Positions 1-64,000 of a stretch of DNA of 64,000 nt are shown here, piece after piece. The notes under the pieces are model-generated. The model saw nothing but the letters and a program-made list of their open reading frames with translations, was not told the origin of the DNA and searched no databases. The stretch comes from Roseibium algicola (GTDB lineage Bacteria; Pseudomonadota; Alphaproteobacteria; Rhizobiales; Stappiaceae). Where the stretch lies: assembly GCF_001999245.1 (NCBI RefSeq), contig NZ_CP019630.1, forward strand, positions 4,307,001 through 4,371,000, in the 5' to 3' direction. Numbering within the stretch: position 1 is the stretch's first letter; every line of letters begins with the position of its first letter. A program made the position numbers and the translations under genes.

Positions 1-109
1 TCCCGGTTTGGCGCAGCCAGGACCGGGATCCAGTAGTCCTTGGAGCCGGTAAATGGACATTCGCGAGGCCAGAGGATTACTGGATCCCCGCCTTCGCGGG
101 GATGACAAG
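1..109. repeat. Palindromic intergenic repeat, copy 1
   Basis: Imperfect inverted element. The left arm carries CCGGTTTGGCGCAGCCAGG followed by ACCGGGATCCAGTA; the right arm is TACTGGATCCCCGCC plus TTCGCGGGGATGACAA. The outer arms pair through GGATCCAGTA/TACTGGATCC, and each arm also holds its own hairpin. The left end is cut by the window edge. The same design recurs at 163-277. It resembles the widespread proteobacterial REP-like GTCATCCCCGCGAAGG repeats (from memory). Confidence 0.8.
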
Positions 110-162
110 GAGGGGGGATGGGCCATGGGGCTAAAAGGCGGGTGGGGCTGTCTCGCTGAGCA

Positions 163-277
163 TTGTCATCCCGGTTTGGCGCAGCCAGGACCGGGATCCA
201 GTACCCCTTGGAGCCGGTAAGTGTAAACACAAGAGGTCAGAGGCTTACCGGATCCCCGCCTTCGCGGGGATGACAAG
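163..277. repeat. Palindromic intergenic repeat, copy 2
   Basis: Complete second copy of the element at 1-109, starting TTGTCATCCCGGTTTGG and ending GCGGGGATGACAA. The arms are nearly identical to copy 1 while the central part (about 205-245) differs between copies, as expected if only the hairpin arms are under constraint. It ends about 30 bp past the stop codon of the sulfatase gene, so the hairpins could also act as a 3' end for that transcript. Confidence 0.85.
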
Positions 278-309
278 GGTAAGCGAGCCGGTCCAGGAAG
301 AAAGCGGGT

Positions 310-1827
310 TCACTCTCCCCGCGGATACCTCTGGCTTTCTTCCACGATGTTCAGGTCCATGTGGTTGCGCATGTAGCGTTCGGAGGCTTTTTGCAGGGGC
401 TGGTAGTCCCAGGGGAAATAGGCGCCGTTGCGCAGAGCTTCGTAGACGATCCAGCGGCGGGCCTGGGACTGGCGCACTTCGGCGTCGAAAGCGGCCATGT
501 CCCATTGTTTCCCTGCGATTTCGGCAAAACGCACGGCGGTCGCGGCATGGGCCGGGTCGGCGGCGAGGTTGGTCAGTTCGTGCGGGTCGTCCGTCACGTT
601 GAAGAGCAGCGGCGGGTCGAGTTCACAATGGATGTATTTCCAGTCGCCCTCCCGGATGCCGACCAGCGGAGCGTAGGAGGCTTCGGCGGCATATTCCATC
701 AGCACCGGTGCGGTACGGGCTTCGCCTTTTGCCAGCGGAACCAGGCTAGTGCCGTCCGTCCAGGGCATGATCTCGCTCATGTCGATGCCGGCGAGGTCGC
801 AGACGGTCGGCAGAACGTCGAGCGTGCTGACCGGATCGGAAATGTGCTTCGGCGCGAGATCCGCGTCGGCAACCATCAGGGGCACGCGGGCCGAGCCTTC
901 GAAGAAGTTCATCTTGAACCACAGGCCACGCTCGCCCAGCATGTCGCCATGGTCGGAGACGAACAGGACGGTGGTGTCCTCGGTCAGGTCCATCGCGTCG
1001 AGCGCGTGCAGGATTTCGCCGATCTTGTCGTCCAGATAGGTGATGTTGGCGAAATAGGCCTGTCGCGAGCGGCGGATGTCTTCTTCGGTGATGTTGAAGT
1101 TGCGCCAGTCGTTGGCATCGAAGATGCGCTTTGCATGGGGGTCGTGGTCGTCGTAGTCCATCGCCGGAACCTGCGGCAGCAGGTGCTCGCAGTCCTCGTA
1201 GAGGTCCCAGTACTTCTGGCGGGCGACATAAGGATCGTGCGGGTGGGTGAAGCTGACCGTCAGGCAGAACGGGCGGTCGTATTTGCCGCGGCCGTAGTCG
1301 TGGATCTTGCGCACGGCCTGGAAGGCGACATCGTCGTCATATTCCATCTGGTTGGAAATCTCGGCAATGCCGGCGCCCGTGACTGACCCCATGTTGTGGT
1401 ACCACCAGTCGATACGCTCGCCCGGCTTGCGGTAGTCCGGCGTCCAGCCGAAATCGGCCGGATAGATGTCGGTGGTCAGCCGCTCCTCAAAGCCGTGCAT
1501 CTGATCCGGACCGACGAAATGCATCTTGCCGGACAGGCAGGTGGTGTAACCGGCGCGGCGGAGATGATGGGCATAGGTCGGGATATCGGAGGCGAATTCG
1601 GCGGCGTTGTCGTAGACGCCCGTACGGCGTGGCAACTGGCCTGACATGAAGCTTGCGCGCGCGGGCGCACAGAGCGGCGAAGCGGTGTAGGTGTTCTCGT
1701 AGCGAATCGAACGGGCGGCAAGTTTCTTCAGGTTTGGTGCGTGCAGAAACTCCGCCGGGCCGTCCGGAAACAAGGTTCCGTTCAACTGGTCGACCATCAG
1801 GATCAGGATGTTCTTGCGCTTTCCCAT
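310..1827 (-). CDS. betC: Choline-sulfatase-type sulfatase
   Basis: A 505-residue sulfatase, predicted to hydrolyse choline-O-sulfate to choline and sulfate in the cytoplasm; no signal peptide is visible. The sequence shows an N-terminal metal-binding ILMVDQ with Asp13, the sulfatase signature C53-A-P-A-R57 whose cysteine is normally converted to formylglycine, a later SDHGD motif, and a C-terminal block with RRWIVYEAL and WDYQP that resembles the choline-sulfatase C-terminal domain. The ATG at 1827 is preferred to an in-frame start at 1863 because GGAGAA precedes it. A BetI-like palindrome lies upstream and a solute-binding protein gene is divergent. No betA, betB or betI is present here. 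The sulfatase family is certain; choline sulfate as substrate is an inference from the C-terminal block. Confidence 0.88.
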   Translation of the reverse strand: MGKRKNILILMVDQLNGTLFPDGPAEFLHAPNLKKLAARSIRYENTYTASPLCAPARASFMSGQLPRRTGVYDNAAEFASDIPTYAHHLRRAGYTTCLSGKMHFVGPDQMHGFEERLTTDIYPADFGWTPDYRKPGERIDWWYHNMGSVTGAGIAEISNQMEYDDDVAFQAVRKIHDYGRGKYDRPFCLTVSFTHPHDPYVARQKYWDLYEDCEHLLPQVPAMDYDDHDPHAKRIFDANDWRNFNITEEDIRRSRQAYFANITYLDDKIGEILHALDAMDLTEDTTVLFVSDHGDMLGERGLWFKMNFFEGSARVPLMVADADLAPKHISDPVSTLDVLPTVCDLAGIDMSEIMPWTDGTSLVPLAKGEARTAPVLMEYAAEASYAPLVGIREGDWKYIHCELDPPLLFNVTDDPHELTNLAADPAHAATAVRFAEIAGKQWDMAAFDAEVRQSQARRWIVYEALRNGAYFPWDYQPLQKASERYMRNHMDLNIVEESQRYPRGE

Positions 1828-1877
1828 GCTGCTTCTCCGCCGCGGGTGAGGACCTTGCCGCAAGTGTTAGCTTTTTT

Positions 1878-1897
1878 TTAATTGAGCGATCAATCAA
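1878..1897. promoter_or_regulatory. BetI-like (TetR-type) operator between betC and the divergent transporter gene
   Basis: Imperfect 20-bp palindrome; on the minus strand it reads TTGATTGATCGCTCAATTAA. It lies about 50 bp upstream of the betC start and is similar to the BetI operator as I remember it (TTGATTGAACGTTCAATCAA). It is placed to control betC, the divergent gene, or both. The regulator is not in the window. Confidence 0.5.
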
Positions 1898-2041
1898 AAA
1901 CGGCATAGTATGAAAAACAGGCGTCTTGGTGGCTGGCAATTCTGTCCGGGTCAAGGACGTTCAGGGCAGATTTCTTTCGCGCGGAAACGTTCACGCGGCG
2001 TCATTTCCATAATGAGGACATCAAAAAGAGGGGACATGAAA

Positions 2042-3616
2042 ATGGGAAATCTTAACAAGCACATCCTGCAGTCCGGGGTCTCCCGGCGCAGCATCCTACA
2101 AGGTGCGGCAGCGATCGGCGGAGCGGCTGTTGCCGGTCAGTTCGCGATCGGTCCGGCAGCCGCGCAACCCAAGAAGGGCGGCACGTTCAGGGTTGGCATC
2201 GCCGCCGGCAACACCAGTGAAAACTATGATCCCGGCACCTGGGACAATGTCTTCGTGCAGGTGTTCGCCACATCCCGTCATGGCTACCTCATCGAGATCA
2301 CCGCAGATGGTACCCTGGTGGGCGAAGTGGCGGAAAGCTGGGAGCCGTCTCCCGATGCCACGGTCTGGACCTTCAAGATCCGCCCGGGAATCGAGTATCA
2401 CAGCGGCGGCACGGTCAAGCCGGAAGACGTGGTGGCCTCGATCAACTATCACCGCGGCGAAAACAGCACCTCGGCGGCGAAGCCTTTCGTCGACCCCATC
2501 AAGGACATCAGCGTCGACGGCGACAGTGTCGTGTTCACGCTGGAAGCGGGCAATGCCGACTTCCCGTTCGTGGTCAGCGACTATCACTTGCCGATCATGA
2601 AATCCTCCGATGGCAAGATCGATCCGACCAGCAGCGACGGTTGCGGTCCCTACAAGGTCACCAACTACCAGCCGGGTGTCATTGCCGAGCTGACCAGGAA
2701 CGAGAACTACTGGAAGACCGACCGGGCGCATTTCGACGATGTCAAGCTGCTGACCATCGTTGACCCTGCAGCGCGTCAGTCAGCACTCCTGACCGGCAAT
2801 GTCGATGTCATCGATCAGGTGGACCTGAAGACCGTCGGTCTGTTCAAGCGTTCGCCGAACGTCACGATCCTGTCGACCACGGGCACGCAGCACTACACGT
2901 TTGCCATGGACACGCGCACGGCACCCTTTAGCGACAACAATGTACGTATGGCGCTGAAATATGCTGTCGATCGCCAGGAACTGGTCGACAAGATCCTGTT
3001 CGGCTACGGGGCGGTTGGGAACGATCATCCGATCAGCCCGTCAAACCGCTTCTTCGCGGACGACCTGGAGCAGACCACCTACGATCCCGACAAGTCGAAA
3101 TACTACCTGAAACAGGCCGGTCTCGATTCCCTTGACGTCAGCCTTTCAGCGGCTGATGCGGCCTTCGGCGGTGCCGTCGATGCGGCCGTGCTGTATTCAA
3201 ACAGCGCGAGCAAGGCCGGTATCAACATCAAGCCGACGCGCGAGCCGAATGACGGTTACTGGTCCGATGTGTGGATGAAAAAGCCGTTCTGCGCGGTCTA
3301 CTGGGGCGGACGTCCGACGGAAGACTGGATGTTCTCCGTGGCCTATGCGTCAGGTGCTCCCTGGAACGATACCTACTGGGAGAACGAGCGTTTCAACCAG
3401 TTGCTGAAGACGGCACGTTCCGAGCTTGATGAAACCAAGCGCGCCGATATGTACCGCGAAATGCAGAACCTGGTGCGCACCGACGGTGGTGTGATTATTC
3501 CGATGTTCGCCAGCTACGTCATGGCGCACAACGAAAAGGTCCAGCATCCGGAAAAGGTTGCCGCCAACTGGACCCTGGACGGTTTCCGCGCCGTCGAACG
3601 CTGGTGGTTCGCTTAA
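2042..3616 (+). CDS. ABC transporter solute-binding protein, peptide/nickel family (SBP_bac_5)
   Basis: A 524-residue periplasmic binding protein of the dipeptide/oligopeptide/nickel type. The N-terminus has a twin-arginine-like signal (SRRSILQ at residues 14-20, then a hydrophobic Ala/Gly stretch and a likely cleavage after AAA near residue 41), so export folded through Tat is likely. The mature protein shows family features such as GYLIEITADGTLVGEVAESW, TVWTFKIRPGIEYHSG and EDVVASI. The ATG at 2042 lies 8 nt after GAGGGG; an ATG at 2036 is also in frame. No permease or ATPase gene follows: the next gene is on the other strand behind a terminator, so partner subunits must be elsewhere. Divergence from betC hints at uptake of a choline derivative, but the ligand cannot be read from sequence. 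Confidence 0.88.
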   Translation: MGNLNKHILQSGVSRRSILQGAAAIGGAAVAGQFAIGPAAAQPKKGGTFRVGIAAGNTSENYDPGTWDNVFVQVFATSRHGYLIEITADGTLVGEVAESWEPSPDATVWTFKIRPGIEYHSGGTVKPEDVVASINYHRGENSTSAAKPFVDPIKDISVDGDSVVFTLEAGNADFPFVVSDYHLPIMKSSDGKIDPTSSDGCGPYKVTNYQPGVIAELTRNENYWKTDRAHFDDVKLLTIVDPAARQSALLTGNVDVIDQVDLKTVGLFKRSPNVTILSTTGTQHYTFAMDTRTAPFSDNNVRMALKYAVDRQELVDKILFGYGAVGNDHPISPSNRFFADDLEQTTYDPDKSKYYLKQAGLDSLDVSLSAADAAFGGAVDAAVLYSNSASKAGINIKPTREPNDGYWSDVWMKKPFCAVYWGGRPTEDWMFSVAYASGAPWNDTYWENERFNQLLKTARSELDETKRADMYREMQNLVRTDGGVIIPMFASYVMAHNEKVQHPEKVAANWTLDGFRAVERWWFA

Positions 3617-3713
3617 CAGAACCAAGACGGCTTCTGCAGCCGTTAAGGCGAAGGTGGTGGAAACCGCCTCGCCGGATCGACCTTCAAAGCGCTCCTGTTT
3701 GGGGCCTTTCCAA

Positions 3714-3749
3714 CGGCCGGCCGGGCAAGTCCCGCCGGCCGCTTTTTTT
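3714..3749. terminator. Rho-independent terminator after the solute-binding protein gene
   Basis: GC-rich stem CGGCCGGCCGGG / CCCGCCGGCCG with a one-base bulge and loop CAAGT, followed by seven T residues on the plus strand. The stop codon of the convergent SRPBCC-DehI gene lies at the end of the T-run, so the structure sits between two converging genes. Confidence 0.85.
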
Positions 3750-5056
3750 CAATCGGACGTTTCCGAAATCAATTGTTGGCGAAAGGCCTCGACGTTGACG
3801 ATCAGGCCCGGCAGCAACCATTGAAACAGCCGCACCACATCGCCGACCGGCTGCGCGTTGGTGTCGCGGGCAATTGCCGCTTGCAGGATTTCCGGTGTCA
3901 GTCCGCCAGGGTTGGGCAACGTCCGGGCAAGGTCGACCGCGCAGTCGTGAACGCGTTCGCAGGCCTGGTCATAGTCGGTGGTTTCGATCTGAGGACGCAG
4001 TGCATTCCACGCGAGGCGAAAGTAGCTCGGCCAGCGGGCAATGGCACGATAGTCGGTGTTCACGAACGGCAGGCCGAGCGTGCGCATGATGTCGTCGTAG
4101 ACATCACGCGTCTGGCTGTCGACGTGGTGCATTTCCATGAGCACCGGTGCTCCAAGTCGCCGCGGCCCGTGTTCGCTGTCGTAGGGTGAAATGGTGCTGC
4201 TTTCGCGAAGGTCATGGTTCTCGATCAGAAGCCGGGCAGCTGTTGCTATCAGGAGATAGGGCATGTTGCCGTGGGAGAAGACCTCGATCTCGTCTCTTAT
4301 CCGCTCGAGTTCCTGATCCGCATACCCGCGTTTGCGCAAATCCCTTGTAATTTCCGGAACCGAAAAGGCGGCAACTTCCTGCTCTGCACATGATCTCAGC
4401 TCCGCGCAGGCTGCAACGAATTCCCTGCTTCCGGCAAGGTCTCGCAGTCCACCCCACAAGGCGGCGTAGAAGTTCGGATATTGTGCAAAGGCCATCGTCA
4501 CCACGCCCATCCATGGCACTTGCAGCACGGCCTTGGTGTCTTCGTAGACAGCGCGCAGCGCTTCGTCGGCACGGATCTCCGGAACCGTGGTCACCTGTGG
4601 CAAGGGGGAGGGCTTGCGGCGTTGTAGGGTCTTGCTAGCCTGTTCGGCAACCATCGCCGCCAGTGCCTGAAGTCCCGTTTCATAAATGCCGGCAACCACG
4701 GAACGTGCCTCCTCTTCTGAAGCGCCTTCAGCATCGAACCTTCCCGACCATTCCACTTCGCAGCCGTTGCCGGTCGCAAGGACCCGGAAAGTCGAAGTGT
4801 AGTCGCGCACGGGAAGGGGGCCAGAGAGGATGCGGTAGCTGTAGGTTCCGGGAACCGTTCCGTCGTCGGTCCGAGCTTCCTGGAGTATCGCGCCGTCCGG
4901 CAAGGTCAGGTGGCGCACCGTGCCGGAAGGTGTTTCGCTCGTCTTGCAGTCCGAAACGGCCGGATGCCATGCACCGATCTGGTCAAAACCACCTGCAAGC
5001 TGTCGCACGAGGTCCGGATGGACCGGCAGGGCTTTTTTTCGGTGAACGTCGATCAT
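3749..5056 (-). CDS. SRPBCC domain fused to a DehI-type 2-haloacid dehalogenase domain
   Basis: A 435-residue protein with two parts. Residues 1 to about 145 look like an SRPBCC (Bet v1/START) lipid- or aromatic-binding domain (WHPAVSDC, CEVEWSGRFDA). Residues about 155-435 match DehI, a cofactor-free 2-haloacid dehalogenase built from two pseudo-repeats: VYEDTKAVLQVPWMG and VYDDIMRTLGLPFVN. Residues equivalent to the DehI active site, as I remember it, are kept: Trp182, Asn264 in HGNMPYLL and the catalytic Asp335 in NTDYRAIARWPS. The ATG at 5056 follows GGGAGGAAG and trims 34 residues from the longest reading frame. It is downstream of an AhpD-like gene and its TetR regulator on the same strand, probably one unit. 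Plain DehI is about 295 residues, so the N-terminal domain is an addition. Dehalogenase activity is inferred. Confidence 0.75.
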   Translation of the reverse strand: MIDVHRKKALPVHPDLVRQLAGGFDQIGAWHPAVSDCKTSETPSGTVRHLTLPDGAILQEARTDDGTVPGTYSYRILSGPLPVRDYTSTFRVLATGNGCEVEWSGRFDAEGASEEEARSVVAGIYETGLQALAAMVAEQASKTLQRRKPSPLPQVTTVPEIRADEALRAVYEDTKAVLQVPWMGVVTMAFAQYPNFYAALWGGLRDLAGSREFVAACAELRSCAEQEVAAFSVPEITRDLRKRGYADQELERIRDEIEVFSHGNMPYLLIATAARLLIENHDLRESSTISPYDSEHGPRRLGAPVLMEMHHVDSQTRDVYDDIMRTLGLPFVNTDYRAIARWPSYFRLAWNALRPQIETTDYDQACERVHDCAVDLARTLPNPGGLTPEILQAAIARDTNAQPVGDVVRLFQWLLPGLIVNVEAFRQQLISETSD

Positions 5057-5154
5057 CGTCTTCCTCCCGTTCAAGTTTGGGCAATCGTGAAGTGGCGGCT
5101 GTTCATTGGTCGGGTTTGGTCGCGTCATCGGGCTGACGCGACCGGGCCGTTTGT

Positions 5155-5715
5155 TCAAGCGCCCATCTGCTGTGCGTTGTATTGGGTAACCTGCGGGAAA
5201 TCATGCTCCGGGTCTGCCACGTGCCGCACATATTGGATCAGGGTGTAGATCCCGATGATCCCGATGGTTTCCAGAAGGGCCTTGTCGGAAAAACCGGCCT
5301 GCCGGACTGCATCAAGCGTCGGGGCGGTCACCTGACCGCGGTTGCGGACGACTTCATTTACGTAGTCGAGCAGGGCCTGCGTCCGCGCATCCTCTGCGCG
5401 GCCTTCCATTGCGGACAGCATCTCGGTTTCGCTGCCGCCGTGCATCTGGCCCACTTTCATGTGAACGTTGACACAATAATCGCAGCGATTGAGTGCGGAA
5501 ACGAGCATGGCTACCTGTTCGACCTCCTTGCCCGTCAGTTCTATGCCGTCGTTGACGCCGGCATTGAGCGCAAGGAAGCCCTTCAGCACATTGGGGGCAT
5601 TGCCCGTGACCTTGAAGAGGTTGATGACGCCGCCGAATTGCCGCTTGGCCTCATCAAACGCCTCCTTCGTGGCTCCTGTTGCCTGGTTGGGTTCGATTTG
5701 AAGCATGTTTGGCAT
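5155..5715 (-). CDS. AhpD-like / carboxymuconolactone decarboxylase-family protein
   Basis: A 186-residue protein of the CMD/AhpD-like fold. The redox signature Cys78-x-x-Cys81-x3-His85 (CDYCVNVH) is intact, typical of AhpD-like alkylhydroperoxidases that use the cysteine pair with reduced partners. The ATG at 5715 is preceded by AAAGGAAA; an in-frame start eight codons upstream has no such site. A TetR-type operator lies 23 bp before the start and matches one before the neighbouring tetR gene, so expression is probably derepressed by that TetR's ligand. The SRPBCC-DehI gene follows 98 bp downstream. A role in peroxide or reactive-electrophile defence is inferred from the family and the context. 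Confidence 0.85.
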   Translation of the reverse strand: MPNMLQIEPNQATGATKEAFDEAKRQFGGVINLFKVTGNAPNVLKGFLALNAGVNDGIELTGKEVEQVAMLVSALNRCDYCVNVHMKVGQMHGGSETEMLSAMEGRAEDARTQALLDYVNEVVRNRGQVTAPTLDAVRQAGFSDKALLETIGIIGIYTLIQYVRHVADPEHDFPQVTQYNAQQMGA

Positions 5716-5737
5716 TTGTCGTTTCCTTTCGTGTGTC

Positions 5738-5755
5738 AACTGACCGACCAGTCAA
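5738..5755. promoter_or_regulatory. TetR operator before the AhpD-like gene
   Basis: AACTGACCGACCAGTCAA, a near-palindrome around TGAC(C)GA(C)CAGTCA. It differs by one base from the site at 6415-6432 in front of the tetR gene. Two matched sites before the regulator and its downstream neighbour strongly suggest one small regulon. Confidence 0.75.
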
Positions 5756-5806
5756 GTGATGTTTAAACGTGCTCGGACGTCCGGTGTTTGCCGCAACTGG
5801 CGGCGG

Positions 5807-6397
5807 TTAGGGTTTAAGGCTGTTCAGATGAGAGAGGGCGCCGGGGGCAAGAAGGGTGATGTGCGATGGGTCGTTCTGCGCCTTGGCCAGCAGAAGCCCA
5901 CCCTGAATGAGGCCGATGACGACATCTGCTCCCTTGTCGCAATCGATCCTGGCGAGTGAACCGGTCTCGATGAGCTGGTGCAGGATATCGCGCACGGGGG
6001 CTTTCCAGGTCGTCAGTGCATGTTTGATGGCCTCGCGTACAGGGATATCCACGGCCCCGAGTTCCAGGCTCATGTTTCCGACAAGACACCCCTGGGCAAA
6101 CCCGTGCCGGACTTTCCAGTCCCGGTTTGCCCTGGCCGGAACGTCGAAGAGCTGGCGGAGCTTGTCTTCCGGTGCTGCGTCACTGTCGGCAATGTCGCGG
6201 AAAGCTTGTCCGAAAGACGTGGCATATCGTTCGATCGCCGCAGCCAGAAGATCCGACTTCGAAGGGAAGTAGTGGTACAACGTTCCCTTGTTCACCCCGG
6301 CGCTCTTGCAGAGTTCCGTGGTGCCGACGGCGCCGAAGTTGCGTCCCAGAAAGAGCTCGGTGGCGGTGTCGATGAGAATGTCGCGTGTCGTGGTCAT
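5807..6397 (-). CDS. TetR/AcrR-family repressor of the AhpD-like/DehI locus
   Basis: A 196-residue TetR-family regulator. The helix-turn-helix is clear in the first 50 residues (TTELCKSAGVNKGTLYHYFPSKSDLL); the rest is the usual ligand-binding and dimer domain, with CLVGNMSLELG typical of the subgroup related to AcuR and NemR-like sensors. The start at 6397 gives the normal family length. It lies upstream of the AhpD-like and SRPBCC-DehI genes on the same strand, and near-identical palindromes sit 18 bp before its own start and 23 bp before the next gene, so it is expected to repress itself and them. The inducer is unknown; a halogenated or electrophilic compound would suit the neighbours. 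Confidence 0.88.
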   Translation of the reverse strand: MTTTRDILIDTATELFLGRNFGAVGTTELCKSAGVNKGTLYHYFPSKSDLLAAAIERYATSFGQAFRDIADSDAAPEDKLRQLFDVPARANRDWKVRHGFAQGCLVGNMSLELGAVDIPVREAIKHALTTWKAPVRDILHQLIETGSLARIDCDKGADVVIGLIQGGLLLAKAQNDPSHITLLAPGALSHLNSLKP

Positions 6398-6414
6398 GCG
6401 GGATTGATATTTCC

Positions 6415-6432
6415 AACTGACCGATCAGTCAA
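6415..6432. promoter_or_regulatory. TetR operator before the tetR gene
   Basis: AACTGACCGATCAGTCAA; core TGACCGATCAGTCA is a 14-bp palindrome with one mismatched pair around central GATC. It lies 18 bp upstream of the tetR start, suited to autoregulation, and is repeated with one change at 5738-5755. Confidence 0.78.
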
Positions 6433-6586
6433 TTGATTGACGCTCACTCCAAGTTCACGACGTTGCGAGGTGGGTCTTGTCGTCTTCAGGTCTGGATGCC
6501 TCGAAAACGGCCGAACCGGAAGAAGATTGACCCCTGTCAGCAATGCAGCTCCGTGTCGCCAGATTTGATTTAGTTAAAAAAGACGC

Positions 6587-6617
6587 TTGACCTGGAGTGC
6601 ACTCCAACCGGTACCTG
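6587..6617 (+). promoter_or_regulatory. MerR-type promoter with 19-bp spacer
   Basis: A -35 TTGACC (6587-6592) and -10 TACCTG (6612-6617) are separated by 19 bp, and the spacer contains the perfect dyad TGGAGTGCACTCCA (6593-6606). An over-long spacer filled by a dyad is the hallmark of promoters twisted open by MerR-family activators. It lies about 30 bp before the merR gene, so autoregulation of merR and the overlapping CMD gene is expected. Confidence 0.8.
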
Positions 6618-6645
6618 AGAGAAATCGTTCCGTTCGGAGACTGAC

Positions 6646-7122
6646 ATGCGGATTGGCGACCTGGCCGAGAAATCGGGACTTTCCACCGACACCCTGCGCT
6701 ACTACGAAAAGATCGGCCTTCTGCCGCGTCCCTTGCGGGACGGTGGTGGGCGGCGGGTCTACGATGCAACGATCCTCAGGTGGATCGACTTCCTGGACCG
6801 GCTGAAATCGACCGGTATGGGCATCAAGGACCGGCTGCGTTATGCGGACCTGCGTACAAAGGGCGAAGCTTCGTTGACGGAGCGCCGGAAGCTGCTGGAA
6901 ACGCACAGGGGAAAGGTTGTCGGCGATATTGCCCGGCTCACAGAGATGCTGGACGTCCTGGACGATAAGATTGATCTCTACAGAAGGATGGAAGCGGGTG
7001 AGACCGTTGATCCGGCCTTCGAAAGCTGCGCCCGGACCGAACACGGCGCGCCGCCAAGCAAGGAAGCTCCGAAACATGAGCACCGCCCTGGAGCGCGGCC
7101 GCGCGCTGACGCAGAAACTTAA
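6646..7122 (+). CDS. MerR-family transcriptional regulator
   Basis: A 158-residue MerR-family regulator. The N-terminal winged helix is textbook: MRIGDLAEKSGLSTDTLRYY, then EKIGLLPRPLRDGGGRRVYD, followed by a dimerisation coiled coil (about residues 80-120). A short tail with one cysteine and Pro/Arg-rich residues is encoded by DNA shared with the next gene. No metal-binding cysteine cluster is present, so it is more like the small-molecule or electrophile-sensing MerR group than a heavy-metal sensor. Its own promoter has the 19-bp spacer dyad. The downstream CMD gene begins inside its last 47 bases, which points to a coupled two-gene unit. Confidence 0.88.
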   Translation: MRIGDLAEKSGLSTDTLRYYEKIGLLPRPLRDGGGRRVYDATILRWIDFLDRLKSTGMGIKDRLRYADLRTKGEASLTERRKLLETHRGKVVGDIARLTEMLDVLDDKIDLYRRMEAGETVDPAFESCARTEHGAPPSKEAPKHEHRPGARPRADAET

Positions 7123-7456
7123 CCCCGACCTGGAAGCCATTCTCAGCGATCGTTACGACGATCTTCTGCCCGGATTTTCCAAAAGCCTGATCGAATGGGC
7201 TTACGGACGGCACTATGCCCGGGAGGGCCTCGACCTTAAAACACGCCAGTTGTGCACCATCGCGGCCCTGACCGTACTTGGCGGGCAGACGGCTCCGCAA
7301 CTCAAGATCAACATTGAACACACGCTTGCCGCCGGTGCGGACCGAAAGGAAGTCGTCGAGGCGATCTGGCAGATGGCCGTCTATGGCGGCCTGCCGGCAG
7401 CGATCAACGGCCTCAACGCGGCCCGGGAGGTGTTTGAGGCGCAGGATGCAGCGTAA
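7076..7456 (+). CDS. Carboxymuconolactone decarboxylase-family protein
   Basis: A 126-residue single-domain CMD-family protein, the size of gamma-carboxymuconolactone decarboxylase. It shows the characteristic central helix LDLKTRQLCTIAALTVLGGQ and the later HTLAAGADRKEVVEAIWQMAVYGG split by short loops. Unlike the gene at 5155-5715 it lacks the CxxC pair, so it is probably not an AhpD-like peroxidase. The ATG at 7076 follows AAGGAAG and overlaps the end of merR. The pair merR-CMD with an activator-type promoter suggests inducible handling of a small ketone, lactone or aldehyde, but the substrate cannot be named. Confidence 0.85.
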   Translation: MSTALERGRALTQKLNPDLEAILSDRYDDLLPGFSKSLIEWAYGRHYAREGLDLKTRQLCTIAALTVLGGQTAPQLKINIEHTLAAGADRKEVVEAIWQMAVYGGLPAAINGLNAAREVFEAQDAA

Positions 7457-7502
7457 TGGGATGTAAGCACACAGCGTTGTCGCCAAGATAAAACCCGCCG
7501 TG

Positions 7503-7540
7503 GTCATCCCGGATCTTCGCTGCGCTGCGTCCGGGGTGAC
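7503..7540. repeat. Short palindromic repeat unit
   Basis: GTCATCCCGGA (7503-7513) pairs with TCCGGGGTGAC (7530-7540), forming a hairpin between the CMD gene and the convergent chemoreceptor gene. It shares the GTCATCCCGG start with the elements at 1-277 but has a different loop. It may serve as a bidirectional transcript end. Confidence 0.55.
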
Positions 7541-7610
7541 TAAAGACAGTCAGGTGCAAGGCGATTGGATACCGATGGCGCCGATATCCAATTTCTGCAG
7601 AAGCCCCAAC

Positions 7611-10133
7611 TCAGGCTGCGGCGACATCCTGCAGGAACCGGTCGATCCGTGTGGTGACTTCGGCAAGTTGCCGGGTGGCTGCACCGGTAATCTCTTCCAC
7701 TTCACGGGCCGACAGACTGGTTTCGCTGGAACCTCGGGAGAGATCGCCGATATTTTCCGATACGCTTGCGGTCTGGCCTGCAGCCTGGGAGACGCCGGTG
7801 GAGATTTCCGCGGTGGCCCCGGCCTGCTGTTCGACGGAGCTTGCCATGGCGGCTGCGGTCTCGTTGACGGACTCCATCATTTCCATGATCGCGCTGATCG
7901 CGTCCACGGCGCCGTTGGTGGCCTGCTGGATTTCGGACACCTGGCTGGAAATTTCCTCTGTTGCCTTGGCCGTCTGACCGGCGAGTGACTTGACTTCCGA
8001 GGCAACCACGGCAAACCCCCGCCCGGCTTCGCCGGCGCGTGCGGCTTCGATGGTCGCATTGAGCGCGAGCAAGTTGGTCTGCTCGGCAATTTCCTGGATG
8101 AGCTGGACTACGGCACCGATGCGTTCGGCAGCCGCCGACAGGCCCTTGATCTGGTCGTTGGAAGTGCGGGTTGCCCCTGCAACTTCCTCAACGCGCACGA
8201 GGGTGTCGTTGACCTGCCGGCCGACCTCCTGAACGGAAGCGCTGAGTTCCTCCGTGGCGGCTGCGATGGTCTGGACATTCTGGCTGGCCTGGCTGGAGGC
8301 GGTGCTGACATCTTCGGACTTGCCAGTCGTCGTGCGGGCAATCTCGGAAAGCTGCTCGGCCGTATTGTCGAGCTGATGCATGTTGCCGGTCACCGTGGCG
8401 AGTGCCTGCTCGATATCCTGACGGAACGAGGCGACAAGCGCATCGACGGTGGCCTGGCGCTGGCGGACACCTTCCTGGCTTGCAAGGGTTTCTTCTTCCA
8501 GCCGCATCCGTTCGATTTCCCGGTCACGGAAGGTTGCGACGGCCTGAGCCATGTGACCGATTTCATCCTTGCGGTTTGCAGCCGGAAGATCGAGAGCCGT
8601 ATCGCCGTCCCTCAGTTTGAGCATCGCGCCGGTCAGGCCCCGGATCGGGCGGATGATGGCAGTGGAGAGCAATACGACGAAAGCGATGCCCAGAAGCAGT
8701 GCCAGGGCAAGCGTAATGGTGATCTGCGTTTGAGCACCGACGGCGCTTGCCAGTGCGGTTGCACCGGAATTGGCGCTGATGATTTCTGCCTGTTCCGTCA
8801 GGGAGGAGGCGGCGGCGGCAAAGGATTGTTCGCTCGCGCGCAGTGCCGCTGTCGAGGTGACGACTTCGGCAAAGGTGGCTTCCAGTTTCGGCAAGGCATC
8901 GCCACCGGCGGTAACAAGCGCCTTGAGTGGACCATTGAGAAGATCATTCAGAGCCTTGTCAGACGTGTTCTTGCCGGCTGAGGTTCGCACCGTGTCCAGA
9001 TTGCCCAGTTCCGTGCGGGCATCGCCCAGATAGAGCTGGAATGTATCGGCGGCGTTTTGCGAGGATGTGTTCAGATAGTCTGAATAGGCGCTGCGGATGC
9101 CGAGTACGCTACGCGCCACACTCTGGGTGTAGTTCGACAGAAGCGCGATATCGGCGCTCGCCTTGTCGAAGTCCCGCAGTTCCTTCGTCAGGTCGTCAAT
9201 CGGTGCTTCGGCGGCCTTGATGATCGTGTCGGCAAGGGTGATCAGTTCAAGGATGGCCGGTTCCAGTTTGTTTTTCCAGGCGCCCTCTTCCGGGGACTTC
9301 AGGTGCGCTTTCAGAAGCTTCTCAAAGGACTTGGAGCTTTTGGTGAGGTCCTTGACGCTGTCCTTGATCGTGTCTGTCTTCACCGTGCGGCGAACCGCCT
9401 TCGCGTCCTTGTCGAGGGCATCCACCCGGTCCGCCAGTTTCTTTGCCAGGGTCTTGTCTGGTGTTGCCGCAAAGGTTTCGGCTTCCTGCGCCAGCACCAC
9501 AGTGGTGATGCGCATGTTGCTGAGCCGGGGGCTGACGTTGGACAGGTTGGTCATCTTGCCTTCGTTGGTGATGGCAAGGGCGGATCTGTAAGCGGCAAGG
9601 GCCTTGTATTCCTCGAAGGCCTTGTTGGTGGTTGCAACCAGTTCGGAGGTGAGGGTGTCGAGGTTCGCAGCCGCTGTGTCACGGCTTTGCCGTGTGTCGC
9701 GCAGCGTCGCAAAGCCGGTCTCCAGATCGCCGACGATGCTCGCGAACTGCGTTGCCGCCTGGGGTTGGCTTTCAGACAAGGCGAGACTTTCCTGCGAAAT
9801 CAAGCCAATGTCTGCAGCAACCGCTTCCGCCGTCTGGCTGCTGCCATCGCGACTGAATGTCTGGGCGTGGGACAGCAACCGGGGGACGCTCCCCAGAAGT
9901 TCGTTGGCGGTCTTCGCCACCGTAACCGAGTTCTTGACCTCAGAGCTTGCGAACAAGCCCCCCGCACCGACCCCGATGGCGCACAACAGCATGGCGCCGA
10001 AGCCGATCTGCAGCTGGGTCTTGATTGGCCAGTCGAAAAAGGGGCGCTGCCGTGCCGGTTGTCCGGCCCGCTCATGCCTTGTTGCTGAGGGCTCGGTTGC
10101 AGTCTTCCTGAAAGGAAGGTTCACGAACTTCAT
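7611..10133 (-). CDS. Methyl-accepting chemotaxis protein
   Basis: An 840-residue transmembrane chemoreceptor. A first membrane helix lies near residues 40-62, then a long, Ala/Thr/Lys-rich helical periplasmic domain of about 400 residues, a second helix near 470-495 ([20 protein letters not shown]), a HAMP linker beginning [10 protein letters not shown], and a cytoplasmic signalling domain with the conserved hairpin tip [19 protein letters not shown]. The unusually long sensor region has no recognisable Cache or PAS motif. No CheR/CheB-binding pentapeptide is seen at the C-terminus (ends FLQDVAAA). The ATG at 10133 follows CCGGAG; 21 extra codons upstream are possible. No other chemotaxis genes are nearby. 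Ligand unknown. Confidence 0.92.
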
Positions 10134-10320
10134 TCTTGAGCTCCGGACGTTGTCTTGCCGAAAGCATTTTGAATTGAAAGTTTTAAGAAGACCCAAAAGA
10201 GACTTGCATTAATTATGGGCGGTCTTTTGTGTGCTTGTTGTGCAGGTAAGACTTTGGAAAGTAGTTTTCTGAAGTTATGCAACTTTTCGAGGTGGTTGCT
10301 CTGCAGCAGAGATAAATTGT

Positions 10321-11058
10321 CTATTGCGTCAATCGCTTGGGGTTGTTTTGTGGCGTTTTCTGAAGACGTGCGTTCAAAGCTGACTGCAGGCGATCGGTAA
10401 CGGACTGGTCGATATGTGAGTTGCAGGCCAAAGCAAGTTCGACGGTCTGCAGGGTCAGCAGTTTCTCGATCTCCACCCCTTCCAGTTCTGCGACATAGGG
10501 AGCCGAAATCAGGCCACCCAGCCAGAGCTTGGTGTGACCTGACCGCAGCATGTTCGCATTGAGCCCATCTTCGTCCACCAGCACAAGATGGGGATGGCCG
10601 GCGTCCTGAAGTTCATTGGTGCTGGTCCAGCCGCCGACGGCTCCTGTCGAATAGCCGAAACTGTCTTCGACTGTCGAAAGTTCTATGGAACTGCCCTTCA
10701 AAGCAAAAAGGCCGTATCCGTCGATTTCCAAAGGTCCGACCCAGGTGAAATTCGGTTCGCGTTCCTGAGTGCGCCACAGGGCCATGAAACAATGGTTGGC
10801 GTTGCTCTCCACCGCATTCAACCCGCGTTTGAACGGCCGCATGTGCATCTCGACCGTTATGCCGGCGTCATCGGCGAGATCTTGTACAAGTTGGGTGACA
10901 GTTCCCGAGATTTTCCCGTCTTCACCAGGGAAATAGAGCGGTTTGTAGTCCTCGGTATAGATGACGATTTCAGGTTCGCTGGTCTCCACTGCAGAACTGG
11001 TGCTTGCTCCGGCAAGCGATAGTAGTGCCAAAAATAACAGTGATAACCTGATGTGCAT
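10321..11058 (-). CDS. Periplasmic solute-binding-like protein (SBP family 3 type)
   Basis: A 245-residue exported protein with a Sec signal peptide (hydrophobic LSLLFLALLSLAGAS, cleavage around residue 23). The mature part resembles small amino-acid-type binding proteins: EIVIYTEDYKPLYFP near the start, VQDLADDAGITVEMHMRPF, and a run of residues (NANHCFMALWRTQEREPNFTWVG) like the family in which a single domain senses or binds polar ligands without a linked permease. No transporter gene is adjacent. A sigma70-like promoter at 11123-11153 precedes it. Function is unknown beyond likely ligand binding in the periplasm. Confidence 0.75.
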   Translation of the reverse strand: MHIRLSLLFLALLSLAGASTSSAVETSEPEIVIYTEDYKPLYFPGEDGKISGTVTQLVQDLADDAGITVEMHMRPFKRGLNAVESNANHCFMALWRTQEREPNFTWVGPLEIDGYGLFALKGSSIELSTVEDSFGYSTGAVGGWTSTNELQDAGHPHLVLVDEDGLNANMLRSGHTKLWLGGLISAPYVAELEGVEIEKLLTLQTVELALACNSHIDQSVTDRLQSALNARLQKTPQNNPKRLTQ

Positions 11059-11122
11059 GAAGGCTCCGGTTCATGCGTCCTGTCTCGAAGTTTCTTGCCG
11101 AAAGCTGCGCTTCGGATGCCAC

Positions 11123-11153
11123 AGTATACATATTCGCGACTTCAAGAAGTCAA
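11123..11153 (-). promoter_or_regulatory. Sigma70-like promoter for the periplasmic binding protein
   Basis: On the minus strand TTGACT (11153-11148) and TATACT (11128-11123) are separated by 19 bp, about 65 bp upstream of the start codon at 11058. The boxes are strong; the spacing is at the long end of what sigma70 tolerates. Confidence 0.45.
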
Positions 11154-11173
11154 TTCACTTGAGCGCGTCCGGC

Positions 11174-11473
11174 CTAGTCTTTCCTGTCCTGGCGGTTGCT
11201 GTGGCCGAGGTCCTTCTCCGGCCAAAGCAGGTCACGAAGCCGTTGTTTCAGCACCTTGGCCTCCGGAAAGCCTCCATCTGTCTTGCGGTCCCAGACAAGT
11301 TGACCGTCGCAGACGATTGTGAAAATGCCTCCGGTCCCCGGAACAAGGGTGACAGCACCGGCTTCTTCCGAGAAGGTGGACAGGATTTCCTGCGCCATCC
11401 ATGCGGAGCGCAACAGCCAATTGCATTGGCGGCAGTAGGTGATGATGATATGGGGCGATGGGACGTTCGTCAT
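11174..11473 (-). CDS. SelT/SelW/SelH (Rdx) family protein
   Basis: A 99-residue thioredoxin-like Rdx protein. The redox motif Cys14-x-x-Cys17 sits in YCRQCNW near the N-terminus; the cysteine form is the usual bacterial version of selenoprotein W. Later features LVPGTGGIFTIVCDGQLVWDRKTDGGFPEAK match the family core, and LKQRLRDLLWPEKDLGH matches its C-terminal helix. The ATG at 11473 gives the family length; AAGGAGCT lies upstream at a slightly long distance. It is divergent from a kinase-like gene whose nearest ATG overlaps this start. Likely a cytoplasmic thiol redox protein; partner unknown. Confidence 0.85.
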   Translation of the reverse strand: MTNVPSPHIIITYCRQCNWLLRSAWMAQEILSTFSEEAGAVTLVPGTGGIFTIVCDGQLVWDRKTDGGFPEAKVLKQRLRDLLWPEKDLGHSNRQDRKD

Positions 11474-12437
11474 GGCGTCCGGCCAGCTCCTTTGTTTCGC
11501 TCGATTGTTCCTGCTTGTGCCACAGCTTTCCTCTGACGCGCCAGACACCATTTTGCCGGACATCCAGGAGGCCTATGAACGGCATCAGGACCTGCAACTT
11601 GTTTGTGGCGCTCCCCTGTCAGCCCGGCCCCAGCCTGGGCTGACAAACCGTGTGTTCAGGCTGGAGGCTGAGAAGGGCACGTTCTTCCTGCGGCTTCCCC
11701 GTCTGGAAGCGGCAGGCAACATCGACAGGAAGGCAGAGGCAAGAAACCTGATGCTCGCCGCTGCGACTGGAATTGCCGTGCCACCGGTATTTTGTGATGC
11801 GGAGGCCGGCATTCTGGTGACCCGCGCCGTCGAGGTCACCGGCAGCCCTGCCGATCTTTCGGAGCAGCCGTCGTACAGCCTGGCCCGTGCACTCGGCGAG
11901 GCATTGGGGCAATTGCATGGGTCCGGTGTGACTTTCGAAGGGCTGCTCGATCCGGACAGCGTGCTTCAGGCGCAGTGGCAAGGTCTTCGGGACGCAGTTC
12001 GGTGCCGGGAGGAAATGACCGGGCTGGAAATAGTGTTGCAGCCGATCGGTGCCGGCACCGCTGGTGGTACTGACCGGGTGCTTGTTCCGAGCCATGGCGA
12101 TCCATCCCCCGGGAACTGCCTCATGTCATCCGACCAGCTCTGGCTGATTGACTGGGAATTTTCAGGCATGTCGGATCCCGCCTGGGATCTTGCCTACGCC
12201 GTTCTGGAGCACGAGATGAGTGCGGATGAGGAACAGGTATTCCTGAAAGCCTATGCAGCAACGGGCGCTGCGGTGCCCGAGGCCGATCGTCTTGGTGTCA
12301 TGAAAGCCAAATGCGACGCCGTGTCGGCCCTCTGGGCACTGGAGCAGCTGGCGGCGGGGCGAGACGAGGACGTGTTTCTTCCCTTTGCACGGCAGCGGCG
12401 GGGCCGGGCGCTCCGGCAACTGGCCCGTCTTTCCTGA
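11472..12437 (+). CDS. Choline-kinase-like / APH-family phosphotransferase
   Basis: About 320 residues of an aminoglycoside-phosphotransferase/choline-kinase-like protein. Clear signs are the early NRVFRLEAEKGTFFLRLPR (nucleotide lysine region), the Brenner motif SHGDPSPGNCL and the metal motif LIDWEFSGMSDPAWDLAY. Those motifs resemble bacterial choline or ethanolamine kinases, so ATP-dependent phosphorylation of a small alcohol is likely. The start is uncertain: ATG 11472 overlaps the divergent Rdx gene and has a poor ribosome site; GTG 11517 would remove 15 residues, and homology appears to begin only near DIQEAYERH. The N-terminal 35 residues may therefore not be translated. The gene ends 38 bp from the convergent acyltransferase-like gene. 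Confidence 0.8.
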   Translation: MASGQLLCFARLFLLVPQLSSDAPDTILPDIQEAYERHQDLQLVCGAPLSARPQPGLTNRVFRLEAEKGTFFLRLPRLEAAGNIDRKAEARNLMLAAATGIAVPPVFCDAEAGILVTRAVEVTGSPADLSEQPSYSLARALGEALGQLHGSGVTFEGLLDPDSVLQAQWQGLRDAVRCREEMTGLEIVLQPIGAGTAGGTDRVLVPSHGDPSPGNCLMSSDQLWLIDWEFSGMSDPAWDLAYAVLEHEMSADEEQVFLKAYAATGAAVPEADRLGVMKAKCDAVSALWALEQLAAGRDEDVFLPFARQRRGRALRQLARLS

Positions 12438-12474
12438 GCGCCCGGAAACAGCACCGAAGGCTTGAAGGCCGGGA

Positions 12475-13434
12475 TCAGTTGAGCGGATCCGGCCACTTTG
12501 GATCAGCCAGGCACTGGCTGTATCTGTTCGACATCCGGTTGCGCAGAGACTGGTTTTCGGGCTCCGCCAGAAGCTGGTCCCAGATGCCATCCGATTTCAG
12601 ATATTCAAGCGTACAGCCGCAAGCGGCTTCGCAGATTTCTGTCGTGGCGGTCGTACCCTGGCAGGAAACCGTGCAATTGCGCACGAAGGCATTGGCGGAG
12701 CGGTCCATCTCCGGGCCGATCTGCGTTGCCGTCCACACAAGGCCGAACAGCAAGGGCTGATGCAGCAGATAGACTGGCAGGGAATGGCGGCCGAAGAACC
12801 GCGTCAGCCGGCCGGGACGGCTGGCGAATGTCAATCTGGACAGCGTCTGCCACAGATTGATCTTTCGGAAAATCTTCGAGATGGCGACGCCCGCCAACGT
12901 CACTCCGGCCCAGGGCGCCAGCGGCACATAATCCACACTGGCAAAGTCCGGTGTGCCGAGCCCTGTCCACAGCCAGAGCTGGCCGTCGAGGGCGGGCGAA
13001 GCTGCCCAGAAAGGCAAAGTGAAAACGAACGCCGCAGCAAGCCCGGCAAAGACGAACGGAAGGCGCGTGAAGGGAAGGGCGATCACGCTGGACAAGGCAA
13101 TGGAATGGAGAATGCCGAAGCGGACAAAGGTATCGCCGAAAGTGAAATAGGTGACCAGCGACACGGCGGCAGCGGCTGCGACGATCACGGCAAGGCGCCG
13201 CCAGAAGGCATGCCAACGGATGCCCAGGTGGTGGGCGAAATCCAGACTGACGCCGGCCAGAAGGAGGAAGCTGCCCGCGATCGAGGCGGCGAACATGCGC
13301 CAACCTGTGCCCTGGGCAACGGGCCAGTCGACATAGGCAAACCAGGAAAGGTCCCAGGAGAAATGGTAGATCGCCATGGCGACAACAGCGAGGCCGCGGG
13401 CAAGATCAAGCACGGCCAGACGCGTTGAACGCAT
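12475..13434 (-). CDS. HGSNAT-type (DUF1624) membrane acyltransferase-like protein with Cys-rich tail
   Basis: A 319-residue multi-pass membrane protein. The first half matches the heparan-alpha-glucosaminide N-acetyltransferase catalytic family (DUF1624): RLAVLDLARGLAVVAMAIYH, then DLSWF, then several hydrophobic helices, with SLPVYLLHQPLLFGL near the last helix. Residues about 242-319 form a hydrophilic tail that contains every cysteine in the protein (Cys254, 258, 268, 272, 274, 308), a pattern suited to disulfides or metal binding. The family is thought to move acyl groups across membranes, but no bacterial substrate is assigned here. Start at 13434. No operon partner is evident. Confidence 0.8.
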   Translation of the reverse strand: MRSTRLAVLDLARGLAVVAMAIYHFSWDLSWFAYVDWPVAQGTGWRMFAASIAGSFLLLAGVSLDFAHHLGIRWHAFWRRLAVIVAAAAAVSLVTYFTFGDTFVRFGILHSIALSSVIALPFTRLPFVFAGLAAAFVFTLPFWAASPALDGQLWLWTGLGTPDFASVDYVPLAPWAGVTLAGVAISKIFRKINLWQTLSRLTFASRPGRLTRFFGRHSLPVYLLHQPLLFGLVWTATQIGPEMDRSANAFVRNCTVSCQGTTATTEICEAACGCTLEYLKSDGIWDQLLAEPENQSLRNRMSNRYSQCLADPKWPDPLN

Positions 13435-13491
13435 TAAGGAACTCTCTGAACGATGACCGGTACCGGTTTCGAGCGGTAGTGCCGGTATGGA

Positions 13492-13617
13492 TTAGCTGCT
13501 GAACGCCACGACCAGTGTCGTGATCAGGGCCGACGCAGCGAGCATTGCGCCGACATATGGCCATGGAGACGGACGATGGACGGTAAACACGTCTTGGTTC
13601 GCCGGGTCTTGCAGCAT
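13492..13617 (-). CDS. Small single-pass membrane protein, 41 aa
   Basis: Short reading frame with a polar N-terminus (MLQDPANQDVFTVHRPSPWP) and one C-terminal hydrophobic segment (YVGAMLAASALITTLVVAFS). The ATG at 13617 has GGGAG nine bases upstream; a longer in-frame start at 13695 would read through a hairpin and looks less likely. The ribosome site lies directly after the hairpin at 13630-13655. No family recognised; it could be a small subunit or stress peptide. The single-helix pattern and good ribosome site support a real gene. Confidence 0.5.
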   Translation of the reverse strand: MLQDPANQDVFTVHRPSPWPYVGAMLAASALITTLVVAFSS

Positions 13618-13629
13618 GCCCTCAACTCC

Positions 13630-13655
13630 CTTGTCCCACCACGAAGTGGGGCAAG
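13630..13655 (-). promoter_or_regulatory. 5' leader hairpin before the 41-aa membrane protein
   Basis: CTTGCCCCAC and GTGGGACAAG pair (10 bp, loop of 6) on the minus strand, and the hairpin ends immediately before the GGGAG ribosome-binding site. This placement could influence translation or mark the end of a decaying upstream transcript. Confidence 0.4.
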
Positions 13656-13814
13656 AGTGGGCCAAATGTCCGGCACCGAAAAGATAGTAAATCAATTGCT
13701 AACCGGTTTTCCCAAGGAAAACGACCTGATGTGGAAGACCCGGCAAAAATGACCTAGCCAGCTTGACCCGCCGAACGTCTTGAAGCCCGGGCGAAAACAG
13801 CGCTGTATCGGCTG

Positions 13815-14225
13815 TCAGAGGTCAAGCGCGTCGAGACCGGCTTCCAGGTGATCGGCCAGGAGCGGCATGCCGAGAAGATAGGTTGCTGTCGAACCGACGG
13901 CGCGCTCGCGTGCCTCGTCGACCGCTTGCTGGAAGTCTTCAGCCTCGAAGTCACCGCGGCCGATCCAGGAGATGGCCACCAGTTCGGCAGCTTCATCCAC
14001 GTTGAGATCCTCGATCAGCTCCCGCAGTTCCTCGTCAGAGAGGTCGTCGTTTTCCTCCTCCGCAAGGCCATCGTGACCGTGACTTTGCTCCAGGGCATCG
14101 GCGTCGAATTCGACGTCGCCTTCATGGCCGTCCTCGAACGTATCCTGAAGAGACGATGCAACTGCCCGCGCCTTCTGGGCGAGCAGGCGGATCGTGTCTG
14201 CTGAAAGTGTGAGGTCGATGTCCAT
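13815..14225 (-). CDS. DUF3775 domain-containing protein
   Basis: A 136-residue acidic protein of the alphaproteobacterial DUF3775 family. The N-terminus LTLSADTIRLLAQKARAVASSL and the C-terminal block LRELIEDLNVDEAAELVAISWIGRGDF through TYLLGMPLLADHLEAGLDAL carry the family pattern; the middle is Asp/Glu/His-rich. I chose the ATG at 14225, which follows GGAGG by five bases and fits homologue starts; an upstream ATG at 14288 adds 21 residues and has a weaker GAGGG. Function is unknown; no membrane segment or signal peptide. Confidence 0.8.
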   Translation of the reverse strand: MDIDLTLSADTIRLLAQKARAVASSLQDTFEDGHEGDVEFDADALEQSHGHDGLAEEENDDLSDEELRELIEDLNVDEAAELVAISWIGRGDFEAEDFQQAVDEARERAVGSTATYLLGMPLLADHLEAGLDALDL

Positions 14226-14835
14226 TGCTGCCTCCGACAAACCCTTCGTTTCTTTATCGATCCACTTTTCGCCGTTGGCAATGGTCATGATGTGAAATCC
14301 CTCACTGGCGCCGGTTGCATCGGCGTAATACTACCACTTGAGGGCAAATGCCCCGTAGCGGATTTTGTTCCACATGGCTTGCCGGAAGTTTCCGAACGCT
14401 CTCGCAAAGGCCTGGACTGCGGTTATCCCCGGTATTCAAGGTCGCGCCATGTGACTCTGGTTAATTTCCGATCGATGCCAGCCTTGAACCGCGTGCGGTC
14501 TTGCAGATGACATGTGATCTTGCTTTACTTGGCGAACGAACAAATTCCTGTCCTTGACCGTGATCAACAGCGGACGCAACGAGTGGGTCACCTAAGGGCG
14601 GTGAGGCTGCGGGCGCGTGCACGTATGCACTGCGGGGCTGTCTTGGATGAAGGTTCAAAGGGAACCGTCGTTGGGCAGGAAACGTTATCCGGGGGCGGAC
14701 CGGGCACTGAGGCCCGGCACTCATGTGCCAAGCATGAGGCCGGGTCTCGGCTTTTGAAAGGTCGGGCTCCAGGCGCTGATCTTGACTTCCTGAAACGGAC
14801 GGAGCCGCCGCGGCGGCTCGTTGTATGTCAAGCTG
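14226..14835. other. Gap without a confident gene
   Basis: About 600 bp between the DUF3775 gene and a small membrane protein gene. I see no reading frame with a good start and plausible protein. It holds an 18-bp perfect palindrome, GAGCCGCCGCGGCGGCTC (14802-14819), just past the stop of the gene at 14836, and a looser GGCCCGGC/GCCGGG hairpin near 14710-14750. They may end the minus-strand transcript. Confidence 0.5.
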
Positions 14836-15078
14836 TCAGAACATGGCGCTTGCCGGCCGACCGGCGTTTGTCGGTGCCTGGCCGGTTGCTGAGTGCGCGA
14901 CGGGCTCGGTCTTCGGGACACCGTTCGTGTTGGCCGGGTTTGCCATCGCCGCTGCTGCGACCAAAGCGGTTGCCAGCAGCATGCCCAGAAAGATTGCCTG
15001 CAACAGCGGCCGGGCTTCATGCAGGTCGCTTTTGGAGGGGACGGACTTTCTGGTTTTCTGGTTATCTACGCGTGCCAT
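14836..15078 (-). CDS. Small membrane protein, 80 aa
   Basis: Eighty residues: a basic N-terminus, one hydrophobic helix (LLQAIFLGMLLATALVAAAAMA) and a Pro/Thr-rich hydrophilic tail. It follows another small membrane protein gene by 43 bp on the same strand, and the two probably form a transcript. The ribosome site is weak. No family recognised. The membrane segment and the clean start in the right place support it, but it is a hypothetical protein. Confidence 0.5.
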   Translation of the reverse strand: MARVDNQKTRKSVPSKSDLHEARPLLQAIFLGMLLATALVAAAAMANPANTNGVPKTEPVAHSATGQAPTNAGRPASAMF

Positions 15079-15121
15079 GGTGAAGATCAGTCAGGTTCGA
15101 GCGGTTGTACTTCGGTTTCTG

Positions 15122-15346
15122 TCAGTCTGCCTGCGCTTGAACGCCGGTCAGGTCCTGAAACAGTCGGCGGGCCAGCAGACGGGTAACGGCAGCCATGGTC
15201 AGGAAAGCAACCATCGGCAGCACCAGTGACGGCTCCAGTGCGGACATCAACATCAACAGGCCTGCTGCCACTATGAACAGCAAAACCGGTGGGAAGCTTA
15301 CGTTCTGCGACTTCATGGTCGCCGGTACGGTCGTTGCGTGGGCCAT
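15122..15346 (-). CDS. Small two-helix membrane protein, 74 aa
   Basis: Seventy-four residues with two predicted membrane helices (PPVLLFIVAAGLLMLMSAL and LVLPMVAFLTMAAVTRLLA) joined by a short loop, and a short cytoplasmic tail. The ATG at 15346 follows GGAGGAG; the upstream in-frame ATG at 15358 overlaps that site. It leads the pair with the 80-residue gene downstream. No family recognised; possibly related to envelope or respiratory small subunits. Confidence 0.55.
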   Translation of the reverse strand: MAHATTVPATMKSQNVSFPPVLLFIVAAGLLMLMSALEPSLVLPMVAFLTMAAVTRLLARRLFQDLTGVQAQAD

Positions 15347-15786
15347 TGGCTCCTCCATCCGCTGGGATGAGTTCAATCTCGTTTGAAATTGCGCCGGCAC
15401 GCGGACGCGATTTAGACATGCGCCGTGTGTTTTCGTGACTATTTTGCGGCAAATTCGATCTATTTGCTGCCGCCTTGGCAAAGCGGCACAATAGGTAGTG
15501 TCCGTGCTCCGAATGGCGCTGCATTCAGGGGTGCGACGGTTCTGTTTTCCATTCCGGCAGTTTTGATGTGCGAAGGTGGAAAGGCTGTGGTTCCAGCGTC
15601 TGAAACCGGCCAACTAAGCTTTCGTAAAATTGACAATACAACTTCTCATAAAAACGTATTGCGTTGTTTAATTACTGTAAAAACTGACATAACCCAGATA
15701 TTTTACGATGCGATTTTAGTGTTTGTTTGCATTTCGGAAGCATGCTTGCTCGCCGGGACATCCGATACAAACAGACCAGGCATGGA
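15347..15786. other. Divergent promoter region without a gene
   Basis: About 440 bp between the minus-strand small membrane protein pair and the plus-strand PAS protein. The right half (about 15610-15740) is AT-rich and includes TTGACA at 15630-15635, a possible -35 element for the PAS gene. No credible reading frame seen. Confidence 0.4.
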
Positions 15787-16917
15787 ATGACGATAAACGC
15801 TGCGCAGAGCGCCACGGTGGGCAAGCCGACAGACCCAGTAACGTCGACAGAACCATCGGTCCAGAAGGCCGGTGAGCCGCCGGCCTTGTCGCTGGCGGGT
15901 ATCCAGTTTTTCATTGCCGATATCAGCAAGAAAACCATTCTCTGGCACGAGGTCGGTTCCCAGAGTTTCAATAGCGAAGTGCGGGATCTGCAGGAGGCGC
16001 CCTCCAACGAGGCACTGCGCCACCTGTCGCCAGAGGATCGGAAGACCATTCTCCGGCTGGTCCAGGGTGCTATTCGGGAAGGCCAGGCCGGGCCGTTCGA
16101 CGTCGGCGGCGGGCCGGACCACCGTATCCCGGGCATTCCGATCGTTGCCTATCGTTACGAGTTGCCGGACGGCAAGATCCTTGCGATCTGCTTCCCCTCC
16201 ATCGGTGAGAATGACAATAATCCGGGCCGGGTTGTACTGGGACTGGCGCCGATCCTCCAGCATTTCGTCGCGTCCTCCACCCGTGTTGTGCTGCTGGTCG
16301 ACAATTTCGGCTACGTGCGCTTTGCCAGCGATGGTTTTCTCAAGAGCTTCCAGATCGAGGATGCTCGCCTGATCCTGGGGCGCAACATTGCCCATATCCA
16401 GAACCGGGTCGGGCGAACGATCGTCTCCCTGACGCTCGCGGCATTGACGCGCCGGGCCAGTGCGACCGGGCGTGGCAAGTTTCTGCTGGCGTCCAACGAC
16501 AGCGTCGAACTGAAATATGACGCCATGTATTTTCGTGTCGGCGGAACGGTGGGCGGGGTGCTGTTTTCAGCCGGCCATGCTGGCGGTGATGTCGACTTTG
16601 CCAGGGTCTTCGAAGCGTGCAGCGCGCCGATCCTGGTGGTCAACATCAAGTCAAAGATCATCATCGCGGCGAACAACGCAGCGATGAAGACCTACCATCT
16701 GACATCGGACGTCCTCGACAGCCGTCCGATCACTGAGATGCTGCTTCACCCGAGCAATTATGCGTCCCTGTTGACCTCTGCCAAAGACGCCTCGGAAGTT
16801 CCCCTGTCGGTGCCGGTGACGGTGCTCAATGGCCAGACCAAGAAAAAGCGCTTCAAGTGCACGATCATCGATGAGGACAAGGACGATCCGAAGCTGATCC
16901 TTGAAACGAGAAGCTGA
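15787..16917 (+). CDS. PAS-domain protein without an output domain
   Basis: A 376-residue soluble protein. Two PAS-like segments can be seen: one around residues 170-220 (VVLLVDNFGYVRFASDGFLKSF) and another around 270-320 (FEACSAPILVVNIKSKIIIAANNAAM). No histidine kinase, GGDEF, EAL or DNA-binding motif follows; the protein ends soon after the second PAS. It may be a sensory adaptor, or its output region may be novel. The ATG at 15787 was chosen because the N-terminal residues upstream look non-coding; the start at 15727 is an alternative. No neighbour on the same strand. Confidence 0.7.
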   Translation: MTINAAQSATVGKPTDPVTSTEPSVQKAGEPPALSLAGIQFFIADISKKTILWHEVGSQSFNSEVRDLQEAPSNEALRHLSPEDRKTILRLVQGAIREGQAGPFDVGGGPDHRIPGIPIVAYRYELPDGKILAICFPSIGENDNNPGRVVLGLAPILQHFVASSTRVVLLVDNFGYVRFASDGFLKSFQIEDARLILGRNIAHIQNRVGRTIVSLTLAALTRRASATGRGKFLLASNDSVELKYDAMYFRVGGTVGGVLFSAGHAGGDVDFARVFEACSAPILVVNIKSKIIIAANNAAMKTYHLTSDVLDSRPITEMLLHPSNYASLLTSAKDASEVPLSVPVTVLNGQTKKKRFKCTIIDEDKDDPKLILETRS

Positions 16918-16954
16918 CCCTCGACAGGCACTGAGAGCGACTGAAACAGTACTT

Positions 16955-17314
16955 TTATGCCGCTGATGCTGCGTCACTGCCGTGGTGTTCCACGGCCCAA
17001 AGGTAGACCCGTCCAAGGATTTCGGTCAGGCTCCGGCCTTTCGGTGTGAGGGCATATCGGACGCGGCGGTGGGCGTCGTCCAGTTCGGTACGAGCGACCA
17101 GTCCAATCTCTTCCAGGTGGCGCAGTTCCTGGGTCAGCACCTTGCGGCTGATCGGTTTCAGTGTCCGCTGTAGTTCCAGAAAATGATGATCCTTAGCGGT
17201 CAGGCAATGCAGAACCCTTGGGGTGTGTTTGCCGCCGATGCTTTTCAGCGTGTCGGCAACGGGACAGTCCTGCGTGCCAGGCAGGCGCCAGAGGGATGCG
17301 ATCGGTTCGCTCAT
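16955..17314 (-). CDS. HxlR-family winged-helix regulator
   Basis: A 119-residue HxlR-type regulator: Cys20 before the helix start (DCPVADTLKSIGGKHTPRVL), then LQRTLKPISRKVLTQELRHLEEIGLVAR (recognition region) and the beta wing RRVRYALTPKGRSLTEIL. HxlR proteins often sense aldehydes, quinones or redox stress through that N-terminal cysteine. The ATG at 17314 follows GGAGACGG; a GTG four codons upstream lacks a site. It diverges from a metallo-beta-lactamase-fold gene 129 bp away, a likely target. Confidence 0.88.
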   Translation of the reverse strand: MSEPIASLWRLPGTQDCPVADTLKSIGGKHTPRVLHCLTAKDHHFLELQRTLKPISRKVLTQELRHLEEIGLVARTELDDAHRRVRYALTPKGRSLTEILGRVYLWAVEHHGSDAASAA

Positions 17315-17442
17315 GTCCGTCTCCACCGGTTCGCCGGGGCCTATGGCGCGTCCGGGTTACCAAAAGGTGCCTAATTGAACGTAGTTCCGCGTCCGCCTAG
17401 GTGAAGAGCCAACCTATCACCAGGAAGAGAACGGCGGCAAAC

Positions 17443-18159
17443 ATGTCCGAGATCCAGATCCACACTATCCCGATCCTGCCATTCGGCATGGTCAACGCGT
17501 TTCTGCTGACCTTTGCCGGTGGTGCCGTGCTTGTGGACACCGGGCTTCCAGGCAGCGAGACCAAGATTGAGAAGGTGCTGGCGAAGGTCGGGCTTTGCCT
17601 TGCCGATCTGAAGCTGATCGTGGTGACCCACGGCCATATCGACCATGCGGGCAGCGCCAAACGTCTTCAGAAACTGTCGGGCGCGCCAATCGTGCTGCAT
17701 GAAGGTGATTTACCCTATTGCCGGGGCCAGGCTCCCATCCTGAAGCCTTCGGGGTTCTTCGGTCGGCTGTTCAAGCTTTCAGGCGCGATCGAACGGCCGT
17801 TTGCGAAGGTGGAGCCGGACATTCTTCTGTCAGGGGACCAGACACTGGATCTGACAGCCTATGGCGTGCAAGGTGTCATCATGCCGACGCCAGGCCACAC
17901 GCCCGGATCGCTGTCGGTACTGCTTGACGATGGTGCTGTCCTCGCGGGGGATCTGGCGGCGTCCGGCATTCTTCTGGGGGGAATCGTGCTGAAGGGTCGG
18001 CCCAAGCCGCCTCCCTTCGAAGAAGACCCGCTTCAGGTCGCCCGTTCGCTGAAATTTCTGCTGACCAAGGGGGCAAAACGCTTCTATCTCGGCCATGGCG
18101 GACCGCTCGATGCCGGGGTGATTGAAAGATACGCCGGCAAACTGGCGCAAGCGGCCTGA
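17443..18159 (+). CDS. Metallo-beta-lactamase-fold hydrolase
   Basis: A 238-residue MBL-fold protein. The metal-binding motif T62-H-G-H-I-D-H68 is complete, with further ligands expected at PTPGHTPGS (His), LAGDLA (Asp) and YLGHGGP (His). Overall it resembles glyoxalase II-like and quorum-quenching-type hydrolases; the substrate is not assignable. The ATG at 17443 is preferred to an in-frame GTG at 17401. It is divergent from the HxlR gene, which may control it. Downstream the next gene, aatA, has its own strong ribosome site. Confidence 0.85.
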   Translation: MSEIQIHTIPILPFGMVNAFLLTFAGGAVLVDTGLPGSETKIEKVLAKVGLCLADLKLIVVTHGHIDHAGSAKRLQKLSGAPIVLHEGDLPYCRGQAPILKPSGFFGRLFKLSGAIERPFAKVEPDILLSGDQTLDLTAYGVQGVIMPTPGHTPGSLSVLLDDGAVLAGDLAASGILLGGIVLKGRPKPPPFEEDPLQVARSLKFLLTKGAKRFYLGHGGPLDAGVIERYAGKLAQAA

Positions 18160-18230
18160 AAACTCCCGTTCTTCTCCGGATTTGGTCTTGTTTTCCGCAG
18201 CGCACGGATCTAGGGTCCGCGCGCTGTTAA

Positions 18231-19454
<1,224 letters not shown>

Positions 19455-19479
19455 GCTTTTCGGACATCGAAAGATTTGC

Positions 19480-19506
19480 GAAAGGGCGGCCGACGGCCGC
19501 CCTTTC
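19480..19506 (+). terminator. Terminator after aatA
   Basis: GAAAGGGCGGCC (19480-19491) pairs with GGCCGCCCTTTC (19495-19506), a 12-bp stem with a three-base loop. The T-run is short, but the stem is very stable and lies 25 bp past the stop codon. Confidence 0.75.
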
Positions 19507-19598
19507 CTGTTGTAGGTTGCGTTTTCTGGTTGAGGAATGCGCGGTTTACAGCACAGTTCGAACGCTCTAGCCTTTCCCCGTCAGGTGGAGGTCGAGCG

Positions 19599-20201
19599 AT
19601 GGCAAATTCACATCAGAAACAACTGCTTCTTGATCTGTTCGAAAGCCTGCCGTCGATTGTCTTCATTGTGCTCTGGCGACAGACGGGTGATCTGGAGCTT
19701 GCAGGCTGGAGTGGTTGCGGTCTTGCGGTTTTCGTTCTTGCCGGCTTTGTGCTGGTCAAGGCGCCCATGCACCCCGTATTTCTCGGTATAAATCTGCATA
19801 TCCTGCTGGTGACACCGCTTCTGGTCGGCCTGTATCGGTTTGGCGACGGCACTCTGGCATCATTCCTGACAGGCTATTCGTACAGTGCCGTTTTGTTGAC
19901 CGTGACGCTTACCGGCGGGGTCTTGACCCTGTTCTCACGCGGTGGATTTGCCGGTGTCCCCGACTTGCCCAGATCGACGCAGTACCGACTATCGTTTCTG
20001 ATGCTTGCCGTATCACTGGCTGGAACGGTCTGGGCGTTCCAGGCGCCGGAAAACAGCCTTCTTCCGGTGATCGTCACCTTGACCCTTCTGATTGCCGGTC
20101 GCCGGTTTCTGCTTGCCCGTGTGTCGGACAGGTCGTCGAACGGTGGTGTGCTTGCCCCTGCTCTGGCGGGCAGTGCCGACACTACCGACGGTTACACCTG
20201 A
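19599..20201 (+). CDS. Multi-pass membrane protein, 200 aa
   Basis: A 200-residue protein with about six hydrophobic segments, beginning LLLDLFESLPSIVFIVLWR and ending with a soluble tail of about 25 residues. The start at 19599 follows GGAGG; the frame remains open upstream but crosses the aatA terminator. The first helix resembles the start of YciB-like septation proteins, but the match is weak and the rest is not convincing. No function assigned; possibly a small transporter or envelope protein. Confidence 0.65.
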   Translation: MANSHQKQLLLDLFESLPSIVFIVLWRQTGDLELAGWSGCGLAVFVLAGFVLVKAPMHPVFLGINLHILLVTPLLVGLYRFGDGTLASFLTGYSYSAVLLTVTLTGGVLTLFSRGGFAGVPDLPRSTQYRLSFLMLAVSLAGTVWAFQAPENSLLPVIVTLTLLIAGRRFLLARVSDRSSNGGVLAPALAGSADTTDGYT

Positions 20202-20307
20202 ACCTTTTGCCATTGCCGCGATTTTGACGTCTTGGCGCGTCATATCAGGGGCGTGATCCGCGCCTTTGCTAAAAGCGGATATTCGCAGCCGAACGGGAGT
20301 TCTCTAC

Positions 20308-20787
20308 ATGCGTATTTTGAAACCGGTTCTTGCCGCCATGGCCATTGTGTTTGCCATGCCGGCCCTTGCCTCCGAAGACAGCCCAAAGGTTGAAATCGGC
20401 AAACTGAGCTGCCTGGTGGAAGGCGAGCACAGTTTCATTGTTGGCTCTTCAGCAACACTCGGATGCAGCTTTTCACCGGTCGACGGCGGAGCGGTGGAAA
20501 ACTACAAGGGGACCGTCCGCGACTACGGGCTGGATATCGGCAAGACCAAACAGGCCACGCTGGTCTGGGGCGTGCTGGCACCTTCCGCAAACCGGAAGCC
20601 GGGCCTTTTGGCAGGCACCTACGGCGGGCTGACCGCCGGGGCAAGTGTTGGTGCGGGCATCAAGGCGAACGCGCTGTTGGGTGGTTTCGACCGATCCATC
20701 GCGCTCAACCCTTTCAGCCTGGAAAGCCAGACAGGCACGAACCTGACACTGGGTGTCAGCAAGATGACGCTGGAACTGATCAACTAA
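20308..20787 (+). CDS. DUF992 secreted protein
   Basis: A 159-residue exported protein of the alphaproteobacterial DUF992 family. A Sec signal peptide (LKPVLAAMAIVFAMPALAS) is followed by VEIGKLSCLVEGEHSFIVGSS, ATLGCSFSPVDGG and YKGTVRDYGLDIG, with LVWGVLAP and GTYGGLTAGAS in the glycine-rich second half. The two cysteines (KLSC, LGC) could form a disulfide. The ATG at 20308 follows GGGAG. Function is not known; the family is periplasmic or surface exposed. Confidence 0.82.
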   Translation: MRILKPVLAAMAIVFAMPALASEDSPKVEIGKLSCLVEGEHSFIVGSSATLGCSFSPVDGGAVENYKGTVRDYGLDIGKTKQATLVWGVLAPSANRKPGLLAGTYGGLTAGASVGAGIKANALLGGFDRSIALNPFSLESQTGTNLTLGVSKMTLELIN

Positions 20788-20821
20788 GCCTCAGCGGCTG
20801 TCACTGTCCTGTTTCTCCGCT

Positions 20822-21115
20822 TTAGTCGCGGCAGCTTTCGTTCGCGCCGGCACAAGGAGTTTCTTCCTTGTCCGGCCGGGTGTTCTGCCGGTTGATCTGC
20901 TCGGTGCGGTTCAAACGCTCCGCACCGTCAATCTGCTGCCGGGTGGAGAAACCGGACTGTTGGCGGTTGAGGTTCTGGTTCAGCTGCTGACCGGCAGAAG
21001 GCAGCCGCGGCGAGGTCATCATGGGAGGACTGCGCAGCTGGGTCGATTGCGCATGCGCGGGTATTGCCGACGTGGCAGCAAACAGGGCTGAACAGAGTAT
21101 CAGGGTTTTGGTCAC
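20822..21115 (-). CDS. Small secreted Gln/Asn/Arg-rich protein
   Basis: Ninety-seven residues with a signal peptide (VTKTLILCSALFAATSAIPAHA, cleavage after AHA) and a low-complexity mature part rich in Gln, Asn and Arg. The last residues contain two cysteines (TPCAGANESC). The start is GTG at 21115, preceded by AAGGAG at good spacing; the longer frame upstream has no site. The protein has no recognised family and could be a periplasmic or surface peptide. It converges with the DUF992 gene. Confidence 0.65.
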   Translation of the reverse strand: MTKTLILCSALFAATSAIPAHAQSTQLRSPPMMTSPRLPSAGQQLNQNLNRQQSGFSTRQQIDGAERLNRTEQINRQNTRPDKEETPCAGANESCRD

Positions 21116-21615
21116 GCGTGCTCCTTTTGCCCGAGGCCGGTTCAAGTTGGTTACATAGGCCTCCGCGCGTCAATTTCACTATCTGCCAATTCCGGCAGGG
21201 CAATGGCACATGGTTGGGAAGGTCTGAAGGCGGGACTTTTTTCAGTCTTCAGCTCAAATTTTCTCCACCGCTTGCCGGTCTGGAGATCTCGGTCGGGAGA
21301 GCCTTTATAAGCCTCTGGGATCGGCGGTGTTTTGGATTTTTGTGCACTTTTGGCGAGCTGTCATCGGCCTGGAGACTGAGCCGAGACCAGGGCAAATTGC
21401 TGCGCTGCCGCGTAAGATTCCCTTGCGTTGCCGCCGATATCGGCGCGACGATGGCTGACCGCCCCTGGTCGATCGGCCGCAGTTTGGGGCTTGGTGCTGT
21501 TGAGTACCGGGCCAAAGGCCTTCGATCCCATCCGGGCGAGACGCGGCAGGCCGCGTCCCCCAGCCGGCCCTGCCGCGTTGTTACGAGGTATCCTCGAACT
21601 AACGGGAGGCTCAGC

Positions 21616-23679
21616 ATGGCAATCACTTCAAACGGAAAAGGATCTGCTGCGGGCAGCGCTCCGCGCTGTATCGCCCTAGTGGGTCCGTTCGGCAGCGGCA
21701 AGACCAGTCTTCTGGAAGCCTTGCTGGCGCGAACGGACAAGGTGGCCCGGCAAGGATCCGTCGCGAACGGAAATACGGTGGGCGACGCTTCGCCGGAAGC
21801 GCGTGCCCACGGCATGAGTGTGGAACTGAACATTGCGGACGCGGAATTCCTGGGAGATCGCTTCGTGTTCGTCGACTGCCCTGGATCCGTGGAGTTCCTG
21901 AGCGAAATGGACGGGGCGCTTTCCGGAGTGGATCTGGCTGTTGTGGTGGCGGAGGACGACGAGCGCAAGGTTCCAGCCCTGCAGCTGATCCTGAAAGCCC
22001 TTGAAGCCCGCGCCATTCCGCGGGTTTTGTTTTTAAACAAGATCGACAAGAGCACGCGGCGGGTGCGCGATGTCCTGAGCCTGCTGCAACCGGCATCTGC
22101 GGTGCCGCTGGTGCTGCGACAGATCCCGATCTGGGAAGACGGCCTGGCGACGGGGTTCATCGATCTCGCGCTGGAGCGGGCGCATGTCTATCACGAGAAG
22201 GAGGAAAGCACGCAGATCGACATGTCCGATGCGGACCTCGCACGTGAGCACGAAGCCCGTTTCACCATGCTGGAACACCTGGCCGATCACGACGACGACC
22301 TGATGGAGGCGTTGCTCGAGGATATCGCCCCCAATCGCGATCAGGTGTTCGCCGATCTGGTGAACGAAATGCAGGACGGTCTCATCTGCCCGGTTTTCTT
22401 CGGCTCCGCAGAACACGGCAACGGTGTCAGCCGGCTGCTCAAGGCCTTGCGCCACGAGGTTCCTGGTGTAGACCTGCTGTCGCGCCGGGTGCTTGGCACG
22501 ACGTCGCGCGCGATGCTGCAGGTCGTCAAGACGCTGCACACCCAGCACGGCGGCAAGCAGTCGATCGCCCGCGTTCTGGAAGGCGTGGTCTCCGACGGCG
22601 ATACCCTGTTCCTCAATGGCGACACCGAAATCAAGGTGTCCGGACTGTTTTCTGTCTTCGGCCAGCAGGCGAACAAGATCGCAACGGCCGGCAAGGGCGA
22701 TCTGGTTGGGCTCGGGAGGCTCGATGATGTCCAGACGGGCGACCTCCTGAGTTTCGAAAACGGAAAGATCGAAAGCCTTCAGGTGCTTGAACGGCGCAAT
22801 CCTGTTCTGGCGACGGCGATTTCCGCCAAACAGCGCAAGGACGAGGTCCGTCTTTCCGCGGCACTGGCGAAACTGGTTGAAGAGGACCGCTCGCTGATCG
22901 TCTCGCAAAACCAGACAACGGCCGAAACGTTGCTTGCAGGGCAGGGCGAAATGCATTTGCGTGTTGCCCAGGAACGGCTTGCCGGAAAATACGGTCTGGA
23001 TATCGCCGCCAATACACCGCACGTGCCTTATGCCGAGACGATCCGGTCAGGCACCAAGGTTCGTGGCCGTCACAAGAAACAGTCCGGCGGGCATGGTCAG
23101 TTCGGCGATGTGGTGATCGAGATATCTCCGCTGCCGCGCGGCGAGGGCGTCCAGTTTTCAGACACGATTACCGGGGGTGTCGTGCCGAAACAATATATCC
23201 CGTCCGTGCGTGACGGCGTGTTGGATGCGTTGGGGCAAGGCCCGCTCGGTTTCCCGGTGGTGGATGTGTCCGTCTGTCTGACGGACGGCTCCTATCACTC
23301 TGTGGACAGTTCCGACCAGGCCTTCAAGATGGCCGGCATACTTGCAATCCGGGAAGGTCTGCCTGAGTGCAAGCCGGTGCTTCTGGAGCCGATCCACAAG
23401 GTGGTGATTGCCTGCCCGAGTGATGCGACCGCGCGGGTGAATGCGATCGTCTCGGCACGACGCGGACAATTGCTTGGCTTCGACGCCCGTCCCGAGTGGA
23501 ATGGCTGGGATGAGGTGCAGGCGTTGATGCCGGAGGCGGAAATCGGTGACCTGATCATCGAACTGCGTTCGGCGACCGCCGGGGTTGCAAGCTACACCGC
23601 CGAGTTCGACCATATGGCGGAACTTTCCGGCAAGGCGGCGGAAATTGCCTTGCAGAGGTTCGGCAGACAGGCCGCGTGA
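21616..23679 (+). CDS. EF-G-like translational GTPase, atypical paralogue
   Basis: A 687-residue EF-G-like protein. The G1 motif GPFGSGKT lies at residues 23-30 and G4 as LNKID; later blocks (SGGHGQFGDVVIEISP, GGVVPKQYIPSVRDGVLDAL, LEPIHKVVIACP) are domains III-V of EF-G. The G3 motif reads D87-C-P-G-S91, so the catalytic histidine of DTPGH is serine, and switch I is AHGMSVE. It is thus a second, divergent EF-G rather than the main one. The ATG at 21616 follows GGGAGG; the frame is open for 550 bp upstream but without signals. It may be a specialised release, recycling or stress factor. A terminator follows at 23703. Confidence 0.85.
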   Translation: MAITSNGKGSAAGSAPRCIALVGPFGSGKTSLLEALLARTDKVARQGSVANGNTVGDASPEARAHGMSVELNIADAEFLGDRFVFVDCPGSVEFLSEMDGALSGVDLAVVVAEDDERKVPALQLILKALEARAIPRVLFLNKIDKSTRRVRDVLSLLQPASAVPLVLRQIPIWEDGLATGFIDLALERAHVYHEKEESTQIDMSDADLAREHEARFTMLEHLADHDDDLMEALLEDIAPNRDQVFADLVNEMQDGLICPVFFGSAEHGNGVSRLLKALRHEVPGVDLLSRRVLGTTSRAMLQVVKTLHTQHGGKQSIARVLEGVVSDGDTLFLNGDTEIKVSGLFSVFGQQANKIATAGKGDLVGLGRLDDVQTGDLLSFENGKIESLQVLERRNPVLATAISAKQRKDEVRLSAALAKLVEEDRSLIVSQNQTTAETLLAGQGEMHLRVAQERLAGKYGLDIAANTPHVPYAETIRSGTKVRGRHKKQSGGHGQFGDVVIEISPLPRGEGVQFSDTITGGVVPKQYIPSVRDGVLDALGQGPLGFPVVDVSVCLTDGSYHSVDSSDQAFKMAGILAIREGLPECKPVLLEPIHKVVIACPSDATARVNAIVSARRGQLLGFDARPEWNGWDEVQALMPEAEIGDLIIELRSATAGVASYTAEFDHMAELSGKAAEIALQRFGRQAA

Positions 23680-23702
23680 ACGGTTGAGCACTGAAAGCGA
23701 TG

Positions 23703-23735
23703 ACAGAGGGGCCGGTTGGCCCCTCTGTTGTGTTC
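23703..23735 (+). terminator. Terminator after the EF-G-like gene
   Basis: ACAGAGGGGCC (23703-23713) pairs with GGCCCCTCTGT (23718-23728), an 11-bp perfect stem with loop GGTT, followed by TGTGTT. It lies 23 bp past the stop codon at 23679. Confidence 0.75.
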
Positions 23736-23849
23736 GCCTTATTAAAGCGCTGTACTGTTGATCACCTTGTTGTTGCGCTCAGTCACCAGGGCGTTATTTG
23801 CCATTGAAAGCCGATTCCGGTTTCCTTCGGAACAAACGGGAGACTGACA

Positions 23850-24812
23850 ATGAATATACTGAAGAAACGCAGCTGGGAGCTTCCGGAACGGGAAGCAACA
23901 CCGGAGGCCGTTTTCATGAACCGCCGGCAGATCCTTGCCGGCCTTGCCGGGGCTGGTGCGCTGTTGGGTACGGGCCTTGGAATTCGCCCGGCCTTTGCGG
24001 AAGAAGACCCGAGCGCGGGCCTTTATCCGGTCAAGCGCAATGAGACCCTTACGCTCGACAGGGACGTGACCCCGGAAGAGTTCACGGCGAAATACAACAA
24101 TTTTTACGAGTTCGGCACGCACAAGCAGATCTGGCCGGCGGCACAGGAACTCAAGATCCGCCCCTGGACCGTCGTGCTGGATGGCATGATCGACAATCCG
24201 CAAGAGATCGGCATCGATGACCTTCTGGCCAAGATGCCTTTGGAAGAGCGGCTCTACCGGCATCGATGCGTCGAAGCGTGGTCGATGGCCGTGCCCTGGT
24301 CGGGATTCGCGCTTGCCGAGCTGGTGAAGCTGGCCGGGCCGCAGTCCGGCGCAAAATACCTGCGATTTGAAACCTTCCTCGATCCGTCGGTTGCCAGCGG
24401 GCAGAAGCAGAGCTGGTATCCTTGGCCCTATGTCGAGGGCCTGACGCTGGAAGAAGCGACCAATGAACTCGCCTTCATCGCTACCGGCGTTTACGACAAG
24501 CCGCTTGCCAAGCAATATGGTGCACCGATCCGGCTGGTTGTCCCGTGGAAATACGGCTTCAAGTCGATCAAGTCGATCGTGAAGATCTCCTTCACCGACG
24601 AGCGTCCGGTCAGCTTCTGGGAGGAGATCCAGTCTTCTGAATATGGCTTCTGGGCGAACGTGAACCCGTCCGTGCCGCATCGCCGCTGGCCGCAGTCTTC
24701 CGAGCGGCTGCTTGGAACGGACGAGCGCCGCAACACGCTTCTCTACAACGGCTATGAGGAGCAGGTGGCCGGCCTCTACAAGGACCTGGGCAACGAACGC
24801 CTGTTCATGTGA
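23850..24812 (+). CDS. msrP: Protein-methionine-sulfoxide reductase catalytic subunit (MsrP/YedY)
   Basis: A 320-residue periplasmic molybdoenzyme that repairs oxidised methionine in envelope proteins. A Tat signal (NRRQILAGLAG near residue 25) targets it folded; the molybdenum-ligating cysteine lies in HRCVEAWSMAVPWSG. Downstream family blocks include SWYPWPYVEGL, GAPIRLVVPWKYGFKSIK and FWANVNPSVPHRRWPQ. The usual haem partner msrQ is not adjacent: after 24812 comes a terminator and a non-coding stretch. The electron donor gene may lie elsewhere. Confidence 0.93.
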   Translation: MNILKKRSWELPEREATPEAVFMNRRQILAGLAGAGALLGTGLGIRPAFAEEDPSAGLYPVKRNETLTLDRDVTPEEFTAKYNNFYEFGTHKQIWPAAQELKIRPWTVVLDGMIDNPQEIGIDDLLAKMPLEERLYRHRCVEAWSMAVPWSGFALAELVKLAGPQSGAKYLRFETFLDPSVASGQKQSWYPWPYVEGLTLEEATNELAFIATGVYDKPLAKQYGAPIRLVVPWKYGFKSIKSIVKISFTDERPVSFWEEIQSSEYGFWANVNPSVPHRRWPQSSERLLGTDERRNTLLYNGYEEQVAGLYKDLGNERLFM

Positions 24813-25481
24813 GGTGAAGTGACATTACGTCATGCTGCGTCGCAGCATGGTCTGGGCAAAAAAAGAGCCGGGTCTTAAAAGACCCGGCAGTTTATTTTGA
24901 TTCACTGAAAACAGTGGAATCACCTTCCAGAGGGGAACAGCTGGTCGGAACATCACTGGGAGGAGGACGTGATGTCCGTGTGACCAACAGTGATGCTTAT
25001 ATGCAGTGCACAAGCTGCGTAAACAAGAGGCAGGGGCGCAGATCTGCTATGCATTTTACGCAGGGCTTGACTGAATGGTCAAAAATTTGACCAAAACCCC
25101 TTTAATTACAACAGATTGAATTAGTCGGTTTTTGCCGGTGGCTTCAAAAAAATTTTTAATTTCGAGTGAAAAAATCGATTGTTTCACCGAAATAAATGCA
25201 AATGCTCTCCCCGTGTGCAGTAATTTTGATGCCTAAATGTTGAGCTGATTTGGCGAATGAAACCTGAGTCTGTCCAGTCCTATGCTTTCCCAGGGGGAAT
25301 GGGGACAATCGGGCCGCTCGGTTGCCGCGGCGCAGGCCGAGTTCCGAGACGTTTTTAGGGGGAGAGTATTTGCAAAAGCCTCTGTATGGCCGCCCGTGCA
25401 GGCAAGCAGGGTTGCGTCCCGGTCAAGCCGGGGCTGGTTGAGCCAATCGCATTCGGGCAGATAGACGACAGGAGGGCGGGG
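24813..25481. other. Gap without a confident gene
   Basis: About 670 bp between msrP and the end of lsrB. A terminator lies at 24867-24897; the rest (24900-25280) is AT-rich with GGGGAGAG-like and TTGACC motifs but no plausible reading frame. It might carry a small RNA, but I found no terminator-promoter pair to define one. Confidence 0.45.
24867..24897 (+). terminator. Terminator after msrP
   Basis: GCCGGGTCTT (24867-24876) pairs with AAGACCCGGC (24879-24888), a 10-bp stem with a two-base loop (effectively four bases), followed by AGTTTATTTTG and preceded by A-runs, so it could work from both sides. Confidence 0.85.
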
Positions 25482-26378
25482 TTAGAAAACCCAGCCTTCT
25501 GCATTTGCCAGCAGGAACTCGCGGAACGCGGTAACACGCGCGGTGTTCTTCAGTTCCGAAGGGTAGACAAAATAGGTGTCGAAGGAGGGCACCTTGTCGT
25601 CCTGATCGGTCATGACAGGCGCCAGGTTCGACGACTTGTCGATGATGTAGTCCGGCAGAATGGCAATGCCCACGCCGGATTGAACGGCACGCTTGATGGC
25701 CACGATGTTGTTGGCCTTCAGGACGGACCTGCGCGGGCTTGTCGCGACGCGCCCGGCTGTTTCCAGCCAGTTCATCGAGCGGAGGTAGGCCGGAGCCTGT
25801 TCGCCAAAGGTGATCAGCCGGTGCTTGTCGAGGTCGTCGATCGACACAGGTGTTCCGAACCGTTGGAGGTATTCCGGTGCCGCATAGACATGGAAATGCA
25901 CTGTAAACAGTTTGCGCTGGATCAGGTCCGGCTGGGTTGGCTGGCGCAAGCGGATGGCCACATCCGCTTCGCGCATGCCAAGGTCCAGTTCGTCGTCGTC
26001 GAAGATCAGGTGCAGGTCGACATCAGGATAGAGATCGATGAAGCTTCTGATCCGTGAGGTGAGCCAGGTGGAACCAAGGCCCACCGTGGTTGTCACACGC
26101 AGGGCTCCGGATGGCTTTTCCTTGCTGTCCGTCAGGCTCGACTGAACCGCTTCCAACTTCATCAGCACGTCGTTGGCAGTCCGGTAGAGCAGTTCGCCCT
26201 GTTCGGTCAGCAAGAGGCCGCGGGCGTGCCGGTGAAACAGCGGAACACCCAGATCGTGCTCTAGCGCACTGACCTGCCGGCTGACAGCCGACTGGCTCAT
26301 ATGCAGGGTGTCACCTGCATGCGTGAAACTGCCAGCCTGTGCGGCCGCATGAAAAATGCGCAATTTGTCCCAATCCAT
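25482..26378 (-). CDS. lsrB: LysR-family regulator, LsrB/VtlR type
   Basis: A 298-residue LysR regulator. The N-terminal winged helix is MDWDKLRIFHAAAQAGSFTHAG with SQSAVSRQVSALEHDLGVPLF; the effector domain follows. Its position right after trxB on the same strand matches rhizobial LsrB and Brucella VtlR, redox- and envelope-related regulators. Unlike Sinorhizobium LsrB, this protein contains no cysteine at all, so direct thiol sensing seems impossible. It starts 30 bp after the trxB stop, so it shares the elm1-trxB transcript. Target genes are not visible here. Confidence 0.85.
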   Translation of the reverse strand: MDWDKLRIFHAAAQAGSFTHAGDTLHMSQSAVSRQVSALEHDLGVPLFHRHARGLLLTEQGELLYRTANDVLMKLEAVQSSLTDSKEKPSGALRVTTTVGLGSTWLTSRIRSFIDLYPDVDLHLIFDDDELDLGMREADVAIRLRQPTQPDLIQRKLFTVHFHVYAAPEYLQRFGTPVSIDDLDKHRLITFGEQAPAYLRSMNWLETAGRVATSPRRSVLKANNIVAIKRAVQSGVGIAILPDYIIDKSSNLAPVMTDQDDKVPSFDTYFVYPSELKNTARVTAFREFLLANAEGWVF

Positions 26379-26408
26379 GCGTGCCCCTCCGCAGGACAGT
26401 CAGGCAGC

Positions 26409-27398
<990 letters not shown>

Positions 27399-28430
27399 TC
27401 ATGTCCCGGCGTTTGCGTTGCCAGGTTGGCCCATCGGGGCGTTGTTCCGGGTTTGCCGTGCGGCCGAAAAATCGCTCAAGATGCGTTGAGCGATCACCGG
27501 CGTGGCATCTATCGGCTCGTAGGTAGTGGTTTTCAGCGGACCTGGAAAGGGGTGAATGACACCCATGCGTCGCAAAGTCCCCAAAAACCGGGTGATCTTG
27601 TCGTGACCGCCGCTGGGCTCGAATACATGGACCGGCTTGCCGGTGGCTGTGGCCTCACCGATCATGTTCGTGGAATCGGCAGTGGCGATGATCGCATCTG
27701 CCTTGGCGAGATAGAGGCCGTAAGGATTGGGGGCGTCGCCTGTCCAGTAGAGGTGATTTCCCGATTTGGCCAATCCTGCAAGACCATAGGCCAATCCGGC
27801 CGGCGTGCGGCGGGAGGCTGTGATCATGAAATGCACATGTGCCGCATGTGCAAGCTCTCGCAGGCCGCTCAAAAGGCGGTTCTGGTCGTCTTCGGAAAAC
27901 CTGTGGTGCCGGCTGTCCCCGCCGACAAGAACCGCAACACGGGGCCGTGGAAGACCATCTATCTCGGCAACCTGCCGGCTGCGGAGTTCGGCCAGTGTTG
28001 CGGCGGAGAACTTGTGTGGGGACGTCGGTGTTACAAGGACGTTCCGTCCGCGCAGCTTGTCATGCTCGGGTACCCAGATGAGATCCGCTGCATCTGGTCC
28101 CATGCGCGGGTCTTTCAGGAACACGGTAAAGGTCTTGCCTCCCGAAAGGCGCTTGACCCGGCGCAGATACGGGACCGCCCGGCGGCCGGACGCGATGGCG
28201 ATATCAGGGTAGGGCGGGGCAATCGGGCTGCCGGGGCGGGTCTCCCGCTCGCGCAGATCGATCGGACCGAAGGGCATCAACCAGGTAAAGGGTGCACGTG
28301 GCGCTATGTGGCGTTCTTCAACAGGTGCGCCGAGGGCTTCGGCAACACCGCGGCACTGGGCAACATCGCCCGCCTTTCCATCGGTGAGGATCCAGAGGGA
28401 AGAAGGGGCTTTCTCCGGCGAAAAAGGCAT
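27399..28430 (-). CDS. ELM1/GtrOC1-family protein
   Basis: A 343-residue protein of the mitochondrial-fission ELM1 family, found widely in alphaproteobacteria. Features are LWILTDGKAGDVAQCRGVAEALG at the start, IAIASGRRAVPYLRRVKR, VLVGGDSRHHRFS and the C-terminal ATADSTNMIGEATATGKPVHVFE; the fold is a glycosyltransferase-B-like one. In bacteria a role in envelope glycan metabolism is likely but unproved. No strong ribosome site is near the ATG at 28430, so the start could be later. First gene of the probable elm1-trxB-lsrB unit, divergent from an Lrp-type gene. Confidence 0.8.
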   Translation of the reverse strand: MPFSPEKAPSSLWILTDGKAGDVAQCRGVAEALGAPVEERHIAPRAPFTWLMPFGPIDLRERETRPGSPIAPPYPDIAIASGRRAVPYLRRVKRLSGGKTFTVFLKDPRMGPDAADLIWVPEHDKLRGRNVLVTPTSPHKFSAATLAELRSRQVAEIDGLPRPRVAVLVGGDSRHHRFSEDDQNRLLSGLRELAHAAHVHFMITASRRTPAGLAYGLAGLAKSGNHLYWTGDAPNPYGLYLAKADAIIATADSTNMIGEATATGKPVHVFEPSGGHDKITRFLGTLRRMGVIHPFPGPLKTTTYEPIDATPVIAQRILSDFSAARQTRNNAPMGQPGNANAGT

Positions 28431-28631
28431 GTTTTGGAGAAGTTCCCCTATCGTAATCTTTCGAAATCGTGCGCAATTTTGTTATAGTCTTGCACAAACG
28501 CGCAAAAAATCATAACTCGGCACACAAATAGAGGTTAGCTTGGGATTCCGGTATCGGGCAAGGCGACAGTCTTGTGAAAGACCCGAATGCCCACAGCATG
28601 GCGCGTCATGCGAAGCGCGAAGGAGACAGGT

Positions 28632-29099
28632 TTGAAAGCGCGGCTCGATGCCATTGATTGGCAGATCCTGAAGGAATTGCAGGATGACGGACGGATGACC
28701 AATGTGGAATTGGCCCGTCGGGTCGGCATATCCGCTCCTCCCTGCCTGCGCCGGGTGCGCGCGCTGGAGGAAGCCGGGCTCATTCTGGGCTACCGGACCC
28801 TGCTTGATGAAAAGCAGCTCGGTTACGACGTGACAGCGTTTGCAATGGTCGGGCTGCACAGCCAGACCGAGGCGGATCTGATCGCCTTCGAACAGACGGT
28901 TCAGAACTGGCCGCTGGTGCGCGAAAGCTACATGCTTTCAGGTGAGGTCGACTTCCTGCTGAAATGCGTTTCGCCGGATCTGCAGACCTTCCAGAATTTC
29001 ATCATTCGCGAATTGACCGCTGCGCCCAACGTCGACAGCGTTCGTACGGCGTTGACAATCCGCCGAACAAAGGATGAGCCTGTCGTTCCAATCGATTGA
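28632..29099 (+). CDS. Lrp/AsnC-family regulator
   Basis: A 155-residue Lrp-type regulator: N-terminal helix-turn-helix (LDAIDWQILKELQDDGRMTN, then VELARRVGISAPPCLRRVRA) and a C-terminal RAM ligand domain (AFAMVGLHSQTEADL, YMLSGEVDFLLKCVSPDL). The TTG at 28632 follows AAGGAG by six bases and gives the family length; an ATG at 28608 is also in frame. It diverges from elm1. Ligand likely an amino acid; targets unknown, though the VOC gene 34 bp downstream may be co-transcribed. Confidence 0.9.
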   Translation: MKARLDAIDWQILKELQDDGRMTNVELARRVGISAPPCLRRVRALEEAGLILGYRTLLDEKQLGYDVTAFAMVGLHSQTEADLIAFEQTVQNWPLVRESYMLSGEVDFLLKCVSPDLQTFQNFIIRELTAAPNVDSVRTALTIRRTKDEPVVPID

Positions 29100-29133
29100 A
29101 GTCCGAACCGGCTGCAAGAAGGAACAAGACGCC

Positions 29134-29484
29134 ATGGCTGTGAAACGTGTCGTTGCCAACATCGCATCGCCGGATACCGGCAAGGCGCAAAGCTTCTACG
29201 GCGACGTGCTGGGCATGGACCTGGCGATGGATCATGGCTGGATCGTCACCTTTGCAGGCGAACGGGGGGCGGTGGCCCAGGTCAGCATTGCGGCGGAAGG
29301 CGGCGCGGGAACCCCCGTGCCCGATTTTTCGGTCGAAGTCGACAACCTTGAAGAAGTGCTGGAAAAAGTGCAGGCAAAAGGCCTCGGCATCGAATACGGC
29401 CCGGCAGATGAGCCCTGGGGAGTCAGGCGCTTTTACGTGCGCGACCCTTTTGGCCGCCTGGTGAATATCTTACAGCACGCGTGA
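29134..29484 (+). CDS. Glyoxalase/VOC-superfamily protein
   Basis: A 116-residue single VOC domain with two beta-alpha-beta-beta-beta modules: NIASPDTGKAQSFYGDVLGMDL and DFSVEVDNLEEVLEKVQAKG, ending RRFYVRDPFGRLVNILQHA. The metal ligands typical of glyoxalase I cannot all be assigned from sequence (the first module has no clear His ligand), so it may be a resistance or binding member of the family. AGAAGGAA precedes the ATG at 29134. It follows the Lrp gene closely and may be co-transcribed. Confidence 0.85.
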   Translation: MAVKRVVANIASPDTGKAQSFYGDVLGMDLAMDHGWIVTFAGERGAVAQVSIAAEGGAGTPVPDFSVEVDNLEEVLEKVQAKGLGIEYGPADEPWGVRRFYVRDPFGRLVNILQHA

Positions 29485-29525
29485 GGCGCTGCCTGCCGAT
29501 CCGGCAGGCAAGGGCGCCAACAAAC

Positions 29526-29987
29526 TCACGAAGCCAGTTTTTTCACTTTTTTCTGGAGACGCCGGATCAGGGAGATGTCCCTGAGAGCGGCGGTGACCAG
29601 TGTAAAGGCGACGGTCACCAGCAGGATGGTCGTCAGTGCCGCAACGGGCAGCATCTGGTCATAGTGGTAGCTGTCGAGCGCCTGGTCGACAGGCTCAATG
29701 CCGGAATAGAACCTGCTGCGTATCGTGTCGCTGTAGGTCGTTATGCCAAAGTTGCCATACTTCAGATATTGCAGACCGAAGACGACGAAGAAGACGGCAA
29801 CAGCCAGAGCGATCAGGTAACCAGCCATCCGCACGGCGAACACGAAGGAGCTTTCGTGGCGTTGCGCGACGAGGCGCTTGAACATCAGGCGTTCGCGTGC
29901 CGTGAGCCTGGAAAACAGAAACCAGCGGTATATCCATAACGGCACCGACGCGATCAACAACCATACAGCAATCGCGTTAAAGACCAT
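29526..29987 (-). CDS. Membrane protein with three helices
   Basis: A 153-residue inner-membrane protein: helix near residues 4-22 (AIAVWLLIASVPLWIYRWF), helix 50-75 (FAVRMAGYLIALAVAVFFVVFG), an exposed loop with Tyr-rich region, and a third helix near 112-135 (LPVAALTTILLVTVAFTLVTAA), ending in a basic coil. No family recognised. It converges with the VOC gene and diverges from nothing obvious. A real gene by its clean start and membrane pattern. Confidence 0.65.
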   Translation of the reverse strand: MVFNAIAVWLLIASVPLWIYRWFLFSRLTARERLMFKRLVAQRHESSFVFAVRMAGYLIALAVAVFFVVFGLQYLKYGNFGITTYSDTIRSRFYSGIEPVDQALDSYHYDQMLPVAALTTILLVTVAFTLVTAALRDISLIRRLQKKVKKLAS

Positions 29988-30246
29988 TGCAAATCCTCCG
30001 ACACTTTCCGGTTGTCAGCTTAACGGCTGTGTCGTGGACGTCAAAGGGAAAGCTCTGCTTTTGCTGCGACTTAAGGACAGTCGCAGAACGCGCGTACGTT
30101 GCCGGGGAGCTGTGCCAGGCAGGTCCGGGTTCAAAGGGAACCCGGACATTGAAACGGCCAGGGGCAATTTTCAGGCCTGCTAAGACCGGGGACGGTCCCT
30201 GCAAAGAGAGGCCAGACCGGGAAGGCTCAACACTGAAAGGCTGGGG

Positions 30247-30720
30247 TCAGACGAAGCGTACGTCCACGATCTCGTAAGACCGGGCACCGCCAGGGGCAGC
30301 AACTTCGACACTGTCGCCGATGGACTTGCCAATCAGGGCGCGGGCGATCGGAGAAGAAATAGAGACCTTGTTCTGCTTCACGTCGGATTCGACGTCGCCA
30401 ACGATCATGTATTTCTTTTCTTCTTCGGTGTCCTCGTCGATGAGGGTGACGGTCGCGCCGAATTTGACGATGTCGCCGGACAGCTTGGTCACATCAATGA
30501 TTTCAGCGCGGGACAGCTTGTCTTCCAGTTCCGAAATACGGCCTTCGTTCAGGCTCTGGGCTTCTTTAGCCGCATGGTATTCCGCATTTTCCGACAGGTC
30601 GCCATGCGCGCGTGCTTCAGCAATCGCCTCGACGATGCGCGGGCGCTCTACCGCGGTACGTTCCTTCAGCTCGTCCTGGAGCATCTTGTACCCGGCGGAG
30701 GTCATCGGAACTTTTTCCAT
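30247..30720 (-). CDS. greA: Transcription elongation factor GreA
   Basis: A 157-residue GreA that rescues backtracked RNA polymerase. The N-terminal coiled coil ([20 protein letters not shown] through the acidic-tip region [16 protein letters not shown]) and the C-terminal FKBP-like domain ([23 protein letters not shown]) are complete. Length is normal. It lies downstream of carB on the same strand, but a terminator at 30770-30814 separates the two. Co-location with carB is common in this order. Confidence 0.96.
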
Positions 30721-30769
30721 TGGTCTCAGACCTTCAGCTTATTGGGTCCCCCTAATCTCGAGGACCGCG

Positions 30770-30814
30770 CTTTGACAAAAACAAACCAAGCCGGGAAAGG
30801 CGCGCTTTCCCGGC
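30770..30814 (-). terminator. Terminator after carB
   Basis: On the minus strand GCCGGGAAAG pairs with CTTTCCCGGC (30790-30799 and 30805-30814, loop of five) and is followed by TTGGTTTGTTTTTG. It lies between the carB stop (30835) and the greA start (30720). Confidence 0.82.
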
Positions 30815-30834
30815 CGGTCACGAGTATAATAGCC

Positions 30835-33800
30835 TTAGCCGAAGTAGGATTGTAAAGGTCTTACTTCAAGGCTCCCAGCTTTATGGGCGGCAATGCCTTT
30901 CGCGGCAGCCACTGATCCTGCAAGGGTCGTGTAATACGGTACCTTGTTCAGAAGAGCCGCCCGGCGCATCGACCGGCTGTCGGAGATGGCCTGTGCGCCT
31001 TCGGTCGTATTGAAGACGAGCTGGACCTCACCGTTCTTGATAGCATCAACGATATGAGGGCGGCCTTCAAGAACCTTGTTGATCTTCTTCACCGCAATCC
31101 CCTTGTCCTCGAGGAACTTCTGGGTGCCGCCGGTGGCGATGATCGTGAAACCGCCGGCTTCCAGGCTGCGGACGGCGTCAAGCACGCCGGCCTTGTCTTC
31201 GTCGCGCATGGAAACGAAGACGGTGCCCTTGTCCGGAACCCCTGTGCCGCAGCCGATCTGGGACTTGGCAAAGGCCTTGCCGAAGGCAGTGTCGAGGCCC
31301 ATGACTTCGCCAGTCGAGCGCATTTCCGGTCCGAGGATCGTGTCGACGCCGGGGAAGCGGGCGAACGGGAAGACAGCTTCCTTGACCGCGATATGGTCGA
31401 GTTTCTTCTCGCTGAGGCCGAAGGAAGCCAGGCTTTCTCCTGCCATGATGCGGCTGGCGATCTTGGCGACCGGCGCACCGATCGTCTTGGCGACGAAGGG
31501 CACGGTGCGCGATGCGCGCGGGTTGACTTCCAGAACGAAGATCTCGCCGTTCTTGATGGCGTATTGCACGTTCATCAGGCCGCCGACTTCCAGTGCCAGA
31601 GCCAACGCCGTGGTCTGGCGCTTGAGTTCTTCAAGCATCTCTTCGCCGAGCGAGAACGGCGGCAGGGAGCAGGCGCTGTCGCCGGAATGGATGCCGGCTT
31701 CCTCGATGTGCTCCATGATGCCGCAGACGAACACGTCCTTGCCGTCGCAAAGGGCATCGACATCCACCTCGATCGCGCCGTCGAGATAGCGGTCGAACAG
31801 CAGCGGGTTGGTGCCCAGCACGGTGTTGATCTGGCCGGTCTTGTCGTTCGGGTACTTGGCCCGCACTTCCGCCGGGACCAGCTCCGGCAGGGTGCCGAGC
31901 AGATAGGAGTTGAGAGCTTCCTCGTCGCGAATGATCTGCATGGCACGGCCACCCAGGACATAGGACGGGCGGACCACCAGAGGCAGGCCGAGCTGACCGG
32001 CGATGAGGCGACCCTGTTCGACGGAATAGGCGATGCCGTTTTCCGGCTGCTTCATGTCGAGCTTGATCAGAAGCTTCTGGAACCGGTCACGGTCTTCGGC
32101 AAGATCGATCATGTCCGGTGAAGTGCCGAGGATCGGCACGTCCGCCTTGACCAGGGCCTGCGCCAGCTTGAGCGGGGTCTGGCCGCCGAACTGGACGATG
32201 ACGCCGTGCAGCGTGCCGTTCTCCTGCTCCTTGCGCATGATCTCCAGCACGTCTTCAGCGGTCAGCGGCTCGAAGTAGAGGCGGTCGGACGTGTCGTAAT
32301 CGGTGGAGACGGTTTCCGGGTTGCAGTTGACCATGATGGTCTCGTAGCCCGCGTCTTCCAGCGCGAAGGCGGCATGACAGCAGCAATAGTCGAACTCGAT
32401 ACCCTGGCCGATGCGGTTCGGACCGCCACCCAGAATGACCACCTTCTTCCGGTCGGACGGGTTCGCCTCGCACGCGGGCTGCCCCATGAAGGGAGCCTCG
32501 TAGGTGGAATACATATAGGCAGTCGGGGAGGCGAACTCGGCAGCGCAGGTGTCGATGCGCTTGTAGACCGGGTGCACGTCCAGCTGCTTGCGGAGCTTGG
32601 CAACGTCCGATGCATCGAGATCGGCAAGGCTTGCCAGGCGCGCGTCGGAAAAGCCCATGGCCTTCAGTTTGCGCAAGTTCGCGGCATCTTTCGGCAGGCC
32701 GAGCTTGCGGACCTTCGCTTCCATTTCTAGGATGGCTTCGATCTGCTCCAGGAACCAGGGATTGATGCCGCTGGCCTCGTAGATTTCCTCGACCGTCATG
32801 CCAAGGCGCATGGCCTGGGCGACGTTGAGAAGCCGGGTCGGTGTCGGTGTCGAGACGGCAGCGCGCAGGGCGTTGCGGTCGTCGCCCTGATCAAGGCCCG
32901 GGATTTCGGTTTCATCAAAGCCGTTCAGGCCCGTTTCCAGACCACGCAATGCCTTCTGCAGGCTTTCGTTGAAGGTCCGGCCAATGGCCATCACTTCGCC
33001 GACCGACTTCATGGCAGTGGTCAGGGTTGCTTCGGAGCCCGGAAATTTTTCGAAGGCGAAACGCGGGATCTTGGTGACCACGTAATCGATGGTCGGTTCG
33101 AACGATGCCGGGGTCGCGCCGCCGGTGATGTCGTTCTCCAGCTCGTCCAGCGTGTAGCCGACAGCAAGCTTGGCCGCGATCTTGGCAATCGGGAAGCCGG
33201 TTGCCTTGGAGGCCAGGGCGGAAGACCGCGACACGCGCGGGTTCATTTCGATGACGACCAGGCGGCCATTGTCCGGATTGACCGCGAACTGCACGTTCGA
33301 TCCGCCGGTTTCCACGCCGATCTCGCGCAGCACCGCAATCGAGGCGTCGCGCATGATCTGGTATTCCTTGTCGGTCAGCGTCAGGGCCGGCGCGACAGTG
33401 ATGGAATCACCGGTATGCACGCCCATCGGATCGACGTTCTCGATGGAGCAGATGATGATGCAGTTGTCCGCCGTGTCGCGGACCACTTCCATTTCATATT
33501 CCTTCCAGCCGAGCAGGCTCTCGTCGATCAGGACCTGACCGACCGGAGATGCGTCGATGCCGGAGCGGACGATGGTTTCGAATTCTTCCCGGTTATAGGC
33601 AACGCCACCGCCGGTGCCACCCAAAGTGAAGGCGGGACGGATGATGGCCGGCAGGCCGATCTCGTCGATGGCGCGCATGGCTTCAAGATAGCCTGCATTG
33701 CGGTCGTAACCGACGATCCGGCCGTTCTCGTCGTGAATTGCCGGGGAGGAGGCAATGGCCGCGCGCGGGTTTTCCAGGCCGATGACGTCCATCGCAGCCC

Positions 33801-34197
33801 GGAATTTTTCGCGGTCTTCAGCCTTTTCGATGACATCGGCGCGGGCGCCGATCATCTCCACGCCGTATTTTTCCAGAACACCCATCTGTTCCAGATCGAG
33901 TGCGCAGTTCAGCGCGGTCTGGCCGCCCATCGTCGGCAGAAGCGCGTCCGGGCGTTCCTTCTCGATGATCTTGGCCACCAGCTCGGGAGTGATCGGCTCG
34001 ATGTAGGTCGCGTCAGCCAGGTCCGGGTCGGTCATGATCGTCGCCGGGTTCGAGTTGACCAGGATGATGCGATACCCTTCCTCGCGCAGCGCCTTGCAGG
34101 CCTGGGTGCCCGAATAATCGAATTCACATGCCTGGCCGATGACAATCGGACCGGCACCAATAATCAGGATGGAAGAGATATCTGTGCGTTTTGGCAT
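30835..34197 (-). CDS. carB: Carbamoyl-phosphate synthase large subunit
   Basis: An 1120-residue CPSase large chain. Two homologous ATP-grasp halves are seen: the first begins [20 protein letters not shown], the second near residue 590 [20 protein letters not shown]; the oligomerisation region lies between, and the C-terminal MGS-like regulatory domain (about 970-1100) contains [15 protein letters not shown]. It makes carbamoyl phosphate for arginine and pyrimidine synthesis with carA. Unusually, carA is about 1.9 kb upstream, separated by an XRE gene, an AT-rich gap and a MerR gene on the other strand. Own terminator follows. Confidence 0.97.
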
Positions 34198-34368
34198 CTC
34201 GGCTCGCAGCTCGCAGCGGCCTTTCCGGACAGCGGGCTCGCTATTCGGTCTGGCTCGGACATGAGGGTATGACTATGTTGGCTGAGCGCGTCTTATAGGG
34301 AAAAGCTGCGCAGGAGGGAACCCCGCCAGGGCGTGAAAGTCGACCTTTTGCGAGCTAAAATCACGACT

Positions 34369-34647
34369 TTATTCCGGCTTGGCAATTTCGGCGGGTAACG
34401 GGATCGTTGTCTGGCCGTCAAAGTCGCCGATCCCTTCCGACAATGCATAGCAGGCAAGGCGGATGGATTTGGGAATTTCAACGGGTCGCCCGTCGCGATT
34501 TCCCTTTTCGTAATACTGGATCATGCGCTTCTTCAGGCCCAGACGGTCTGCCGCATCCTTCTGCTTGAGCCCGAGTGCTCGCCGCCAATGGCGGAACTGC
34601 TGCGGGGTCATGCCGGGCATGGTGTCTTTGGATTTTGAATCGGCCAT
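34369..34647 (-). CDS. XRE-type helix-turn-helix protein, 92 aa
   Basis: A 92-residue DNA-binding protein with a single HTH (TPQQFRHWRRALGLKQKDAA, DRLGLKKRMIQYYEKGNRDG), the XRE/Cro-like class. A C-terminal tail with PKSIRLACYALSEGIGDFDG completes it. It sits between carB and the AT-rich gap, on the same strand as carB. A TTGACA-like -35 lies near 34738-34743 upstream on the minus strand. Targets are not known; perhaps the AT-rich region. Confidence 0.82.
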   Translation of the reverse strand: MADSKSKDTMPGMTPQQFRHWRRALGLKQKDAADRLGLKKRMIQYYEKGNRDGRPVEIPKSIRLACYALSEGIGDFDGQTTIPLPAEIAKPE

Positions 34648-35517
34648 TTCGTCTTATTCCAGAATACCTTGGTTGCGGGCATCCCCTTGCGGGTTCGCTC
34701 GTCCGGTACTTCTGACAAAAATAACCTTGCTCATCGCTTGTCAATCGAGAAGTGCACAATGTGCTCTTTTGCGTCGATGGAGGTGGTTGAATTTGATGGT
34801 AAAATTGACCGTGTGGACAAAAAATTGATATACTTGTTCGGTGCCGTAACGGTTGGTCAAATAAGTGATAAGCTTAGATTTTTCCTTATCTTTTCATGAG
34901 GAGTAAGGCGGAATTGATATTCGCGCATAGCGGGTATTGTTGCGTATGTAGCGTTCATTTTCGTCTCGCGGATCACGATTCGTGAACTTTTTTGCCTACA
35001 TAGTATCTAAGGCAAATTCACTAATTGTAATAATCCTCAGGGTTAGGAGTAAGCGAACTAAGTAATTTTCCCTTGGTCGTTGCCGTGAGGTAAAGAAAAT
35101 TTATTGTGGATTTATATATTCAAGAAAAGTCTAGTTCTTATATTCAGATTATCGATAATTAATATTTGTTCGCGTTTTGGCTAAAGTGCCCCTGAATAAA
35201 CATTCGTAGTTGCGTGTCCTTTCTCGTAGGTTTTTAGTTTTAGTTTTCGCATAACTGAAACTTCCGTAAAAACTGGGCAATATTCCTAAATTTGGCGTAG
35301 ATTTTAACTGTCGATCCGGTGTATTAGACTACTGCTTAGTCTCCTATGAGTTTGGCGTTGGGAGCTTCTGAAGCGAAGAGCATTGCGCTTCAAGCTGCGG
35401 GGGCTGTAATTGCGGTGCTAGTGGGACCTGATGAACCGGAGGTGGGACCGGCGAGTCGGGAGCGCAGCAAGACCCAGCCAGACTTGGAACAAAAAAGACA
35501 AGATCGGGCTTAAAAGT
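34648..35517. other. AT-rich region without a gene between the XRE and MerR genes
   Basis: About 870 bp; from roughly 34760 to 35340 the composition is strongly AT-rich compared with the rest of the window. No reading frame above 60 codons looks coding. Directly before the MerR gene the base composition rises again (35346-35513) but still lacks a ribosome site. It separates carB from carA and may be acquired DNA or a regulatory or structural region. Confidence 0.6.
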
Positions 35518-35955
35518 ATGAACAATGTAGCAACCAAGATGGTCGTGGTGCCGGATATTGCCGGGCCAGGACAAGAAGTGATGCTTGACGATCGCGCTCT
35601 CGCGATCTCGGAAATGTCCGAGCGGTTCGACGTAACCCTCAGGACGCTTCGTTTCTACGAAGAAAAGGGTCTTCTCAATCCGGTTCGCAAGGGCGCACGC
35701 CGTTTCTACGGTCCTCGTGACGTTTCGCGGATGCGGGTAATCCTGCAGGCCAAGAAGATCGGCCTCACGCTTGCCGAAATCCGCCGGGTGATCAAGCTGG
35801 TGGAAGGCAACGGCAAACGGGAAGACCAGTTCAAGGAACTTCAGGAAATCTGCCTTGCGCAACAGGAAATCCTGGTGGAGCAGAAGCAGATGCTTGACGA
35901 GCAGATCGCAGAAGTCGGTCAGATCCTGACGGCATTTGACGAACTGATCGGATAA
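35518..35955 (+). CDS. MerR-family regulator
   Basis: A 145-residue MerR-family protein. After about 25 extra residues, the winged helix reads DRALAISEMSERFDVTLRTL, RFYEEKGLLNPVRKGARRFY, with the second wing GPRDVSRMRVILQAKKIGLT; a long coiled coil follows (LKELQEICLAQQEILVEQKQMLDE). No cysteines occur in the C-terminal part, so it is not a thiol-type metal sensor. The ATG at 35518 has no strong ribosome site. A very stable terminator follows. It lies, on the plus strand, between carB and carA, both on the minus strand. Confidence 0.85.
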   Translation: MNNVATKMVVVPDIAGPGQEVMLDDRALAISEMSERFDVTLRTLRFYEEKGLLNPVRKGARRFYGPRDVSRMRVILQAKKIGLTLAEIRRVIKLVEGNGKREDQFKELQEICLAQQEILVEQKQMLDEQIAEVGQILTAFDELIG

Positions 35956-35978
35956 AGCTTCCGGCATCAGTTATCAAA

Positions 35979-36012
35979 AAACCCCGGCGTGCACTGCACG
36001 CCGGGGTTTTTT
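35979..36012. terminator. Terminator between the MerR gene and carA
   Basis: CCCCGGCGTG (35982-35991) pairs with CACGCCGGGG (35997-36006), with A-runs before and T-runs after (TTTTTT at 36007-36012). Strong and usable from both strands; carA ends on the minus strand at 36107. Confidence 0.9.
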
Positions 36013-36106
36013 ATTTGAGACAATGCTGCATTCCGGTGGCGAAGTGGCGTTGGCCGGCTGGTTCGTCGGCCAAACGCTTGTCTGCATTTCCCGGGGCCTG
36101 AGTAGG

Positions 36107-37291
36107 TCAGGCTGCCGATTTCGCGCTTTCCATCAGGTCGGTGAACCGCTTGAACAGGTAGTGGCTGTCACGCGGGCCGGGGGATGCTTCCGGGTGATAC
36201 TGGACGGAAAACACGGGTTTGTCCTTCATCGCCAGACCACAGTTGGATCCGTCGAACAGGGACACATGGGTCTGCTGAACGTTGTCCGGCAGACTGTCCG
36301 CATCCACCGCGAAACCATGGTTCATCGACGTGATTTCAACCTTGCCGGTGGTATGGTCGAATACCGGATGATTGGCGCCATGGTGTCCCTGGTGCATCTT
36401 GAGGGTCTTGCCGCCAAGCGCCAGTGCGAGCATCTGGTGGCCAAGGCAGATCCCGAACGTGGGAACGCCCGCATCGACAATCTTTCTGATCATCGGTACT
36501 GCGTAGTCGCCCGTTGCGGCCGGATCACCGGGGCCGTTTGACAGGAACACGCCATCGGGCGCTTGCGCCAGAACGTCATCCGCCGTCGCGGTCGCGGGGA
36601 GAACCGTGACCTCGCAGCCGGCGTCAGCCAGAAGGCGCAGGATGTTGCGCTTGATGCCGTAGTCGATGGCAACGACCTTGAACTTGCCGGCCTTTGCCTC
36701 GCCGTAGCCCTCGTCCCATTTCCAGGTCGTCTGGTGCCACTGGTGCGACTGGGTGGTGGAAGCGTCCTTGGCAAGGTCCATACCCACCAGGCCGGGCCAG
36801 TTTCTGGCGGCCGTTTTCAGGGCATCGACATCGAATTTGCCGTCCGGCGAATGGGCGATCACGCCGTTGGGCACGCCTTTTTCCCGGATCAGTGCGGTCA
36901 GCGCGCGGGTGTCGATGCCGCTGATGCCGATCAGGTTGCGGCTCTTCAGCCACGCATCGAGATGTTTTGCCGCCCTGTAGTTGGCCGGATCGGTGATGGC
37001 GGCTGCCAGCACAACGCCGCGGATGCCGCTGTCTGCGGCCATGTTGACCGTCTCGATGTCTTCATCGTTGGTGCCGACATTGCCAATATGCGGAAATGTG
37101 AAGGTGATGATCTGACCGGAATAGGATGGGTCAGTCAGGATCTCCTGGTAACCGGTCATTGCCGTATTAAAGCAAATCTCACCAACGGCTTGGCCGGTTG
37201 CGCCGAGGCCCTGTCCCTCGATTACACTGCCGTCGGAGAGCACAAGCAAGGCGGTCGCCGGGGTCTCGGACCATGCGTCTGCAGTCGTCAT
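36107..37291 (-). CDS. carA: Carbamoyl-phosphate synthase small subunit
   Basis: A 394-residue glutamine-amidotransferase chain that hydrolyses glutamine and feeds ammonia to CarB. The class I GATase triad is complete: catalytic cysteine in GICLGHQMLALALGG, histidine and glutamate in QYHPEASPGP. The N-terminal CPSase_sm domain (LLVLSDGSVIEGQGLG, ITFTFPHIGNVGTN) precedes it. The start at 37291 is preceded by GGAAA and removes 25 upstream codons. It is not adjacent to carB. Confidence 0.96.
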   Translation of the reverse strand: MTTADAWSETPATALLVLSDGSVIEGQGLGATGQAVGEICFNTAMTGYQEILTDPSYSGQIITFTFPHIGNVGTNDEDIETVNMAADSGIRGVVLAAAITDPANYRAAKHLDAWLKSRNLIGISGIDTRALTALIREKGVPNGVIAHSPDGKFDVDALKTAARNWPGLVGMDLAKDASTTQSHQWHQTTWKWDEGYGEAKAGKFKVVAIDYGIKRNILRLLADAGCEVTVLPATATADDVLAQAPDGVFLSNGPGDPAATGDYAVPMIRKIVDAGVPTFGICLGHQMLALALGGKTLKMHQGHHGANHPVFDHTTGKVEITSMNHGFAVDADSLPDNVQQTHVSLFDGSNCGLAMKDKPVFSVQYHPEASPGPRDSHYLFKRFTDLMESAKSAA

Positions 37292-37524
37292 GTCTTGTTT
37301 CCAGATCTTGTTGGTGACATCATGCGCTGCAGGAAGGGCGTCTGCGGCGGGCTGGAAAGCCCGCAAAAGGCCGCCTGCATTAAGCGCGGGACTCTATGGG
37401 AAGCGGCTTGGATCGTCAATATTGATCCTCTGAAAAAAGATCTTTAAAATTCAATGGCTTGGCTGAGAAAATGGAATGGCGCCCCTGAGCGCCGGGCCTC
37501 AGCGCGGCAGGGGTGGGGTGAACC

Positions 37525-38031
37525 ATGCGCGATGTGATGCGCGAAAGAATCAACGCTGCCCTGAAAGCGGCACAGGACGAAGGCGACAAGCGCAGGTGCG
37601 CCACGTTGCGTCTGGTGCAGACCGCTGTGAAGGACCGTGAGGCTGCTGCCCGTGAAAACGGCAAGGACGGCGTCAACGAAACCGAAGTGATTGAGATCCT
37701 TCAAAAAATGATCCGTCAGCGGGAAACTTCCGCGGAAGAGTTCGAAAGCAGCGGACAGCTCGACCTGGCCGAGCAGGAGCGCGAAGAGCAGGAAATCATC
37801 CGTGAATTTCTGCCCGTTCAGCTCAGCGACGAGGAAATGCAGAAGATCTGCGAAGAGACGGTCAAGGATATCGACGCGCATGGTCTGCGTGACATCGGCC
37901 GCTGCATGAACGAACTGAAGAGCCGTTATCCCGGGAAAATGGACTTCGTGCAGGCGTCCTGCCTGGTGAAGGACATGTTGCGCGCTGACGGTGGTGAACA
38001 GGGCAGCACCGGGACTGGTAAACAGGACTGA
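37525..38031 (+). CDS. GatB/YqeY-family protein
   Basis: A 168-residue YqeY protein, related to the GatB tail domain that touches tRNA. Features: MRERINAALKAAQDEGDKRR, LRLVQTAVKDREAAAR and the C-terminal EEQEIIREFLPVQLSDEEMQ. Its location just before dnaG and rpoD is standard in this order. Function may relate to tRNA-linked amidation but is not proven. A nested palindrome lies 3' of the gene (about 38070-38105). Confidence 0.92.
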   Translation: MRDVMRERINAALKAAQDEGDKRRCATLRLVQTAVKDREAAARENGKDGVNETEVIEILQKMIRQRETSAEEFESSGQLDLAEQEREEQEIIREFLPVQLSDEEMQKICEETVKDIDAHGLRDIGRCMNELKSRYPGKMDFVQASCLVKDMLRADGGEQGSTGTGKQD

Positions 38032-38069
38032 GCCGCTGTTGCAGCCGGTGAGGCTGATGCAAAAATCTT

Positions 38070-38104
38070 CCAGAAGCCGGGCATGAGGCCCGGCACCACT
38101 GGAA
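38070..38104 (+). other. Nested inverted repeat after yqeY
   Basis: TTCCAG / CTGGAA outer arms and GCCGGGC / GCCCGGC inner arms around ATGAG form a nested hairpin between the yqeY and dnaG genes. No T-run follows. It may be a transcript-end or REP-like element; the GCCGGGCATGAGGCCCGGC core has a loose relative near 14710-14750. Confidence 0.5.
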
Positions 38105-38205
38105 ACGACCTTCAAGACATTCTATTTTGGCGGACTGACCGGCGGCGCCCGAATGTGCCGATGGCAGGATGCCGTTTTCTGTAATCCGGACCCGTACACT
38201 GTTCC

Positions 38206-40152
38206 ATGCGTTTCGAACCGCGCCTACTCGATGAAATTCGTGCCCGTCTGACCTTGTCGGATGTCGTCGGGCGGCGTGTGACCTGGGACAGGCGCAAGAC
38301 GCAGCCGGGCAAGGGCGACTATTGGGCGTGCTGCCCGTTTCACCAGGAAAAGAGCCCAAGTTTTCACGTCGACGATCGCCGTAACCGCTACAAATGTTTT
38401 GGCTGCGGTGCGTCCGGTGATCATTTTACGTTCCTGTGTGAAACCGAAGGGCTGAGCTTTCCGGAGGCCGTCGAACGTCTTGCCGAACAGTCCGGCGTCG
38501 GTCTGCCTGCGCCCGATCCCCAGGCGGCGCGGCGCGAGAAGAAGCGGGCCGGGCTTGCCGATATCTGCGAAATGGCGGCGCAGTTCTTTCAGGCCGAGTT
38601 CGCGGGCCCTCGTGGCGACACCGCCCGTGCCTATACGCAAAAACGCGGCCTGACGCCCGATACGCTGCGCGAGTTCCGGTTCGGGTTTGCGCCTGAAAGC
38701 CGCGATGCGCTGAAGGGATATCTTGCAGCGCGCGAGATCCCGGAAGCCGCAATGATCGAGGCAGGGCTCATCATCAAGCCGGAAGACGGGCGCCCGTCCT
38801 ACGACCGGTTCCGCGGACGTTTGATGATCCCGATCCAGGACGACCGCGGCCGGGTGGTCGCCTTTGGCGGGCGAACCCTGTCTCCGGACGGACAGCCGAA
38901 ATATCTGAACTCGCCGGAAACACCTCTTTTTCACAAGGGTGTCATGCTATTCAACGCCCATCGCGCACGCGAACCCGCCTTCAAAAGCGGCGAGGCAGTG
39001 GTGGTGGAGGGCTATCTCGATGCGATCGCCCTCTGGCAGGCGGGCATCCACCATGTGGTCGCGTCCTTGGGCACGGCCTTTACCGAAGACCAGGTGGTGC
39101 GGCTCTGGAAATTCGCTCCCGAACCGGTGATCTGCTTTGACGGCGACGCGGCAGGTGTTTCGGCAGCACATCGCGCCATCGACCGGATCTTTCCGGTGCT
39201 CAAGAGCGGCTATTCGTTCCAGTTCTGCTTCCTGCCTGACGGCATGGATCCCGATGACCTCATCAAGCAGCGCGGGGTGGCAGGCTTTCATGACGAAGTC
39301 GAGCGGGCACAGTCCCTGTTCGATGTGGTCTGGGAGCGGGAGATTTCCGTTTCACGGCTCGATACGCCTGAACGCAAGGCGGCACTGGAGAAACGGTTCG
39401 ATGATCTGATCGCCACCATTCGCGACGAGCGGGTGCGTCGACGGTATCAGCTCGATCTCAAGTTCAAGCTGTCGAACCTGTTCTTCGAGCAGGCACGCCA
39501 GTCCCGGCAGGGGGGCAAGGGCGGCAAGGGCGGTGGCTCCGCCGACGCGGCGTCTCCGCTCGGCACGGCACGCGAACGGGTTGCTGCCAGCCACGATTTC
39601 GGCACCGAACGGCTGGTGCTCGGTTTGAGCATGCGATTCCCGCATCTGCTCGACAGGAACTTCGAGCGGTTTTCCAGGTTGCCTTTTGCTAATGACCTCC
39701 ACAGGCAATTGCGGGACATTCTGTGCCGGATCGTCGATGATCTGGAAGCGACACCCATTTCCGACCTGACCAGCGCATTCGAGGAGCCGCTTCGGGACAT
39801 CATGGGTGAAATGATGCTCGAAACCATCGGCATGCAGCAGCAACGTGGTGCGGAGTTTTCCGCGCTGATCCATCGCTTCCCGCTTCTGAAATCCAATCCG
39901 CCGGAGGATTTCATCGAAGCGGCCTATCTGCACTTTCTCGATGTCCTGGAGCTCAATGCGCTGGAAGACGAACTCTCCTCCGAGCTTGCTACCGCGGACG
40001 AGCAACTCGATGAGCATTCCTGGATGCGCATCCAGGCCCTGACGCAGGACCTCAGCCGGAGGCGAGAGGAATGTGCGCGCGATGAAGCCGACCTTGCCGA
40101 GCGCGCCAAAAAGATCCGTACGGCACCTCCTGTGGCCGTGGCAGCTCATTGA
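38206..40152 (+). CDS. dnaG: DNA primase
   Basis: A 648-residue DnaG primase that makes RNA primers at replication forks. The CHC2-type zinc finger is complete (Cys43, His46, Cys64, Cys67), the catalytic TOPRIM region contains VVVEGYLDAIALWQAG and CFDGDAAGVSAA, and a C-terminal DnaB-binding region follows. The Gly-rich patch QGGKGGKGGGSADAAS near residue 435 is a flexible linker. It stands between yqeY and rpoD, as usual. The ATG at 38206 gives normal length. Confidence 0.96.
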   Translation: MRFEPRLLDEIRARLTLSDVVGRRVTWDRRKTQPGKGDYWACCPFHQEKSPSFHVDDRRNRYKCFGCGASGDHFTFLCETEGLSFPEAVERLAEQSGVGLPAPDPQAARREKKRAGLADICEMAAQFFQAEFAGPRGDTARAYTQKRGLTPDTLREFRFGFAPESRDALKGYLAAREIPEAAMIEAGLIIKPEDGRPSYDRFRGRLMIPIQDDRGRVVAFGGRTLSPDGQPKYLNSPETPLFHKGVMLFNAHRAREPAFKSGEAVVVEGYLDAIALWQAGIHHVVASLGTAFTEDQVVRLWKFAPEPVICFDGDAAGVSAAHRAIDRIFPVLKSGYSFQFCFLPDGMDPDDLIKQRGVAGFHDEVERAQSLFDVVWEREISVSRLDTPERKAALEKRFDDLIATIRDERVRRRYQLDLKFKLSNLFFEQARQSRQGGKGGKGGGSADAASPLGTARERVAASHDFGTERLVLGLSMRFPHLLDRNFERFSRLPFANDLHRQLRDILCRIVDDLEATPISDLTSAFEEPLRDIMGEMMLETIGMQQQRGAEFSALIHRFPLLKSNPPEDFIEAAYLHFLDVLELNALEDELSSELATADEQLDEHSWMRIQALTQDLSRRREECARDEADLAERAKKIRTAPPVAVAAH

Positions 40153-40682
40153 CGGAATGGCTTGCCGGTGGCTTAAACGAAGAGCAGCGGACCTTCAGTT
40201 GCGGAAAAGGGAACTTTTGGAGCAGCGACCCGTTTTCTGGCGACGAACCGGCATTGGGCCTGAAAATGCCCTCTTTGGTGTGCGCAGGAGCACAAAAATG
40301 GCATTTTCCAATTGACCGGTGACGAATCACACTTGCGAATCGCGTGAGCCGAGCTAAATAGAACCTTTGCAGCCCTCAAGCGCCGGAGCTTTCAAGCCTG
40401 CTCGCGGCAAAAGTCTTAATATAGCTGCAACCCGAACGAACACCTTTTACGCATCCGTTTCCGGATGCCGACAGAAAAGGCCGTGTGCTGCGTCGATGCT
40501 GAAATATGCCAATGTCGAAAAGTGTACGGTTAATTGGGACTTAAGGGACACGGCTTACAAACCTAACCGCAGTGATTCTTTCAGACGCCGCCGCACCACA
40601 TGCTGGCGCGCTGGGGGTGAATTGGGTTGAAGCCAAACAAAGGGCGCGGCGTGGCCGGACCGGCCGCGAACTGGAGCACGAT
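40153..40682. other. Leader region before rpoD
   Basis: About 530 bp between dnaG and rpoD without a gene. It contains a region that could hold the rpoD promoter or promoters; no single strong -35/-10 pair could be picked. No reading frame with a ribosome site was found. Confidence 0.45.
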
Positions 40683-42671
<1,989 letters not shown>

Positions 42672-42700
42672 GCTGCCGGGAAGAGCTTGAAACATCGAAG

Positions 42701-42727
42701 AACCCGGCGGAGACGCCGGGTTTTTTT
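42701..42727 (+). terminator. Terminator after rpoD
   Basis: AACCCGGCG pairs with CGCCGGGTT around GAGA, followed by TTTTTTT (42721-42727). It lies 30 bp past the rpoD stop and just before the DUF930 gene. Confidence 0.92.
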
Positions 42728-42777
42728 GAAACTTCGAACCGGAAATCAACCGGCAACTTTGCTTTAAGGGCGCTCTA

Positions 42778-44064
42778 TTGGCCATCACCGCCGACATGGA
42801 CCGGAACATGGTCGGGATCGAGCCTGCGGACCGGCGGCTTTTCCTGTGGGGGCTTGTGGTCTCCGCCGTGCTGCACGCGCTTGTGGCCTTGATGCTGCTG
42901 GAAGGCGTGTCCGGCTATACGACCCAGCCCTTGCAGGACGTGGTTGAAGTCGAGCTACTGCCCCCGCCGCCGCAGGAGGAAGAGACGCCACCTGTGGAAC
43001 TTGAGCAACCTGAACCGGAGCAACCGGAGCAGGAAGAGGTGGAAACTCCCGAACAACCCGAACCGCCGGAACAGGAGCAGGCCGAGGAAGCCCCGCCGCC
43101 ACCTCCACCACCGCCAGCGTCCGCTCGCGAAGACCTTGCCGAGACGCCCGAACAACCGCCAGAGCCGTCCGTTCTGCAGGAAGTGACCGAGTTCGGCGAA
43201 GAAGACACGGGGCTGCAAGGGGAAGAGGAAACGCCACCGGCATCTGAGGAAAGCGCATCCTCGGAGAGTGAGCAGCAGGCGGAAACCGACGCGCAGACGG
43301 ATGAGGCCCAGGCGGGCGAAACGGACGCCGGCGAAGGCGAAGGTGAGGGCGAAGGTCAGGAGACCGAGGCTGCCGAAACCGAAGCGCCGCAGGAGGATGC
43401 TTCGGAAGAAGCACAGGATACCGCCGCTGAAGACGCCGCTGATGATAGCGAAGCTCCTGAGGAGGCCTCAGACGTTGCCGAAACACCCGAACAGCCGAAG
43501 GCCCTGCCAGAGGAGACCGTTGGAACCGGCGCGGAAACGGACACGGCTGAAACCGGAGAGCAGCCCGCCGAAGACTTCGGAATTGTCGGACCGATCGCAA
43601 CGAACAAGACACCCGCTCCCAAACCACCGAAACCGGTGGCTTCGCCTCAACGCGACCAGGCAGGAGGAGGACGGGCATCAGGCGGCTCGGAAGGACCTCC
43701 AGCCGGAATGATTGCGGCTCGGGAACTTTATTCCCGCGATATTCTGGATGATCCGCAGGCGCGCACGGCCATGCGCGGCATGACCGAGGGCCAGCGGCTG
43801 AACCTCTTGTGCATGACCGAGTTGAGAGAGCAGATTGCTTCCGTCAGTTCCTTGCCGCCCGAACTGCTGCCGTCTTTCCGGCCTCGGGGCGGCAACGTTC
43901 TGCAGCCGCGTATCGCCGCTTTCCGCAGTCTTGGCCGCTGGTTCGACGTGGCTTTCCGGTGTGAGACGGACAGCGGCGTGACGCGTGTGGAGCGGTTCTC
44001 CTTCAAGATCGGCAAGGAGATCCCGCAAAGCCAGTGGCTGGAACGGGGACTGACGGGGTTCTGA
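42778..44064 (+). CDS. DUF930 protein with TonB-like layout
   Basis: A 428-residue protein: one N-terminal membrane helix (residues about 22-45), a long Pro/Glu-rich spacer (about 58-290, many PEQPE and EEA runs), and a C-terminal DUF930 domain from about 310 (LNLLCMTELREQIASVSSLP, then GRWFDVAFRCETDSGVTRVE). The plan resembles TonB: anchor, extended periplasmic rod, globular tip. The start is a TTG at 42778 with AAGGGC upstream; ATGs at 42796 and 42808 are alternatives. It follows the rpoD terminator. Function unknown; the spacer length suggests reaching across the periplasm. Confidence 0.78.
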   Translation: MAITADMDRNMVGIEPADRRLFLWGLVVSAVLHALVALMLLEGVSGYTTQPLQDVVEVELLPPPPQEEETPPVELEQPEPEQPEQEEVETPEQPEPPEQEQAEEAPPPPPPPPASAREDLAETPEQPPEPSVLQEVTEFGEEDTGLQGEEETPPASEESASSESEQQAETDAQTDEAQAGETDAGEGEGEGEGQETEAAETEAPQEDASEEAQDTAAEDAADDSEAPEEASDVAETPEQPKALPEETVGTGAETDTAETGEQPAEDFGIVGPIATNKTPAPKPPKPVASPQRDQAGGGRASGGSEGPPAGMIAARELYSRDILDDPQARTAMRGMTEGQRLNLLCMTELREQIASVSSLPPELLPSFRPRGGNVLQPRIAAFRSLGRWFDVAFRCETDSGVTRVERFSFKIGKEIPQSQWLERGLTGF

Positions 44065-44084
44065 CCTCGCCAGTTTGACTGACC

Positions 44085-45068
44085 TCAGGACTGACTCTTG
44101 AATTGCAGCGACGCGTTGGCGATTTCGTGCGCACGCATGTTCACCGCCCAATTGTAGAACGAGGTCTTGCGAGAGGGGCCGAGTATGGAGCTGATGATCA
44201 CGTGCGACGGGGTCTTCATCGCCAGCGCGGTGAATTCCAGCGGATCATTGCTTTCACTCGTGCGGGCACCGACGGTCACTTCGGTGGCTTCGATAAACGG
44301 CGGGTCGAGCGTCACCGCTTTCGACGTCGCACCAGCGTCGAAAATGATCTCGGAACCTTCGAACTCCCGTCTGGTCTTGCCCAGTTCCTGAACAAGGTCT
44401 ACCGGCTGCTGTGCGCTGATCGCCTTCAGTCTGGCAAACCCGAGGATCTCGCCGTTGGAGCCCGTGCGGGCAAAATCGATGGCCATGCGATCGGCCAGAC
44501 CGGATTGCGGCTGGTTGACATGCCAGGACGCCGGGAAGAAGAAGCCGATGTCCTGGAACAGGGAAAAGTTGCTCCAGTCCTCTATCACGTTCGGCTGCCT
44601 GACCTGTTCGGTGCGGAAGGACCTGACGGCCATGTTGACGATGTCCGAAAGGGCAGCAAACTCGCTGGAAGGAACAAAGGCCTGGATCAGGATCAGCGTA
44701 TTGCCATTCACCGTGACGGTGACGAGGCCGCGCAGTTCGTGGCCTTCGGCCCTGACGAAGCAGCTTGCGCGTGCGCGGCGAGCATCGATCGGCTGCAGGG
44801 TGTCGACATGCCAGGACGACAGGGAGCAGTAGTATTCGAGCCAGTGTGCGGCCGAGATCTCGTTGTTGAGGAGAATGCCGATCACCTGAACGGAGATATT
44901 CGTGGCCTGGGGAGGCTCGAAAACCGCAATGATGGTGGGGCTGTCCACCGTGAGGGGCTGCTCGTTGGCCTGCTTCACTTCCCAGCTTCCGGGAAGCAGA
45001 AGCTGGAACGCAAACGGGGCCAGGCTGATTGCGGTCAGTTCGGCGGCGACATAGTCCTCAGTGGTCAT
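44085..45068 (-). CDS. Tandem DcrB/PsbP-like (DUF1795-type) protein paired with the PAAR gene
   Basis: A 327-residue cytoplasmic-looking protein with two related halves: residues about 15-150 start FQLLLPGSWEVKQ, residues about 165-327 start IGFFFPASWHVNQ. Such tandem DcrB/Mog1-PsbP-like folds form the Eag chaperones that accompany type VI secretion effectors with PAAR domains. That it lies 56 bp downstream of a PAAR gene on the same strand supports this. The ATG at 45068 was chosen after AAGGGTG; a GTG at 45080 is less likely. No T6SS core gene is visible here. The chaperone role is inferred. Confidence 0.65.
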   Translation of the reverse strand: MTTEDYVAAELTAISLAPFAFQLLLPGSWEVKQANEQPLTVDSPTIIAVFEPPQATNISVQVIGILLNNEISAAHWLEYYCSLSSWHVDTLQPIDARRARASCFVRAEGHELRGLVTVTVNGNTLILIQAFVPSSEFAALSDIVNMAVRSFRTEQVRQPNVIEDWSNFSLFQDIGFFFPASWHVNQPQSGLADRMAIDFARTGSNGEILGFARLKAISAQQPVDLVQELGKTRREFEGSEIIFDAGATSKAVTLDPPFIEATEVTVGARTSESNDPLEFTALAMKTPSHVIISSILGPSRKTSFYNWAVNMRAHEIANASLQFKSQS

Positions 45069-45124
45069 TCCGATTATCACCCTTGGGTGTTCTTGCAGGC
45101 GGTCTCGAGTGCAAAACCACCTGT

Positions 45125-46225
45125 CTAATAAACTCCGACAAAGACCTTGAAGCCCGCCATCGGACCGGCCCCTGCCTTGGCTTCCGCAGTCACGCCATAG
45201 GCGCCACCGATTTTTCCTGCCTGCGCGCTGGCCCCGGCTGCAGCCCCGACACCGGCTTCTCCGCGACCTCCGATTCGAAGGCCGTGGTCATAGGCACTGT
45301 CGAGCGTTCGTTTCGCCGGATCTCCGCTCACCCAGCTCAAAAACGGGCCAAGGGTGTTGTCGTACAGCGTTTTGGGACTGATGTTAATGGTGCCTTCGGC
45401 GCTGGCCTGTACCAGAACGAGTTCACCTCCGATTTTGCCTTCCACTCCCGCAAAATCTTCGGATTTTCGGAAGCCGACACCCCCTTCGGCTGAAGCGGAC
45501 AAGGCTTCGCCTTCCACCTTGCCACCGACAAGCCCGTTAAGCGTCTTGCCTTCGGCCTTTCCGGTGATGGCGGCGACCTTCGCATTTGCATAAGCTCCAG
45601 CGGCAAAATCCCCGTTGATATCGCCGGATATGCCGAGCTTTGCCTCCGCGCTCGCCTCGGTCTTGAAATGACCGCCTTCCGATTCCCAGAAGGTCTTTTC
45701 CTTGCTGAACAGCTCATACTCGTATTCGGCGCTGGCTTCAGCGTTCTCCTTCAGCTGGTCCTTGAGCGACCGCTTCTCGGTTTCCGGCTTCTTGATGCCT
45801 TTCGAGTTGTATCGTTCCTTGTAGGGCTTCTCGATACCCGTCTCCGCGCTGGCGGAGAACTTGTGCGGACTTTTTGCCGGAGGCGCTGCGCCGCCTGCTC
45901 CTCCGCCACCGCCTCCACCACCACCGCCTTGCGTTCCGATCAGAACCGTTGGCAGGCCGGTTATGATTGTTCCGGCCTTTGCGGTCAGATCGGTCATTCG
46001 CGCAGCAGGGCTGCCTTCGACCAGAACCGTCCACGCACCCGTAATGATGGGGTCACCACCAGCTGGAGGCGGCGGGCCGACGCAAACGCACATGTCGCCA
46101 ACACGTGCCTGCGGCAGCTTGCCGGTAAGCACGGTATAGGCGCCTTTCCATACGATTGGCGCGGGAACCCCCATGCACATGGGGCAGGTATGCAGGTCGG
46201 TGAGACGAGCGGCAGGAAAACCCAT
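45125..46225 (-). CDS. PAAR-domain protein with Gly linker and Ala/Gly/Glu-rich C-terminal region
   Basis: A 366-residue PAAR protein. Residues 1-98 form the PAAR spike tip (PAARLTD at 4, second PAARMTD near 73; Cys14-x-x-Cys17 and Cys46-x-Cys48 may bind metal). A run of ten glycines (100-109) joins a C-terminal region (120-366) made of alternating short blocks rich in Ala, Gly, Glu and Lys (SASAEGGVGF, KVEGEALSASAEG, KAGAGPMAGF); it has no known enzyme motif. Likely a T6SS cargo or effector whose payload is new. The start at 46225 has no clear ribosome site; alternatives lie upstream. It is followed by the DcrB-like gene. No VgrG, Hcp or immunity gene is seen. Confidence 0.72.
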   Translation of the reverse strand: MGFPAARLTDLHTCPMCMGVPAPIVWKGAYTVLTGKLPQARVGDMCVCVGPPPPAGGDPIITGAWTVLVEGSPAARMTDLTAKAGTIITGLPTVLIGTQGGGGGGGGGGAGGAAPPAKSPHKFSASAETGIEKPYKERYNSKGIKKPETEKRSLKDQLKENAEASAEYEYELFSKEKTFWESEGGHFKTEASAEAKLGISGDINGDFAAGAYANAKVAAITGKAEGKTLNGLVGGKVEGEALSASAEGGVGFRKSEDFAGVEGKIGGELVLVQASAEGTINISPKTLYDNTLGPFLSWVSGDPAKRTLDSAYDHGLRIGGRGEAGVGAAAGASAQAGKIGGAYGVTAEAKAGAGPMAGFKVFVGVY

Positions 46226-46475
46226 AAATGAACCGGTCTTAATAAAAACTGCCGGATCATCGGAAAGTTGTTTCACACTGTCAATACTGCTTATCGCGAC
46301 CAGGAGACGGATCGGGCATGAAGAAGACCTTCGTTGCTGCAGAACAGGCAAAGGTCACCCGAGTTGAGGCGGCAGTTTTCTTGGAATGAAAGTTTACGTA
46401 ACGACAATCACCAGAATTTCATAACCGTCAGTCTATCCTTCTCCTGCTTTCCCGATTGGCAAACGGAGGGATTTC

Positions 46476-47951
46476 ATGAGCGACGTCCGGCAGACCTTCT
46501 CCACCGCATCAGTTGCAAGCCTCGATAGTCCGCAGGCCTATATCGAGGAGACACCGATCTGGCGCGATGGTACGGATGTCGACAGTTCCATCCTGACCGG
46601 CATGCAGTGGCGTATCTGGTGGCTGGCCTGCGCCGGCAAGTTCTTTGAAGGCATGGTTGTCTTCATGACCGGCATCGCCCTCCCGCTGATCGGGCGGGAA
46701 TTCAAATTGACAGCGGTGGAGCACGGACTTGTCAGTTCGGCGATCCTGTTCGGCATTCTGATCGGGGCGACAGCACTGGGCGGGCTTGCGGACCGGTTCG
46801 GACGACGGGCGATGTTCATCGTCGAGATGGCGCTCTTCATCGCCTTTCTGCTGGTGCTTTCGATAGCGCCGAACCTTGCGATTACCCTTATAGCGCTCTT
46901 CGGTGTCGGCCTGGCGCTCGGCTGTGACTATCCGACGGCACATATGGTGATCTCGGAGAACATTCCGGCGCGGGCACGTGGAAGGATGGTTCTGGGAGCC
47001 TTCAGTTTTCAGGCGGTCGGCGCATTGTCGGGTACAGGGCTTGCCTTTCTGACGCTCACCTGGTTTCCGGACCCCGAAGCCTGGCGCTGGATGTATCTGA
47101 CGGCCGTTCCGCCTGCTCTTCTGATCCTGGCCGGCCGCTTCTTTGTTCCGGAAAGCTCCAACTGGTTGATCGTGAGGGGACGGGTAGCAGAAGCGGAAAC
47201 CGCACTGCTGAGATTGCTGAACCGGCGCCCGAGATATCCAAGCGAGATTTCGCTGAAGGCCGAAACAGCCGCTTCGCCGCATGCGCACAAAGTCAAGTGG
47301 AGCCGGTTCCTGACAGACCGGAAACTGCGCAAGGCGACGATCTTTGCGTCGGTTCCCTGGTTCCTGCAGGATCTCGGGACATATGGCATCGGCATTTTCA
47401 CGCCGGTCATCCTGGCCAGTTCAATTGGCAACAAGCGCGAGCACGCACAGTCGCTCTCTGATCTGGTCTACAATGATCTGCTTGCGGCGAAAGGCGCCGC
47501 CCTGATCGACGTCCTGCTGATTGTCGGCATTGTCTTTGCCGTGATGTTCACTGACCGGATCGGCCGTGTCCGCCTTCAGGTGATCGGTTTCATCGGCTGC
47601 GCCGTTGGTCTGGCGATTGCGGCTTCAGGCAACCATGCAGGGTCTGGATGGGACGTCCCCCTGATCTTTGCAGGCTTCATGCTGTTCAACTTCATGACCA
47701 ACATGGGACCGAATGCGCAGACCTACCTGATTGCCGGCGAGGTGTTTCCTGTCGCCTATCGCGGCACGGGGGCGGGCCTTGCGGCGTCCTTCGCCAAGAT
47801 CGGCGCCGTTCTGACTGCCTTCCTGTTTCCGATTCTGCTCAAGGACCTGGGAACGGACGTGCTGCTGGCTGGCCTCGTGGTTACCTCGCTGCTGGGGGCG
47901 GTGGTGACGTGGGTCTACCGGATCGAGACGCGCGGTGCCGGCCTTGGGTGA
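46476..47951 (+). CDS. MFS transporter, sugar-porter-like
   Basis: A 491-residue inner-membrane transporter with 12 predicted helices. The signature GGLADRFGRRAMFIVEMALF follows helix 2 and a second LxRxRxxGxGLAA region occurs near AYRGTGAGLAASFAKIG. An N-terminal cytoplasmic stretch of about 45 residues precedes helix 1. The protein resembles members of the SP/AAHS groups that carry sugars or aromatic acids, but the substrate is not assignable. It starts near GGAGGG-type spacing (ATG 46476). It converges with another MFS gene, with only nine bases between stops. Confidence 0.88.
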   Translation: MSDVRQTFSTASVASLDSPQAYIEETPIWRDGTDVDSSILTGMQWRIWWLACAGKFFEGMVVFMTGIALPLIGREFKLTAVEHGLVSSAILFGILIGATALGGLADRFGRRAMFIVEMALFIAFLLVLSIAPNLAITLIALFGVGLALGCDYPTAHMVISENIPARARGRMVLGAFSFQAVGALSGTGLAFLTLTWFPDPEAWRWMYLTAVPPALLILAGRFFVPESSNWLIVRGRVAEAETALLRLLNRRPRYPSEISLKAETAASPHAHKVKWSRFLTDRKLRKATIFASVPWFLQDLGTYGIGIFTPVILASSIGNKREHAQSLSDLVYNDLLAAKGAALIDVLLIVGIVFAVMFTDRIGRVRLQVIGFIGCAVGLAIAASGNHAGSGWDVPLIFAGFMLFNFMTNMGPNAQTYLIAGEVFPVAYRGTGAGLAASFAKIGAVLTAFLFPILLKDLGTDVLLAGLVVTSLLGAVVTWVYRIETRGAGLG

Positions 47952-47960
47952 GGAGGGCGG

Positions 47961-49430
47961 CTATTCGTTTGCGATGGCGCTTTCCCGTGCAGTCAATCTG
48001 TGACGTAGCACCAGCATCGCCAGGGCTGGAACCAATGTCAGGCCCGCATTGACGTAGAAGACGGAGGCGCCGGACCGCGCGACGGCCTCCCGGGTGAGCA
48101 GTTCTTCCGATCCCGGTGCAACAAGACCGGTGACAATTGCGATCAGTCCGGTAAGGCCGCCGCCGATGGCAATACCGGCAGAGGAAATGGTCGGCAGGAT
48201 GCTGGAGACCAGGTTCTGGTCTTCTCCCTCGGCGGTGTACATCAGCGAACGCATCAGGATCTGGTTGCACAGCCCGTGGCCGGCACCGGCAACCACGGCA
48301 GCGAGCGCAAACAAAGGCAGCGACGCGGTCGTGATGGCAAGAGCAGTGAGGGTCAAGCCACCGGCGATCAGGAACGGACCGGTCGTCAGATAGGTCAGCT
48401 CGCGCTGCCGCGACGGTGCACGGGAAGAGATGACGGCGAAGATCGACCAGGAGAAGGCGAGCCCGGCGGCAACATAACTTGCCTGCGTCACGCTGAGGCC
48501 CCAGTAGACCTGGCCGACCGTCGTGACGTAAACCGCCCGCACCGCAGCGGCAGCGGAAATGAGGAACATGATCCAGGTGCCGAGGCCGATCAGGGTCTGC
48601 GCCCGGAAGGCATCGCGCGGGAAAAGGCGATGCGGGCTTGCGGCGTCAATGGTCAGCAGCAGCGCTGCGGTTGCCAGACCGGCTGCAATCGTCAGGGCAA
48701 GCGGCAGGGGCGCATGCAGCTCGCCTATCACGGTCAGGAGAAAGATGCTTGCTGCCAGCAGGGCAAGGCGAACCAGCAAACGGACCGGCAATCTTCTGGC
48801 CGTGGGGTCGCTTGCCGTGGCCGGACGCACTGCTTGCGCAGGCAAGGCCGTGTTCATCAGGACGAACAGCAGCAGCACGAAGGGTATGTTGATCAGGAAG
48901 GCGGCGCGCCACGACCAGAGTTCGGACAGCAAGCCGGCCGAAACCGGCCCGATACCCGCTGCAACGGCCCAGACCCCTGCCAGCAAGGCAAAGACACGCG
49001 GGGCGATGTTGCTGGGGAAGAGATACGGGATCAGCGAATAGCACAGCGCGATGATCATGCCTTCGCCGAAACCCTGCAGGGCGCGTCCGGCAATCAGCCC
49101 TTCCAGAGATGTCGAGATACCCGCGAGCACCGATCCGCCCGCAAGCAGGAGCGACGCCAACAGGAAGGGACTGCGGGCACCGAAACGGACCTTTGCTGCG
49201 CCAGTGAGGCAGCCCGCCAGGATTGCCATCATTTCAAAGGAGGAAAATACCCAGAATGCTCGGTCCTGCCCGCCAAGATCGCGGATGATGTCCGGCAGGA
49301 CTGCGGTGGTAACAAAGCCGTTTATGGCGTGAGATCCGACCCCCAGCACCAGCGCCAGTGTGCCGGCCGCGCGTTCAGGTGAAAAGAGTGACGGGCTGAC
49401 GGGCGGAAGCGCTGGCGAGCTGATGGACAT
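47961..49430 (-). CDS. MFS transporter, drug/H+ antiporter type (DHA2)
   Basis: A 489-residue membrane protein with about 14 helices. Motif A-like GAAKVRFGARSPFLLASLLL follows helix 2 and the helix-5 motif C region is WAVAAGIGPVSAGLLSELWSWR, which is the antiporter pattern; so it likely exports small hydrophobic compounds. The start at 49430 is close behind a pair of AT-rich operator-like repeats. It is separated from kptA by 173 bp. No regulator gene is adjacent. Confidence 0.87.
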   Translation of the reverse strand: MSISSPALPPVSPSLFSPERAAGTLALVLGVGSHAINGFVTTAVLPDIIRDLGGQDRAFWVFSSFEMMAILAGCLTGAAKVRFGARSPFLLASLLLAGGSVLAGISTSLEGLIAGRALQGFGEGMIIALCYSLIPYLFPSNIAPRVFALLAGVWAVAAGIGPVSAGLLSELWSWRAAFLINIPFVLLLFVLMNTALPAQAVRPATASDPTARRLPVRLLVRLALLAASIFLLTVIGELHAPLPLALTIAAGLATAALLLTIDAASPHRLFPRDAFRAQTLIGLGTWIMFLISAAAAVRAVYVTTVGQVYWGLSVTQASYVAAGLAFSWSIFAVISSRAPSRQRELTYLTTGPFLIAGGLTLTALAITTASLPLFALAAVVAGAGHGLCNQILMRSLMYTAEGEDQNLVSSILPTISSAGIAIGGGLTGLIAIVTGLVAPGSEELLTREAVARSGASVFYVNAGLTLVPALAMLVLRHRLTARESAIANE

Positions 49431-49440
49431 GACAACCTCG

Positions 49441-49498
49441 ATAAAGAAAGTATTTTCTTTATATATTGAGCTTCAGAAATAAAGAAAGAAATTTATTT
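49441..49498. promoter_or_regulatory. AT-rich operator repeats before the DHA2 gene
   Basis: ATAAAGAAA (49441-49449) and its partner TTTCTTTAT (49454-49462) form a 22-bp palindrome with a small mismatched centre. A second ATAAAGAAAG occurs at about 49479-49488 in an AAATAAA/TTTATTT context. Position 11 bp before the start codon suits a repressor of the exporter. Confidence 0.6.
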
Positions 49499-49603
49499 TT
49501 TTATTTTAGCGCCGATATGCGTGAGGGTTGAGCCGTCGAAGGCCCTTGGTTCATGCCGGCCTGGACGATGTAACCAGGGATGCCGAATTCGCGAAGAGAC
49601 CTA

Positions 49604-50155
49604 TTATGGATGGGTTTCTGTCAGTACCAGGAAATGTGCGGGAACGGCATCCGTCAGCCAGACGCCGTTCTCCGTCCTGTAAAACGTGTGCCCCACGGCC
49701 TGCATTGCGCTGGCCGCGACCTGAAGAATTGCAGGTTTGCCGTGACGGCTTCCGACCTTGTGCGCGGTGTCGCGATCCAGTGACAGATGCACATGGTGCC
49801 GGGCCATAGGTTTCAGGCCTTCGGCCAGAATGGGCGGCAGAAAGCGTGTTGCCGTTCCGTGGAACAGGATCTCCGGAGGCTGTAAAGCTGTGAGGCCTAG
49901 TTCAATGTCAATCGAATGACCCTGACGTGCGCGAATGTGTTTGCCGTCTTCGGAGAACTCGAAGCGTTTCTTGTCGTTGGTCGCGACTATTCTTTCCAGC
50001 TGATCCCTTTTGCAATCAAGGCCGAGGGCTCTTAAGGCACCAAGGACATCAGCTACGTCAGCCCAACCGCTGTCTGACAGCATCAAACCGGCGTCTTCCG
50101 GTTTGTGTCTTAGCCAGAAAGACAGGCGTTTCGAGATCTTTGTGTCTGTTTTCAT
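49604..50155 (-). CDS. kptA: RNA 2'-phosphotransferase (Tpt1/KptA)
   Basis: A 183-residue enzyme of the Tpt1/KptA family, which moves a 2'-phosphate from RNA splice junctions or 2'-phosphorylated RNA ends to NAD+. The N-terminal winged domain begins ISKRLSFWLRHKPEDAGL with the invariant Arg16 and His17; the C-terminal NAD domain contains the signature HGTATRFLPPILAEGLKPMA, RHHVHLSLDRDTAHKVG. It is complete. The ATG at 50155 follows AAAGAAAAAGA, a weak site; a TATACT -10 lies about 20 bp upstream. It is downstream of a slipin gene on the same strand. In bacteria it has no splicing role, so it may serve RNA repair. Confidence 0.92.
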   Translation of the reverse strand: MKTDTKISKRLSFWLRHKPEDAGLMLSDSGWADVADVLGALRALGLDCKRDQLERIVATNDKKRFEFSEDGKHIRARQGHSIDIELGLTALQPPEILFHGTATRFLPPILAEGLKPMARHHVHLSLDRDTAHKVGSRHGKPAILQVAASAMQAVGHTFYRTENGVWLTDAVPAHFLVLTETHP

Positions 50156-50282
50156 TGTCTTTTTCTTTAAAAGTATACTGTTTTCAAATTCTGCGACCCC
50201 AGGGAAAGCGGGCGAGCGCACCCTCAATCGAGGTGGCCAGGTGACAGGACCTGGACAGCCATGGCCTGCAATGGCCGTGCTG

Positions 50283-50314
50283 AAACAGAAACGGCGCAGG
50301 TTGCCCCGCGCCGT
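50283..50314 (-). terminator. Weak terminator after the slipin gene
   Basis: On the minus strand ACGGCGC/GCGCCGT (arms at 50308-50314 and 50291-50297, plus-strand numbers) is followed by TTCTGTTTCAG. It lies just after the slipin stop and before kptA. The T-run is poor, so some read-through into kptA is possible. Confidence 0.4.
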
Positions 50315-50320
50315 TCTGGC

Positions 50321-51475
50321 TCATGCCGCGTTGTCGTCCCGAAGCCGGACGAGGTCGTTCATGAGGCCTCCGGTTCCGTTGTGGACCGTGAGCCGGTCGA
50401 CCTTGCCGGCGATGGCTTCAAGCGCTTCGAGCTCCTTGAGCCGAAGCATGACCGGGTTTTCGGCCATGACCTTGGCTGTGTTGAGAAGCGAACGGGTTGC
50501 GTTCGTTTCTTCACGGCGCCGGATCACATTGGCTTCGGCTTCCTTTTCGGCTGCCACCACCTTGTCGAGGATCTCGCGCATTTCGCCCGGAAGGATCACG
50601 TCCTTGAGGACGATGTCGGAGACCTCGACACCGATTTCAGCCATGTCGGCCTTGATCTTTCCGGCAGCTTCCGCGTTGACCTCCCCCTTCTTTTCAAGGA
50701 TCTGGTCGAGCTTGAGCGCGCCGAGCTGCTTGCGGAACACAAGCTGCAAGGCCCGGTAGAGCGTGTCGGTGAAGTCCTTCACCTCGGTTGCGGCCTTCAC
50801 CGGGTCAACCACACGGTAATCCACGGAGAGGTTGATCCGGATGGTAACGCGGTCGAGGGTCAGGACTTCCTGACCGGTGACGTCGAGAGCCTGACGCTTG
50901 AGGTCGATGACCTTCTGCGTCACGGTTCGGCCAGCCTTCCAGAAGGCATGCACCCCGGCTTCAAGCACCTTGGTGAGCACGCCATCCATGAAGAGGAGGG
51001 CGATGCTACCGTCGGTCACCGGCACGATCACGAACTGCTGCGTCTGACGGGCATCCCCGAGCCGGCGCATGAGCTTCTGCGTGAGGGCCGGGTCGGCAGC
51101 CGTGTCGATGACCTCGAAGGTCCACGGGCCGGCATCCGTCCACAGGACAAGCCGCTCGTCCGGGCCAAGCACGGTGTGGATACGGTTGTCCCGTTCCACA
51201 ATCGCCACTTCACCCGGTCCGGTCCGGATAACGGTCAAGTGCTCTTCGGCAACTTGGGGAAGCTTATCGAAGAGCGCCTTCTCGTAGGCCGACCGGAACT
51301 GGGGCATTGCCATCGACTGGCGCTCGATCACCAGGGTGCCACGGCCATTTTCGAGGCTGTGTTCACCGGGGCCGAGAATACCCTGGAGCTCTCCCTTGCA
51401 GATGTGGAGGGCCCGTTCCGTTTCAGAAATCACTACGCGGGTTCGCCCGCGGATCTTGTCGAGAAAAGTCGTCAT
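50321..51475 (-). CDS. Slipin/stomatin-like SPFH (band 7) protein
   Basis: A 384-residue SPFH-domain protein with no signal peptide. The N-terminal basic region and RVVISETERALHICKGELQG precede an SPFH domain (about residues 95-300) containing ERDNRIHTVLGPDERLVLWT, RVTIRINLSVDYRVVDPVKA and DFTDTLYRALQLVFRKQLGAL. The C-terminal coiled coil is VVAAEKEAEANVIRRREETNA. Slipins are known to recur in RNA-repair neighbourhoods with RtcB, RtcA or Tpt1 (from memory), and kptA follows here. The ATG at 51475 comes seven bases after AAGGA. The upstream sequence holds two tRNA-like elements on the same strand. Confidence 0.86.
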   Translation of the reverse strand: MTTFLDKIRGRTRVVISETERALHICKGELQGILGPGEHSLENGRGTLVIERQSMAMPQFRSAYEKALFDKLPQVAEEHLTVIRTGPGEVAIVERDNRIHTVLGPDERLVLWTDAGPWTFEVIDTAADPALTQKLMRRLGDARQTQQFVIVPVTDGSIALLFMDGVLTKVLEAGVHAFWKAGRTVTQKVIDLKRQALDVTGQEVLTLDRVTIRINLSVDYRVVDPVKAATEVKDFTDTLYRALQLVFRKQLGALKLDQILEKKGEVNAEAAGKIKADMAEIGVEVSDIVLKDVILPGEMREILDKVVAAEKEAEANVIRRREETNATRSLLNTAKVMAENPVMLRLKELEALEAIAGKVDRLTVHNGTGGLMNDLVRLRDDNAA

Positions 51476-51866
51476 TTCGATAATCCTTCCAATGCGCTAA
51501 GGCACGTGGTTGTCCTTTCCGGTGTTGAAGATGGTTGGAGGTTGAGGAAACCGGTCGCTCGTCATGAGGCGTCCGGGGTGAAACGATGAGACCCGAAGAG
51601 AGCACGAGGTCTCCCGGCGGGCCCTTGGCCAGAGGGCGTAGCAGCGGCAATGCGGGTTCCAACCCGTTCGAAAACAGGCGGTTTCGGCAAAGCGGCGGCA
51701 GAGCCTTTGCCAAAGGCCGGGCGAAGCGACCTGGCGTCGGCGGTCAGGGCACTTTCACCCGAAGGCAAAAGGGCCAGTCCGCGTTCGCAAGACCTCTCCG
51801 GGTCCCCAATGGAACAGCTTGCATAGCTGCTGGCGTGACAGGCCAGTTCGGCGTTGGAGGCCGTGT

Positions 51867-51937
51867 TTTTGGAGCGAGAGTTGAACTCGCGACAGTCGGA
51901 TTAAAGGTCCGATGCTCTACCACTGAGCTATCCATGG
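51867..51937 (-). tRNA. tRNA-like element B, tRNA-Lys(UUU)-derived, C at position 33
   Basis: On the minus strand the D arm is GCTCAGTGGTAGAGC, the anticodon stem TCGGA/TCCGA with loop CCTTTAA, and the T arm GCGAG-TTCAACT-CTCGC. This is nearly the anticodon arm of tRNA-Lys(UUU) except that the universal U33 is C. The acceptor stem pairs only four bases (TGGA with TCCA); its outer three positions mismatch (CCA against AAA) and no CCA tail is encoded. It begins inside the end of element A. It looks like a degenerate or repurposed tRNA. Confidence 0.6.
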
Positions 51938-52009
51938 AGCACATCACAGGAGTCGAACCTGTTGCTTCCGGGGTACACTCCCGGCGTTCAACCGTTAAAC
52001 TTCATGCGC
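51935..52009 (-). tRNA. tRNA-like element A with encoded CCA, G at position 33
   Basis: On the minus strand the acceptor GCGCATG pairs with GATGTGC at six of seven positions (one G-U) and is followed by T-CCA. The D arm is GTTT-AACGGTT-GAAC, the anticodon stem CCGGG/CCCGG with loop AGTGTAC, the variable loop AAGCA and the T arm ACAGG-TTCGACT-CCTGT. The anticodon by position would be UGU, but position 33 is G, not U, which normal tRNAs do not tolerate well. The CCA overlaps the first three bases of element B. This looks like a translation-defective or specialised tRNA. Confidence 0.6.
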
Positions 52010-52191
52010 GATTGTCCGATCCACCAGAACAGCATCCGTACATGAGTGGGCAGGGCCTGATCATGCGGGTGGCGAAAAATGGCCGAGCCGTTGATGTCTG
52101 TGCCAGTATGGTGACCGGTGACGAGTTGATACTTCGAGAGCGGGTGCCAATGCAACCGGCAATTTCAAGAGAAGCGATGTTTGTTGCTAAT

Positions 52192-52219
52192 GTGATACAG
52201 TATGTTGTATTTTTATCAC
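52192..52219. promoter_or_regulatory. AT-rich dyad between the tRNA-like elements and the SnoaL gene
   Basis: GTGATA (52192-52197) and TATCAC (52214-52219) form inverted arms, with an inner ATACA...TGTAT pair. It lies between divergent units and is AT-rich against GC-rich surroundings, so an operator or promoter is plausible. No protein is assigned. Confidence 0.45.
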
Positions 52220-52380
52220 TTTTGCCCAGAGTGCCGGCTGTCGCCCTGGGCGGGGACTTTGGTTGGTTTGAAGCGGTTTCGGTGAAGAACCGTAAACCGC
52301 AATCTCCTCGACCTCTTGCGCCGGGAAGACGGCGAAGGCAAACTCCCGGCCAGATTGTGTTTCCGCCCCTGCGAGGACCT

Positions 52381-52821
52381 ATGGCCAACAAACAGTCCCG
52401 GTTTCTGATCGACACCTATTTTGCCGCCTTCAATGCAGGCGATACCAAGAAAATGGAAAGCCTGGTTGCCGACGACCTGATCCATGACGTCAACCAGGGC
52501 GAACGCCGTGTCGGCAAGGACAAGTTCTGGTCCTTCAACGTTCACATGACGCGCTGCTACAAGGAACGCCTCAGCGACATCGTGCTGTTCGTCAGTGAAG
52601 ACGGGACACGGGCTGCTGCCGAGTTCATCGTCCATGGCAGCTATATCGGCACCGACAGCGGATTGCCGCCCGCGAACGGCCAGACCTACAAGCTGCCGGC
52701 GGGCAGCTTTTTCGAGATCCGCGATGGTCAAATCGCCCGCATCACCACCTATTACAACCTTCAGGACTGGATCGACCAGGTGACGGAAGGTGCGGGTGAA
52801 AAAGTGCCGGAAGAGGCCTGA
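52381..52821 (+). CDS. SnoaL/NTF2-like ketosteroid-isomerase-type protein
   Basis: A 146-residue protein of the NTF2-like fold. The N-terminus reads SRFLIDTYFAAFNAGDTKKM with a following ESLVADDLIHDVNQGERRVG, and the barrel strands RAAAEFIVHGSYIG and GSFFEIRDGQIARITTYYNL match SnoaL-like polyketide cyclase or isomerase relatives. The ATG at 52381 follows GAGGACC. The frame is open upstream for another 265 codons, but that stretch runs through the tRNA-like sequences and is not counted. Function not assignable. A terminator follows. Confidence 0.8.
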   Translation: MANKQSRFLIDTYFAAFNAGDTKKMESLVADDLIHDVNQGERRVGKDKFWSFNVHMTRCYKERLSDIVLFVSEDGTRAAAEFIVHGSYIGTDSGLPPANGQTYKLPAGSFFEIRDGQIARITTYYNLQDWIDQVTEGAGEKVPEEA

Positions 52822-52879
52822 ACCAAAACCCTGCTTCTGCGCGAGCAGGGCCGGACAGGCAAAATTCATTTGATCAATC

Positions 52880-52912
52880 AGCTCTCCGTGCTCATCCGCG
52901 GGGAGCTTTTTT
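52880..52912 (+). terminator. Terminator after the SnoaL-like gene
   Basis: AGCTCTCC (52880-52887) pairs with GGGGAGCT (52900-52907; one G-U), followed by TTTTTTG. It lies 60 bp past the stop codon at 52821. Confidence 0.75.
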
Positions 52913-52989
52913 GTTTCTGAGAAGGGCGATCTCCTCGTTGATTGTTGCACACACGCAACCGTGAAGTTCGTTTTATTGACGATAATAAT

Positions 52990-53001
52990 TAGACCGGTCT
53001 A
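52990..53001. promoter_or_regulatory. TetR operator, TAGACCGGTCTA
   Basis: Perfect 12-bp palindrome about 85 bp before the tetR gene at 53085. It resembles NemR-type half sites (TAGACC/GGTCTA). It likely controls the tetR-SDR-SDR unit. Confidence 0.6.
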
Positions 53002-53084
53002 TTTCTAATTCAATGAACACCGCTGACAAGGCGCTGCATCAGCCGGATTAGCGGTGTCAGAAGTCCCTGACGAAAGGAAACCCC

Positions 53085-53687
53085 TTGGCCAGAATACGCA
53101 ACGAAGCTGCCTACGAGACCGCGAAAACCCGTCTTCTGGATGTCGGTATGACGCTTATCCGGGAAAACAGCTTCGACGGGATCGGGATCAATGACGTGTT
53201 ACGGGAAAGTGGCGTGCCGAAGGGGTCTTTCTACCACTACTTCGACACCAAGGAAGACTTCGGTCTCGAGGTGGCACGTCACTACCACCGGGATCAGCTC
53301 GCTTTTGCAAAGGCCTGCCTTTCGGACCGCAAACGCTCGCCGGTAGAGCGGCTGGAAGCATTTTTCTCCGGTGCCCGGGAAGGGATGAAGGACCGTGGCT
53401 ACGCCCAGGGATGCCTGATGTGCAACCTGTCGACGGAGCTCGCCGACCAGAAACCGGTCTTTCAGGCGGAACTGGACCGTCATTGGCAGGCACTGACCGG
53501 TGAACTGGAAATCTGCCTGCGGGAGACGGATCTTTCCCGGATCGGACTGTCTCATCTCTCCCCGGCACAGGCTGCCGACTGGTTGATGAATTCGTGGAGC
53601 GGCGCGCTGACGAGAATGAAGGCAAGCCGCAGCGACGAACCCCTGGCGCTGTTCATGCGCACAATCTTCAAGAAAGAAGGGAAATGA
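53085..53687 (+). CDS. TetR-family regulator, first gene of an SDR operon
   Basis: A 200-residue TetR protein. The HTH lies in GIGINDVLRESGVPKGSFYHYFDTKEDF, and the ligand domain contains GYAQGCLMCNLSTELAD and ends with a helix bundle. The start is TTG at 53085 after AAAGGAAA; no other good start gives the HTH. Its stop overlaps the start region of the first SDR gene. A perfect palindrome at 52990-53001 is a probable operator. The effector is unknown; NemR-like sensors respond to electrophiles. Confidence 0.87.
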   Translation: MARIRNEAAYETAKTRLLDVGMTLIRENSFDGIGINDVLRESGVPKGSFYHYFDTKEDFGLEVARHYHRDQLAFAKACLSDRKRSPVERLEAFFSGAREGMKDRGYAQGCLMCNLSTELADQKPVFQAELDRHWQALTGELEICLRETDLSRIGLSHLSPAQAADWLMNSWSGALTRMKASRSDEPLALFMRTIFKKEGK

Positions 53688-53689
53688 AA

Positions 53690-54571
53690 ATGACCACCCA
53701 AAAGACAATCCTGATTACCGGTGCAAGCCGGGGTATCGGGTTTCTGACCGCGCAGAAACTCGTGCAGGAAGGCCATATCGTTTATGCGGGCATGCGGGAT
53801 CTGGACGGCAGAAACGCGGAAGCGGCAAAGGCGCTCAAGCTTTTTGCCGAAGGTCTTCCGGGCAAGCTTGTTCCGGTCGATCTGGATGTTGCAGACGAGA
53901 AAGGTGTCGAACGGACCGTCGCGGCGATCGAGGCAGAGCAGCCGATCGACGTTCTGGTCAATAACGCAGGCGTCATGCCCGTTGGTCTGACGGAAGGCTT
54001 CACCATGGAGCAGGCAAAGGATCTGTTCGACGTCAATGTTTATGGTGTCATGCATCTGACGCGGGCGGTGCTTCCCGCGATGCGGGCGCGGAAGTCCGGT
54101 CTCGTGATCAGTCTCAGTTCGGTTGCAGGCCGGTTCGGCATGCCATTCTTCGGCCTTTACTGCGCCAGCAAGTGGGCGATGGAAGCTTACTGCGAGTCGC
54201 TGCATTACGAACTGGAGCCGTTCGGGGTCGAGTCCGTGCTGGTTGAGCCGAGTGGCCATGGCACTGACCTGGTGACCTCCGCCCCGGCTCCGGGTGATGC
54301 GGTGCGGGTTGGGCAATATGGCGATTATTCCAAGGGGCGCGACAGGCTGCTTGGCATGTTCCAGGGCATGTTCGATCAGGGTGAAGCCATCACCGATGCG
54401 GGCAACGTCGCAACCAAGATCCTTGAGCTGATCGCAATGGATGGATCGCGGCCTATCCGTACCCAGGTCGGGCAGGATATGGGTGTCACCGCCATCAACG
54501 AGGCAACCGCACCGATCCAGGCGCAGCTGGTGAGCGGATTGAAGCCGGTCTATCTGGGAGCCGCATCGTGA
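53690..54571 (+). CDS. Short-chain dehydrogenase/reductase
   Basis: A 293-residue classical SDR. The cofactor motif TGASRGIG follows the first strand, NNAGVMPVG is the conserved NNAG, and Tyr-x3-Lys lies in YCASKWAMEAY. Length is slightly above the 250 norm, with an extra C-terminal stretch (ATAPIQAQLVSGLKPVYLG). The ATG at 53690 is spaced correctly after AAGGG; ATG 53684 is also in frame. It follows the tetR gene and is followed by a second SDR that overlaps its stop by four bases. Substrate unknown. Confidence 0.92.
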   Translation: MTTQKTILITGASRGIGFLTAQKLVQEGHIVYAGMRDLDGRNAEAAKALKLFAEGLPGKLVPVDLDVADEKGVERTVAAIEAEQPIDVLVNNAGVMPVGLTEGFTMEQAKDLFDVNVYGVMHLTRAVLPAMRARKSGLVISLSSVAGRFGMPFFGLYCASKWAMEAYCESLHYELEPFGVESVLVEPSGHGTDLVTSAPAPGDAVRVGQYGDYSKGRDRLLGMFQGMFDQGEAITDAGNVATKILELIAMDGSRPIRTQVGQDMGVTAINEATAPIQAQLVSGLKPVYLGAAS

Positions 54572-55257
54572 GCGGCAATGCCCTGATCGTCGGTGCCGGG
54601 CCGGGCCTCAGCGCGTCTCTGGCACGGACGTTCGCCAAGGAAGGCTACAGGGTGTCACTGGCTGCCAGATCTCCTGGAAAGCTGGAAGGGCTTTGCGCTG
54701 AAACCGGAGCAAAAGCCCATGCCTGCAATGCTGCCGACGCGGCCAGTGTGGCGCGCCTGTTCCAGGGCCTGGACGAGGCGGGGGCAACGCCGGACCTTGT
54801 CGTCTACAACGCCAGTGGCCGCGTCCGCGGACCGGTTGCCGAACTCGATCTTGAGGATGTGCATGCCGCACTGGATGTGACCGCCTTCGGTGCGCTGGCC
54901 GTCGCACATGAAGCGGCAAAGCGGATGGTGCCAAAGGGGAAGGGCGTGATGCTGTTCACCGGTGCTTCCGCCGGCATCAAGGGCTTCCCGCAATCAGCGC
55001 CCTTTGCCATGGGCAAGTTCGCCTTGCGTGGCTTGTGCCAGTCACTTGCCCGGGAATTGTCGCCGAAAAACATCCACGTGGTTCATTTCGTCATCGACGG
55101 GGTGATCTACAATCCGGATCGTGGCGCGCCTTATGACGACCCGGACAAGACCCTTCATCCGGATGCAATCGCACGGACGTATCTGGAGATCTCGCGTCAG
55201 GACAAAAGCGCCTGGACATCCGAGTTGGAACTGCGACCGAGCGTCGAAAAGTTCTGA
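54568..55257 (+). CDS. Atypical SDR-like protein (Phe in place of catalytic Tyr)
   Basis: A 229-residue Rossmann-fold protein of the SDR superfamily. The glycine-rich motif is GAGPGLSASLA instead of TGxxxGIG, the central NNAG is replaced by NASG (YNASGRVRG), and Tyr-x3-Lys reads F146-A-M-G-K150. Loss of Tyr suggests it is not a standard oxidoreductase; it could be a regulator, isomerase or partner for the first SDR. The start is GTG at 54568, overlapping the SDR1 stop (GTGA). Terminator at 55271 follows. Confidence 0.8.
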   Translation: MSGNALIVGAGPGLSASLARTFAKEGYRVSLAARSPGKLEGLCAETGAKAHACNAADAASVARLFQGLDEAGATPDLVVYNASGRVRGPVAELDLEDVHAALDVTAFGALAVAHEAAKRMVPKGKGVMLFTGASAGIKGFPQSAPFAMGKFALRGLCQSLARELSPKNIHVVHFVIDGVIYNPDRGAPYDDPDKTLHPDAIARTYLEISRQDKSAWTSELELRPSVEKF

Positions 55258-55270
55258 TCCGGTAAACCGA

Positions 55271-55313
55271 AAGCCCCGGCGCGGCGGATGCCGTGCCGGG
55301 GCTTCGCTGTTTT
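55271..55313. terminator. Terminator between the SDR operon and metK
   Basis: AAGCCCCGGC (55271-55280) pairs with GCCGGGGCTT (55295-55304), followed by CGCTGTTTTC. It lies between the convergent stops of the SDR (55257) and metK (55315). Confidence 0.75.
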
Positions 55314-55314
55314 C

Positions 55315-56502
55315 TTACTCTGCCGCATCCGCACGAGCGCCGAAGTGCCGTGCAAGTTCGTCGGCGAGATCGGTTCTCTCCCAGCCGAAACCGCCGTCTT
55401 CTTCCGGTGCGCGGCCGAAGTGGCCGTAAGCAGCAGTGCGCGCGTAGATCGGCTTCGAAAGTCCGAGACGCTCGCGAATCCCCCGCGGTGTCAGACGCAC
55501 CATTTCGCGCAAGGTCTTGCCGAGAGCCACTTCATCCACCTTGCCGGTTCCCTGCGTGTCGACGTAAACGGCGACCGGCTCCGGCATGCCGATGGCATAG
55601 GCGAGTTGGATCAGGCATTTGTCGGCAAGGCCGGCAGCGACCACGTTCTTGGCGAGATAGCGCGAGGCATAGGCAGCCGACCGGTCGACCTTGGTCGGGT
55701 CCTTGCCGGAAAAGGCGCCGCCACCATGGGGAGCTGCACCGCCGTAGGTGTCGACGATGATCTTGCGACCCGTGAGGCCGGCATCGCCATCCGGTCCGCC
55801 AATCACGAAGCGGCCAGTCGGGTTGATGTAGATCCGGTTATCGGGAACGGTCCAGCCGACGGGCAAGGCATGCAGGATGAACGGCAACACCGCTTCGCGC
55901 ACTTCTTCCTGGCTGACATTTTCGCCGTGCTGAGTGGAAACGACCACGGCATCGATGCCGATCGGACGGCCGTTTTCATAGCGAAGCGTCACCTGGCTCT
56001 TGGAGTCCGGGCCAAGGCGCGGTTCGCGCCCGGATTTCCGGGCTTCGGCCATGGTGCGCAGGATCTTGTGCGACAACAGGATCGGCGCAGGCATCAGCTC
56101 CTCGGTCTCGTTGCAGGCATAGCCGAACATGATGCCCTGGTCGCCGGCCCCTTCCTCGCCCTTGTCGCCTTCATCGACGCCCATGGCGATGTCGGCCGAC
56201 TGACGGTGCAGGCGGTTGACCACTTCCAGCGTCTGCCAGTGGAAACCTTCCTGTTCATAGCCGATGTCGCGGACGGCTTCACGCACCAGGCTCTCGACCG
56301 TATCGAGGACCTGGTCGGGGCCACGAACTTCCCCCGCGATGGTGACGTGATTGGTGGTGGTCAGCGTTTCACAGGCAACGCGGGCGTCAGGGTCCTGTTC
56401 CAGGAAAGCGTCCAGAATGGTGTCGGATATCCGGTCGCAGACCTTGTCCGGGTGTCCCTCGGAAACGGATTCACTGGTGAATAGCCAGGATCTTTGCGTC
56501 AT
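55315..56502 (-). CDS. metK: S-adenosylmethionine synthetase
   Basis: A 395-residue MAT enzyme making SAM from methionine and ATP. Signatures: [36 protein letters not shown] and [19 protein letters not shown]. The start at 56502 follows AAGGAG and trims 48 upstream codons. It follows a glycine/sarcosine/dimethylglycine methyltransferase by 85 bp on the same strand, an arrangement that supplies SAM for betaine synthesis. A GC-rich hairpin (CCCGGGCG/CGCCCCGGG) lies in the gap, without the marks of a SAM riboswitch. Confidence 0.97.
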
Positions 56503-56587
56503 TGCGCGCTCCTTGTCGTTTTGGAAAGGATAGTCCTGCCCGGGGCGGTGTATGGCGCCCGGGCCGGGAGATCGGGAAGGAAGGGGA

Positions 56588-58279
56588 TCAGACAGGCTTG
56601 CGGAACAGCTGGATGCCCCAGGCCAGCTGGCCGGCGTCCGCAGCATCGACCCAGTTCATGAGCCCAAGCGCCATCTTGTCGAGATAGTCGGCGGAAGCGC
56701 CTTCGTTGCGCAGCTTGTCGTAGTTGGCGAGAAGCTCCTCGCGTACCCGGAAATAGTGATTGCGCAGCTGCTGCGTCATGTCCCGCTGTTCGATTGTTTC
56801 AAAGCCCAGTGCTTCTGCCGTCTCGCGGTAGAAGCGCATCGACCCGAGGCTGTTGAGCTGCAGGCGGTCATAAACCGGCTGGAGAGCTTTCGGGTCGGCA
56901 TCATCGGCCTGCATCGGATCGGTGAAGATGAAATAGCCGCCCGGCTTCAGCACCCGGTGGACTTCCTGCAGTACCTTGTGGCGTTGGTCGGAGTGCAGGA
57001 TCGCATCCTGGCTCCAGACAATGTCGAAGCTTTCCGGCTGTTCCGGAATATCCTCGAAGACGCCGTGCTCGACGCGGATCCTGTCCTTGAAGCCCTGCTG
57101 GATGTTGCGGTGCCGGTTGGTGTCGTTCTGGACATCGGAAATGTTCAGGCAGACCGCGCTGCAGCCACTGGCCTTGACCAGCTTGCGCATCGCACCGCCA
57201 TAACCGGAGCCGATGTCGAGAACCTTGGCATCCGCACCCAGATTGGGCAGCATGCCGGCCATCTCGTCGATGGTGAGGTCCGACGCTTCGCGAATGTTGC
57301 TGGTGTCGTCGTAAAGGCCGATGTGAAGGTCCTGGCCGCCCCAGACAAGGCTGTAGAACGTGTCGGCGTCGTCACTGTCGTAGTAGCTTTCGGCAACTTC
57401 GCGGATATCCGTTTTGCCGTCTTCAGGGCGCGCGCCACCCCAGCGAACCAGGTGCAGGCTGGATTTTTCGGCAATGTGAATGAAGAAATCCGGATCGTTT
57501 TCCGCAAAGGTCTCCTGGAAGTCACCATAGGTGCGGACCCGCTCGAAGCCTGCCTCCGACAGGAGGCGGCGCATGTAGTTCTTGCGGATGGGGCACATGT
57601 TGAGCGTGTACTCGGCCCCATCGGGAAAGCTGTATTTGAAGCGGGCGAGGCCTTCGTCCATATGCACCGGTTCGGCCTTCACCTTCTTTCCGGCATAATA
57701 GTATTTGTGCTTGTTGGAATAGCCCTGATCTAGCATCGCATCGTAGTTGCGCTGATCGATGATCAGGATGCCGTCGTGTTTGAGCGCGGCATAGAATTCG
57801 GCAAGCGCCCGGCGGCGGTCCAGTTCGTCGTGCAAGTGGGTGAAGGAATTGCCGAGGCAGATGATGGCGTCGTATTTGCCCTGAATGTCCCGGTTCAGCC
57901 AACGCCAGTCAGCCTGTACCGTCTTCAGGATCATGCCGCGTTTCTGGCCGTTCTGGAACGCCTTTGCCAGCATGGCAGCGGAGCCGTCGGCCGAGGTCAC
58001 GTTAAAGCCTGCGCGGGTCAGCCGCACGGAGTGGAAGCCGGTTCCTGTTGCGACATCGAGCACGGTTTCCTTGCCGCGGGCGCGCAGCACGTCCATGAAG
58101 AACTGTCCCTCGCTGTCGGCGCGCGCGTCCCAGTCGATCAACTCGTCCCACTTTTCCACGAACGACATGATGTATTCGCCGCGGTAGAGATCCGTTTCCC
58201 GGTCTGCGATCGGATCCCGGCCGTAAGCCTGCTCGTCCAGTTGCAATTCGGCATTGGCGGACAGCTGTTGAGCCTGCAT
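56588..58279 (-). CDS. Fused glycine/sarcosine and dimethylglycine N-methyltransferase
   Basis: A 563-residue fusion. Residues about 1-265 are a glycine/sarcosine N-methyltransferase (SAM motif [32 protein letters not shown]); residues about 285-563 are a sarcosine/dimethylglycine N-methyltransferase (motif [16 protein letters not shown], then [19 protein letters not shown]). Together they convert glycine to glycine betaine with three SAM. In many organisms the parts are separate genes; a fused form is known from Actinopolyspora (from memory). The ATG at 58279 follows AAGGAG. metK follows directly. It serves as an osmolyte source independent of choline. Confidence 0.92.
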
Positions 58280-58756
58280 GGATAGCGTCTCCTTTTTAAG
58301 GCGCGCGATGCCGCACGGAACAGGCCGCAGCGTGCACGCGCTCATGCACCGCCCGGAGGTCGGGCAGCGAGCGTCGGAATGGTTCTGTTACAAGCCCGGC
58401 GGGAGGTGCATAGGTGCACTGGGCGGAATTTAGCCGACCCTTTGCGCGAAGGGTCGAGTGCCGGACTTTTCAGGAAGGCGCACAAGGCAGCGAATGGGTG
58501 CTGCAGGTGCGGAAGATGGGCTGTTGGAAGCCCTGTACATCCGCTGGTGAAGCGGTGTGCGCCTTTCACTCATTGGGTGCCGGGACCTTAACAAACACCG
58601 GTTTCATTACAACAGCCGGTCTCGGAAAAATCGGGAATGAACCGAAAAGTGCTGATTAAGTCTTTGTAATTAAATAAATCTTTTTTTGTAAAACTTTTCT
58701 GACACATTCGTGGGCAGCACACTCCAGGCGTGCTGCCCACTGTTTTCCGGCTGGCT
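58280..58756. other. Leader and intergenic region before the betaine operon
   Basis: About 480 bp without a gene. Near the betaine gene is a hairpin CGACCCTT/AAAGGGTCG (around 58430-58455); further away (58600-58700) the sequence is AT-rich with poly-T and may hold the promoter. No SAM or SAH riboswitch pattern could be matched. No reading frame called. Confidence 0.5.
58710..58740. terminator. Hairpin after the enoyl-CoA hydratase gene
   Basis: GTGGGCAGCAC (58710-58720) pairs perfectly with GTGCTGCCCAC (58730-58740). It lies 16 bp past the stop codon at 58757 on the minus strand. The following minus-strand bases are not T-rich, so termination may depend on the stem alone. Confidence 0.6.
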
Positions 58757-59548
58757 TCATGCGCCCTGATAGTCCGGCATGCGCCGCTCGATCCATCCGG
58801 TGAGGCCCTCGTGAACGTCCCGCGTGGCTGCCATGCGTGCAAACTGCTCCTGTTCGATTTGCAGGCCTTCGGAAATGGTCGTGTTGAGCCCGCGCGTGAC
58901 GGCAGTCAGGATCCTGGAAGCAGCCAGCGGCGAGTGACGAAGGATGCGCTCTGCGAGGGCAAAGGCCGCCTCCAGTTCGCTGCCGTCGGTGACGACCTGG
59001 TTGACCAGTCCGAGCTCATGAGCTCTGTGCGCGGAAAAGCTGTCACCGGTGAGAAGCAGTTCCAGGGCCCGTTTGCGGCCTGCAAGGCGCGGCAGACGCT
59101 GCGTGCCGCCGAAGGTCGGCGGGATGCCGATATTGATCTCCGGTTTGGCAAAGAGTGCGCTTTCGCAGGCGACGGCAAGATGAACCGCTTCGGTGATCTC
59201 GCAACCGCCGCCGTAGGCCAGACCATTGACAGCGGCGATGACCGGCTTGGGAAAGTTTTCCAGGCGCGCAGTCATGCGCTGGCCCCGCTGGCAAAATTCG
59301 CGTACCGCGACGTCTATGCCCTCCGCGATGGTGCGCGAAAACTCGTGAATGTCTCCACCCGCCGAAAAGGCGCTCCTGCCTGCGCCGGTGATGACGACAG
59401 CACGAATGCCGTCGTCCGCTTCCAGTTCGTTCAGATGTGCCAGGATGAGGTCGTTCGTAGCGTAGTTGAGCGCGTTCAGCTTCTCGGGCCTGTTGAGGGT
59501 AAGCAGCGCAATGGGGCCGTGGCGGTCCAGAAGAACAGGGGCAGTCAT
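58757..59548 (-). CDS. Enoyl-CoA hydratase/isomerase family protein
   Basis: A 263-residue crotonase-fold protein. The oxyanion-hole parts are present: AFSAGGDIHEFSRTI and NGLAYGGGCEITEAVHLAVA with Glu residues in the GGGCEI-like region; GIPPTFGGTQRLPRLAGRKRA follows. It could hydrate an enoyl-CoA in fatty-acid or amino-acid breakdown. Start at 59548. It is divergent from a TetR gene, with an inverted repeat between them, so the pair is likely a regulated unit. No thiolase or dehydrogenase is adjacent. Confidence 0.9.
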   Translation of the reverse strand: MTAPVLLDRHGPIALLTLNRPEKLNALNYATNDLILAHLNELEADDGIRAVVITGAGRSAFSAGGDIHEFSRTIAEGIDVAVREFCQRGQRMTARLENFPKPVIAAVNGLAYGGGCEITEAVHLAVACESALFAKPEINIGIPPTFGGTQRLPRLAGRKRALELLLTGDSFSAHRAHELGLVNQVVTDGSELEAAFALAERILRHSPLAASRILTAVTRGLNTTISEGLQIEQEQFARMAATRDVHEGLTGWIERRMPDYQGA

Positions 59549-59603
59549 GGGCTTTGTCCTTGGTTGAAAGTCGATAGAAGGACGCTAGCGACGGCGCGCA
59601 TTG

Positions 59604-59629
59604 AAGTATATTCACTGATGAGTATACTT
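59604..59629. promoter_or_regulatory. TetR operator between enoyl-CoA hydratase and tetR
   Basis: AAGTATA (59604-59610) and TATACTT (59623-59629) are 7-bp inverted arms with 12 bp between. The right arm ends 5 bp before the tetR start codon, so the repressor would sit on or beside both starts. Confidence 0.7.
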
Positions 59630-59634
59630 GATTG

Positions 59635-60222
59635 ATGATCAAACCTGCCGAAACAGCCAGAGAGCGGATCCTGACCGCTGCCAACAAGCTCTTCTATGCG
59701 GAGGGAATCCGTGCCGTCAGTCTCGACACGATCGCGGAGAAGGCCGGTATCACCAAGAAGACGGTTTATTACCATTTCAAGAGCAAGGACGACCTGATCG
59801 AAGCTTATCTGGCGTCACGAGATCAGCCCAACCTCAATCAGTTCCGGAAGTGGTTTGGGGAAGCCGAAGGTGATCTGCCGGACAAGGTGGAGGCAATCTT
59901 CCGCCAGATAGCGCTTTCTGCAAGGCACCCGAAATGGAAAGGCTGCGGTTTCCTGCGAACGGCGGCTGAACTTGCCAATATGCCCGGGCATCCGGCGATG
60001 AAGGTTGGTGCCGGTCACAAGAAGAAATTCGAGGCATGGATGGCGGAAGAATTCGAGGCTGCAGGTGTCGGCGGAGCGCCGCACCTGGCCCGCCATATCG
60101 TGTTGCTTCTGGATGGCGCGTTTTCAACCATCCTGGTTCACCGCGATCCTGCTTATGCGGAAGCTGCAGGAGAGGCGGCGCGGGCACTGGTAGCATCGGC
60201 GATGCTCAATCAGGCAGGCTGA
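59635..60222 (+). CDS. TetR-family regulator
   Basis: A 195-residue TetR protein. The HTH lies in AVSLDTIAEKAGITKKTVYYHFKSKDDLIEAYL; the C-terminal domain has CGFLRTAAELANMPGHPAMK. The ATG at 59635 is directly after the operator half site, so the transcript is very short-leadered or leaderless. It is divergent from the enoyl-CoA hydratase gene and likely represses it and itself. The inducer may be an acyl-CoA, inferred from its neighbour. Confidence 0.88.
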   Translation: MIKPAETARERILTAANKLFYAEGIRAVSLDTIAEKAGITKKTVYYHFKSKDDLIEAYLASRDQPNLNQFRKWFGEAEGDLPDKVEAIFRQIALSARHPKWKGCGFLRTAAELANMPGHPAMKVGAGHKKKFEAWMAEEFEAAGVGGAPHLARHIVLLLDGAFSTILVHRDPAYAEAAGEAARALVASAMLNQAG

Positions 60223-60313
60223 CGATCAGTTCCGTCCCCATGAAAGCCTGGCTCCGCCAGTCTTGCTGGGGCACTGGGCTTTCACTCGATCTCTTGCCTT
60301 ACTGAGCCTCGGC

Positions 60314-61039
60314 CTAGAAGAACGCAGGATTGCGGGCGACGATCTGATCGACCTGCTGCAACGTGCCTGACAGATGTTCGCGGACAGCGGTTTCCGTGGC
60401 CGTTTCGTCACTTGCCTCGATACCAGCCAGGATGAGGCCGTGATATCGCAGGATGCTGGCGGGTTTACCGGGGTCGGGTAGGTTGAGATTGCGCAGCCGG
60501 TCGATATGGCCGGAGCGCGACGCTACGAGCTGACACAGGCTGGCAAGCCCGATCGCCTTGAACAGCGACAGGTGAAAGCGTTTGTCGAAGGTGGCAAAGA
60601 GGCCAAGATCGCCCTCGGCATGTGCCGTTTCCTGAAGCTTGAGGATCTGACGAGCAGGGGCGATGGAGGATTTGTCTTCCTGTCTGGCCAGGGTGCGTGT
60701 CACCTCCAGCTCCAGCGACAGGCGCAGAAACTGGGTTTCGCGGGCATGGTCGACGTTGATCTTGGAGACTTCGGTCTTGGATTGCGGATAGATGGTCAGC
60801 AACCCTTCTTCTTCTAGCTTCATCATCGCATCGCGCACAGGGGTCTGGCTGACGCCGTAATGGGTAGCTAGATCCGTCCGCGACAGGCTGAGCCCGGGCT
60901 TGAGGTCCAGCGAGATGATCCGCGCGCGCAGCGATTCCTGGATCTGCTGGCTGACGGAGATCCGCCGGATCCTTTCACCGCTGCCGGCGTCTGCCGCTCT
61001 GTTCGGGTCGTCCAGCAACCGAGCCAGTTCAACCGTCAT
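60314..61039 (-). CDS. GntR-family regulator (FCD type), next to a TRAP transporter
   Basis: A 241-residue GntR protein. Winged helix in DLATHYGVSQTPVRDAMMKL, EEEGLLTIYPQSKTEVSKIN; the C-terminal FCD ligand domain follows, containing FDKRFHLSLF and YHGLILAGIEASDE. The ATG at 61039 follows GAGAGGATC. It is divergent from the TRAP operon, and a near-perfect palindrome lies between the two starts, so it is the likely regulator. FCD proteins usually sense carboxylates, matching TRAP substrates. Confidence 0.88.
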   Translation of the reverse strand: MTVELARLLDDPNRAADAGSGERIRRISVSQQIQESLRARIISLDLKPGLSLSRTDLATHYGVSQTPVRDAMMKLEEEGLLTIYPQSKTEVSKINVDHARETQFLRLSLELEVTRTLARQEDKSSIAPARQILKLQETAHAEGDLGLFATFDKRFHLSLFKAIGLASLCQLVASRSGHIDRLRNLNLPDPGKPASILRYHGLILAGIEASDETATETAVREHLSGTLQQVDQIVARNPAFF

Positions 61040-61102
61040 CGCTGATCCTCTCATTCAAACGCACGATTCTTCTCGGGAGAAGATAGAACAGACTTGCAAG
61101 AA

Positions 61103-61124
61103 ATGCACTAATATATTAATGCAT
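61103..61124. promoter_or_regulatory. GntR operator between regulator and TRAP operon
   Basis: Twenty-two bases reading ATGCA-CTAATATATTAA-TGCAT; the two halves are complementary except at one base pair. It lies 48 bp before the dctP start and 63 bp before the GntR start. Its AT-rich symmetrical pattern fits FCD-type GntR sites. Confidence 0.7.
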
Positions 61125-61171
61125 CAGATGGCGGGAGGAGGAGCTCCCCGCGCAATCGAGTGGAGGACACC

Positions 61172-62194
61172 ATGAAATTCACCGCCGCTGCCCTGGCAGC
61201 TTCGGTCTCCGTCATCGCAACAATGGCGCAGGCAGAGACCTTCAGCATTCAGACCTCTTTCAATGCAGGGGACTTTTCGACCCAGTATCTGACGGAAACC
61301 TGGCTTCCGAAAATCAAGGAAATGACCGACGGCCGGGTCGAGATCCAGCTGACGCCGAACGGATCCGTGGTGCCGGCAAGAGAAACGCCTGATGCTGTTG
61401 CGGCCGGCGTTTTGGATGGCGACTTCACCTCCGTGAACTACTTTGCAGGCCGCGAGCCGGCCTACGCCATCATGGGCGACCTCATCTCCGGCTACGACAC
61501 GCCGCAGCAGATGATCGGTTTCTGCAAGGATGGCGGCGGCGAAGCCGTGATGCAGAAAGCAGCCGATGCCGTGACCGGGGGTGAAGTGCAGGTCGTTGCC
61601 TGCGGGCCCTATTCTCGCGAAGCATTGCCGGCCCGCGTACCGATCCGCACGTTCGAAGATCTGGAAGGCAAGAAGATCCGCTCTCCGGAAGGGCTTGCCG
61701 CCGCGGTCTTCCAGGCTGCCGGTGCGTCGCCGGTATCCATTCCTTTCTCCGAAGTCTATGGCGCTCTGGAAAAGGGCATTGTCGATGCAGCAGACGCCTC
61801 GGCCTACGTCAACAACGACGCGACCGGTCTGCATGACGTTGCCCCTTACCCGCTTTATCCCGGCATTCACTCCATGCCGTCGATGCAGTTCACCATCAAC
61901 AAGGCGAAGTGGGATGCCTTGAGCCCGGAAGACCAGAAAGCCCTGCGCGACTGGTGGTACGAAGCCATGTTCGCAATGGCGGCTGAAGTCGACAAGAAGG
62001 ACCAGGAACTGGCCGCACGAGATGGGGCTGGCGAGAAGATCGAAGTGATCAACTGGGCCCAGGAAGATCGCGACCAACTGCGCGAGATCGCCCGGAAGGA
62101 ATGGGAGAACTACGCCCAGAAGTCGGACCTTGCCAAGGAAGCGCTTGACGCGAACCTCTCCTACATGACCGAAATCGGTCTCTTCAAAAACTAG
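61172..62194 (+). CDS. TRAP transporter solute-binding protein (DctP type)
   Basis: A 340-residue periplasmic binding protein. The Sec signal peptide is MKFTAAALAASVSVIATMAQ with cleavage after AQA (residue 21). Mature features are WLPKIKEMTDGRVEIQLTPN, REALPARVPIRTFEDLEGKK, IRSPEGLAAAVFQAAGASPV and EVYGALEKGIVDAADASAYV, the family core including the arginine that grips a carboxylate. The ATG at 61172 follows GGAGGACA. It starts a dctP-dctQ-dctM unit, with an intercistronic hairpin after it. Substrate class: organic acid, inferred. Confidence 0.94.
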   Translation: MKFTAAALAASVSVIATMAQAETFSIQTSFNAGDFSTQYLTETWLPKIKEMTDGRVEIQLTPNGSVVPARETPDAVAAGVLDGDFTSVNYFAGREPAYAIMGDLISGYDTPQQMIGFCKDGGGEAVMQKAADAVTGGEVQVVACGPYSREALPARVPIRTFEDLEGKKIRSPEGLAAAVFQAAGASPVSIPFSEVYGALEKGIVDAADASAYVNNDATGLHDVAPYPLYPGIHSMPSMQFTINKAKWDALSPEDQKALRDWWYEAMFAMAAEVDKKDQELAARDGAGEKIEVINWAQEDRDQLREIARKEWENYAQKSDLAKEALDANLSYMTEIGLFKN

Positions 62195-62209
62195 GACCCG
62201 GCCAGTGAC

Positions 62210-62248
62210 GCGTGCCCTTGCTTTCCACCTGGCAAAGTGAGGGCACGC
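62210..62248 (+). promoter_or_regulatory. Intercistronic hairpin between dctP and dctQ
   Basis: GCGTGCCCT (62210-62218) pairs with AGGGCACGC (62240-62248), with inner pairing of CTTTCC and GGCAAAG. It probably stabilises or attenuates the transcript so that more binding protein than permease is made. Confidence 0.6.
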
Positions 62249-62351
62249 AGCTTTCTTGCCAAAGCTCCTGTGCGCGCACAGTCTCGATGACCTGGCCTTG
62301 TGCCCGGCCGGATTCACCTGTCCGCTTCAGGTCTGCATTCAGGGAGAGATG

Positions 62352-62873
62352 ATGAAACGCCTATTCGCGCGTTATGCCGATGTCATGGACAGTGTCAGTG
62401 TGTTCATCGGTCATGGTTGTTCCGTGCTGTTTTTCGCCTGTATCGCGGTTTCCGCGCTCGAGGTGGTGATGCGGTACGGGTTCGACAGCCCGACTGTCTG
62501 GTCGACCGAACTTGCCATGACGCTCTGTGCTTCGGCCTGGGTGCTTGCCGTTGGTTATGTCACCCAGCGGCATCGCCATATTTCCATCACCATGATCGAA
62601 ACGCTGGTCAGTCCACGGGTCTGGCGCGTAATGCGCCTGTTGCAGATGGTGATTGCGGCTGGCGCGGTACTTGTCCTGACCATGGCCCTGTGGGATCCGA
62701 TGCTGAAAGTTCTGAAGCGCACCGAGCACTCGGGAACCGCGCTGAACTCGATCCAGCCGACCTATCTCAAGATCCTGCTTGTTGCTGGTTGCGTTCTCTA
62801 CATCCTCCAGCTTGCCGCCAACATCATTCGCTGGTGCCAGCGCACCGAAGGGGAGATCGCCGGTGGGCATTGA
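62352..62873 (+). CDS. TRAP transporter small permease (DctQ type)
   Basis: A 173-residue membrane protein with four helices, the small TRAP subunit. Typical are SALEVVMRYGFDSPTVWSTE, LAVGYVTQRHRHISITMIET and the two later helices (VIAAGAVLVLTMALW, ILLVAGCVLYILQLAANII). The ATG at 62352 follows GGGAG; ATG 62349 is adjacent. The dctM gene starts at 62863, overlapping its end by 11 bases, so translation is coupled. Confidence 0.92.
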   Translation: MKRLFARYADVMDSVSVFIGHGCSVLFFACIAVSALEVVMRYGFDSPTVWSTELAMTLCASAWVLAVGYVTQRHRHISITMIETLVSPRVWRVMRLLQMVIAAGAVLVLTMALWDPMLKVLKRTEHSGTALNSIQPTYLKILLVAGCVLYILQLAANIIRWCQRTEGEIAGGH

Positions 62874-64000
62874 ACTCATTACCCTTCTGATCGTCGTCGC
62901 TCTGCTGGCGCTGATGGCGCTGGGCGTTCCGCTTGGCATCACCACACTGACGGTGTCTCTGGCAACGGCGATCCTCTATTTCGGCGAACGTGCCGGTTTC
63001 TTCATCGTTGCTGCCAATGTCGGCGAGGTCCTGCACAAGTACGAGCTGATCGCCGTTCCCTTCTTTGTCTTCATGGCGAACGTCCTCGAGCGATCGGGGA
63101 TCGCACAGTCACTGTTCGACAGCATGGCGATCCTGGGCGGGCGCTTCCGCGGTTCGGTCGCAGTACAGACTTGTGTCGTCGCGGTGGTGCTGGCGGCAAT
63201 GTCCGGCATCATGGGCGGCGAGATCGTCATGCTCGGCCTGATCGCGCTGCCGCAGATGCTGCGGCTCGGGTATGACCGCAAGCTGTCCATCGGCATCATC
63301 TGCGCTGCCGGTGCCTTGGCAACGCTGATCCCGCCCTCGGTCGTTCTGATCGTCTACGGTCTTGCGGCCCAGGTTTCGATCACCAAGCTCTTCGCCGCCT
63401 CCGCCGTGCCGGGGCTGATCCTCGCCAGCCTGTTCATCATCTACATCCTGATCCGGGTGCGCTTCAATCCGGCGCTGGCACCGATCTATGACATTCCCGA
63501 AACCGGTTTGCCGCTGTTCCAGCGCGTCAAGTACCTGAAAGGGGTTGTTCTGCCAGGGCTTCTGATCGGTGCCGTGCTCGGGGTCATTTATTCCGGCATT
63601 GCCACCGTCACGGAGGCCGCGGCTGTCGGAGCCGTGGGTGCTCTCGTGGTTGCTGCCGTCCGCAATGAGCTTTCGTGGAAGATGGCACGTGACGCCATGC
63701 GCCAGACGGTGCTGACGGTTGGGTCCATCATCTGGCTGGTGCTGGGGGCCGTCTCGCTGATCGGCATCTACAACCGGATCGGCGGCGGCGAATTCCTGCG
63801 CGGCCTGCTGACATCCCTTGATATCGCACCGATCCTGGTCATCGTCGTCATGATGCTGATCGTCATGGTACTCGGCACGTTCCTGGAATGGATCGCGATC
63901 ATCTTCATCACCGTACCGATCTTTGCACCGGTGGTGGTGGATCTCGGCTTTGATCCGGTCTGGTTCGGGGTGCTCTTTGCCATGAACATCCAGATCTACT
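62863..64000 (+). CDS. TRAP transporter large permease (DctM type), partial
   Basis: At least 379 codons are in the window and the gene runs past the right edge (no stop seen). The start is GTG at 62863 after AAGGGGAG. The translation begins MGIELITLLIVVALLALMA and shows family blocks such as SGIMGGEIVMLGLIALPQML, AAGALATLIPPSVVLIVYG and TEAAAVGAVGALVVAAVRN, which form the transport pathway. About nine hydrophobic segments are visible. It completes the dctPQM unit under the GntR regulator. Confidence 0.93.
   Translation, partial: MGIELITLLIVVALLALMALGVPLGITTLTVSLATAILYFGERAGFFIVAANVGEVLHKYELIAVPFFVFMANVLERSGIAQSLFDSMAILGGRFRGSVAVQTCVVAVVLAAMSGIMGGEIVMLGLIALPQMLRLGYDRKLSIGIICAAGALATLIPPSVVLIVYGLAAQVSITKLFAASAVPGLILASLFIIYILIRVRFNPALAPIYDIPETGLPLFQRVKYLKGVVLPGLLIGAVLGVIYSGIATVTEAAAVGAVGALVVAAVRNELSWKMARDAMRQTVLTVGSIIWLVLGAVSLIGIYNRIGGGEFLRGLLTSLDIAPILVIVVMMLIVMVLGTFLEWIAIIFITVPIFAPVVVDLGFDPVWFGVLFAMNIQIY

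What the first reader, a model, noticed from the sequence alone, without database searches (positions are those of the whole stretch)
51867..52009. Two overlapping tRNA-like elements, both lacking U33, next to slipin and kptA
Both elements fold with D, anticodon and T arms and canonical T loops (TTCGACT, TTCAACT), but position 33 is G in one and C in the other. U33 is almost universal in translating tRNAs. Element B otherwise matches a tRNA-Lys(UUU) anticodon arm with U33 changed to C, and its acceptor stem is half broken; element A has an encoded CCA that overlaps the first bases of B. They lie on the same strand and upstream of a slipin gene and kptA (RNA 2'-phosphotransferase). This looks like a set of decoy, sensor or Y-RNA-like tRNAs in an RNA-repair locus. 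The function is inference; the structures are read from sequence.
Basis: partly seen in the sequence, partly recalled or inferred. Interest (0 to 1): 0.85.

Follow-up and report, generated by a model that had tools for sequence, protein, structure and literature searches.

The report
Paired tRNA mimics leading slipin gene
Two joined RNA elements that look like transfer RNAs, but are built in a way that does not suit protein synthesis, form a conserved leader in front of an RNA-repair-linked slipin gene in scattered proteobacteria, and their anticodon loops keep changing, as if they were bait or stand-ins for damaged tRNAs.

Summary
In detail: two abutting tRNA-like elements (A 52009-51938, B 51937-51865, minus strand), both without U33. 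They are not decayed tRNA genes. The tandem precedes slipin (SPFH/Band-7) on the same strand in 17 of 17 own/relative loci and 75 of 80 named loci; every helix shows compensatory changes. Of 37 Roseibium genomes, the same 16 hold slipin and tandem and 21 hold neither. In 13 of 13 fetched loci from other classes, rtcB lies within the stretch, rtcR in 7. B's short acceptor is a family trait; its anticodon changed at least 17 times on a Mesorhizobium tree while its anticodon stem stayed fixed. Best reading: a tRNA-mimic RNA working with a slipin scaffold in RNA repair, as nuclease bait or substrate-like cofactor; a cis-acting leader remains possible. I recall that the class was announced in 2016 (Burroughs and Aravind, 'a novel tRNA-like molecule'); that paper could not be read here. 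Possibly new: shared-CCA tandem, leader domain, kptA-linked form, loop turnover. Mechanism is inferred, not shown.

The parts
52126..52155 (-). sigma-70-like promoter (TTGCAT, 18 nt, TATCAA), read by eye
   Evidence: similar boxes in most Roseibium rows of the alignment; the consensus scanner did not report it
52024..52106 (-). structured 5' domain between promoter and element A
   Evidence: RNAalifold on 22 sequences: 24 pairs, 19 with changes on both sides; 0 of 500 shuffles as high
51938..52009 (-). tRNA-like element A; anticodon loop AGTGTAC (G33), 7-bp acceptor with one mismatch, followed by CCA
   Evidence: Rfam tRNA 38.7 bits; tandem model 135.6 bits; covariation
51865..51937 (-). tRNA-like element B; anticodon loop CCTTTAA (C33), 4-bp acceptor; its first three bases are A's CCA
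   Evidence: Rfam tRNA 54.9 bits; tandem model 135.6 bits; covariation
51815..51863 (-). three small hairpins after B (51849-51863, 51830-51846, 51815-51829)
   Evidence: read by eye, with similar shapes in Roseibium and Mesorhizobium alignments; not tested for covariation
50321..51475 (-). slipin (SPFH/Band-7) protein, 384 aa
   Evidence: Pfam Band_7 E 5.6e-29; downstream of the tandem in relatives
49604..50158 (-). kptA, RNA 2'-phosphotransferase
   Evidence: Pfam PTS_2-RNA E 1.8e-49; at the locus in 12 of 17 own/relative loci

Best explanation
The pair is one conserved non-coding RNA module, a tandem tRNA mimic, lying at the head of the slipin gene. Shown: it is a structurally constrained RNA element tied to slipin, and in relatives from other classes the same kind of module stands by slipin in rtcB-bearing loci, often next to rtcR, the gene of a sensor of damaged tRNA. 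Inferred: it is co-transcribed with slipin, is bound or used by the slipin scaffold, and acts as a tRNA look-alike in RNA repair. The most likely specific role is that the elements display anticodon loops that tRNA-cutting nucleases attack, so that they soak up or report the damage and hand cut ends to ligase or end-processing enzymes (RtcB encoded elsewhere in 15 of 18 slipin-bearing Roseibium genomes; KptA at this locus). They are unlikely to be translating tRNAs.
For: Tandem at 100 bits or more upstream of slipin in 92 of 97 sources (17 of 17 own/relative; 75 of 80 named; 20 of the sequences built the model and the two sets share genomes). Same 16 of 37 Roseibium genomes hold slipin and tandem, 21 neither. 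Covariation: 28 of 39 pairs on 20 rows; 35 of 39 on 87 rows fitted to the model. In the class sample slipin is in 5 of 289 genomes; the four others score 121, 115, 88 and 57 bits upstream. In the phylum sample 23 of 398: tandem 85 bits or more in 17 of 23 loci (own included), 30-63 in 5, none in 1 cut by a contig end. RtcB within the fetched stretch in 13 of 13 loci from other classes, RtcR 7, RtcA 6, RlaP 5 (Pfam for part of them). Sigma54-type -24/-12 sites before the tandem in 6 of the 7 rtcR loci (L251, L259-L263), by eye except L259. RtcB elsewhere in the genome in 15 of 18 slipin-bearing Roseibium genomes versus 3 of 23 without; Fisher p 7.5e-6, not corrected for kinship. B anticodon: at least 17 changes on a tree of 40 Mesorhizobium-group slipins (39 scored); B anticodon stem 0.00 bits entropy, loop 0.90. 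14 of 47 group-wise unique B loops equal a host tRNA loop, shuffles 0.36. The genome has ordinary tRNA-Lys(UUU) and tRNA-Thr(UGU) elsewhere. [quoted passage not shown]
Against: No expression or binding data. The RtcB search found none in this genome, and the locus has no rtcR. In rtcR locus L264 the sigma54-type site lies after the tandem, just before slipin, so co-transcription is not supported there. B loops that merely keep the general YU-NNN-R grammar would match host loops fairly often without specific mimicry. Variable columns are not confined to the anticodon loops: A's D loop and T stem reach 1.7-1.9 bits in the Mesorhizobium group. Over 15 hand-picked sister pairs B's loop changes 1.7 times as fast as the rest of the tandem (0.152 against 0.090 per site), A's loop 4 times. 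An ordinary tRNA pair in a genome without this slipin scored 126 bits with the same model (G122), so score alone does not identify the family. The unit is single, weak or eroded in L150-L153 and L157 and in L232, L235, L241, L243, L246 (30-63 bits), and no tandem is found in two enterobacterial slipin leaders.
Confidence: 0.6

Rival explanations
1. Cis-acting leader: the tandem is a processing or control element of the slipin message (RNase P or Z cutting at the tRNA-like folds, or a switch that senses the state of tRNA-processing enzymes), with no role as a separate RNA.
For: Same strand, with A starting 342-674 nt before slipin in the 16 tandem loci measured and 534 in the window, inside a longer conserved structured leader; no terminator-like site found in 51400-52400 (the shuffles averaged 1.6).
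Against: Neutral processing signals would not obviously need two elements with patterned, changing anticodon loops; outside Roseibium B's loop mostly still looks like a tRNA anticodon loop.
Confidence: 0.25
2. Ordinary or decaying tRNA genes that happen to lie here.
For: ARAGORN calls B, and Rfam both, tRNA; in the Mesorhizobium group B has a seven-base loop with U33 in 36 of 40.
Against: Compensatory changes in every helix, fixed tandem geometry, linkage with slipin, B acceptor of 3-4 pairs, A loops of 5-6 bases in all 41 Mesorhizobium-group rows.
Confidence: 0.03
3. A synthetase-binding or T-box-like operator that controls slipin by tRNA charging.
For: Leader position and anticodon-like loops.
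Against: The downstream gene is no synthetase or amino-acid gene; B anticodons switch among many amino acids between related species; no leader segment was seen to change along with the loop in the ten Mesorhizobium-group rows looked at by eye.
Confidence: 0.03

Closest known systems
Band-7/SPFH module with 'a novel tRNA-like molecule' in RNA-repair systems (Burroughs and Aravind 2016, NAR 44:8525; abstract recalled, paper not held)
   Same: tRNA-like RNA next to a Band-7 gene in RNA-repair gene neighbourhoods
   Different: anatomy cannot be compared; here a tandem with shared CCA, changing loops and, in this genome, kptA without linked ligase
YrlA/YrlB Y RNAs with Rsr in rsr-yrlBA-rtcBA operons (PMC7790460, passages)
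   Same: tRNA-like RNA plus a scaffold-type protein in rtcR-linked RNA-repair loci
   Different: YrlA model 28-38 bits, cut-off 69; two tRNA-like units instead of one tRNA-like domain; slipin instead of Rsr
Anabaena TrcR regulon: trn tRNA array, rtcB, slipin alr0740 (PMC10272220, passages)
   Same: slipin, rtcB and extra tRNA genes under one translational-stress control
   Different: there the tRNA array is a separate operon; no tandem leader is described in the passages seen
Eukaryotic vault particle (MVP plus small RNA; RNA part recalled)

Membership tests
Translating tRNA | U33 in the anticodon loop | tested here: not met
   G33 in A, C33 in B
Translating tRNA | seven-pair acceptor stem of its own | tested here: not met
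   B 4 of 7; A 6 of 7
Translating tRNA | stable anticodon identity between close species | tested here: not met
   tested in relatives: B anticodon at least 17 changes on 40 Mesorhizobium-group rows
Translating tRNA | aminoacylation and use on ribosomes | not testable with these tools
   needs experiment
YrlA Y RNA (Rfam RF02553) | score over the family cut-off | tested here: not met
   28.4 bits against 69 in the window; at most 37.7 in 16 loci scanned
YrlA Y RNA (Rfam RF02553) | encoded beside rsr | not tested
   no rsr query was run; the scaffold-type gene seen here is slipin
Band-7-linked tRNA-like RNA of RNA-repair systems (2016, recalled) | tRNA-like RNA beside a Band-7 gene | tested here: met
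Band-7-linked tRNA-like RNA of RNA-repair systems (2016, recalled) | RNA-repair genes linked | tested here: met
   kptA in the window; rtcB in the fetched stretch of 13 of 13 relatives from other classes; no rtcB linked in the window
Band-7-linked tRNA-like RNA of RNA-repair systems (2016, recalled) | same RNA as described in that paper | not testable with these tools
   paper not held
RtcR/sigma54-controlled RNA-repair operon | rtcR and rtcB at the locus | tested here: not met
   none in the window or in L061-L076; met in 7 (rtcR) and 13 (rtcB) of 13 loci from other classes
Vault-like particle | MVP-like fold over the whole protein | tested here: inconclusive

The most novel reading that the evidence does not exclude
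The tandem is a sacrificial, rapidly diversifying anticodon bait carried by a slipin scaffold: the loops follow whichever tRNAs current nucleases cut, cleavage of the bait makes the cyclic-phosphate ends that trigger or feed RNA repair, and the ligase resets it. This would be an RNA-level arms race visible in anticodon loops, possibly inside a vault-like bacterial ribonucleoprotein.
Probability: 0.25. Interest if true: 0.88.

Novelty: new variant of a known kind. Interest (0 to 1): 0.66.

Why it matters
What the tRNA-like and Y RNAs of bacterial RNA-repair operons do is an open question. This family is patchy but wide (slipin in 23 of 398 sampled genomes of the phylum). At the tandem Rfam gave only the general tRNA family over its cut-off or, below cut-off, chance-level relatives. 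B's anticodon loop differs between close species while its own stem does not vary. That gives a direct test: swap loops and challenge with defined tRNA nucleases. It also shows that the module persists where no rtcR or linked rtcB is found.

Tried and rejected
Y RNA membership: rejected on score. Pseudogene reading: rejected on covariation and linkage. Score-only identification with the tandem model: rejected, since all 289 genomes of the class-wide search gave some match at the chosen threshold and an ordinary tRNA pair reached 126 bits; I relied on position before slipin instead. In E. coli L247 and Citrobacter L248 slipin leaders the model finds no tandem; a T-arm-like hairpin behind a sigma54-like site was seen by eye, and Rfam has no tRNA-like match there. 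Pairing of B's loop with another leader segment: none seen by eye. Vault-like N-terminal part: no convincing match when modelled alone. PADLOC: no match for slipin or KptA. Other neighbours scanned (HNH, DUF480, signal peptidase, aldolase, aminotransferase) led nowhere. ORF clustering around the 80 loci was cluttered by antisense frames; downstream fatty-acid-synthesis-like and other genes looked lineage-specific by eye and were not scanned. kptA is at 7 of 80 named loci, all titled Roseibium, Labrenzia or Stappia or uncultured Roseibium.

Literature: 10 searches. 'slipin' with 'tRNA-like' and 'SPFH' with 'tRNA-like' returned 0 papers. This covers open-licence papers only; the 2016 paper that I recall as describing the class is not held. 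Seen as passages: PMC10272220, PMC7790460, PMC11237479, PMC7159879, PMC9879122; all others as search listings.

Row choices: the Mesorhizobium group is L087-L119, L122, L123, L125, L127, L134, L143, L155, L156 (41 rows, L087 titled only 'Bacterium'); the tree left out L125 (partial slipin); L124 has no upstream sequence. Loop counts used the first match of each source in alignment A3 and left out repeat rows of the same genomes; L153's row looks misaligned but was counted; L150 and L151 count for B only. The 15 sister pairs were picked by hand and overlap. The host loop list lacks tRNA-Ile and tRNA-Ala(UGC). Alignment A4 contains ordinary tRNA pairs; its counts are not used. Alignment A3 is fitted to the model, so its pair counts lean towards it.

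Full report
Check of the finding. Two tRNA-like elements lie head to tail on the minus strand at 52009-51938 (A) and 51937-51865 (B). The Rfam tRNA model accepts both, B at 54.9 and A at 38.7 bits; ARAGORN reports only B, as tRNA-Lys(ttt). Position 33 is G in A and C in B. A has 6 of 7 acceptor pairs, B has UGGA/UCCA, and the CCA after A's discriminator is also B's first three bases. Energy folding alone does not make the case (z -1.3, A drawn differently).

Conservation. A DNA search of 61 genomes (own included) found strong matches in 16 of 37 Roseibium genomes and one in another family; weaker matches elsewhere are short stretches shared with ordinary tRNAs. Slipin follows on the same strand in 16 of 16 fetched relatives' loci. 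A profile search found slipin in 18 of 41 genus members; within the 37 genomes shared by both searches it is in exactly the 16 with the tandem and in none of the 21 without. In an even sample of the class slipin is rare, 5 of 289 genomes; the four besides our own have 121, 115, 88 and 57 bits of tandem upstream.

Structure. A covariance model of the tandem from 20 sequences finds it at 100 bits or more in 92 of 97 sources: the window, 16 of 16 relatives and 75 of 80 named loci. Exceptions are L124 (upstream sequence missing) and L150-L153. On the 20 rows 96.9% of cells pair and 28 of 39 pairs have changes on both sides, with 0 of 500 shuffles as high on any of five measures; on 87 distinct rows, fitted to the model, 35 of 39. 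A's seven-pair acceptor covaries. B's acceptor is three firm pairs and a fourth in 39 of 85 rows, so the 'broken' acceptor is a family trait. A CCA stands near the A-B junction in 67 of 84 rows. Upstream of A a further domain folds with 19 of 24 pairs changed on both sides.

Anticodon loops. In 41 Mesorhizobium-group rows A's loop has 5 or 6 bases. B's seven-base loop has U33 in 36 of 40 there, 7 of 15 in Roseibium and 23 of 27 elsewhere; A's seven-base loops have U33 in 0 of 10 in Roseibium and 6 of 16 elsewhere. B's anticodon stem has zero entropy in the Mesorhizobium group while the loop has 0.90 bits per site; A's D loop and T stem also hold variable columns, up to 1.9 bits. On a tree of 40 slipin genes (12 of 37 inner branches unresolved) the B anticodon changed at least 17 times and the A loop at least 21. 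Of 47 group-wise unique B loops 14 equal a real tRNA loop of two host genomes, against 0.36 for shuffled loops; part of this may reflect only the general grammar of anticodon loops. In 15 hand-picked sister pairs the changes per site were slipin 0.039, leader 0.059, tandem outside loops 0.090, B loop 0.152, A loop 0.37.

RNA-repair context. Across the phylum 23 of 398 genomes hold a slipin at E <= 1e-50; the tandem is present at 85 bits or more in 17 of those 23 loci, at 30-63 bits in 5, and not found in one cut by a contig end. Stretches of about 10 kb were fetched for 18 of these. In all 13 from other classes of the phylum rtcB lies in the stretch; 7 have rtcR, 6 rtcA, 5 rlaP (Pfam for part of them). 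One of the 13, L254, is weaker: a 27%-identical rtcB-like gene about 2 kb beyond slipin and a Pfam-confirmed rtcB about 4 kb on the other side. Before the tandem of the rtcR loci L251 and L259-L263 stands a sigma54-type site (by eye except L259); in L264 it stands after the tandem. None of 106 other loci in that script (17 own/relative, 80 named, L157-L160, and 5 alphaproteobacterial ones) had rtcB within the few kilobases held, nor had the two enterobacterial loci, which have rlaP. In Roseibium, however, rtcB elsewhere in the genome goes with slipin: 15 of 18 with, 3 of 23 without (Fisher 7.5e-6, no correction for kinship). No rtcB was found in the window's own genome, which has kptA beside slipin.

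Interpretation. The tandem is a conserved tRNA-mimic RNA of slipin-centred RNA repair. [quoted passage not shown] The same idea fits here, and the loop turnover makes it testable. A cis-acting leader role cannot be excluded.

Known or new. I recall from the abstract of Burroughs and Aravind 2016 that Band-7 modules in RNA-repair systems come with 'a novel tRNA-like molecule'. I could not read that paper. I therefore call this a new variant of a known kind; the tandem anatomy, leader domain, kptA-linked form and loop turnover may or may not be in that paper.

Noticed in passing
L249:6373-8541 and L254:6551-6833: Arrays of 7 and 3 further tRNA genes on the same strand, about 0.7-2.9 kb upstream of the slipin tandem in two loci with rtcB, recalling the Anabaena trn array.
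   Followed up: partly
about 190-210 nt before A in alphaproteobacterial loci: A palindrome of the type GTTGC-N6-GCAAC (GTGGC-N6-GCCAC in some); a perfect one in 23 of 87 distinct upstream stretches, not in the window itself. A possible operator.
   Followed up: partly
window 51476-51520 (-): Just before the slipin start most Roseibium loci keep GTG CCT TAG (or CCC) after a ribosome-binding-like AAAGGA, a minimal reading frame that could also pair with the slipin ribosome-binding site (by eye).
   Followed up: no
L068, L069, L070, L073, L075, L076 after element B: A third tRNA-like fragment (variable arm plus T arm) follows B where other loci have a short hairpin (by eye).
   Followed up: no
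L263:4169-4239: A third tRNA-like unit immediately before the tandem.
   Followed up: no
L247:5680-5860 and L248:4680-4860: Enterobacterial slipin leaders with a sigma54-like site and a T-arm-like hairpin; rtcR beside it in Citrobacter but not found at the E. coli locus; rlaP follows in both.
   Followed up: partly
L251:4256-4810: A 184-aa protein without a Pfam match between slipin and rtcB.
   Followed up: no
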